Shown here one piece after another: positions 1-37,314 of a stretch of 37,314 nt of DNA. Positions within the stretch are counted from its first letter, which is position 1. Each line of letters opens with the position of its first letter. The notes below the pieces were generated by a model. That model was not told the origin of the DNA, searched no databases, and worked only from the letters and a program-made list of their open reading frames with translations. This DNA is from Nitrospira sp. (GTDB taxonomy: Bacteria; Nitrospirota; Nitrospiria; Nitrospirales; Nitrospiraceae), in assembly GCA_005116945.1 (NCBI GenBank), contig SWDH01000027.1, positions 52,400-89,713 on the forward strand. Direction: 5' to 3'. The translations under genes and the position numbers were made by a program.

Positions 1-981
1 CACATTCCGTGGCCTAATCCCGAGCGCTACGCGATTTGTCCGTGGCATCGAGAAATTCTCGAAGGGCTCTTGGGAAGCAGCATTCTCGGGTTTCACACGC
101 GCTTCCATCGCACCAACTTCATCGAAACCGTGGATCGCGCGCTGGAAACGAAGATCGATTGGGACAGCTCCACGATTTCATACGGTGGCAAGTTAACCAC
201 GGTGAACCATTACCCAATTTCAATCGAATGGCCGAGTCGGGTGCTCAAGGAACAGCCGCCTGTGCCGACCTGTCGGACGCATATTCGTTCGAGCAACGGA
301 CTCCCACACACACAGCGCGTCGGCCTCGGCGTCGAACGAATGGATTATACGAAGGGTATTCTCGAGCGGTTCCTTGCTGTCGAACGGCTTCTGGAGCTGC
401 AGCCGGAATGGATCGGCACATTCTCCTTCGTCCAAATCGCCGCCCCCAGTCGCTCCAAGATCGAACAATATCAGCAGCTCACGCAGCAAGTACGTGCGTC
501 GGCCGAACGCATCAATCAACGATTTGGGCGAGAGGGATATCAGCCGATTTCTCTCCGGATCGAACACCACGATCCTCAAGAGATCGCGACGTATTATCGA
601 GGGGTCGACTTCTGCATTGTCAGCAGTCTGCATGACGGCATGAATCTCGTGGCGAAAGAATTCGTCGCCGCGCGGGATGACGAGCAAGGTGTGTTGATCC
701 TCAGCCAATTTACCGGCGCCGCGGCTGAATTACCCGAGGCGCTGATGATCAATCCGTACAACATCGATCAGTGTGCGGCCGCTTTGCATGTGGCCCTGAC
801 CATGTCCCCAAGCGAACAACGGGCTCGCATGCGTAGCATGCGCGACATTGTGCAGGAGTTTAACGTGTACCGCTGGGCTGGACGCATGCTGATGGACGCG
901 GCTCGGATGCGGCAACGAGCCCGCATCGCCCGCCAAACGGGGGCGCGAGGCGTGAGAACGACCATGGGCGGCCAGGCATGA
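1..981 (+). CDS. otsA: Trehalose-6-phosphate synthase, C-terminal part (5' end outside window)
   Basis: The reading frame is open from the first base, so the N-terminus lies upstream. The protein is a GT20-family glycosyltransferase that joins UDP- or GDP-glucose to glucose-6-phosphate, making trehalose-6-phosphate in the cytoplasm. Visible family landmarks are the HIPWPNPE segment at the very start, then LGFHT, then VERMDYTKGI about a third of the way in, and near the C-terminus the SLHDGMNLVAKEF nucleotide-sugar site. The last codons overlap the start of the next gene as ATGA (978-981), so translation is probably coupled to the phosphatase that uses its product. The 326 residues seen correspond to roughly two thirds of a typical OtsA. 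The assignment is firm; sugar-nucleotide preference cannot be read from the sequence. Confidence 0.95.
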   Translation, partial: HIPWPNPERYAICPWHREILEGLLGSSILGFHTRFHRTNFIETVDRALETKIDWDSSTISYGGKLTTVNHYPISIEWPSRVLKEQPPVPTCRTHIRSSNGLPHTQRVGLGVERMDYTKGILERFLAVERLLELQPEWIGTFSFVQIAAPSRSKIEQYQQLTQQVRASAERINQRFGREGYQPISLRIEHHDPQEIATYYRGVDFCIVSSLHDGMNLVAKEFVAARDDEQGVLILSQFTGAAAELPEALMINPYNIDQCAAALHVALTMSPSEQRARMRSMRDIVQEFNVYRWAGRMLMDAARMRQRARIARQTGARGVRTTMGGQA

Positions 982-1760
982 CCTATGTGTTTTCTGAGGA
1001 GGGGCGTCGGGCACTGCACGCGTTGACTGAGAAGCCCGTCCTCTACGCCTTCGATTTCGACGGGACACTTGCGCCGATCTCGGCGGATCGAGACTCCGTC
1101 AAGATTTCCCCTTCCGTGCATGAACCGTTACAGGAGCTTGGAACACGCGCGGCCTGCGCAGTGATTTCCGGTCGAGCGCTTGCCGATCTTGCGCCACGGG
1201 TCGATCGAGCGGTTCCTCATTTGATCGGGAACCATGGGCTGGAAAGCCCCTGCACGACTCCCGAGGCCCTGCTCTCGGCGGAATATGTCTGTGCGGAGTG
1301 GATGAAGCGAGTGAACACGGATTTCGCTGAGCCGCTCAAGCACTATGGGGTTGAGGTTGAACAGAAACGCTATACACTCACCTTCCATTATCGAGGCGTC
1401 AGTAAGCCGGGCAAAGTTCGCACGGCGCTTGTCCTCCTTCTCGATCAACTCACTCCGGCTCCGCGTCTCATATTTGGGAAAGCTTCGGTGAATGTGTTGT
1501 ACCCGGGGCAAGAAGGAAAAGGGCAAGCCGCCTTGGCTCTCATGAAGCATTTGCGGAAGACTCATTTATTTTTCATCGGCGATGACGACACAGATGAGGA
1601 TGTCTTCGAGCTGTCAGAAGGGCTTGCCATGGGGGTGCGCGTGGGCCGGCATGAAAAGTCGCGGGCGAGGTATTTCATCAACCACCAGGGAGAAGTTGAA
1701 GAGGTCCTCCGCTTCCTGGCACATGGTCTTGTTCGAACCCCGGAATCGCACGTTTCCTAA
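978..1760 (+). CDS. otsB: Trehalose-6-phosphate phosphatase
   Basis: This 260-residue HAD-superfamily phosphatase removes phosphate from trehalose-6-phosphate to give trehalose, the second step after OtsA. HAD motif I is FDFDGT at residues 25-30, with Asp26 the expected nucleophile and Asp28 the acid/base. The C-terminal motif FIGDDDTDEDVF supplies the Mg-binding aspartates, and the cap region lies between them. Length matches the stand-alone OtsB family. The ATG overlaps the otsA stop by four bases, a classic translational-coupling arrangement, so the pair forms a two-gene osmoprotectant/stress module. No further gene follows in the same transcriptional unit for about 200 bases. Confidence 0.95.
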   Translation: MTYVFSEEGRRALHALTEKPVLYAFDFDGTLAPISADRDSVKISPSVHEPLQELGTRAACAVISGRALADLAPRVDRAVPHLIGNHGLESPCTTPEALLSAEYVCAEWMKRVNTDFAEPLKHYGVEVEQKRYTLTFHYRGVSKPGKVRTALVLLLDQLTPAPRLIFGKASVNVLYPGQEGKGQAALALMKHLRKTHLFFIGDDDTDEDVFELSEGLAMGVRVGRHEKSRARYFINHQGEVEEVLRFLAHGLVRTPESHVS

Positions 1761-1966
1761 ACCCGCGGGTCGTACGTTCAACTCGTGTCAGGGTCACATC
1801 TTCACCAAGTTCGTTGCAGACATACAGACCTGTGCATGCCTAGCGAATACAGTCATACAGGGTTCAGCGCCGTAGACGCAGGTCGGTCGACTCGTCCCTA
1901 ACGCCAACCACGCCACAGAGTTTAATAGTTTTTGTAGCCTACCGACCGAAAAAGGAGAGTGGCTCC

Positions 1967-4231
1967 ATGCTGCAGACGAACGGTCCGTTGTCTGCTACCC
2001 TGCCGCGTGACCTCACGGCCAGCTTGGTCGTGTTCCTCGTGGCCGTGCCCTTGTGCCTGGGGATAGCGCTGGCGTCCGGTGCCCCGTTGCTCTCGGGGGT
2101 GTTGGCTGGGATCGTCGGCGGCATCCTGGTGGGGATCTTGAGCGGGTCGCACACCAGCGTCAGTGGTCCGGCCGCTGGGTTGACGGTGATCGTCGCTGCC
2201 CAGATCCTGTCACTCGGGTCGTTCCCGACGTTCCTACTGGCGGTGGTTCTCGCGGGGCTGATACAGATCGGCCTGGGACTGGCCCGGGCCGGGTTCATCG
2301 CCGCCTTCTTCCCGTCCAGCGTGATCAAGGGTCTCCTGGCCGCCATCGGAATCATCCTGATTCTGAAACAGATCCCCCATCTCTTCGGCCACGACGCCGA
2401 CCCGGAAGGGGATCTGGCGTTCCAACAATTTGACCACGAGAACACGTTCTCCGAATTGGTCCGAACGATCGGGGACATCCACCCCGGCGCGGCCGCGATC
2501 GGCCTCATATCGATTGCGGTGCTGGTCGTCTGGGCCAAATGGAGGCACTTGAAGAACTCGGTCGTCCCCGCACCCCTGATAGTGGTGTTGCTGGGCGTCG
2601 GCATCAGCCAGTTGTTCCGGCAACTCGGCGGGGACTGGGTCATTGGACCGAGCCACCTCGTGCAGGTGCCGGTAGCGGACAGCCTGGCCGGGTTCATCGG
2701 GTTCCTGCAATTGCCCGACTTCTCGCAGTGGTCGAACCCGGCGGTGTACTTCGCCGCCGTCACGCTCGCTGCCGTGGCTTCGTTGGAAACATTATTAAAT
2801 CTGGAGGCGGTCGATAAGATCGACCCGCAGAAGCGAACCTCGCCTGCGAGTCGGGAACTGCTCGTTCAGGGGATCGGGAACGTGACCGCCGGGCTGATCG
2901 GTGGACTGCCGATGACTTCTGTGATCATCCGCAGTTCCGTGAACATCAACGCCGGGGGCAAGACGAAACTCGCGGCGATCATCCACGGTGTGTTCCTGCT
3001 GGTCAGCGTCGCGTTCCTGCCGATGTGGCTGAACATGATTCCTCTGTCCTGTCTGGCGGCGATCCTCGTGGTGACGGGGGTCAAACTGGCCAGCCCGGTG
3101 CTGGTGAAGCAAATGTGGAACGAGGGACGGTATCAGTTCATCCCCTTCGCGGCGACGGTCGTGGCCATCGTGTTCACCGACTTGCTCATCGGTATCCTGA
3201 TTGGGCTGGCCATCGGCATCGGTTTCATCCTGAACAGCAACATGCGCCAGCCGATTCGCCGCTATGTCGAACAGCACCTGGGCGGTGACGTGGTGCACAT
3301 CGAACTGTCCAACCAGGTAAGTTTTCTGAATCGCGCCGCCCTGTCCAAAGTGTTAGACGAGGTTCCTCGCGGCGGGGACGTGTTGCTCGACGCACAGAGT
3401 ACGGACTACATCGATCCGGACGTGCTCGGCCTGATCCGAGATTTCAAGGAGGTCGCGGGCCCGCTCCGTGGCGTCGACGTGAGCCTCGTCGGGTTTCGGA
3501 GCAAGTATCAATTCGACGATCAGATCCAGTATGTGGACTATTCAACCCGTGATCTGCAAGACGCCCTCACGCCGCCGCAGGTCTTGCGCATCCTAAAGGA
3601 CGGCCATGAACGATTTCGCAGCGGCCGGCGGTTGACCCGCGACCTCATCCGCCAGGTCCGCGCCACGTCCGAGGGACAACACCCCTTGGCCGTCGTACTG
3701 AGTTGTATCGACTCCCGTACGCCCGCCGAGTTGGTCTTGGATCTAGGCCTGGGCGATATCTTCAGCGTCCGCATCGCCGGCAACGTCATGAGCCGGAAAA
3801 TACTGGCCAGCGCGGAGTATGGCTGTGCCGTGGCCGGGGCGAAGCTGGTCCTGGTCATGGGGCACACCCGGTGCGGAGCCGTGACCGCGGCCATCAACCT
3901 TTTCGGAGAGACCCGGACGCCCGCCGAGGCTACAGGTTGCCAACACCTCGACCACATCGTACGGGACATTCAGCAATCGGTCGACCCGGTCATCTGCCGG
4001 GGCCTCGATCAACGACCGGCGGCTGAGAAGCAATCGTTCGTCGATGCCGTGGCCCGCCGCAACGTATTACGGGTTGTTCAGCAGATGCGTGAGCAGAGCC
4101 GGACGCTCGACGGTCTCATCCGGGAGGGGCGGATCGCGATCGTCGGCGCGATGTACGATGTCGTCACGGGAGAGATCGAGTTTTTAGCGGAGGACGAAAT
4201 GAATCACACGACGCCTACAGAGCTGGTTTGA
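1967..4231 (+). CDS. SulP-family anion transporter fused to a beta-carbonic anhydrase
   Basis: This 754-residue protein has three parts. Residues about 10-425 are a polytopic SulP (SLC26-like) transporter; it opens with LPRDLTASLVVFLVAVPLCLG and contains the SGPAAGLT family stretch. A STAS-like cytosolic domain follows at about 440-550. Residues about 560-750 are a beta-class carbonic anhydrase with the zinc ligands visible: CIDSR (Cys580, Asp582, Arg584) and HTRC (His633, Cys636). The likely role is bicarbonate (or sulfate) uptake linked to CO2/HCO3- interconversion at the inner membrane; the substrate is inferred from the fusion. The ATG follows AAAGGAGAG at a good distance. The next downstream frame is a remnant, so this gene appears to stand alone. 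Confidence 0.93.
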   Translation: MLQTNGPLSATLPRDLTASLVVFLVAVPLCLGIALASGAPLLSGVLAGIVGGILVGILSGSHTSVSGPAAGLTVIVAAQILSLGSFPTFLLAVVLAGLIQIGLGLARAGFIAAFFPSSVIKGLLAAIGIILILKQIPHLFGHDADPEGDLAFQQFDHENTFSELVRTIGDIHPGAAAIGLISIAVLVVWAKWRHLKNSVVPAPLIVVLLGVGISQLFRQLGGDWVIGPSHLVQVPVADSLAGFIGFLQLPDFSQWSNPAVYFAAVTLAAVASLETLLNLEAVDKIDPQKRTSPASRELLVQGIGNVTAGLIGGLPMTSVIIRSSVNINAGGKTKLAAIIHGVFLLVSVAFLPMWLNMIPLSCLAAILVVTGVKLASPVLVKQMWNEGRYQFIPFAATVVAIVFTDLLIGILIGLAIGIGFILNSNMRQPIRRYVEQHLGGDVVHIELSNQVSFLNRAALSKVLDEVPRGGDVLLDAQSTDYIDPDVLGLIRDFKEVAGPLRGVDVSLVGFRSKYQFDDQIQYVDYSTRDLQDALTPPQVLRILKDGHERFRSGRRLTRDLIRQVRATSEGQHPLAVVLSCIDSRTPAELVLDLGLGDIFSVRIAGNVMSRKILASAEYGCAVAGAKLVLVMGHTRCGAVTAAINLFGETRTPAEATGCQHLDHIVRDIQQSVDPVICRGLDQRPAAEKQSFVDAVARRNVLRVVQQMREQSRTLDGLIREGRIAIVGAMYDVVTGEIEFLAEDEMNHTTPTELV

Positions 4232-4277
4232 CCGTGTGAGTGAGGAAGGTAGACAGCCCTCTCGTATAGTCGAGTGA

Positions 4278-4607
4278 TCCGCTGAGATCAACGACTGCTC
4301 CTCTCAGAAGCCGAGTGCGTGCCATCGGATTCTTTCGGCGGTGATCGACAACATTCCCGTCATGTTTGCCGTCCTGAGCATGAATCCGGATATGAGTGTC
4401 GGCCAGTGGCTCCTGGTGACATTGACGGCCGGTGTCGGCGGATCGCTGTTATCTATCGGGTCGGCAGCGGGCGTGGCCCTCATGGGGCAGGCGAGGGGGA
4501 TCTATACGTTCTATGCCCACCTGAAATGGTCATGGGCGATTGCTTTGGGCTATGCCGCAAGCATCGCCGCGCATCTCATGATGAACAGCGCGCTCTTCAG
4601 TCCCTAG
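4278..4607 (+). pseudogene. NhaD-type Na+/H+ antiporter, C-terminal remnant
   Basis: The frame is open from 4278; recognisable antiporter sequence begins just before a GTG at 4341. From there about 90 residues read like the C-terminal end of NhaD antiporters: DNIPVMFAVL, GQWLLVTLTAGVGGS, LLSIGSAAGVALMGQARG and HLKWSWAI. Intact NhaD proteins are well over 400 residues, and the remaining four fifths are missing upstream, where the SulP-carbonic anhydrase gene ends only 46 bases away. There is no convincing ribosome binding site at 4341. I read it as a 5'-deleted pseudogene; the sequence is still well conserved, so the loss may be recent. Its TAG stop (4605-4607) is the left edge of a dispersed repeat element. 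Confidence 0.75.
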
Positions 4608-4934
4608 CAGGATGCTGAAAAAGTCCGCCAGCCGGGCAGGGAGCAGCCAGGTGCCCTTCTTGCTCGCAGAACGTGCACGATAGGAATGTGCTCGTTCGAT
4701 GCGCGCAGTAAAGGGCAGCCTTGGCCACTCCCCTAAAGAGAGATAGAGAGAATTGGAAGTGCCAGGCACAACGCGCGCAGTGGGGGGCTCATCCAGGCCA
4801 TCCTGGGGAAACGTCACCGAGCCAGCTTGGAGAAGCTGTTGTTCGCAGCTCGCTGCGGCCGCGCCTGTGGAAGGACGCGTCTTGGGCGCGCCGGGGTTGG
4901 GAGGGTGAGAACCGTGGCCATTTTGAGCATCCTG
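4605..4934 (+). repeat. MITE-like element, copy 1 (stop-codon anchored)
   Basis: The left end TAGCAGGATGCTGAAAAAG begins with the TAG stop of the NhaD remnant. The right end, TTTTTGAGCATCCTG, is its near-exact reverse complement, so the element has inverted termini and no long ORF. Interior sequence at about 4845-4912 (from CTCGCTGCGG to GAGGGTGAGAA) recurs inverted in copy 3. The left 29 bases are identical to copy 2 at 35923. About 330 bp, longer than copy 2. It has the look of a non-autonomous mobile element; no target duplication is obvious. Confidence 0.7.
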
Positions 4935-5087
4935 TGATCAGATCTTAGGAGATGACTACTCGCAAGATGCTGTTCTACCGCGACGGACGATCTGCCGGCA
5001 TCTGAATTGATATCGAGCATTAGTCCACATTATTCATGACAGTTCGTCGCGAAATCGTTGAGCCGCGTCGCGAGACCGGCGCGCGGA

Positions 5088-5152
5088 GCCCGGAGGATCC
5101 GAGGCGTACTCGTGCAGTACGTGGAGGGTCCGAGGGGCGAGCCCGCCGACCG
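5088..5152 (+). repeat. GC-rich hairpin sequence related to the core of element copy 2
   Basis: The segment GAGGCGTACTCGTGCAGTAC, followed by GTGGAGGGTCCGAG, can fold through CGTACT/AGTACG arms. Its layout (GAGGCGTAC, short loop, GTACGT, GAGGGTC) matches the reverse complement of the interior of element copy 2 near 35965-36005. No terminal repeats are visible here, so it may be a degraded or shortened family member. The rest of the 4935-5551 spacer shows no gene I can support. Confidence 0.45.
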
Positions 5153-5551
5153 AAGGCTCGTCGGAGCAGCGGATCGACGATTGTAGTAGAAGCGTTCATG
5201 AATCCTGCGGGCTAGGTGAAGTGCTCGTAACTGCGGTTTGCCAATCGATGGCGTGTGCCATGAGGGGACAGGGTCTGCATCCCGAAGCGGCGGGGATGAA
5301 TGCGCCCGATACGCCGAAGTCTTCGCTCGGGCTCCAGGTGTTGCACTTCAACCTTGAATTCAAGGAGTTGCTGAGCGTTGGGGTCGGCCATGAGGTGCCC
5401 CCGTAAGCTCCCCCTCATGGCCTCTCTCCCACGGGAACCCTTATAGACTTCATGCTTGAAATCCATGGCGTATGAGTTTAGGTTTATGCGGTTTGAAGTG
5501 TTGGCTGGAAGGCAGTATGTCGAAAAACTCGCTCAACAAGGAGCTGCGCTG

Positions 5552-5773
5552 ATGGAAGATACCAACATATTTAAGGATCCTGATTGGGTATTGGGAGATA
5601 TGGCGTGGGTCGTTTTAGGGGGAACCGTTGTCTTCGGGCTATTGCTGTTGAATGCGTATGTTCAGAAAATAGCGAGAAGTGAGGAGCACCAACGAATAGA
5701 ACGCTTGAGTGCCGAAAATCTTAAACGAGAGAGATTAGCAGCTGCTCAGAGTCGTCGACCTGACAACATCTGA
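5552..5773 (+). CDS. Small single-span membrane protein, unknown function
   Basis: I place the start at the ATG at 5552, which follows AAGGAG by eight bases; a longer in-frame reading from 5456 lacks such a site. The 73-residue product starts with a short acidic segment (EDTNIFKDPDW), continues with one hydrophobic span at about residues 18-38 (WVVLGGTVVFGLLLL), and ends in a charged helix rich in Glu, Arg and Lys that could form a coiled coil. This organisation suggests a small inner-membrane protein with a cytosolic tail. I do not recognise a family. It is isolated, with repeats upstream and a convergent gene downstream. Confidence 0.6.
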   Translation: MEDTNIFKDPDWVLGDMAWVVLGGTVVFGLLLLNAYVQKIARSEEHQRIERLSAENLKRERLAAAQSRRPDNI

Positions 5774-6135
5774 CGTCCTGGCAATCTGTGGAACTCGGCG
5801 TGTCTTCCCTCCGATTCCGGACACACGTGCTTTCCTCGCATTCTGCCCACAGTTCACAATCTCACGCCAACCGCCCAGTGGGGGGTCAGTTTCCTCTTGC
5901 TGTGTTCGGCTGACAGCTTTGAGAAAGGTCTTCGATTCCCGCTTGGAGCTGTCAACACTCTCAGGAATCTTTACTTGCTGAGCCATTTCCAGATACGCCC
6001 TCCTGAGCTTGCCGAAGGGCTCTTCGCGCCCCTTCGCTCACGGTTCTCGCTTTTGATACCTATATCAGAATACGTGCCCACTCGATCAAGCAGGCACGTG
6101 TTCCACGTTTGACTCTGACTGGTCTTCCCGCTGGT
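5774..6135. other. Intergenic region without a supported gene
   Basis: This 362-base stretch lies between convergent genes. It contains a minus-strand open frame starting at 5986 (first residues MAQQVKIPESVDSSKRES) that looks more protein-like than chance but runs into the neighbouring gene and has no clear ribosome binding site. A GAGCTTGCCGAAGGGC segment near 6005 resembles short dispersed repeats seen in many genomes. I see no strong terminator. Confidence 0.4.
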
Positions 6136-7317
6136 TCACTTGACAACCAGGCTCGCCCGCAAGCCGCCCGGCTGAAAGTGATTCGGCAGCAACATGATGC
6201 AGTTGGGATTGAACCCCTGCGCCTTCAGGGTGTCGATGCTCCCCAAGACTTTCTCCTGTTTCAGATCGATCACCGTGATGGACCCGTCGCTCATGCCTTC
6301 CAGATTGAGCAGGCTATTCTGGACGAAGAGGTACCGTTCATCGGGCGACAGGACGCTATGATGGGCGCCGGCAGCGGCGGCGATCGTTTTGAGAAACTTC
6401 GGCTGCTGCGGATCGCTGTTGTCGTACAGATTGACGAATCCCGGCTTCGCCGTGGTGACGAACAAGCGGTCTCCCTTCGCGTTGTAGAGTATTTCCAACG
6501 GCATGCCTTGCTGCCGTGATCCAAAGTCATCGATCTCATGGAACGAGAAGGCCTTGCTCTTCGAATCCCACACCCCGGCCCAGAACGTCCCTTCCATCAT
6601 ATTGGTGATGTGCACAACCGGCGGATTCGCCTTCGGGCTGAACATGATTTCGACGGGGGCCGATTTAGCCGGAGCCGGCTTCGACCCAATTTTGTGCGTC
6701 GAGAGCACCTTGCCGGTACTGGCCTCCAACACCGTGACCGAATCACCCGCGTCGGACATATCGGGCTTGACGGTGCTGGTGACGAGGATGCGATCGATGC
6801 CGTTGTGAATCGCGATCCCATGGGGATACAAAATCGTCGCCACGGACGGGGCAGCCGCGCTGACCGCTTTGATCGGCTTATCCGTGAGCGCGTCGCCCAC
6901 AATCACGTTACTCGAACCCATACAGGTGAGATACCAGGTCTTGTTATCTTCCGAGACGACGAGATCCTCACCGACCAGGCAGTCCGATACGTTGATCGCG
7001 CGAAGCCGGTAGGGAAACTTCGTGAGGTCGATCACGTGCAACAGGCTTTTCCCCAAGGCTGTGACATAGGCTTTGCTCCGATCCCGATTGAAAAAAATGT
7101 GGTGCGCCACAAGGTCAGACGGAAGCGGAATGTCCATCAGGATCTTTCCAAAGTCCCCAGACTCAGGATCAATCTCCATGATCGCAATCCCTTCCCGTCT
7201 CACTGGCTGGTTGGGTTTACTCTCATAGTTGATCAGAGCCAAAATTTCCGCCGAGGCGAGGGTCGTACCTGTGAGCAACAGCCCCAAGGTTACGGTGAGC
7301 AATCGAAATGATTTCAT
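6136..7317 (-). CDS. Exported beta-propeller protein (YncE/lactonase-like fold)
   Basis: The 393-residue product begins with a clear Sec signal peptide, with cleavage expected after TTLASA at about residue 23. The mature part is built of repeating beta-rich units with motifs such as HVIDLTKFPYRLRAI, VTVLEASTGKVLSTH, LYDNSDPQQPKFLK and ITVIDLKQEKVLGSI, typical of YncE-like or NHL/lactonase-type seven-bladed propellers. It is therefore probably periplasmic. Ligand or enzymatic activity cannot be told; many such proteins bind partners rather than catalyse. The ATG is preceded by AGGAGG at five bases. It is transcribed in the same direction as the upstream methyltransferase but 111 bases separate them, so co-transcription is uncertain. 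Confidence 0.8.
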   Translation of the reverse strand: MKSFRLLTVTLGLLLTGTTLASAEILALINYESKPNQPVRREGIAIMEIDPESGDFGKILMDIPLPSDLVAHHIFFNRDRSKAYVTALGKSLLHVIDLTKFPYRLRAINVSDCLVGEDLVVSEDNKTWYLTCMGSSNVIVGDALTDKPIKAVSAAAPSVATILYPHGIAIHNGIDRILVTSTVKPDMSDAGDSVTVLEASTGKVLSTHKIGSKPAPAKSAPVEIMFSPKANPPVVHITNMMEGTFWAGVWDSKSKAFSFHEIDDFGSRQQGMPLEILYNAKGDRLFVTTAKPGFVNLYDNSDPQQPKFLKTIAAAAGAHHSVLSPDERYLFVQNSLLNLEGMSDGSITVIDLKQEKVLGSIDTLKAQGFNPNCIMLLPNHFQPGGLRASLVVK

Positions 7318-7428
7318 AGCGGCCTCCTTGTGAACTGAGTAACTTGGCTATCATACTCTTTTAACCAGGCGAGTGAGCACGCCGACATCAGTAGCCGTGC
7401 AATCCTTCCCCTGTGGTTTACCCGTCGA

Positions 7429-8250
7429 TCACGCCCGAATGCCTATCACCTCCAGATATTCTGCAAAGACGGTCGTGCAGCCCGCTCCTGCTCGATTGTG
7501 AGCCGTCCAGAGCGCTTCCAGTTCCTGGCGCAATCGTGATTGGCCCTCGGCATCGAGAGCGGCAAAGGCTCGATTGGTCGGTCCATAGTGGAGGCGAAAG
7601 AACTCCACCACCTCCTCAGGCGGAAAAGGATACGCGAACGTATACTGTCTCCTGGTCATACTGAGTTCCGACAGCCCCATCCCAAGTCGGTCACGAACCG
7701 TCGGTTCATCTCCCCACAACACGGGTGAGGGCATGCCGGACGGGGCGATGAATTTCGAGACGGCCTTGAACATCTGTCCGATAAATCCCTGCGGCGTCCA
7801 ATTGGCCATGGCAATGGTCCCTCCGGGCACGCACACGCGGAACAGTTCCTTGGCCACCAGGTCTGGCCGCGGAGCGAACATGGCGCCGATCAAGCTCGTC
7901 ACCACGTCGAAACTGGCATCTTCGAACGGAAGCGCTTCGGCATCCGCTTCCTCGAAGCGGGCGCGCAGACCTTCCGCTCCTGCACGTGCCCGCGCCCGCT
8001 CGACCAAATCCCCGGCGATGTCTACCCCAGTCACCTCCACGCCATCTCTAGACGCTAGCAACGCCAGCTGACCAGATCCGCACGCGACGTCCAGCAACTG
8101 GCATCCCGGTGCGATGTTCAGGCGCTCATAAAACTCGCGTGCGCTGCCTTCCAAATACCGCGAGAATCGATCGTAGTCCCCCGCCGTCCAGATCGCCCTG
8201 AGACGAGCTTTCAGACCGTCTATGTCAGGCACCACCGTGTTCGTGACCAT
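7429..8250 (-). CDS. Class I SAM-dependent methyltransferase
   Basis: The 273-residue protein carries a Rossmann-type SAM site: motif I LLDVACGSGQLALLA, an acidic end of strand 2 (VTGVDIA), and the EEADAEALPFEDASFDVV region typical of UbiE/Methyltransf_11 enzymes. The substrate is unknown. I choose the ATG at 8250, directly after GAGAGG, although the spacing is short; a GTG at 8286 would add twelve residues. The gene is divergent from an AraC-type regulator, and the 198-base gap between them could hold shared control sites. The C-terminal half, with TRRQYTFAYPFPPEEVVEFFR, is the part expected to determine substrate. Confidence 0.85.
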   Translation of the reverse strand: MVTNTVVPDIDGLKARLRAIWTAGDYDRFSRYLEGSAREFYERLNIAPGCQLLDVACGSGQLALLASRDGVEVTGVDIAGDLVERARARAGAEGLRARFEEADAEALPFEDASFDVVTSLIGAMFAPRPDLVAKELFRVCVPGGTIAMANWTPQGFIGQMFKAVSKFIAPSGMPSPVLWGDEPTVRDRLGMGLSELSMTRRQYTFAYPFPPEEVVEFFRLHYGPTNRAFAALDAEGQSRLRQELEALWTAHNRAGAGCTTVFAEYLEVIGIRA

Positions 8251-8448
8251 GGCCTCTCTTTCAAGTTGTGTAGTGTATGCGGCCACCCTTTGCGCCGCGT
8301 TGTGTCTACTCGCACTATAGAGAACAGGCCAGCCGGCGTCTTATCAGCGCGTCTGGTTCTCTTATCCGGAGCATGCTAAGCTGCATCCCGTTTCTCGAAG
8401 CGTCCGGAATTCTTTGCGGATTATCCGACCATGTCACGCGGAGCCCGT

Positions 8449-9441
8449 ATGGATGTGCTGTCTGAAGTACTCAAGGCCGTGAAACTGGACGGCGCAGTGT
8501 TCTTCAACGGCGAATTCTCTGCGCCGTGGTGTGCCCGCGAACCCGACTCCTGCACCATGGCGTCATACCTGTCCGCCCGTACCGCGCACGTCATCATCTT
8601 CCACTTGATCATCGACGGACGGGCCTATGCCCGAGTCGAGCAAGACGGCTCTGCCGTACCCCTCAAGGCCGGCGACATCGTCATTATCCCGCACGGCGAT
8701 GCGCACCTCATGGGAAACGGCCCCCCCGTCACACCAATCGACAGTGCGAAGCAACTCCAGCAAGTCCTGGCAGAGGGACGGATGATCTCGCAGTTCGGCG
8801 GAGGCGGGGAACTCACGAAGCTGATTTGCGGGTATCTGACTTGCGACTCTCAGCTCAGCCAGGTCTTTATGGCCGGGCTACCCCCGATCATCAAGGTCAA
8901 TATCCGAGACAACCCCTCGGGACAGTGGTTGGAAGATACGCTCCGCTATTCGGTCGACCATGCGGACGCCTCCGGTCCCGGCGGCTCCGCGGTGATTGCC
9001 AAGTTATCCGAGGCGTTGTTCGTGGAAACGTTGCGGCGCTACATCGCACAGCTGCCGCACACTCAGACCGGATGGCTCGCCGGTGTGCGCGATCCAGACG
9101 TAGGAAAAGCACTGGCGCTCTTGCATCGACAGCCGGCTCACCCGTGGACCGTTGCCACCCTCGCCCACGAGGTCGGAGTATCCCGTTCTGTGCTCGCTGA
9201 ACGATTCCAGCACTACCTGTCGGACACGCCGATCGGCTATCTCACACGCTGGAGGCTGCAACTCGCTGCACAACTGTTGCGCTCGACGTCCAAGAGCGTC
9301 GCCGAAGTGGCGGGCGATGTGGGCTACGAGTCCGAGCCCTCCTTCAATCGCGCATTCAAACGGGAACTCGGCCTCCCTCCTGCCCGGTTCCGTACCCACT
9401 CGAAATCGAGCCGCAAAAAAGAAAACATCGGAACCGTCTGA
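8449..9441 (+). CDS. AraC-family transcriptional regulator with N-terminal cupin domain
   Basis: This 330-residue protein has an N-terminal cupin-like sensor (residues about 1-190; the GDIVIIPHGDAHLM stretch is characteristic) and a C-terminal pair of AraC helix-turn-helix motifs at about 220-315, including HPWTVATLAHEVGVSRSVLA and the second-helix signature VAEVAGDVGYESEPSFNRAFKR. The architecture matches the AraC subfamily with a cupin_6-type domain often found next to the gene it controls. I prefer the ATG at 8449, which follows GGAG by five bases, over the one at 8431. It is divergent from the methyltransferase, so that gene is a candidate target. The inducer is unknown. Confidence 0.9.
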   Translation: MDVLSEVLKAVKLDGAVFFNGEFSAPWCAREPDSCTMASYLSARTAHVIIFHLIIDGRAYARVEQDGSAVPLKAGDIVIIPHGDAHLMGNGPPVTPIDSAKQLQQVLAEGRMISQFGGGGELTKLICGYLTCDSQLSQVFMAGLPPIIKVNIRDNPSGQWLEDTLRYSVDHADASGPGGSAVIAKLSEALFVETLRRYIAQLPHTQTGWLAGVRDPDVGKALALLHRQPAHPWTVATLAHEVGVSRSVLAERFQHYLSDTPIGYLTRWRLQLAAQLLRSTSKSVAEVAGDVGYESEPSFNRAFKRELGLPPARFRTHSKSSRKKENIGTV

Positions 9442-9824
9442 TCGCTTGAGAAACGGAACGGTGCGAGGAAACCATTTCCGTGGGCGTCTACCATGAGCCT
9501 GTCGAATGGTGGTGATTGGTTCGGCGGGTTCACCATAGACCGGCTGCTTCCTCGCCTCCCTCCCCTTCCCGTTCAGCCCTTACGGTCCATTCTTACTCAC
9601 AGGAGATTCCCACATTGTGCCGTTGCTAATCGATTAATCATGACCGCAAGGGCGACACATCCACCCATGTTCAAATGGGGTCATTCAAATGGGATCAAGT
9701 CTTGCCATCAAATACTCCAGAGCGCCTGGCGGGCCTGCCGGTTCCTCGGAGCAGAGTTTGGAGTAACGTGACGGTTGACCTCTCTCCGGTTTCCGCCCTG
9801 TGGCAGGCCAGCACCTTCTCTCTT
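9442..9824. other. Intergenic region without a supported gene
   Basis: This gap of 383 bases separates the AraC gene from a convergent small gene. It holds a TGAGCCTGTCGAATGG segment near 9494, similar to short dispersed repeats in related genomes, and a short direct repeat of TTCAAATGGG near 9670-9693. An open frame across 9493-9771 has the composition of non-coding DNA and no ribosome site, so I do not call it. Confidence 0.5.
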
Positions 9825-10178
9825 TCACTTCATTTTCTCATCTCGCGAACACCACTTTCGCTGAAACCCAACTAAAATCTGTTCCGCCCGCACATAGTCT
9901 TGTTCTGCGACCAGCACCACACACATGGGCGAATCCTGCGTGTTGTTCGAATGGATAGGGGCCGGCTCTGATTGAGTCGGCGGGACGAACTGAATCTTGT
10001 CCTTGGTCAATGCGTTCAGGAAATCAGTGTGGAGATCTGGATCACAAGGCACATTCAACTTCCCCATGGCAGGTGACGCCGCCATTCGCCTCCTGGAGTA
10101 CTTATTAGAAACCCCTATCACCAAGGCAGCGATCATGGCAACAACGACAAGACCAACGATATTGGCTATGAGTTCCAT
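9825..10178 (-). CDS. Small membrane-anchored protein with possible DUF2007-like tail
   Basis: The 117-residue product starts with one transmembrane helix (residues about 4-24, MELIANIVGLVVVAMIAAL) followed by a basic SRRR segment, then a soluble domain. The last part (VVLVAEQDYVRAEQILVGFQ) resembles the ending of DUF2007 'putative signal transducing' proteins, where a residue pair around AxxIL follows a beta strand; this is a weak resemblance seen by eye. No strong ribosome binding site precedes the ATG. The function is unknown. It is convergent with the AraC gene and divergent from the exported protein at 10432. Confidence 0.6.
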   Translation of the reverse strand: MELIANIVGLVVVAMIAALVIGVSNKYSRRRMAASPAMGKLNVPCDPDLHTDFLNALTKDKIQFVPPTQSEPAPIHSNNTQDSPMCVVLVAEQDYVRAEQILVGFQRKWCSRDEKMK

Positions 10179-10431
10179 CCTACGCGGTGCCTGTTATTCT
10201 CAAACAGATCGGAAGCATATCCAACTGGCCCCAAAATCTCGATCAACGCCTGGGGGTCCGGCGCGCCATCGATTCGAACAGGTTCATCCTAGACTGAGCT
10301 AGGCGAGAAATAAAGAGAAGAAAAAGGTCTCAGGAAACTCTGTCCCGGCGCGTGGCGGTTGATTCGACTCAGCCCCTTCCCCTTTTCGTGAATATGATAG
10401 ATTTGCCGTAGCAACACTTTGAGGGAGCCTC

Positions 10432-10893
10432 TTGAGAATCGTGCGGGCAGTCAAGACATGGCGAAGTTGCTCGTCTGCGTTCATGGCAGAAAGATTACTC
10501 GCAACGATGATCCTGGCTGTGCTTGTAGTCATTCCCGCCGCCGCACAGAGCTTCCGCTCTGATTCGAAGCGATTCGGCAACCCGAAGATGGATATTGTCC
10601 TCACCGAAACCGAGCGTCTGGCTCGAACGTCGATTGTGGAGATTCAGATCACGGCCATTGGCTCGTCGGTGGGCTCATCATTCTTTCTTTTGTGCAGTAT
10701 CCGCGACCTCGCGCGGCAACGCGGCAACTACCGCTATATCGTCAAAGTGGAGGAACAGCCCCGCCGCAACCAGATGCTGGTCGGTTTCCTCGACAATTCT
10801 GCCGAAGCTCCAGAACTGCTCGACACACGGCTTGCCGGACAGAAGGTGATTGACCTGGAATACTTTGCGCCTATGTGCGACACGATGAAATAA
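10432..10893 (+). CDS. Small exported protein, unknown function
   Basis: The frame starts at a TTG at 10432 preceded by GAGGGAG; an internal ATG at 10483 would give a cleaner signal peptide (MAERLLATMILAVLVVIPAAAQS), and I cannot settle which is used. Either way the sequence contains a hydrophobic segment ending in an AxA-type cleavage site, so the remaining ~110 residues are probably periplasmic. The mature part has alternating hydrophobic residues suggestive of a small beta-sheet domain and two cysteines. I recognise no family. Confidence 0.6.
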   Translation: MRIVRAVKTWRSCSSAFMAERLLATMILAVLVVIPAAAQSFRSDSKRFGNPKMDIVLTETERLARTSIVEIQITAIGSSVGSSFFLLCSIRDLARQRGNYRYIVKVEEQPRRNQMLVGFLDNSAEAPELLDTRLAGQKVIDLEYFAPMCDTMK

Positions 10894-10927
10894 ATCGGGA
10901 ACAAGAAAAGGGGTCGGGAGTATTTTC

Positions 10928-10957
10928 TTGACAGCCTCGTCGCCGCCTTGCTACAAG
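10928..10957 (+). promoter_or_regulatory. Possible sigma-70 promoter of the RAYT gene
   Basis: TTGACA at 10928-10933 matches the -35 consensus exactly, and TACAAG at 10952-10957 is a fair -10 with an 18-base spacer. The -10 ends only seven bases before the ATG, so the transcript would be leaderless or nearly so, consistent with the absence of a ribosome binding site. Prediction only. Confidence 0.35.
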
Positions 10958-10964
10958 ATCTTCC

Positions 10965-11636
10965 ATGCCACGCCGCCCACGCCTCGCTGCTGGAGATCTT
11001 GCCTATCATGTCCTGAACCGTCGGGTTGGGCGCCTCCCCTTGTTTGAGAAACCCGCTGACTACGCTGCCTTTGAGAAGATTCTCGCCGAGGCTCACGCCC
11101 AGACCAGGATTCGAATCGCCGCCTATTGCTTGATGCCGAATCACTGGCATCTCGTCCTCTGGCCTCGACATGATGGGGAGCTCTCCGAAGTGCTGCGATG
11201 GATCACGGTCACGCATACGCAGCGCTGGCATGTTCACCACAACACTGCCGGGACTGGCTCAGTATATCAAGGCCGCTTCAAATCATTTCCGGTACAGACG
11301 GATGAGCATTTCCTGACTGTTGCGCGCTACGTGGAACGTAATGCGCTTCGGGCGAAGCTGGTTAAACAAGCAGAAAACTGGCGATGGTCTAGCCTCTGGC
11401 GCCGGGATCAGGACGACGCCAAACTGGCAGCCTGGCTGAGTCCCTGGCCCGTGGAGCGGCCACGAGATTGGATATCTCGAATGAATCGTCCCGACAACGC
11501 GTTAGAACTGGAGTCCCTCAGACTCAGCGTGCAACGAGGCCGCCCCTTTGGCGAAGAAACCTGGGTAAGACGGATGGCGAAGCGGTTTGGAATGGAATCG
11601 ACCATCAGGCCACGCGGGCGGCCGAAGGGATCATGA
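10965..11636 (+). CDS. REP-associated tyrosine transposase (RAYT, Y1/HUH family)
   Basis: The 223-residue protein belongs to the Y1 transposase group that processes short palindromic REP sequences as single strands. The metal-binding HUH-type motif is the His-Trp-His at residues 60-62, within CLMPNHWHLVLWP, and the catalytic tyrosine is probably Tyr122 in ARYVERNALRA, in the expected position of the YxxxN signature. The tail after residue 150 is extended and basic. RAYTs are usually single-copy, domesticated genes rather than jumping IS elements. I see no obvious IS-type ends around it. Whether it acts on the repeat elements elsewhere in this window is an open question. Start ATG chosen because the frame begins MPRRPRL, common in the family. 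Confidence 0.9.
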   Translation: MPRRPRLAAGDLAYHVLNRRVGRLPLFEKPADYAAFEKILAEAHAQTRIRIAAYCLMPNHWHLVLWPRHDGELSEVLRWITVTHTQRWHVHHNTAGTGSVYQGRFKSFPVQTDEHFLTVARYVERNALRAKLVKQAENWRWSSLWRRDQDDAKLAAWLSPWPVERPRDWISRMNRPDNALELESLRLSVQRGRPFGEETWVRRMAKRFGMESTIRPRGRPKGS

Positions 11637-11742
11637 ACGCAGACTCCCGACAACGACACCGTGGGGCTCGGTCTAATAATCCCCCAGACGCCTGACGGGT
11701 CGAACGGTTCCTCGCAAGCATCTCCCGCCCCTTCATTCCCGG

Positions 11743-12324
11743 CTATATCTTCGAGACCTGTCTATACATGATATCCGTGCGCAGCACATACTTTTTCCCA
11801 CTGCGCACGACGGCACCTTCGTGCCAGATGGCATGCATGAATGCCAGTGCCATCCCTTTCTTCGGCTGCACAGACAGGAAGGGACGCTGTAAGAATGCCT
11901 GCTCCATGTCGACAAAGAATCGTGTGTCCCCACCCGTCATCCCTTCGTTGAGATAGATCATGAAGGTCATCTGACTTTCCTCCCAGCTCGTCATCCGCAT
12001 ATACGACCCATCACGATGAGGCTTGAAGGTCTGCCCTGGCTGATACCGGTAAAAACGCCACCGTTCATTGAACCCGACAAGCCCATACCCTTCAATGACA
12101 GCCGGCAAGAATGGTTCGGCGCGGGAGAACAGGTCTGCGGCCAGAGTGACATCGTCTACCAACACACGCTCGTTGTTCCGGACATCTTCATTGACGACAT
12201 CGGCAACCGTGCCAGGCTCGTAGCTCAAACCCTCGCTACGCCTGATCAATTCAGTGCATTCTTCGCCTGACAGGAAATCATGAATTACCAACACCTTGCC
12301 AGGATCTAACTCTTCCTTGGTCAT
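11743..12324 (-). CDS. 2-oxoglutarate/Fe(II)-dependent oxygenase, prolyl 4-hydroxylase-like
   Basis: This 193-residue protein has the double-stranded beta-helix signature of 2OG-Fe(II) oxygenases. Iron ligands are visible as His103-Arg-Asp105 (in KPHRDGSYMR) and His168 (in AIWHEG), and Arg182 in KKYVLRTDIMY is placed to bind the 2-oxoglutarate carboxylate. The whole sequence is close in size and layout to bacterial prolyl 4-hydroxylase-like enzymes, which oxidise an amino acid side chain or a small molecule; the substrate is unknown. The start ATG follows AAAGGA at eight bases. The gene is convergent with the RAYT gene. Confidence 0.88.
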   Translation of the reverse strand: MTKEELDPGKVLVIHDFLSGEECTELIRRSEGLSYEPGTVADVVNEDVRNNERVLVDDVTLAADLFSRAEPFLPAVIEGYGLVGFNERWRFYRYQPGQTFKPHRDGSYMRMTSWEESQMTFMIYLNEGMTGGDTRFFVDMEQAFLQRPFLSVQPKKGMALAFMHAIWHEGAVVRSGKKYVLRTDIMYRQVSKI

Positions 12325-12626
12325 GACAGCATCCTTTCAAATTCCTTGGGCGCTTCTCGTTTTAGCATCGTAGCTTCCTTTGATTCACTCTGCAGCTCAG
12401 CATGTGCTAATCAGTCCACGGAGCCCGCTGACATCTTTTGAAAGCACGGAGGATGGAAAGCTTCATAAAGGGTGAGAGTCGAGGGTTCACCGCGTTGAGT
12501 GGCACTCGTATGCATTCAGCCTCATCGAGCGGTCAAGCGTCGAAGTGAGGCCTATTCTACCTGGCGAGTCTGTCTTCGTCTATCGAGGTATGAGACGAGG
12601 GGTGGAAGCGGAATGATGAATTGTGA
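12325..12626. other. Intergenic region upstream of the WD40 gene
   Basis: This 302-base stretch separates the divergent oxygenase gene from the WD40 locus. A TGGCAC near 12500 recalls a sigma-54 -24 element but the -12 GC is one base too close. I see no gene, RNA or clear promoter. Confidence 0.4.
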
Positions 12627-13903
12627 ATGTGTAACGGTAAATTCTCCGCACGAGATACGCCGCCCATTCAAAAAACCCAACGCATCGAGCCTGGGAGAAG
12701 CTCTGCGCCAACAGGCACTGACACCAATAGCTCCAATCGACTACGTCGAAGCGATCTGGCTACCGAGAAGTTTCAGCTGCGGTTTGAGGCTGCGGAAGCA
12801 ATAAGGCAGAACGCGCTTGCCAGGAAAGATGCGATTAAAACGCAAATGAAGAGTTCTCCGGAATCCCGCGCAGAATCAAGCCGGAAAGATATGGGTCTAT
12901 TTTCCCGAACCCTCCTCTGGATTTTTCGTGTCGTACTTCACCCTGCTCCTCGCGCATTCACAAGGATTTTCTGGCAAATTTCATTCGCGACAGCAAAAAT
13001 TCCAACAGTTCCTTCCCAGATTTTGTTGTCAGCCTCATGCACAACGACCAATGGAAGCATCTAGTCGTGGGCCACGAATCCGGCGCCATCGATATCTGGG
13101 ACGCAACGGAGGCTCGTTCCAAACGTCAGGTCAAAGCGCACGACTATCGCGCTAATTTGATCTCTTTTACCTTGGACGGGAAACTCTTCTTTTCAAATTC
13201 TTACTTCGAGGAATCGACCAAACTGTGGAGCGCGAAAACTGGCGAACTCCTCCTCACAATTCCTGAAACGCGAGGACCGGTTTGCGCCACTCCGGATGAC
13301 GATATCTATCTCATTACTACTAGTGACAGCTCCACGGTTCGCTTCTTCGACCTCGCGCGAAAGGCCCTCCTCCCAGAAACATATACCGCCAGCGGGGTGG
13401 TCCAAACTATGGCAATGGACAGAGAGTCAAAGCAAATTGCAATCGGGACCGCCTCTGGAACCATAGAAGTTTGGACGTTTTCACGAGTCGGTGAACAACT
13501 CAACCTGAAAAAGACTGCTGATGCGAAACCTTACTCCACGGGGAATTGGGTCGTCGGATTGCACTTCATACCGGGTGGGCAACGTCTCTATTCGGTTGCA
13601 AGCTCGGGAGTGATCGATGAATGGGATAGTGCCACTCTGAAAAAACAGCGATCGCTGCCTGCCACGATTCGAATACAATCAGCGACTTTCCTTCAAAACA
13701 CGTCCCTCGTTGCGCTTGCCGGTGCGGTAGACAAACAGGGAACCCAAGTCGGCTTCGTCGAACTGATTTCGCTCTCTACAGGGACGGCGAACAAATTTCG
13801 GGCAAATTACAACTTCCCTGTGATTGAATTTCTGCCAAGCCTTTCATCCCTGATGGTGGCTGAATACCTCTCGACCCAGGTTTACCCGATAAAAACCAAC
13901 TGA
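12627..13903 (+). pseudogene. WD40/quinoprotein-type beta-propeller gene with probable internal frameshift
   Basis: From the ATG at 13037 a 288-residue frame reads as WD40-type blades: VVGHESGAIDIWDA, TKLWSAKTGELLLTI, VRFFDLARK, IAIGTASGTIEVWTF, YSVASSGVIDEWDS. The same frame stays open upstream to 12839, with plausible propeller sequence (PDFVVSL just before 13037), but holds no ATG, GTG or TTG there. A second frame from 12627 gives a helical, charged segment (FQLRFEAAEAIRQNALARKDA) that ends at 13064 in nonsense. The simplest reading is one gene in which an indel between about 12860 and 12930 joins the two parts. If instead translation starts at 13037, the product is a propeller missing part of its first blade. 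No signal peptide is visible in either part. Confidence 0.55.
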
Positions 13904-14093
13904 GAGAATACAGCTGTTAGGAACCATTCCCGACGCGTGACGATCCAGCATTCTTTGCCCCCATCCGCCCCCCTCTCACCCTTTACCCTTCGCTCCTCGC
14001 GCATTTCACCGCTCACCTCTCACAAAGCGATGGACCATGCTGACGCGGACACGTAGAATGTTCTTGATCATTTCGTTCATGGTTTTCGAAGCT

Positions 14094-15053
14094 ATGCGCG
14101 CTGCGACAGTTCGTTCGATAATTCTTGCCCTCATTTGCTTGCCACTTTTTGGGATCGCCGATGCCCAGAACCACTCTGTCGAGATCTTGCCTCACTGGAA
14201 ACAAGGAGACACGGTTCGTCTCGAAATCACGCGGGCACGCGTAAAGTCTGCTGATGGAACATCTACGATATCAGGGACAACTCACACTGACTTCGTGATT
14301 GAGGTACTCAGCGCTCACAACAATGGATACCTCGTGGGCTGGACCGCAGGCAAGACCACGTTCGATTCTCCTTCTCAGGCTGAGCAATCCTTCCTTGGAC
14401 AGGTCGTGAATCTTATGAATGGGCGGCAGATTATTCTAGAGATCGATTCACACGGAGCCATTCGAGGCGTCCAGAACTGGAAGGGGCTCAAAACCTCGGC
14501 GCTGAAATCCCTGGATGCCCTCGCCGCAGCCGAAGACGTGCGGAAAGGGAAACCTGACACAGCACTCATGTCCAGGTTGCGGACACAATGGGAATCCATG
14601 CTAGGAACCCAAGCGCAGGTCGAAGAGCTGTGCACCCGCGAAGCACAGGTCTATTTTAAGGTTCTCGGAAGAGGGTATGCCCCCAACACACCGTTCGAGT
14701 ACCAGGACCTGTTCCCAAATCCCCTCGGCGGTGATGCCTTCCCAACCCATGCAAACATGGCGTTGAAGACGTTCGACACGCAGACGGGCCGCGCGGTGAT
14801 TTCATGGAGCCAAGTAGCCGATCCCAAGCAAGTTTCTCGAATTCTTGAATCAATGCTCAAGGAGATGCGTGCACGGGTGGGGAAAGAACCACAGGAGGGA
14901 GAATTCCCCAAAGCGATTTCCATGGAAGACCATGCAGAAATCGTGGTGGATGTGACCACAGGATGGGTCAAGACACTCAAACATGCGCGGTCTGTAAATT
15001 TCGGTACGCGCGCCCAAGTTGACACCACATCAATCATCCGAATTTCGAAATGA
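14094..15053 (+). CDS. Exported protein of unknown function
   Basis: From the ATG at 14094 the product is 319 residues and begins with a signal peptide (RSIILALICLPLFGIADAQ), so it is expected in the periplasm or outer membrane. An upstream in-frame ATG at 14037 would add nineteen hydrophobic residues and seems less likely. The mature part is beta-rich at first (WKQGDTVRLEITRARVKSADG), with a helical middle (SLDALAAAEDVRKGKPD) and a further beta section; the general style is that of DUF-type lipid- or polymer-interacting periplasmic proteins, but I recognise no named family. It stands alone between the WD40 locus and the CBS gene. Confidence 0.75.
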   Translation: MRAATVRSIILALICLPLFGIADAQNHSVEILPHWKQGDTVRLEITRARVKSADGTSTISGTTHTDFVIEVLSAHNNGYLVGWTAGKTTFDSPSQAEQSFLGQVVNLMNGRQIILEIDSHGAIRGVQNWKGLKTSALKSLDALAAAEDVRKGKPDTALMSRLRTQWESMLGTQAQVEELCTREAQVYFKVLGRGYAPNTPFEYQDLFPNPLGGDAFPTHANMALKTFDTQTGRAVISWSQVADPKQVSRILESMLKEMRARVGKEPQEGEFPKAISMEDHAEIVVDVTTGWVKTLKHARSVNFGTRAQVDTTSIIRISK

Positions 15054-15284
15054 TAGTGCATCACCGCTCCCCCTCACCTCACAGACAGTTCCCACACCAT
15101 CTCCAGAGTGATGGATATGGCCATGGGTTTACGGTAGACTTGCCCCCGCCAGATTTCTGAGACTGCCTATGATCTCAATCCACTTGCCCCCATCAATCGC
15201 TACCATCCTGCTCTCTACGCGAATAGGCCGAAACAAACAGCACTGTGGGGGGTGACGGACTGAATTAGCCAGGGAGGACATTGC

Positions 15285-15677
15285 ATGGATCCCATCAAGT
15301 CGTTCATGGTTCCGAGTGAAAAGTTCATTACAGTGGAGCGGGATACAGATGTGCAGACGGCAGCACAGCTTATGCGTGATCGCCGCATCAGCAGCCTGTT
15401 CGTGACGAAGGGGACGGAGATTATTGGCATCGTCACGGATACCGACATGGTCCGGCGCGTGGCCGCAGCTGGCGTTGATATCCGCACGACAACGGCTCAG
15501 CAGATCATGTCGGCACCGCTAGTGACGGTCGAAGGAGATAAAACCGTATTAGATGCCAGCGATCTGATGGCCCACAGGCATATCCGACATCTCGGCGTGA
15601 CGCATGATGGAAAGCTAATCGGCATGATTTCTGTGCGCGACATCCTGGCCTTCTTGACGAATCTCCGAAAAAAGTGA
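15285..15677 (+). CDS. Two-CBS-domain protein
   Basis: The 130-residue protein consists of little more than a Bateman module: two CBS motifs at about residues 5-60 and 72-126. Diagnostic stretches are TDVQTAAQLMRDRRISSLFV, GIVTDTDMVRRV, DASDLMAHRHIRHLGV and GMISVRDILAFL. Stand-alone CBS pairs bind adenosine nucleotides such as AMP, ATP or SAM and act as energy sensors for partner proteins; the partner cannot be told here. The ATG follows AGGGAGG at a good distance, so the start is secure. A small frame at 15682 begins four bases after the stop. Confidence 0.92.
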   Translation: MDPIKSFMVPSEKFITVERDTDVQTAAQLMRDRRISSLFVTKGTEIIGIVTDTDMVRRVAAAGVDIRTTTAQQIMSAPLVTVEGDKTVLDASDLMAHRHIRHLGVTHDGKLIGMISVRDILAFLTNLRKK

Positions 15678-15681
15678 TCCG

Positions 15682-15840
15682 ATGGATCGTGAACGGCCAG
15701 GCACCGATCAAGATGTTACACACAAAGAGCGAAGACGCGCCATTTTGGATGAAGTTGAGCCGTCTACGACCCTGGCAGAGCGATTCCAGTTTGCTCACAA
15801 CCAAGCAGACTTGGTGATCCGGCGATACGACCACGTGTGA
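15682..15840 (+). CDS. Possible small protein downstream of the CBS gene
   Basis: Four bases after the CBS stop an ATG opens a 52-residue frame with a highly charged, helix-favouring composition (MDRERPGTDQDVTHKERRRA, then a segment with LAERFQFAHNQADLVIRRY). The close spacing would fit translational coupling, but no ribosome binding site stands out. I recognise no family. It could be chance; conservation of the frame in related genomes would decide. Confidence 0.35.
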   Translation: MDRERPGTDQDVTHKERRRAILDEVEPSTTLAERFQFAHNQADLVIRRYDHV

Positions 15841-16095
15841 CGCTCGACTGCAACACAGTGAACGGATAGCGAGGAATCACACACCCGACACATCTGCCTG
15901 ACCCTCACCAAGCTAATTTTTGCCTGTCACCAGCCGCAAGAATTCTACGCTATCGCCGGACACTCTCTCAAAATGTTATGGTATCGCGGTCGAGCGCGAG
16001 CATTTGGCGTTGTCTCAGTCTATTGACAAGCTAGCTGATGACACCAGAAACGACATCACGTCTGCGATCACTGACGGAAGCTGCGGGGTCTGCAG

Positions 16096-16322
16096 GCTGT
16101 TCAGAAAGGCTCGACTTCTCACCCTCCCAGCCCCGGCGTGCCGGGACACGCCGTTCCACAGGCAAGGCCGCAGCGAGCGAAGAGGCGAGGAGGTACCATC
16201 CGCACTTTGTGTGGCCGTTCGCCCCTAGAATGAATCTTGGCGAACGGAAAATACCTTCCAGTGCTTCTGAGCCTCTGAGGGAGGCGAGAACGCCGCTGGC
16301 GGGCTTTGTCAACAACCGGCTA
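16096..16322 (-). repeat. MITE-like element, copy 3 (inverted, stop-codon anchored)
   Basis: Read on the minus strand, it begins with the TAG stop (16322-16320) of the large membrane protein gene. The next 34 bases match the left end of copy 2 at all but six positions, including CGCCAGC and CGTTCTCGC. The right end on this strand, AGCCTTTCTGAACAGCC then TGCAG, matches copy 2 with three changes. The part at about 16116-16180 matches the interior of copy 1 (CTCACCCTCCC to GCCGCAGCGAG). About 227 bp, no ORF. Confidence 0.65.
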
Positions 16323-18017
16323 GCTAGCAGAAGGAGGTGTGGCCAGATAGCCGGCATAACGATCAGAGAGGAAAAGAGGATCTTCACCTCCGATTTCCGC
16401 AATGTGGTATTTGCGGTCAATCACAATGTAGTTCGCGCCAAAGCGGAGGGCTGTTTGACTTAACTGTGCGAGCGATTGGTTGCGGTACCCCGCCACAGCA
16501 TCATCTTTGCTTTCAACTTTTCGACCTGCCACTTCTTCCACTCGTTTGTGCCATGCTATCAGTTCCCTCGGCTTGATGGGTGTCGACTTCCAGTCAACCA
16601 CGATTGCACGAGCGCCCAAAAGGCGAAACTCTCCCAATTCCGGAGGAATCAAGAAGTTGCTATTGATGGGTGACCTCTGTGCCCACTGATAGAGCGTACC
16701 TTCCTCGCCTATTGCCTGAGCGCTAAACAAAGTCGATCTGCTGTAAGCAGCACTGACACGACCAGGCAAGTAAGAAAAGAGGATCCCAACTGCGGCCACT
16801 GCAAAGATCGATGCCGAAATGCCAACAGTGGATGGTTTATACTTCATGAACATGGCAAGCCCTACGGTCAGCACGCTCATGCTCAGAATGGTCATAATAG
16901 GATACGAGAGTATCTGATAGTTGTGTAGGTGCCCACGCAAGACCAGCATGCTACCTAGCGCGATCAAGACACGTGGCGCAGGGTTGTTCCGGTCAAACAG
17001 GGATAGAGTGCCGCTGGTGACACGCACAGCAAAACTTGCGACTGCCACTTGACTTATGATGACGCCAAAGGGTGCCAAGCGCCAAAAGTACAGTTGCGAG
17101 ATCGTGGGGACAAAAACAAATGTGGTCAGTACCGTGGCACCGATCACGCTGGCGGCAATGCTGCCCAACAGGGCCAGCAGTGGCACACGTACCGTCCGAA
17201 CCTCAATGGTGAGTGCTGCACCAAGACCTGCAAGCAACCATCCGCTCCACGCCCAAAAATCCATCAAATAAGTTTCTGGCACGTAATGGTGCGGTGCGCG
17301 GATTTGCTGGAAGATGGTGCGAGCTGCCGCTGAACCCTCTCCACTAGACATCGCCAAGATAAGCGGCAGGTCGAACACCAGAATAAGCAGGCTTGGAACC
17401 AACTGACCAGCCAATCGACGTACTAATGCATCGCGGCCAAGGGCAAGATTCGCCAAGCCAAATATTCCGATGCCGAGGATCAGAAAGTTGGCGTGGAAGA
17501 CGCCTCCAAGTGCAAGGAAAACCCCTGAGAGCTGAACTCGCCCACTTAAGAACCACAGTATGGACACAAGCCAAGCCACTGATGCTACCACGGATGGCTG
17601 CAAACCCTCTTCAAATAAATACGACATTCCTACCGTTCGCGTGCGATCTATCATCACAAACAGCAAAACAATGAAGAACGCAACTACGCTCCCCTGTTGG
17701 GTATACGCTCGCGTGATACGGTAGATCACAAACATGCCGGCGGTGACCAAGACCAAGTTCAGGATGGCAGACCACCACGCTACCGAGCCCAGTGCGTACG
17801 TGAGCCACACAATCCATTCAAATCGGGCATGGTAGGGGGTTGTTTCCTGCACGAGCCAATCGTGGGCCAGGAAATCCGGGAACAGGTGATTGAGCGCATG
17901 GGGGAGGTACGTCGCTTGATTACCGACATTGCCGTAGGAAAAACCAAAAGAGAATGCGACAAGCAACGCCATGGCGAAGGCCATGACATCGCCCCAAGGA
18001 AGCTTTTTTGCCTTCAT
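16320..18017 (-). CDS. Large polytopic membrane protein, GtrC-type glycosyltransferase candidate
   Basis: I place the start at the ATG at 18017, which overlaps the stop of the gtrA-like gene as ATGA, giving 565 residues. A longer reading to 18089 is possible but lies within the preceding gene. The protein has about ten or more hydrophobic spans over residues 10-440, then a soluble C-terminal domain with FLIPPELGEFRLLGARAIVVDWKS and ANYIVIDRKYH, a layout seen in GT-C and DUF6798-like membrane proteins. An early acidic site (FPDFLAHDWLVQE) lies in the first long loop, where GT-C enzymes hold catalytic acids. As the third gene of a gtrB-gtrA pair, it is the candidate enzyme that moves a lipid-linked sugar onto a surface glycan. 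The gene ends at the TAG that begins element copy 3. Confidence 0.72.
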   Translation of the reverse strand: MKAKKLPWGDVMAFAMALLVAFSFGFSYGNVGNQATYLPHALNHLFPDFLAHDWLVQETTPYHARFEWIVWLTYALGSVAWWSAILNLVLVTAGMFVIYRITRAYTQQGSVVAFFIVLLFVMIDRTRTVGMSYLFEEGLQPSVVASVAWLVSILWFLSGRVQLSGVFLALGGVFHANFLILGIGIFGLANLALGRDALVRRLAGQLVPSLLILVFDLPLILAMSSGEGSAAARTIFQQIRAPHHYVPETYLMDFWAWSGWLLAGLGAALTIEVRTVRVPLLALLGSIAASVIGATVLTTFVFVPTISQLYFWRLAPFGVIISQVAVASFAVRVTSGTLSLFDRNNPAPRVLIALGSMLVLRGHLHNYQILSYPIMTILSMSVLTVGLAMFMKYKPSTVGISASIFAVAAVGILFSYLPGRVSAAYSRSTLFSAQAIGEEGTLYQWAQRSPINSNFLIPPELGEFRLLGARAIVVDWKSTPIKPRELIAWHKRVEEVAGRKVESKDDAVAGYRNQSLAQLSQTALRFGANYIVIDRKYHIAEIGGEDPLFLSDRYAGYLATPPSAS

Positions 18018-18463
18018 AGTGGTGCGAATGCCCAGCATCTCAGCAACAGAAAGTTGAGAATGGTGACGACTGCCATCACTGTAATCCATGCCTGGACTGG
18101 GTCAGTGTCCAGCCCGTCTACGGCAACTCCGATCGCCGCTATACTGAGCAACATCAGGCTTACCTGCACGGCCAAAAAACGACTGCCTTCTCCAATCACC
18201 CTGCCGCGACTGCCGAATACCCATCTTCGATTCCACGCATAACTCCAACAGGTTCCAGCGCCGTATGCAATTGCCTGAGCAAGGCTCGTCATGCCTCCTG
18301 TTTGAGGCAGTAACGCCAGCATGGCCAGATATACGATGAAGGAAATGAGCGCGTTACTCAGACCGACCAAAAGAAATCGAAGAAACCGATACGCACCCCA
18401 GTTACCAGATAACGCCACGCGGATTTGCCGTAGTCTGCTAGCGGCAGGCAGCGGTCTCTTCAT
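18014..18463 (-). CDS. GtrA-family membrane protein (putative lipid-linked sugar flippase)
   Basis: From the ATG at 18463, inside the end of the preceding gene, the product is 149 residues with four membrane spans, the size and topology of GtrA. Family features are FLRFLLVGLSNALISFIVY near the N-terminus and the aromatic CWSYAWNRRWVFGS stretch between spans two and three. GtrA proteins are thought to flip polyprenyl-phosphate-glucose (or another sugar) across the inner membrane. The start overlaps the gtrB-like gene by 26 bases, and its stop overlaps the next ATG by four bases, so the three genes form one tightly coupled operon. Confidence 0.88.
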   Translation of the reverse strand: MKRPLPAASRLRQIRVALSGNWGAYRFLRFLLVGLSNALISFIVYLAMLALLPQTGGMTSLAQAIAYGAGTCWSYAWNRRWVFGSRGRVIGEGSRFLAVQVSLMLLSIAAIGVAVDGLDTDPVQAWITVMAVVTILNFLLLRCWAFAPL

Positions 18464-19544
18464 CGATAACGTAAGCCGGCCGGCGTTGCAGCATGATGTA
18501 GATGAGACCAACATATTCACCTATGACACCAAGAATCACGAATAATACGCCGAACAGAAAAACCAGGAGACCCAGTGTGGAGGCCCACCCCGGCACGGTG
18601 TGCCCCAGGGCATATTGAGAAATGATGTAACACAACGCCGTGAAAGCGAGCGCGCTGGTGACCAATCCCAGCGCAATACCAACCCTAAGCGGCTTCGTGG
18701 AAAACGCGACGATACCACCATGCGCAAAACGCAGCATGCGTTGTAAAGTGTATTTACTATCTCCACGCAGACGGTTCGCAGCTTCGAACTCAATTGTGGT
18801 GGAGGGAAAGTCGAGCCAACTTACTACGCCACGCAGAAATATATCGCTTTGCTGGAAAGCCAATACTTGATCCAGAACACGCCGATCGACTAGGCGGAAG
18901 TCTGATCGACCTTCTTTCATATCTATTTCGGACATGAGGGAAAAGAACCGGTAGAACAGTGCAGAAGATAGCTTTTTGAAGCAACTGGTTTGTGCATTGT
19001 AGTGCCGACGTGTCTCGACTACTGCAACACCCCGCTTCCAAGCCTTGATGAGTTCAGGAATAAGCTCGGGTGGGTGTTGCAGGTCACCGTCCATGCTCAC
19101 AACGGCTTGACCCCGCGCATGGGACAATCCAGCCAGCAAGGCAGCTTGATGCCCGAAATTGCGTGCGAGACGCAATCCACGAAAATGCGGGTGATGTTGG
19201 GCGGCGGCTTTCACAATCCTTGTCCATGTGGCGTCTCTACTACCGTCATCAATTAATAGGACCTCATAGGACTTGCCGAGAATGTTCAGTGTGTTGGCTA
19301 ATCGCTCTACCAAATGGGCGACATTATCCTGTTCATTGAATAGCGGTACGACGACGCTAATGAGTGGTGGGGTGGCTTCGGTAAACGCGCGTTCTGATTG
19401 TTTCGTTCCACCTTTCTCCCACGAACGCATGAGCTCGGACGCTACATCGTTGACGCTCTGATTGCGCGCCACAATCGCCTGTTGAAGTTCTTGTATTATT
19501 GACGATTTCTTCGAGGTTGGTATCTGGTTTGATAAGAGTCCCAT
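18438..19544 (-). CDS. GtrB/ArnC-like polyprenyl-phosphate glycosyltransferase (GT2)
   Basis: The 368-residue protein has an N-terminal extension of about 60 residues, then a GT2 domain: SVVVPLFNEQDNV, LLIDDGSRDATW, MDGDLQHPPELIP (the metal-binding DxD) and the SDFRLVDRRVLD stretch. Two hydrophobic spans end the protein, as in GtrB, DPM1-like and ArnC proteins. It should transfer a sugar from a nucleotide donor to undecaprenyl phosphate on the cytosolic side. The ATG follows AGGAG at a good distance. It is the first gene of the gtr-type operon; the 60-residue extension is longer than usual for GtrB, and its role is unknown. Confidence 0.9.
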   Translation of the reverse strand: MGLLSNQIPTSKKSSIIQELQQAIVARNQSVNDVASELMRSWEKGGTKQSERAFTEATPPLISVVVPLFNEQDNVAHLVERLANTLNILGKSYEVLLIDDGSRDATWTRIVKAAAQHHPHFRGLRLARNFGHQAALLAGLSHARGQAVVSMDGDLQHPPELIPELIKAWKRGVAVVETRRHYNAQTSCFKKLSSALFYRFFSLMSEIDMKEGRSDFRLVDRRVLDQVLAFQQSDIFLRGVVSWLDFPSTTIEFEAANRLRGDSKYTLQRMLRFAHGGIVAFSTKPLRVGIALGLVTSALAFTALCYIISQYALGHTVPGWASTLGLLVFLFGVLFVILGVIGEYVGLIYIMLQRRPAYVIDEETAACR

Positions 19545-20337
19545 GGCGTACTCCTCGCTGGCATAACGTGTACAGATTTTGCGCTGCTCCAGCCAGACTT
19601 GTTATATGTCGACCAATTTATCCGCGATCTGCCCTCTTGTAAGGCAGATACGAATGATCGACACTTCCCCAATCGCTTTCTAAGCGAAAAGGTCGGTAAA
19701 GACGGCGGGCCGTTCAGTGGAATCTATAAGAATAAACCGGGAGGATCAGTCTGTGAGGGGCTCGACGTGTACCTGTGATTTTTTTGGTCTACCATGGCGC
19801 ACATACTGTCACGCTATGCCTCTGTGGGGAGATTAGTCAAGCCAAAACTGCTCACCCTAAAGATTTCTCCTTCAAGATCTGAAGGGGAACAACATTGATT
19901 TCCAATTGGCAGAGTTGACGAGACCATTTCCTTCTCCATCACGTCGATAGCTTTCGCAGCTCTCCGAATGAATTTTTCTAGGCCGACTCCCGAATATGTG
20001 AGGGAGGTTCAAGTCATTCTGCATCCGCTCAATACCGTCTCATCCTGGAACCTCTTAAAGCCTGGTTACGTTGATAATTCGGTCGCGCCTTGAAACGCTG
20101 CCTTGACAATGGATGACTGACTGATCTTTGATGCTGGAAGCACGCAAAGAAAAGTGGCATCCCTTTCGCGGCGCCTGATGCGCAAAACCCTTCTCGTCGC
20201 TAACTTTGGCCAAGCCACACGACTCTAGACCAAACATCCTCACGAGGGTATAATATTGTTGCTTCATGTACTTGATACACTGGATGCGAATCCATGAAGA
20301 GTAAACTCACCTGCCCATTGCTCAAGAGACGTGGCAC
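19545..20337. other. Long intergenic region between divergent genes
   Basis: These 793 bases separate the gtr operon from the DCC gene and should carry the promoters of both. It is more AT-rich than the flanking genes. I find no ORF with coding character, no tRNA-like fold and no repeat element. A gene remnant too decayed to recognise is possible. Confidence 0.5.
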
Positions 20338-20772
20338 ATGAAACGGGAACTTGATCCAAAATCCCATGAGTGGGCCAGGCATGAGCGGGTTATTGTGTTT
20401 GATGGGATCTGCAATTGGTGTAACGCCTGGATAAATTTCGCAATCGATCACGACCCTCAGGAGAAATTCAAGCTTGGGACGCTTCAGTCGAAACACGCAA
20501 AACAGATTCTTCAAGAGCTTGAACTTTCAACAGAAGACTTCGAGACCTTTCTCCTTCTTGAGCGAACCCGTGTGTTTACGAAATCCACGGCTGCCCTGAG
20601 AATCGCGAGACACTTATCCGGTCTCTGGCCATTGCTCTACCTCTTCATTCTCATTCCTCGCCCTCTTCGTGATGCCATCTACGATATCATTGCCCGCAAT
20701 CGATATAAGTTGATGGGCAAAGCCGAGACATGCCGCGTCCCGACCCCCAACGAGCGCGCACGGTTTATTTGA
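20338..20772 (+). CDS. DCC-family thiol-disulfide oxidoreductase (DUF393)
   Basis: The 144-residue protein carries the family signature FDGICNWCN, with the CxxC redox pair at Cys25 and Cys28 directly after the first beta strand. Downstream, GTLQSKHAKQIL, LLLERTRVFTKSTAALRI and PRPLRDAIYDIIARNRY match the thioredoxin-like DCC (DUF393) fold. Such proteins probably act in cytosolic thiol-disulfide exchange, but no substrate is known. The ATG has only a weak upstream purine run. It lies upstream of the ABM-fold gene in the same direction; the 168-base gap leaves co-transcription uncertain. Confidence 0.88.
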   Translation: MKRELDPKSHEWARHERVIVFDGICNWCNAWINFAIDHDPQEKFKLGTLQSKHAKQILQELELSTEDFETFLLLERTRVFTKSTAALRIARHLSGLWPLLYLFILIPRPLRDAIYDIIARNRYKLMGKAETCRVPTPNERARFI

Positions 20773-20940
20773 CTCCTCCCCTAGGGAGAATCCACGCCCC
20801 CTCACCTTCAGAATGATGAATCCGCTTCCGAGTTTGCAGTGGATTTACCGGAGAAGAAGCACACCTCCTTTCCGTATGAGGCTCAAATAGCCCGCCAATG
20901 GACCCACGTCTCATCGCATGATGAAAAGGAGAATAACACG

Positions 20941-21240
20941 ATGTCGAATGTGTCTTTGCGAGTGATCGCCCGCGTTGCGGCCAAGGCCGACCGCGTGGAG
21001 CAGGTTCGCACCATACTCATGGGAGTCGTCGCGCCAACCCGCAGAGAGCCAGGCTGCCTCAGCTATCAGCTACTGCAGAACCAGGCAGACCCGACCGACT
21101 TTACGTTTATCGAAGAATGGGCAAGCGCCGCAGCAGAGCTATCCCATTTTGCGACCCCACATATCTCGGGCGCGCTGCAACAATTACCAGGACTGCTCAC
21201 CGCGGAGCCGGATGTCCGTCGCTACACAGTATTGAAGTGA
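20941..21240 (+). CDS. ABM-domain protein (quinol monooxygenase/YgiN type)
   Basis: I use the ATG at 20941, which follows AAAAGGAG at a proper spacing; a longer frame from 20839 lacks this. The 99-residue product is a single antibiotic-biosynthesis-monooxygenase domain, a dimeric ferredoxin-like fold: LRVIARVAAKADRVEQVRTI, then TRREPGCLSYQLLQN and FTFIEEWASAAAELSHFATP. Members oxidise quinols or related aromatics without cofactor, or detoxify reactive metabolites; which applies here is unknown. The neighbouring DCC oxidoreductase would fit a redox-stress setting, which is only a guess. Confidence 0.9.
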   Translation: MSNVSLRVIARVAAKADRVEQVRTILMGVVAPTRREPGCLSYQLLQNQADPTDFTFIEEWASAAAELSHFATPHISGALQQLPGLLTAEPDVRRYTVLK

Positions 21241-21464
21241 TTCCTCGTGGTCGAGCAGCGCACGACACAGACCGTACGGGAAAAGCGGGGCCGCCAGGAG
21301 TCCTGCTGTCTCACCATTTCATATACAACGCATGGAGGTCCAGGATTTGTCCCCACTCATCCTTAACCCTATACTATTCCACGCTCTTCACTTCACGCAG
21401 CCATAGACCCGCCAGGCCAGACAACGTAGAATGACGTCGTGTCGTCACTGCCTGGGGAAATACA

Positions 21465-21731
21465 ATGGAAGAAGCTCCCCCCGTCGAAATGATGGAAATT
21501 CTCGTCTGCGCGAGCGGCGTGGTGTATGGCGCCGTGTTAGCCTACGGCCTCAGACAAGAGTGGCGCTGGATCACCGATCCGCCAGAGTGGACATCGGTCA
21601 TCTACTTTCCCACAGTGGTCAAGATGATTTGGGGGCCCACACATGTTCGAACCTTTGCCTACTTGACGGCCTACGGCTCGTTCGCCATGAGTCTATTTTG
21701 TCTAGCCCAGGCAGTGGTTGCGGCCTTCTAA
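21465..21731 (+). CDS. Small two-span membrane protein, unknown function
   Basis: The 88-residue product has one hydrophobic segment near residues 9-28 (MEILVCASGVVYGAVLAYGL) and a second at about 66-88 (LTAYGSFAMSLFCLAQAVVAA), joined by a Trp-rich loop. Codon choice and the even hydrophobic pattern make it look real, and GGGGA lies seven bases before the ATG. No family comes to mind. It precedes the symporter gene by 150 bases in the same direction. Confidence 0.6.
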   Translation: MEEAPPVEMMEILVCASGVVYGAVLAYGLRQEWRWITDPPEWTSVIYFPTVVKMIWGPTHVRTFAYLTAYGSFAMSLFCLAQAVVAAF

Positions 21732-21881
21732 CCTGCACAACACTCATACCTTAGCTGATGGGGCATCCCATCATTGTTCAGGATAAGAGGCATCGCGGAG
21801 AATCTTATGTTGACCTTGCACAGACACTTCGCTGTGACAGAACCTCACTAGCTTGGTGCCCCCACTCTCAGTACGGCCTCT

Positions 21882-23288
21882 ATGGAACACACGAATACCC
21901 CTCAAAGGAAAACCCGACTCCCACTGTATATTCTCGTTGGCCTCTTTGCCGGTGTCCTGTTGGGCATCGTATTACATACGAACTATCTGGCAGATGACAA
22001 TACTGCCCTGCAAACCTTCGAGCGTGAGGTACAAGAAATCGCAAGTCAACTATCGCGAGAATCCGATAGCAGCGCACGCCTCTTATTGGAGCAACAACAC
22101 AAAGAGTTGTCTCAACAACATACTGCGGCACTGGCTACGCGCGACAAGAAGGTCGAACCGTTTTCGCTTCTCGCGGATATTTTTCTCAGGCTGATTAAAA
22201 TGATCGTCGCGCCGCTGGTATTCACGACACTGGTCGTCGGTGTGGCAAAGCTTGGTGACATCAATTCTGTGGGACGGATCGGAGGAAAAACCTTAGCGTG
22301 GTTTCTCGGTGCATCCTTCATGAGTCTCTTGCTTGGCATGATCATGGTCAATGTCTTGAAGCCGGGAGCCGCCATGAATCTGCCGCTTCCAGATCTCCAT
22401 GAACATCTCGATATCGAGCGGAGCGATTTTTCGCTGAAAAGTTTCCTGTACCATGTGTTTCCTTCCAGCGTCATCGACGCGATGGCCAAGAATGAAATCC
22501 TGCAAATCGTCGTATTTTCGTTATTATTCGGGGTCGCAACCGCCGCCCTCGGCGAACGAGGCCACGTGATCATTCATTTTTTCGATACGGTTGCACAGGT
22601 CATCTTGAAAATGACGGGATATGTGATGAGTCTTGCGCCCTTCGCAGTATTCGGCGCGATGACCGCCATCGTTGCGAAGCAAGGGCCAGGCATCTTACAC
22701 ACCTATTTGACGTTCATCAGTGAATTCTACGTGAGTCTGTTCCTGCTCTGGTCGGCACTGATCCTCGCGGGATTTTTGGTCATCGGCACACGAGTGCTCT
22801 CGTTAATGCGGCAGGTCAAGGAACCGATCCTCTTGGCCTTTTCCACGTCGAGCAGCGAAGCGGCGTTTCCAAAAACGATGGAGGAGTTGGGCAAATTCGG
22901 CTGCAAGGGTAACGTCGTCAGCTTCGTGCTGCCACTGGGATATTCCTTCAACCTGGATGGCAGCATGATGTACATGACATTTGCTTCGCTGTTTATTGCC
23001 CAGTCCTATGGCATGGATCTCTCGCTTCCGACTCAGCTCAGCATGCTATTGGTCCTGATGCTGACCAGTAAAGGCATTGCAGGTGTGCCCAGAGCCTCGT
23101 TAGTCGTCATTGCAGGAACCTTGGCCACATTCAATATTCCTGAAGCAGGTCTGGCCTTACTCTTGGGGATCGACCCTCTCCTGGATATGGGTCGTAGCGC
23201 AACCAATGTCGTGGGGAATAGCATTGCAACCGCGGTCGTCAGCAAATGGGAAGGGGCATTGGGTCACGGAGGTCCGCAATCGTCTTAA
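21882..23288 (+). CDS. Dicarboxylate/amino acid:cation symporter (DAACS, GltP/DctA type)
   Basis: This 468-residue secondary transporter moves C4-dicarboxylates or acidic amino acids with Na+ or H+. Family landmarks are LIKMIVAPLVFTTLVVGVA, the serine-rich hairpin STSSSEAAFPKTMEELG, the LPLGYSFNLDGSMMYMT substrate region and the ITRASLVV-like stretch, here VPRASLVVIAG. The late DPLLDMGRSATNVVGNSIAT is also characteristic. Between the first two spans lies an insert of about 60 residues rich in Glu, Gln and Ser that looks like a coiled coil outside the membrane; the classical GltP and DctA lack this. The substrate cannot be assigned. No strong ribosome site precedes the ATG. Confidence 0.92.
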   Translation: MEHTNTPQRKTRLPLYILVGLFAGVLLGIVLHTNYLADDNTALQTFEREVQEIASQLSRESDSSARLLLEQQHKELSQQHTAALATRDKKVEPFSLLADIFLRLIKMIVAPLVFTTLVVGVAKLGDINSVGRIGGKTLAWFLGASFMSLLLGMIMVNVLKPGAAMNLPLPDLHEHLDIERSDFSLKSFLYHVFPSSVIDAMAKNEILQIVVFSLLFGVATAALGERGHVIIHFFDTVAQVILKMTGYVMSLAPFAVFGAMTAIVAKQGPGILHTYLTFISEFYVSLFLLWSALILAGFLVIGTRVLSLMRQVKEPILLAFSTSSSEAAFPKTMEELGKFGCKGNVVSFVLPLGYSFNLDGSMMYMTFASLFIAQSYGMDLSLPTQLSMLLVLMLTSKGIAGVPRASLVVIAGTLATFNIPEAGLALLLGIDPLLDMGRSATNVVGNSIATAVVSKWEGALGHGGPQSS

Positions 23289-23479
23289 ATTTGCTCGCAT
23301 CCCCTGCTCGCCACAGACGCGGAGGGCGCTCCGGATCACCAATTTCTCAACACATCGAACTGCTGGTTTGTTTACGCTATCTGGTCTATCCTGTTCAGAC
23401 GGGGTCATGCATGAGAAAGACAACACAACCGCTCTCACCCCAGAACCATTCTGACGCCACACACAACACCGGTGTCCCC

Positions 23480-24205
23480 ATGCATCTCTCAATTATTATT
23501 CCAGCTTTTAATGAAGAACGCCTCATCACACGTTGTCTTCAGTCTATCGCGACGTCACTTGCCACACACTTCAAGCCTGGTTTTACATCAGAAACTATTG
23601 TGGTCGATAATAATTCGACCGACAACACGGCCAATCTCGCCAGAGAAACAGGCGCGCACGTGGTGTTTGAGCCGATCAATCAAATCGGCCGAGCGCGGAA
23701 TGCCGGGGCAGCGGCCGCAACAGGCGATTGGTTGCTCTTTCTGGACGCTGACAGTGTGCTCAATCCAGAACTATTTGCCGATATTGTACGGTTAATGGAA
23801 GAGGGCAAGAGCGTGGGCTGCGGCAGCACCATCTGCATGCATGGACTGCCTTGGTGGGCGACCCTGACCTTACAATTATGGACGAGTACGTCGATTCTCT
23901 TTCGCTTGGCTGCGGGAGCACTCATCGTGTGTCGTCGCGATGCGTTTCGCGATGTCGGCGGGTTCAATCAAACCGTCTACGCGGCTGAAGAAATTGGCCT
24001 CAGCGTTGCGCTCAAACAGTGGGGAAAGCCACGAGGTCTTCAATTCGTGATCTTGAGAGCGCATCCACTGGAATCATCAGCGCGTAAAGTGGTTCTCTAC
24101 TCTCCGAGAGAGATTGCCGGTCAAATCTTGCGGGTTATTTTCCTTCCACGTCGAACCTTGCAAGATAAGAAGCATTTATCGGTGTGGTATGACGGGCGTC
24201 GTTGA
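23480..24205 (+). CDS. Family 2 glycosyltransferase
   Basis: From the ATG at 23480 the product is 241 residues and starts directly at the first GT2 strand (LSIIIPAFNEERL). The UDP-binding VVDNNSTDNTANLA and the metal-binding FLDADSVL follow, and the acceptor region has AGALIVCRRDAFRDVGGF and YAAEEIGLSVALK, so the GT-A fold is complete. An in-frame ATG at 23411 would add 23 polar residues. There is no membrane anchor beyond a hydrophobic patch around residues 125-150. Donor and acceptor are unknown. It stands apart from the gtr operon and probably has a separate role. Confidence 0.85.
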   Translation: MHLSIIIPAFNEERLITRCLQSIATSLATHFKPGFTSETIVVDNNSTDNTANLARETGAHVVFEPINQIGRARNAGAAAATGDWLLFLDADSVLNPELFADIVRLMEEGKSVGCGSTICMHGLPWWATLTLQLWTSTSILFRLAAGALIVCRRDAFRDVGGFNQTVYAAEEIGLSVALKQWGKPRGLQFVILRAHPLESSARKVVLYSPREIAGQILRVIFLPRRTLQDKKHLSVWYDGRR

Positions 24206-24529
24206 ATCGATGCCCGATTGCTCTGACACCCTGCGCCAGGTTTGAGAACCCGGCATGTCTTGGCATGTGGCAGATATCTGATCCACCACGCGTCCTCTCG
24301 TCTGCCTGGTTCCATAACAGATGCCTTCACGGCTATGATGGCTTGACTGAGCCGTCGCTCTGCGCGTAGCATGACCTACAAGACGTTTCAGCCACGCTGA
24401 CTGTCTCATCCCTCGCGCGTCATTGTCCTTCTCAACGCGACCGATTCTCCAGTCTCCGCCGCTCCAACGCCGGTAGCACATTCCGGACGCACTCCCGAAA
24501 CAGTCACACCGCGGCAATGAGGTATTCAC
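24206..24529. other. Intergenic region without a supported gene
   Basis: This 324-base gap between two plus-strand genes holds only an open frame on the other strand (24176-24529) whose arginine-rich composition looks non-coding. I see no terminator with a T-run and no repeat element. Confidence 0.45.
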
Positions 24530-24775
24530 ATGGCAACGCAGAGGCCCATTTCCATCCGTATTCTCGAGCTACTCCAAGACTCCAAGGAGTGCGAATTCGA
24601 TGCCTTAGTGGCCCGCGCTCCTGAATTCAACGTCAGCGATATCTATCAGGAGATCTCTCGCTTAGGCCGGGAAGGCAAGGTGATTCTCAGGCGGGGCGTG
24701 GGAGTTTTCACCATCAGACAAGCAACGGCCGTCAGCCATGCACCACAGACCATAACCAGCCCCCCTCACGTCTGA
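24530..24775 (+). CDS. Small winged-helix-like protein
   Basis: The 81-residue protein reads as one small wHTH domain: helix ISIRILELLQD, helix FDALVARAPE, recognition-type helix NVSDIYQEISRLGREG, then a short wing KVILRRGVGVFTIRQ. This is the size and order of minimal winged-helix domains, such as those that bind DNA or act as protein adaptors. A TGAGGT run precedes the ATG. The last fifteen residues are probably disordered. No partner domain is present and the target is unknown. Confidence 0.7.
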   Translation: MATQRPISIRILELLQDSKECEFDALVARAPEFNVSDIYQEISRLGREGKVILRRGVGVFTIRQATAVSHAPQTITSPPHV

Positions 24776-24928
24776 AGCTGATAAGAAGAGAATCCTGGGT
24801 CGACGCCAAGATATTGGGGTGGACCAGGCTGCGCCAAGAACGTATAATTCCCTCCAGTTCTTCACTGCCACGATATCGCTTCAACCGTAGATGAAACAAT
24901 CGCTGCACGTACCGACGGAGCTATTCTC

Positions 24929-25555
24929 ATGAGGACTCCTAGGCTCAGAGAGTTCAGCCGCCTAGCCGCCCTTGTGCTTTCACTCGTCTGTCTCACCACG
25001 CCTGCATGGGCGGACTTCAAATCCGGCGAAAAGGCCTATCAGCGCAACAACTACGGCGCGGCGTTGCATGAGTGGCAACCGCTGGCGAAGCAAGGACAGG
25101 CTGCTGCCCAATATCAACTCGGTCTGCTCTATGCGAATGGCCAGGGTGTGCCAAAGGACGATGCCCAAGCTCGGCAGTGGTTTGAGAAAGCGGCCAATCA
25201 AGGACATGCGCTCGCCCAAGTCAACCTAGCGAGTTTGTATGATTATGCTCGTGGAGGGTCGCAGGATTTCAGGATGGCGGTGAAATGGTATCTTCGAGCC
25301 GCCAATCAAGGCAATGACCTAGCACAACAAAGACTGGGCCTCCTGTACGAGCGTGGGGACGGCGTGCCAAAAGACTTTGTCCAAGCCTATATGTGGTATA
25401 AGCTTGGAACAGCGAAGGGAGTAACGCCAGGCGCCATACGGAGGGATGATTTGGCCTCACAAATGACCTCAGACCAGCTTGCCGCGGCGAAAAAACTGGC
25501 GCGGGAATGGCAGCCAAAACCCCTGGAGTCACGCTCCTCTCAGACACGGCCATAG
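24929..25555 (+). CDS. Exported Sel1-repeat protein
   Basis: The 208-residue protein has a signal peptide ending near TPAWA (about residue 28) followed by four Sel1-like (TPR-type) helical repeats, each with the AQYQLGLLYANGQGVPKD style consensus; other units contain AQVNLASLYDYARG and AQQRLGLLYERGDGVPKD. Such repeats form protein-binding solenoids, so a periplasmic scaffold or adaptor is likely. The C-terminal part from DFVQAYMWYKLG to the end is strongly similar to that of the Sel1 gene at 26714. The ATG follows CGGAG. Confidence 0.88.
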   Translation: MRTPRLREFSRLAALVLSLVCLTTPAWADFKSGEKAYQRNNYGAALHEWQPLAKQGQAAAQYQLGLLYANGQGVPKDDAQARQWFEKAANQGHALAQVNLASLYDYARGGSQDFRMAVKWYLRAANQGNDLAQQRLGLLYERGDGVPKDFVQAYMWYKLGTAKGVTPGAIRRDDLASQMTSDQLAAAKKLAREWQPKPLESRSSQTRP

Positions 25556-26097
25556 CACTTCCTGTGTTGCACAGGTGCCCCCGATCTGACTCATCTCGTT
25601 TCTTTATTCTACCTCGTGGGTGCGGTTGCGCAAACAAGGGAAGCAAACCCGCTCTGCGCAACAAACAGACCATCTCGGATCCCCTATCGCCCAAAAGTTC
25701 ATGTGGCCATCAAAGGCCGCTGGCTTGGTGCTAGTTGCGCTGAGATCAAAGATCGCGATTGAGCAAGAACAGAATATGTGCACGCCTCAATCGTTGGCAG
25801 AATCTGGCCCAATCTGGTTTCTTCGGTTCATCTCGGGATCTTATTCCAAGAAGGAGACACACCAGACCAACTCGGCACACCCGACTCTCCATCACCTTCT
25901 CTCACCCACTTATCGCCTTTGGATTGACGAATACATCTACTCTTGAGGGAGATCACAGCGTGGTTTAAACGGCTATCTTCCTGGCTCTAGAGTTATAGGA
26001 GTGTCTAGACGGCCAAGACTCTTCCGTAGGTAACCGTCGGGCTCCTTTCTCGGCTTACCCCCCCCGCCTCACCGACATCGTCTCCGTTGTTCCTCCC
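25556..26097. other. Intergenic region without a supported gene
   Basis: About 540 bases between the first Sel1 gene and the promoter of the next small gene. Some plus-strand frames of about 100 codons cross it, but they lack ribosome sites and have no coding character. I see no RNA gene. Confidence 0.45.
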
Positions 26098-26126
26098 TTG
26101 ACTCGTTCGTCCTGGCCGCATAGTTT
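26098..26126 (+). promoter_or_regulatory. Candidate sigma-70 promoter for the gene at 26184
   Basis: TTGACT at 26098-26103 and TAGTTT at 26121-26126 are separated by 17 bases, the ideal spacing. The following leader of about 50 bases ends in a strong AAGGAGG. The elements are close to, but not at, consensus. Confidence 0.4.
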
Positions 26127-26183
26127 ATGCGAATCTGTCTTTGGAAACGGTGCTCGCCATATTCATACAAGGAGGTACACATT

Positions 26184-26369
26184 ATGCGGTTCGTCAAAGT
26201 GAAGGATGAAGAACGTACGGGTGACGTCGCCATCAATCTCGACCTGATCCGGGAAGCACACTTTGGAGGAGGACTGCTACACCTCTACTTCGAACGGAGC
26301 GCGACCTCCCAGGACGACGTCACCTTTACAGGTGAGAATGCACAAAAAATATGGGCAGCAATGGGCTAA
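26184..26369 (+). CDS. Small conserved-looking protein, unknown function
   Basis: The 61-residue product starts at an ATG after a strong AAGGAGG with seven-base spacing, one of the best ribosome sites in the window, so the start is secure. The sequence reads as a small beta-sheet domain: FVKVKDEERTGDVAINLDLI, a glycine turn (FGGGLLHLYF), then VTFTGENAQKIWAAM, ending in a short helix. It resembles small proteins predicted to fold as PH-like or Tudor-like barrels, but I cannot name a family. Cytosolic, no membrane span. Confidence 0.75.
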   Translation: MRFVKVKDEERTGDVAINLDLIREAHFGGGLLHLYFERSATSQDDVTFTGENAQKIWAAMG

Positions 26370-26713
26370 CGCAGACTGCAGACAACATACATGCCGCGGG
26401 AACATCAGCGCCGGGCCCTATCGCTCGTATGGCAGGAATCTCATCTATCGGGCTCGTCAAGTCTATCTCATATATTTGAGTCGATGAGGGAAACGCACGC
26501 TGGATCTGGATACTCGGTCAACTAACTCTAGATTGCCTTTTTTCCCCGCTGCACATCACACATGATGTGCAGCCCCTCTCAGGCTAGGTGTTCAACGGGG
26601 ATATTCATATGTCAGAGATCAACTCACGACACTTGCACTCTCTTGACTAGGCTCAGTAGGATAGGACCTACATGAGAGGCGAGGCTGTACAAATGTGCGC
26701 GAGGAACAGCGTG
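26370..26713. other. Intergenic region containing a perfect palindrome
   Basis: This 344-base gap precedes the second Sel1 gene. Its main feature is the perfect dyad at 26549-26574. Apart from that I see no gene; frames crossing it have no coding character. Confidence 0.5.
26549..26574. promoter_or_regulatory. Perfect 11-bp-arm palindrome, possible operator
   Basis: GCTGCACATCA at 26549-26559 and TGATGTGCAGC at 26564-26574 are exact reverse complements around a CACA spacer. No T-run follows on either strand (the T-run lies on the wrong side), so it is not a standard intrinsic terminator. Lying 140 bases before the Sel1 gene start, it could be a binding site for a dimeric regulator or an RNA stem. 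Confidence 0.5.
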
Positions 26714-27319
26714 ATGGACATCGCCTACAAGAACGTTCCCCTGTCACGGCAATGCACGATGACGACCCTCGTGCTCTTGCTCGTGTGCATGGCCGTTTCA
26801 GCCTGTGCTGACGTGGAGACCCCTACAACAACTCGCAGCGTAGACGGGGCCACGGTAGCTGCACTCCACAAGTCCGCAGAGCAAGGGAACGCCACCGCGC
26901 AGAACAGACTTGGCCTCCTGTACAACCAAGGCCAGGGGGTTCCTCAAAATCCACTGCTCGCGAAGCAGTGGTTTGAAAAAGCGGCGGAGCAGGGGGACGC
27001 GGGCGCGCAAGTTAATCTCGGCACCCTCTATCTCCTCGGGCAAGGCGCCCTCGAAAGCGACCAAATGGCGCTATTCTGGTTTCGCCGAGCGGCAGAACAG
27101 CAAGAGATGCTAGCCTTCGCGAAACTGGGATTCATGTATGAACAGGGACGCGGAGTCACCCAAGATTTTGTCCAAGCCTACATGTGGTACACCCTGTCTG
27201 CCGCACGGGGAGAAACGCGAGCCTTAGCGTCGCGTAATCAGCTCACCAAGCAGATGACCCCGGCACAGGTAGCCACGGCCCAACAGCTGGCACGAGAGTG
27301 GAAACCAAAGCCGAAGTAA
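26714..27319 (+). CDS. Sel1-repeat lipoprotein
   Basis: I choose the ATG at 26714, preceded by GAGGAA at a good spacing, over 26672; both give the same mature protein. The N-terminus has a lipoprotein signal ending in the lipobox-like VSAC, so Cys would be lipidated and the protein attached to a membrane. Four Sel1 repeats follow, with AQNRLGLLYNQGQGVPQN and AQVNLGTLYLLGQGALES the clearest. The C-terminal block DFVQAYMWYTLSAARG and the LAREWKPKP ending parallel the Sel1 gene at 24929, so the two look like diverged duplicates. Product about 201 residues. Confidence 0.88.
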   Translation: MDIAYKNVPLSRQCTMTTLVLLLVCMAVSACADVETPTTTRSVDGATVAALHKSAEQGNATAQNRLGLLYNQGQGVPQNPLLAKQWFEKAAEQGDAGAQVNLGTLYLLGQGALESDQMALFWFRRAAEQQEMLAFAKLGFMYEQGRGVTQDFVQAYMWYTLSAARGETRALASRNQLTKQMTPAQVATAQQLAREWKPKPK

Positions 27320-27364
27320 CCTCGCGTATATTGCCTGACATTGCGAATCGTGCTAAATGACAAA

Positions 27365-27400
27365 GGGATTGCCCATGTCTTCAACGACTTGGGCAATCCC
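27365..27400. terminator. Probable bidirectional terminator hairpin
   Basis: GGGATTGCCC at 27365-27374 pairs exactly with GGGCAATCCC at 27391-27400, with a 16-base loop. It sits between the convergent Sel1 and rdgB genes. On the minus strand the stem is followed by a loosely T-rich stretch (CTTTGTCATTT); on the plus strand the T content is low. I infer a terminator mainly from position. Confidence 0.5.
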
Positions 27401-27440
27401 CCTTACTATCTTTCAGAAGCAGGCGCGCGACCGGGCTGCT

Positions 27441-28061
27441 CTACACCCCCGACTCAAGTATCTCGAACTCCATCTCTCGCAGCAGGACTTTCGCCTGCGT
27501 AAACGCTTTGGCCCGATGACTGATGGCGTTTTTCTGATCTGCCGACAATTCAGCCAAGGTCTTCCCTAATTCCGGAATGAGGAACACAGGATCATACCCG
27601 AATCCTAACGTCCCACTCGCTTCGACTGCAATCTCTCCCTCCAATATCCCCTGGGCCACTCGTACACCATCTGACGGCAATGCGATCGCTGCAACGGTTA
27701 GAAAGCGGGCAGTTCGTCGTTCACGAGGCACGCCCGTTAATTCCAGGAGCAACTTCCGACAGTTGTCTTCATAGGTCGCATCTTCGCCGGCATAACGAGC
27801 CGCATAGACGCCAGGCCGGCCCCCGAGCGCATCCACTTCCAGTCCCGTATCGTCAGCGACAGCCGGCAAACCTGTAAACGCAGCAATGGCATGTGCCTTC
27901 TTGATCGCGTTCGCCTCGCAGGTATCCCCGTCTTCAACCACTTCGGGTGCATCAGGAAACTCATCGAGTGTATGTATCGTGATGCCATGACCGCTTAAAA
28001 TGGCCGCAAGTTCCTCTCTTTTATGCCGATTGCGCGTCGCAAGGACCAATTCACGAATCAT
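27441..28061 (-). CDS. rdgB: XTP/dITP diphosphatase (non-canonical purine NTP pyrophosphatase)
   Basis: The 206-residue protein is a HAM1/RdgB enzyme that hydrolyses dITP, ITP and XTP to monophosphates and pyrophosphate, keeping deaminated purines out of DNA and RNA. The N-terminal LATRNRHKREELAAIL nucleotide-binding motif and the central DDTGLEVDALGGRPGVYAAR active-site region are both intact, and FGYDPVFLIPELGKTLAEL and ISHRAKAF complete the family pattern. The start lies ten bases after the rph stop, with AAGGAAGAG between, so the two genes form an operon. This rph-rdgB pairing is common in bacteria. Confidence 0.97.
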   Translation of the reverse strand: MIRELVLATRNRHKREELAAILSGHGITIHTLDEFPDAPEVVEDGDTCEANAIKKAHAIAAFTGLPAVADDTGLEVDALGGRPGVYAARYAGEDATYEDNCRKLLLELTGVPRERRTARFLTVAAIALPSDGVRVAQGILEGEIAVEASGTLGFGYDPVFLIPELGKTLAELSADQKNAISHRAKAFTQAKVLLREMEFEILESGV

Positions 28062-28071
28062 CGTCTCTTCC

Positions 28072-28815
28072 TTACTCCAGTTCTCCGATCAGATCCTTTT
28101 GCAGCGCGGTGAGCGTCTGAATCCCACTCCATCCCATCGCCATGAACTCATCCATTTCCTGTTTGGCAAAGGGGGTCCGCTCCGCTGTCCCCTGGACTTC
28201 GACATAGCGTCCCTGTCCAGTCATCACCACATTCATGTCGACATCGGCCATAGAGTCTTCTGTATAGGCCAGGTCGACGAGGATTTCCCCACCCACCTTT
28301 CCAACGCTAATGGCAGCAAGATAATCCGTCAAAGGACGTTTCTTGATCACGCCTCGCTTCTTGAGGGCGGTAAATGCATCGGCGAGCGCAATAAATGCTC
28401 CTGTAATAGAGGCTGTTCTGGTGCCTCCATCGGCCTGGATGACATCGCAGTCGAGCCAGATCGACCGCTCACCCATCTGCCCCATATCGGTCACCGCACG
28501 GAGGGCTCGCCCGACAAGGCGCTGGATCTCCAGCGTTCGGCCACCCTGCTTCCCCTTGACCGCTTCACGCGGGGATCGCTCATGGGTCGAACGGGGGAGC
28601 ATCGCATACTCGGCTGTCACCCACCCTTGCCCCTTCCCCTTCAAGAATGGTGGCACTTTTTCCTCAATCGAAGCCGTGCAAATCACCTTCGTATCGCCCA
28701 TTTCGATAAGGACAGACCCTTCAGCATGTTTAATGAAATTCCGCGTCACCTTGACCGGGCGCAGCTGATCTTTTCTCCGCCCATCGACACGCAAAAGCCC
28801 CGCTGCATTACTCAT
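28072..28815 (-). CDS. rph: Ribonuclease PH
   Basis: The 247-residue protein is a phosphorolytic 3'-5' exoribonuclease that trims tRNA 3' ends. It begins with [18 protein letters not shown], has [20 protein letters not shown] and [11 protein letters not shown], and retains the phosphate-site region [16 protein letters not shown] together with [19 protein letters not shown]. All segments of the RNase PH core are present at the usual length. The start ATG follows AGGAGC by about seven bases. rdgB follows at ten bases in the same operon. Confidence 0.97.
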
Positions 28816-29463
28816 GAAAATTGCTCCTGTTCACAATGCGGCGCATTATAGTGAAGGCCCTCCAAAAGCGCAATGAAATCGGCCTAGTGCCTCAGCCCAT
28901 CAGTCAACAACCGCACCCTTCAATACAGAGCCTTCGCGAACCAAGAGGGTTCGTTTCTACACATCACCTCGGCGTCTGTTTTTTCCCTCGCTCCAAACGA
29001 GGGTGCCTCGTGAATCATGTGAAGCCCCTCAGCTTTTGCCTACTCCGCCGAAGCAGCTTCGGCTGCGAAGGCCGGGTAGCCGTGGCTTCCTGCGTAGGAG
29101 GCTGAAAAAGGCACGAATCTTCAACTGTTTCGCCATTGCTTGTACAAAAGTACACGGTGCGTAGGACAAAATCTGTACGAGCCTAGGCCAGATCAAGGAT
29201 CTCCCACACATACATATAGAATGATGCAGGGACGACCACCCATGAACCTACTGTCATCATGCTGTATTTCCTGTTCTCAGAGGAAGAGGACGTCATCAGG
29301 GCGCCGAAGTCCGGCCATGCTAATTTTTGAAATAGATTGGCACAAAAGGTGCTTCTGTCTTACATTCTCTTGAGACTTCTGAACATTGAATACACATGAG
29401 CACCCACTGAGGGCGATACAGTTCCCTTCTGCATATACACCCGATGTAGTATAGTCACACAAC
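28816..29463. other. Long intergenic region between divergent genes
   Basis: These 648 bases hold the promoters for rph-rdgB (minus) and the response regulator (plus). Visible features are a small hairpin with a TTCG loop (GCAGC-TTCG-GCTGC, 29053-29066) and a sigma-54-like site at 29337-29353. A minus-strand open frame at 29029-29211 has basic, low-complexity content and no ribosome site, so I do not call it. Confidence 0.45.
29337..29353 (+). promoter_or_regulatory. Sigma-54-like promoter sequence
   Basis: TTGGCACAAAAGGTGCT fits the -24/-12 pattern: GG at 29339-29340 and GC at 29351-29352, exactly ten bases apart, with TTGGCAC matching the -24 element. The -12 has GTGC instead of TTGC. It is 111 bases before the response regulator start. 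A sigma-70-like TAGTATAGT lies closer, near 29448, and may be the real promoter. Confidence 0.35.
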
Positions 29464-30606
29464 ATGATATTGCCACTTGACCGATCGACCCAACAAGCTC
29501 TCTTTGATCTCAAACGCGTTCTGATCGTTGACGACGAAGAACCGATCCGGCGACTGCTCGGCTACATGCTTCAGACCCATGGGTATGAGACGGTTCTTGC
29601 GTCCGATGCGCGTGAGGCACGGACCAGGCTGGATGAACAACCCTTTGCCTTAATCTTATGCGATGTCAATATGCCCGGTGAGTCGGGCATGGATCTCATT
29701 CGCAATATTCTAAGCCTACATCCCCACACTGCTGTGATCATGGTGACCGGTCTCGACAGCTCGGTCCTGGCAAACGCGGCGCTCGACATAGGCGCCTTTG
29801 GATACATCGTCAAACCCTTCGAATCCAATGAAGTCATGATCGATGTCGCCAATGCGCTCCGCCGCCGTCGACTTGAGCTTGAAAATCGGCTGCACCGGGA
29901 GAACCTGGAAGATGTCGTGAGGACCAGGACGATGGCGCTCCAGCAAGCACTCGAATGGCTCGAGCTACGCGAAAAAGAGCTGCGGCTCTCACGAGAGGAA
30001 ACGATTCAACGACTCGCGATCGCCGCCGAATACCGGGATAGCGCAACAGCACAGCACATTCACCGCATGAGCCATTACTGCGAATTGCTCGCGAGAAAAC
30101 ATGGGCTCTCAGCCGAGCAGTGCGATTTGATCCGCACCGCGAGTCCTATGCACGACATCGGAAAAATCGGCACCCCGGACCATGTGCTCTTGAAGCCCGG
30201 CAAGTTCACCCCGGAAGAATTCAACGTTATTTCTCAACATGCGGAGATCGGCTATCGCATCCTCAACGGATCGGACGCGGAAATCCTCAAAGTCGCGGCA
30301 TCGATCGCCTGGACTCACCATGAACGGTGGGATGGCAACGGATATCCGCGCAAGTTGAAGGGCAATGTGATCCCGGTTGAAGGACGAATCGCCGCGATTG
30401 CCGACTCCTTCGATGCCCTCACCACCCAGCGGATCTATAAGCCGGCCTTCCCCCTCGACCAGGCCGTCGAACTCATGACCAAACATCGAGGCGAGCACTT
30501 CGACCCTGAGCTCCTCGACATCTTCTTCGCCTCGCTGAATGAGATCAAACAGATCCATGATCAGTATGCCGACCAATCGCCCCGCACCATGATTCGAGAG
30601 TCGTAA
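29464..30606 (+). CDS. Response regulator with REC and HD-GYP domains (c-di-GMP phosphodiesterase type)
   Basis: The 380-residue protein joins an N-terminal receiver domain to an HD-GYP domain. REC (about 15-130): acidic pair Asp23-Asp24, phospho-acceptor Asp67 (ILCDVNMPG), Thr95 and Lys117 (VKPFE). A coiled-coil linker (about 140-185) leads to the HD-GYP part, with the metal site at His230-Asp231 (MHDIGKIGTPDH) and HHERWDGNGYP at 285-295, so the GYP triplet is intact. It should hydrolyse cyclic di-GMP when phosphorylated; the cognate kinase is not in the window. No DNA-binding domain. The downstream gene at 30739 is in the same direction but 132 bases away. Confidence 0.94.
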   Translation: MILPLDRSTQQALFDLKRVLIVDDEEPIRRLLGYMLQTHGYETVLASDAREARTRLDEQPFALILCDVNMPGESGMDLIRNILSLHPHTAVIMVTGLDSSVLANAALDIGAFGYIVKPFESNEVMIDVANALRRRRLELENRLHRENLEDVVRTRTMALQQALEWLELREKELRLSREETIQRLAIAAEYRDSATAQHIHRMSHYCELLARKHGLSAEQCDLIRTASPMHDIGKIGTPDHVLLKPGKFTPEEFNVISQHAEIGYRILNGSDAEILKVAASIAWTHHERWDGNGYPRKLKGNVIPVEGRIAAIADSFDALTTQRIYKPAFPLDQAVELMTKHRGEHFDPELLDIFFASLNEIKQIHDQYADQSPRTMIRES

Positions 30607-30738
30607 CCTCCTTTTCACCATTTCGTTGACCGTTTTTCCACCCACCGATATACTTTCCTCATCTGTCAGGAACAGGCCGATACACACATTCCCTGCCTTG
30701 TCCTCGCAACAGTCGAGCTTTTGAAAGGATTGTGGGCC

Positions 30739-31248
30739 GTGGTGAACAAGGCAACGGTGACACACACACAGACGGCAACGCGCAATTGGATCGCGTATCT
30801 ATGCGAGTCCTTGGTGACCTCTGGAGTGATGCCGACCTGGGAGGCTGCGACCTATCTCACCGAAAATTTGTTCGGAGAAAAACCAAATCCACGCCTCTTA
30901 TGTGCAAGCAATGCCTACGAAGTGACGTCCCAATTTCTTCAGTGGCTGTACCATCCCATCGTCGAAGCCGCGTCCCGCGACATCAGCTTGCCGGAGGGCT
31001 CCACAGTGCATGTATTTACGGATATCAGCCTCACCGGCAACTCTGCCGTGCTCGTCGTCTACGCATCCGACGATGGTCGCCCACAGCAATTGGTCATGCT
31101 GGATGCCGCCAAAGCCTGGGACCTGGTCTTTACTGATTCCGAGGACGTGAATCGTTGGGCAGAGGAACGATATCGACGGGTGAAGTCGGCACTGACTGCT
31201 GTAATTGGGAAACCAGTTCAACAACCTGTCCTTGCAGAAGCATCCTAG
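30739..31248 (+). CDS. Conserved-looking cytosolic protein, unknown function
   Basis: I choose the GTG at 30739 (a second GTG follows directly), nine bases after AAAGGA, giving 169 residues. TTG codons upstream are possible but less likely. The protein has an early helical part with NWIAYLCESLVTSGVMPTW and YLTENLFGEKPNPRLL, a middle with SQFLQWLYHPIVEAA, and a beta section (VHVFTDISLTGNSAVLVVYAS). No membrane span or signal is visible. I recognise no family. It could be functionally linked to the HD-GYP regulator upstream, which is only positional inference. Confidence 0.7.
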   Translation: MVNKATVTHTQTATRNWIAYLCESLVTSGVMPTWEAATYLTENLFGEKPNPRLLCASNAYEVTSQFLQWLYHPIVEAASRDISLPEGSTVHVFTDISLTGNSAVLVVYASDDGRPQQLVMLDAAKAWDLVFTDSEDVNRWAEERYRRVKSALTAVIGKPVQQPVLAEAS

Positions 31249-31295
31249 CTCACTCCCCTGCTCAGAAGTTCGCCCAACCTTTGCACAACCTCTTT

Positions 31296-34200
31296 TCATC
31301 CATTCGGGTCATAGTTCAGGTTCGGCCCCAACCATCGCTCCAGTGCTGAAAGAGGCATCCCTTTTCTCACCTGGTAGTCAAGCACCTGGTCCTTTCCAAT
31401 TTTCCCCACGGCAAAATACTTGGCATCGGGGTGGGAAAAGTAGAGGCCGCTGACCGAAGCAGCCGGCCACATCGCGAAGCTTTCCGTCAAGGTGATCCCT
31501 GTCTGCTGTTCCGCGGACAAGAGATCGAAGAGCAACCGCTTCTCCGTATGGTCAGGACATGCCGGATACCCCGGCGCGGGACGGATGCCGCGATATTTTT
31601 CACGGATCAGATCCTCACTCGACAGCGTCTCTCCTTTGCCGTACCCCCACACCTCACGAGCCTGCGTATGGAGATATTCGGCAAAGGCTTCAGCTAAACG
31701 GTCGGCCAAGGCTTTCGTCATGATGGAGTTATAGTCGTCGTGATCACGCTCGAATTCCTTGCACAACACATCCACTCCGATTCCCGTCGTCACGGCAAAG
31801 GCTCCCACATAATCCGCGCGGCCTGACTCTTTCGGCGCGACGAAATCGGCCAGCGCAACACTGCTCTGCCCTTGGGGTCTCTCTGATTGCTGACGCAGCG
31901 TGTGAAACGTGGTCAAGACGTTCGTGCGACGGTCATCGGCGTAGAGTTCAATATCGTCGCCCACACTATTGGCGGGAAAGAACCCGTACACCCCATTGGC
32001 CGTGAACAGTCGTTGCTCCACGATCTTGCGGAGCAAGGCCAATGCATCGTCGTGCAACTCTTTGGCCTTCGAGCCCACGATTGGGTCTTCGAGAATAGTC
32101 GGGTAACGTCCTCGCAATTCCCATGTGTGAAAGAATGGAGACCAATCGATATAGGGAATGAGCTGCTCCAGCGGCTGTTGCAGCAGCGTTTTCACACCAG
32201 TAAAGGCTGGTACGGGAATATCGATCTCAGCCCATGGAGATTGGAATCGATTGGCACGCGCCCGCTCCAACGTCCAAAGATTTTTCGCTCCCTTATCCTG
32301 ATGAATCTGGCGTATCTGATCGTAGTCTGCGCGAACTTTCTTCGCAAAGTCAGTCCGCAAGTTGTCATTCACCAGACTCCCGACGACACCTACCGCTCTG
32401 GAGGCGTCCAGCACATGCACCACTGAGTGGCTGTAGCCTGGAGCAATCTTCACGGCCGTATGGGCTTTGCTCGTGGTGGCGCCGCCGATCAGCAACGGCA
32501 AATCGAAGCCTTCGCGCGTCAGCTCACGCGCCACATGCGCCATTTCGTCCAGGGACGGCGTAATCAGTCCGCTCAGTCCAATGATCGCCACCCCATGTTC
32601 GCGGGCCGCCGCTAAAATCTGTTCACAAGGCACCATCACGCCGAGATCGATCACCTCGTAGTTGTTGCATCCCAGAACCACCCCGACGATGTTCTTCCCG
32701 ATGTCATGCACATCGCCCTTGACCGTGGCAAGCAAAATTTTCCCGTTCGAGCTCGAGGCCCCTGACTTAAGTTTCTCTGCGTCCATGAAGGGCATCAAGT
32801 AGGCGACGGCTTTCTTCATCACTCTGGCGCTTTTTACCACTTGGGGCAAAAACATCTTGCCGGACCCGAATAGGTCTCCAACGATGTTCATGCCGGCCAT
32901 CAACGGTCCCTCGATCACATGCAGTGGCTTATCATACTTCTGCCTGGCTTCTTCGATGTCCTGCTCGATATAGTCGGTCACACCTTTCACCAGCGCGTGA
33001 GAGAGACGCTCCTCGACCGTTCCGGCGCGCCACTCATCGTCTTTCACGACCGCTTTGCCCTGTTGCTTGACCGTCTCAGCAAACGTGACCAATCGCTCCG
33101 TCGCATCCGGCCGTCGGTTCAGCAACACGTCTTCAACCAACGATAGAAGGTCCTTCGGAATCTCCTCATACACCGCCAGCTGCCCAGCGTTCACAATGCC
33201 CATGTCCAGACCGGCCTTGATGGCGTGATACAGGAATGCCGCATGCATCGCCTCCCGCACGCGATTGTTGCCGCGAAACGAGAAGGAAATATTGCTGACA
33301 CCGCCGCTGACTTTCGCCAGGGGAAGATGTTGCTTGATCCAGCGGGTGGCTTCGAGGAAATTCACCGCATAATTGTTGTGTTCTTCAATGCCGGTTGCCA
33401 CTGTGAGGATATTCGGATCGAAGATGATATCTTGGGCTGGGAAACCTATGTGTTCGGTAAGAAGGCGATAGGCCCGATCACAGACCTCGATCTTACGCTC
33501 ATACGTATCGGCCTGGCCGCGCTCGTCAAAGGCCATCACCACCACGGCAGCCCCATAGCGATGAACCAATTTAGCCTGCTGAAGAAACTTAGCTTCGCCC
33601 TCTTTGAGGCTGATGCTATTGACAACGGGCTTGCCCTGGATGTTCTTCAGACCGGCCTCTAGAATTTCCCACTTGGAACTATCCACCATGATGGGAACAC
33701 GACAGATATCCGGCTCCGACGCCACCAATCGTAGAAATTTCCCCATGGCGGCCTGGGAGTCGAGCATGCCTTCATCCATATTGATGTCGATGATCTGGGC
33801 GCCTCCCTCTACTTGCTGTCGTGCCACCGAGAGCGCAGCGTCATAATCTCCTGCCAAAATCAATTTGGAGAAAGCGGGCGACCCAGTGACGTTGGTCCGT
33901 TCACCAATGTTCACAAAATTCGATTCCGGGCGAATCGTTACCGCCTCCAATCCACTCAGCCTGGTATGGGGCTCGACGGTGGACGGGACGCGAGGGGGAA
34001 GACCTCGTACGGCCTCGGCAATCAGCTTGATATGACCCGGTGTCGTCCCGCAACAGCCGCCGACGATATTCAGCCAGCCATTCTGCGCCCACTCCCTTAG
34101 TTGGGGTGCCAGACTATCCGGTGTCTCTGGAAATCCCGTCGGCAGCAACGGATTGGGCAAGCCTGCATTCGGATGGCTACTCACATAAATCGGAGCCAGG

Positions 34201-34982
34201 CCCGAGAGTTCTTCAATCAACGGACGCATTTCCTTGGGACCCAACGCGCAGTTGATGCCAACGCTAAGCAAGGGCACATGGGAAATGGAATTCCAGAAGG
34301 CTTCAATCGTTTGGCCTGTGACCCCGCGATTGCTGCCGGCTTGAATAAACGTCACCGAGGCCATGAGGGGAAGTTTCATCTGACGATCGTTGAAAAACAT
34401 ATCGATGGCAAAGAATGCCGCTTTGGCATTGAGCGTGTCGAAGATGGTCTCGACCAACAACAGATCGACTCCGCCGTCAACCAAGCCTCGGACCTGCTCG
34501 TAGTAGGCTGTGACGAGCTCATCATAGGTCGTGCCGCGCGCGCCTGAATTATTGACATCGGTTGAAATCGACGATGTTTTCGTCGTGGGCCCGATCGCTC
34601 CGGCCACAAAACAGGACCGGCCCGGCGCTGCCAGCATGACCTGTTCTGCAGCACGCTTTGCGCACTCTCCTCCGGCTTTTGCAATCTCGTAGGCCAATGA
34701 CTCCATGCCGTAATCGGCCAATGAAATGGCTTGTGCGTTAAACGTATTCGTTTCCACGATATCCGCGCCGGCCTCGAAATACTGGCGATGGATTTCTTCG
34801 ATAATGGCAGGTTGAGTGAGGTTCAGGAGATCGTTATGCCCTTTCTGGTCTTTCTTCAAATTTTTGAACCGCTCGCCACGGAACGCTGCCTCGTCCAGCT
34901 TCCGTTGCTGGATCATCGTTCCCATCGCTCCGTCGAGGACCAGGATGCGTTGTTGCAATAGGGTTTCCAACCATGCGCCCAT
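31296..34982 (-). CDS. metH: Cobalamin-dependent methionine synthase
   Basis: From the ATG at 34982 (after GGAG) the protein is 1228 residues, almost exactly the length of E. coli MetH. It transfers a methyl group from 5-methyltetrahydrofolate via cobalamin to homocysteine. All four modules are present: homocysteine-binding domain with zinc ligands Cys245, Cys310 and Cys311 ([10 protein letters not shown]); pterin-binding domain ([10 protein letters not shown]); B12 domain with the lower axial ligand His759 in DVHDIGKN; and the SAM-binding reactivation domain with [15 protein letters not shown]. The numbering of Cys310, Cys311 and His759 is the same as in E. coli, which supports this start over a GTG at 35009. 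No cobalamin riboswitch is visible in the short upstream gap. Confidence 0.98.
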
Positions 34983-35131
34983 ACGTGTTGTCTCCGAGAT
35001 CGAATCCACTGTGATGATGAAGAACGTCCGGCCATCATACCCGACCCGTTCTTACGCCAGCAAGCAGCCACACCTCTCCTTGACAGGGGGAGGCCCTGCC
35101 GATACGATGCGCCATCCGCCGGAGAGAAATT

Positions 35132-35926
35132 GTGCTTCTGCGTCGTGCGATCCACACGGTCTTCCCATCCTTACTGCCTCTCTTCTTGACCACCGGCCTC
35201 TGGCTCGAGTCGTCGGCCGTCCACGCTGCACCCTACTTCGAGGATGGCTACCTCGGACTGACACAAACGGAACTCCATCAAAAACTAGGGATGCCGCAGG
35301 CCGTGCGCGATCGAAAGTCGGCGCTGCGCGTCTTTACATACTATGCCATCACAGATTGGGAGAAGTATTTCCAGAAACTTGTGTCGCCGGAGAATGGCGA
35401 GGACGTCTATACCTTTACCCGCAACAACATCGACGTTCGGTATTCGTTCAGCTATACCGTCGACCCCAACGATGAACGCGAGAATCGAACGCTATTCGTT
35501 CGTCTCGTCGATATCGAATTCTCCCCCGCCGTTCCTCTCGCTCAGATCCCTGCACTTGTCCCGGAATTCCACCCCTCGGAAGATCCCGCGTCTCCTTCAT
35601 TCCGATCGAATATTTGGATACTGTTGTTTGAAGGCGCTGCGTCACCAGACGCCCGTTTCATAGTAAAAGAGGCGTCCAAGGACAAACTGGAGTGGAGGTT
35701 AGCCTATCAGCTATTTTCTTTGCAGGGTCTGCCAGAACCTCTCACGACCAAAGCACTGGTCGATCGTGTGGAAATCAGCACCCAAAGTGTCGAACTGGTG
35801 AAACAACGCCAGCGGCACACCCATGACCCCATCATGAACCCCTACTCGCGGGAATTTTCCCAACACCGACTCGCGCCTCAGCTGCCCACAGCCAAGAAAG
35901 TCCCTGTCCCCAAATATGCGGACTAG
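35132..35926 (+). CDS. Exported protein of unknown function
   Basis: The start is a GTG at 35132 preceded by GGAGAG at a good distance. The 264-residue product has a signal peptide with a cleavage site near AVHAAP (about residue 33), so it is expected in the periplasm. The mature start, YFEDGYLGLTQTELHQKLGM, resembles the SmpA/BamE-type 'GxTxxELxxKLG' element, so a BamE-like subdomain is possible near residues 40-75; the rest is beta-rich with no motif I recognise. Its TAG stop (35924-35926) is the first codon-like triplet of repeat element copy 2. It is divergent from metH. Confidence 0.78.
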   Translation: MLLRRAIHTVFPSLLPLFLTTGLWLESSAVHAAPYFEDGYLGLTQTELHQKLGMPQAVRDRKSALRVFTYYAITDWEKYFQKLVSPENGEDVYTFTRNNIDVRYSFSYTVDPNDERENRTLFVRLVDIEFSPAVPLAQIPALVPEFHPSEDPASPSFRSNIWILLFEGAASPDARFIVKEASKDKLEWRLAYQLFSLQGLPEPLTTKALVDRVEISTQSVELVKQRQRHTHDPIMNPYSREFSQHRLAPQLPTAKKVPVPKYAD

Positions 35927-36051
35927 CAGGATGCTGAAAAAGTCCGCCAGCAGCGTTCTCGCATCGTTCAGACCCTCAACGTACCTCAGAGGGTACGCCT
36001 CGGCCCTTCACTCGCTGCGGCCTTGCTGGACAGCCTTTTTGAGCATCCTGC
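35924..36051 (+). repeat. MITE-like element, copy 2 (stop-codon anchored)
   Basis: The shortest and cleanest copy, 128 bp. Left end TAGCAGGATGCTGAAAAAG, right end CTTTTTGAGCATCCTGC; over 17 bases these are inverted repeats with one mismatch. The interior has CTCGCTGCGGCCTTGC, shared with copies 1 and 3, and a hairpin with GTACC/GGTAC arms. As in the other copies, the leading TAG is the stop of the upstream gene. The T-rich right arm could act as a transcription terminator. Confidence 0.72.
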
Positions 36052-36094
36052 AGCAATGTTTTCTGTTGTGCCAAACGTGCAAACCATCAAAGTT

Positions 36095-36130
36095 CTAGCA
36101 GACCACAATAGCTTTTCTGCGGCCTGCTAG
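36095..36130. repeat. Short palindrome with CTAGCAG ends
   Basis: CTAGCAG at 36095-36101 and CTGCTAG at 36124-36130 are exact inverted repeats around 22 bases. CTAGCAG is also the extreme left end of element copies 1 and 2, and this palindrome sits 44 bases after copy 2. It may be a relic end pair or coincidence. Confidence 0.35.
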
Positions 36131-36168
36131 CCGGCATTGATGATTGGTTGGGGGATTGCTGAGACGGG

Positions 36169-36747
36169 TTATGGAATCTGCTGGACACGGTCTTGGTGTT
36201 GTTTCTCGACCTGAGAAGCTTTGTTCTTCATGACATCCATCGGTCCATCATCCGACACATACATCAACACTGGCGTGGCAAGCCCGAGCATGATCAAACA
36301 CCCCAAAGCCAGAAGGCGGATAAATTGGCCTTTCGTCACGTACATGGCAACGAGCAGCACCACTGCGGCCAATCCCGCATAGGTCAGAATCCCCGACTGT
36401 GAAGGAGAGAGCCCGGAGATGTTGGGAGCTGCTCCGGAAATTATTTCTCGAAGCTGCCTTCCAAAATTCGACACACGTTCATGAATGGTGCCGAGAGTTG
36501 ACGTTCTCTGGGAAGCCGTCGCGACCTGTTCAGTGGTTTTGACCCTTGCACGGTACCGTTCAGGAATCGTATTAACATTATCTGTCATCACGGGCGTGCC
36601 TTGCTCATCGATATAGGAATATATGGTGGTCGCCCACGCGTCAATTGAAGCCAGCGGCATGACAAGGCACCCCCCGATGGTCAAGAGCCATACCATACGT
36701 ATCCACCGCCTCTGGCTATTTCCATCTTTCGATCTAGGACTCAACAC
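36169..36747 (-). CDS. Membrane protein with DUF4124-like N-terminal domain
   Basis: The start is a GTG at 36747 just after AGGAGG. The 192-residue product has an N-terminal signal or anchor (MVWLLTIGGCLVMPLASIDAWA), then the DUF4124 signature: TTIYSYIDEQGTPVMTDNVNTIP, a short beta unit common in periplasmic proteins of proteobacteria and relatives. A helical linker leads to two hydrophobic spans near residues 125-170, and a short charged tail follows. It is probably an inner-membrane protein with its DUF4124 part in the periplasm. Function unknown. It is divergent from the gene at 36913. Confidence 0.75.
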   Translation of the reverse strand: MLSPRSKDGNSQRRWIRMVWLLTIGGCLVMPLASIDAWATTIYSYIDEQGTPVMTDNVNTIPERYRARVKTTEQVATASQRTSTLGTIHERVSNFGRQLREIISGAAPNISGLSPSQSGILTYAGLAAVVLLVAMYVTKGQFIRLLALGCLIMLGLATPVLMYVSDDGPMDVMKNKASQVEKQHQDRVQQIP

Positions 36748-36912
36748 GGCCCCTCCTGAACACCACAACGCTTGCACTCATTCAGTATAACGCATTTCCT
36801 ATATCGCGCTGATTAATAAAGAGAAACGGGCAGCTCAACTTGACTCTCCCCAATTCACGTTGCTACGATATGCCGCATCATGCCTCATACCATCGCGGCG
36901 ACCCATGAATCC

Positions 36913-37314
36913 ATGAACACCGCTCCAACCGAATTAGAAGAACCAATCCCGTTCATCCGCCAACGTCCGGTTCGGCTGATCATCTACGCTGGGCTTGGTC
37001 TATTCGTGCTTATTATGGTGATCTGGCCGCTGATCGCACAACTGAAGGACCCTGGTTTTCAACAACATATCGCGGAGCATCGCGTCATGGTCGGGATGTC
37101 GAAAGAACAGGTATTAGAAGCCTGGGGAGGGCCGCAAACGATCAACACGACTTTTACCAAGGACGGCGTCCGTCACGAAGAATGGATTTTTGAAGATTGG
37201 GAAAGCACGGCGGTGGTGAAACATCGCTATCTGTACTTTGAAGAGGGCAACCTCATCGGCGGTTGGTTCCAAGGCTCAGGCGAACGGCTCCCCACTCAGT
37301 CCCCGTCCAATCCG
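36913..37314 (+). CDS. Membrane-anchored protein with BamE/SmpA-like domain (3' end outside window)
   Basis: The frame runs off the window with no stop. The start is either the ATG at 36913 or the in-frame ATG at 36880; neither has a strong ribosome site. A cytosolic N-terminal segment of about 18 residues is followed by one membrane span (IIYAGLGLFVLIMVIWPLI), then a soluble domain containing VGMSKEQVLEAWGGPQTIN and EEWIFED, the pattern of the small BamE/SmpA-type fold (GMSKEQV, then WGxP). The 134 residues seen may be nearly complete. It is divergent from the DUF4124 gene, from which 165 bases separate it. Confidence 0.75.
   Translation, partial: MNTAPTELEEPIPFIRQRPVRLIIYAGLGLFVLIMVIWPLIAQLKDPGFQQHIAEHRVMVGMSKEQVLEAWGGPQTINTTFTKDGVRHEEWIFEDWESTAVVKHRYLYFEEGNLIGGWFQGSGERLPTQSPSNP

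Follow-up and report, generated by a model that had tools for sequence, protein, structure and literature searches.

A probable IS5-family-derived miniature transposon often found at stop codons in Nitrospira

Why would a dispersed repeat begin, three times within one stretch of a Nitrospira genome, with the TAG that ends the gene upstream of it? The stretch analyzed here (the window, 37,314 nucleotides) does contain three such places, and each TAG falls in the reading frame that is open upstream of it, as an earlier note on this DNA had stated. That note offered two explanations: either insertion targets CTAG, or the element trims genes and supplies them with a stop and a T-rich 3' end. Based on sequence comparisons, we propose that the element is a non-autonomous miniature transposon derived from the IS5 family, spread through the genus Nitrospira and about 200 bp long if complete. 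We assign this explanation, taken as a whole, a probability of roughly 80%. The relevant features of the window are these:

4341..4607, plus strand: host of copy 1, an NhaD remnant; stop codon TAG at 4605-4607, at the natural C-terminus of NhaD
4608..4934, plus strand: copy 1, from the left end to the inner arm, with a long core
16093..16319, minus strand: copy 2, diverged
16320..18089, minus strand: host gene of copy 2, 589 aa, with a DUF6798 domain; stop codon TAG at 16320-16322
35132..35926, plus strand: host gene of copy 3, 264 aa, called exported in the earlier note; stop codon TAG at 35924-35926
35923..35926, plus strand: left target CTAG of copy 3, which contains the stop codon
35927..36126, plus strand: copy 3, complete element, CAGGATGCTGAAAAAG ... 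GCTTTTCTGCGGCCTG, between CTAG and CTAG
35927..36050, plus strand: hairpin block of copy 3 (left arm, core and inner right arm), with T-runs on both strands
36127..36130, plus strand: right target CTAG of copy 3

Copy 3 is longer than was first thought. Position 36051, originally taken as its end, adjoins the inner hairpin arm, which ends at 36050, while the outer inverted repeat (...CCTG) ends at 36126 and is followed by the CTAG at 36127-36130. The run of 29 identical bases that had been attributed to copies 1 and 2 is instead common to copies 1 and 3 (4604-4632 and 35923-35951). The outer right end of copy 1 was not recognized. The left end of copy 2 differs at 4 of 19 bases, and its start is a diverged form of the CAGGCTGTTGACAAAC-type end of a second IS5-family subgroup; its orthologue in another Nitrospira genome (G042) begins CAGGCTGTTGACAAAG, near the ends of that subgroup. 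Among the hosts, the identification of an NhaD remnant was borne out by a match to the C-terminal end of NCBIfam NhaD_1 (127.6 bits, profile positions 335-405 of 405). The copy 3 gene has no Pfam or NCBIfam match, and its orthologues occur in Nitrospira sp. CG24A (95% identical), N. moscoviensis and further Nitrospira, Nitrospiraceae or Nitrospirae bins. Rfam gave no match in the window at gathering thresholds.

The anatomy of the element was examined in 1.17 Mb of the window's genome (G000; four contigs, two of them whole), which hold 101 left arms at up to 2 mismatches. An inner arm, one base different from the left arm, lies within 600 bp downstream in 80 of these copies, at 122-126 bp in 50 of the 80. 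Some 75-85 bp farther on, the element reaches an outer end, ...TTTTTCCGCAGCCTG, and in most recognized cases YTAR comes next. If as many as 6 of 19 mismatches are allowed, this outer end can be recognized in 26 of those 80 copies, two of which share one end; with a limit of 5 mismatches the number drops to 20. On the other side, 72 copies of the left arm, CAGGATGCTGAAAAAG, with at most 1 mismatch are preceded by TAG in 32 cases, TAA in 16 and TGA in none; the consensus is YTAR, with CTAG commonest.

The search for the left end in the host genome and its relatives that the earlier note had suggested revealed many copies. With up to 3 mismatches allowed, 257 sites in G000 match the 20-base left end, a count that includes inner arms and is not a copy number, against 0 for the reversed control. 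All 25 same-genus genomes searched contain a 16-base arm, with 7 to 300 matches each when 1 mismatch is allowed and inner arms are counted (the control gave no more than 1); elsewhere in the order, 10 of 16 genomes have between 1 and 19 matches. Other families of the order (L031-L034, L036) also have the hairpin block at low copy, or else a shorter hairpin bearing the same arms, and TAA stands directly before some of them.

It was by way of the outer right end that an IS5-family partner was found. In the Nitrospira genome G015, two inverted outer ends 1.3 kb apart enclose a 372-codon open frame, and CTAG adjoins both sides; the 15-bp ends of this IS are identical, CTAG being followed by CAGGCTGCGGAAAAAC. 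Its protein belongs to the IS5 family (NF033581 at 280.5 bits, cut-off 140, plus DUF772 and DDE_Tnp_1). A relative in G008 that is 86% identical has the same ends and the targets CTAG and TTAG, and more distant IS5-family members with CAGGCTGTTGACAAAC ends occur in G042, G043 and G024. The outer-right-end consensus of the element, TAGCAGGCTGCGGAAAAAC, equals the ends of the G015 and G008 ISs, and its left-end consensus differs at 2 of 15 positions. Two marks of an IS5-family MITE are found here, namely ends that match an IS5-family IS and an IS5-family transposase encoded by that IS. We consider the G015-type IS, although resident in a congener, the likely autonomous partner of the element, whose transposase would have mobilized it. 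G000 itself has only one degraded relative of the IS (51% identical, with an internal stop) and no copy within 1 mismatch of the 20-base outer-end pattern; the outer end was found in 27 of the 32 genus genomes searched.

Published IS5 targets are described as Py-T-A-Pu, CTAG being commonest, with strays such as CAAG and CTGG (PMC5493358). The spread of targets of the element resembles this closely, and with a likely partner from the IS5 family, the suggestion that insertion targets CTAG gains support in the broader form of a YTAR logo. Left and right tetramers usually have TA in common and often TAG, while the first base often differs, in IS copies too; the target duplication appears not to be a clean 4 bp, and its length may lie anywhere from 2 to 4 bp. 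In the G000 sample, TAR also precedes 14 of the 30 left ends that face the 5' end of a gene, which points to YTAR target specificity and not only to selection at stops. One end, with its TAR, of four of six IS5-family ISs checked closes an upstream open frame of at least 100 codons (280, 101, 128 and 119 codons; L287, L284, L286 and L289), and full-length IS5-family ISs may sit at stops too.

Because TA is the best-matching part of both targets, the element might alternatively be an IS630/Tc1-type MITE with a TA duplication, and IS630-like elements do occur in the genus, several with ends that start with TAG. However, the 30 DDE_3 loci, of 41 listed matches, include no transposase with a pair of element ends (CAGGcTGCgGAAAAA ends) around it, and one locus (L247) has a single outer end near its edge, whereas the IS5-family ISs carry matching ends on both sides. 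An IS630 partner was rejected on this basis, and we regard an IS630 origin as improbable. The IS630-type elements of the genus with ends beginning TAG (L230, L231, L233, L236, L099) could themselves supply TAG stops too.

The presence of a RAYT-like gene inside the window (10965-11636) raises a different possibility, that the element is of the REP/GTAG type and mobilized by a RAYT (Y1) transposase. In the three Y1 loci of G000 that were scanned, the transposase genes are not flanked by element ends: there is neither a left nor an outer end at up to 5 mismatches, and one weak inner-arm match. A Y1 partner was rejected for this genome, and with the complete element two-ended and matching an IS5-family IS, this origin is scarcely credible. 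The RAYT-like Y1 gene, on the plus strand, scores 65.7 bits against REP_Tyr_transpos, below the cut-off of 80, and has GTCGGGAGT-type inverted repeats on both sides, with the element not flanking it.

How general is the association with stop codons? Gene ends were taken from a crude gene prediction of our own (1014 genes, 78% coding), with no annotation used. In the G000 sample, a predicted stop coincides to the base with 36 of the 101 left ends (27 TAG, 7 TAA, 2 TGA), and the same analysis of stretches of G042, a close relative, gave 29 of 58, so that the claim that the left end is always a TAG stop fails genome-wide. The comparison with background sites that the earlier note had called for nevertheless shows stops to be occupied far above expectation, even if not by every copy. 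Of the 43 YTAR-flanked left ends that lie outside predicted genes, 25 are at stops and 18 in non-coding DNA, versus 272 stops among 3308 YTAR sites (3036 non-coding), which gives Fisher odds of 17 (p 4e-17). Any short genes missed in the prediction would swell the count of non-coding sites and with it the odds, so that the true factor may be lower. Four more YTAR-flanked left ends, inside predicted genes, were left out of the 43. The YTAR sites of the G042 stretches comprise 183 stop and 1936 non-coding sites. Where a TAR-flanked left end has an upstream open frame of at least 150 codons, the TAR is in the longest frame in 32 of 37 cases. The two ends of the element are unequal in this respect: with up to 3 of 15 mismatches allowed, a left end directly adjoins the stop of 46 of the 1013 predicted genes, and a right end that of 5. 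An end also lies 1 nt past the stop in eleven genes and directly after TGA in three, and these cases are not explained by insertion into a TAR stop.

Does the element create these stops, or does it enter stops that were already there? The first alternative, in which it lands in coding sequence and truncates the gene by giving it a new stop and 3' end, gains some plausibility because one frame of the junction gives TAG and because 4 of the 101 left ends are within a predicted gene on the same strand. However, the orthologues of the host genes argue for the second. The protein encoded by the copy 3 gene terminates at one and the same residue in all 27 orthologue loci (TAG 24, TAA 3), yet only G000 and G041 carry the element; the empty site in G042 reads GCGGACTAGCCG. 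Since the stop residue is the same in all of them, including the 25 that are element-free, the element went into a stop codon that was already there and left the gene untrimmed. For prmC, the terminal residue is the same in 30 of 30 loci (TAG 24, TAA 6), and the NhaD proteins of four relatives (G042, G047, G007, G024) end at the place corresponding to the remnant, with TAG (ALFSR TAG or similar). The empty-site comparison proposed in the earlier note thus found unchanged C-termini for these three hosts, but lgt gives a less uniform picture. Its stop is occupied by the element in G000 and G042; of the remaining 23 of the 25 loci, seven have the same residue with TAG and are element-free (L108, L111, L113, L115, L117, L119, L120; QAKS or similar), four have TGA, and the rest differ in the stop or last residues. 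For the copy 2 host, the sole other orthologue (G042) also carries the element. Gene trimming was rejected for the tested hosts, where element-free orthologues keep the stop position, and we consider truncation highly improbable.

We propose instead that the partner transposase would attach the CAGG... ends at YTAR sites, most of all at CTAG. Any TAA or TAG stop that has C or T before it is a site of this kind. Since insertion leaves TAR on the gene side, the stop would be rebuilt and the protein left unchanged, making stop codons safe landing sites. The matching IS5-family ends, the target logo, the stop excess in two genomes and the unchanged C-termini at tested hosts can be read from the sequences themselves. 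That stops exceed other non-coding YTAR sites would then be due to local DNA structure, selective retention, or both.

Might the same stop be used more than once? At the prmC stop, a left-type end directly follows in G000, G047 and G013, while in G015, G045 and G004 the element is in the other orientation, right end first (G002 has a degraded case). Both orientations in different species suggest that one stop was hit more than once, although inversion in place is possible too. The copy 3 element is alike at 201 of 208 positions between G000 and G041, compared with 247 of 300 in the upstream flank and 183 of 201 in the downstream flank; an element more alike than its flanks could reflect repeated insertion, transfer or conversion. 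Repeated hits on the same stops in different species are indicated, if not proven, by these comparisons.

A wider comparison placed 42 of 100 G000 elements in the G042 stretches, with 27 common sites and 15 candidate empty sites. Few of the candidate empty sites (15 and 12) are clean, the rest being without good right-hand alignment, occupied by runs of N, or not elements. At nine of the 27 common sites, the alignment is continuous over about 900 bp, and two of these are coding sequence; the two common sites that resemble coding sequence are C22-110015 and C22+623313. At ten others (L186-L203 and L206-L225 in G042 versus L039-L098 in G000), the two genomes agree at the left end, but their alignment is interrupted 8-24 bp into the element and the interiors are different. 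Such breaks may represent renewed insertion at the same stop or exchange in place. Other dispersed repeats (GTGCTCGCGGAACGCGCACG type; GTGAAAGGTAAGACGTGAAAGGTG type) also adjoin stops in G000 and the G042 stretches and appear to form mosaics with the element.

The left approximately 125 bp of the element form a hairpin whose paired positions covary. Among 50 hairpin blocks, 13 pairs are changed on both sides (3.9 in shuffles), with 34 such cells (4.9 in shuffles), and none of 500 shuffles was as high; these figures come from arms preselected at up to 2 mismatches, and kinship of the copies inflates the shuffle control. When the partner is displaced by 1-3 columns, 2-7 pairs of this type remain. 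Against shuffles, copy 3 folds with a z of -4.35 and copy 1 with -2.14, while copy 2, at -0.70, is no better than shuffled sequence. A T5 follows the stem on both strands, and T-runs follow the inner stem, an arrangement that would suit termination in either direction. The T-rich part of the 3' end proposed in the earlier note fits this hairpin with its T-runs on both strands, but a simple terminator scan did not flag copy 3. In our view it falls a little short of an even chance that the hairpin is kept because it acts on transcript 3' ends, most likely by terminating transcription from both sides. With a left arm of 16 nt, the inner stem would come to lie just past the terminating ribosome. 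Alternatively, the pairing could be kept by DNA-level correction between the palindrome arms.

A useful hairpin also offers another explanation for the stop excess, in which YTAR sites are hit evenly and the excess arises only after insertion, as selection keeps the copies at stops for their terminator or mRNA 3' end. The covariation of the hairpin is consistent with this, as are the preponderance of left (hairpin) over right ends at predicted stops (46 to 5), the presence of an inner arm in 80 of 101 copies against a recognized outer end in only 26 of those 80, and the ends found 1 nt past stops and after TGA. On the other hand, the prmC stop, occupied in either orientation, speaks for more than one hit on a single stop, subject to the possibility of inversion in place, and so does the copy 3 element that is more alike than its flanks. 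We consider selection after insertion as the sole cause a serious contender, though one that we doubt.

Returning to insertion into existing stops, we put forward, as a speculation less probable than not by a good way, that stop codons are the niche of this transposon lineage, created by the combination of a YTAR-seeking transposase and a hairpin kept by the host. On this view, some 4.5% of the predicted genes (46 of the 1013 sampled) would terminate in a mobile stop-plus-terminator module, with the same stops hit again across species. The element would provide a measurable case of a transposon that multiplies at little cost to the genome, with a target that matches a codon that insertion rebuilds, and it suggests a route by which mobile DNA could renew bacterial 3' ends. 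Nitrospira is a genus of nitrifiers in which, to our knowledge, transcript ends have been little studied. Comparison of its species supplies natural replicates, because the same stops are occupied, empty, or occupied in the other orientation.

Among known systems, the IS5-family ISs and their derived MITEs are alike in the family of the partner transposase and in the Py-T-A-Pu target with CTAG commonest, as reported in PMC5493358. They differ in that our element has a long covarying hairpin built from its left end and inner arm, shows a strong excess at stops, and appears not to have a clean 4-bp duplication. BOX elements of Streptococcus pneumoniae also supply stop codons: the repeat is described as encoding the stop of flanking genes in 36 cases, with no strong evidence of truncation, and in that description, which we compared in place of sequence, no relation to IS5 is seen (PMC3049150). 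The same source describes SPRITE, a terminator-like repeat of S. pneumoniae near gene 3' ends that was suggested to be co-opted as a terminator. It resembles our element in this respect, but insertion into stop codons is not part of that description, which again was the basis of comparison (PMC3049150). The termini of GTAG-tagged REPs often give the TAG stop of flanking ORFs (PMC3733652), but these are short palindromes tied to Y1 transposases, whereas the likely partner of our element is of the IS5 family. REPs of Escherichia coli within 15 nt of stop codons are said, in a paper citing earlier work, to stall ribosomes or lower translation (PMC12306157); compared by description and not by sequence, they have in common with the element a stem-loop right after the stop. 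RUP of S. pneumoniae is likewise a small repeat sharing its ends with an IS, IS630-Spn1 (PMC2229807), but it is of the IS630 type, with TA in the target.

Elements of this kind are therefore known: BOX repeats and GTAG REPs provide stops, and SPRITE is similar to a terminator. No report of this element or of IS5-type MITEs in stop codons was found among the matches listed in the open-licence PMC literature. As far as that literature goes, what is new relative to these systems is the IS5-family origin that we propose, the measured excess at YTAR stops, and the signs that the same stop has been used repeatedly across species.
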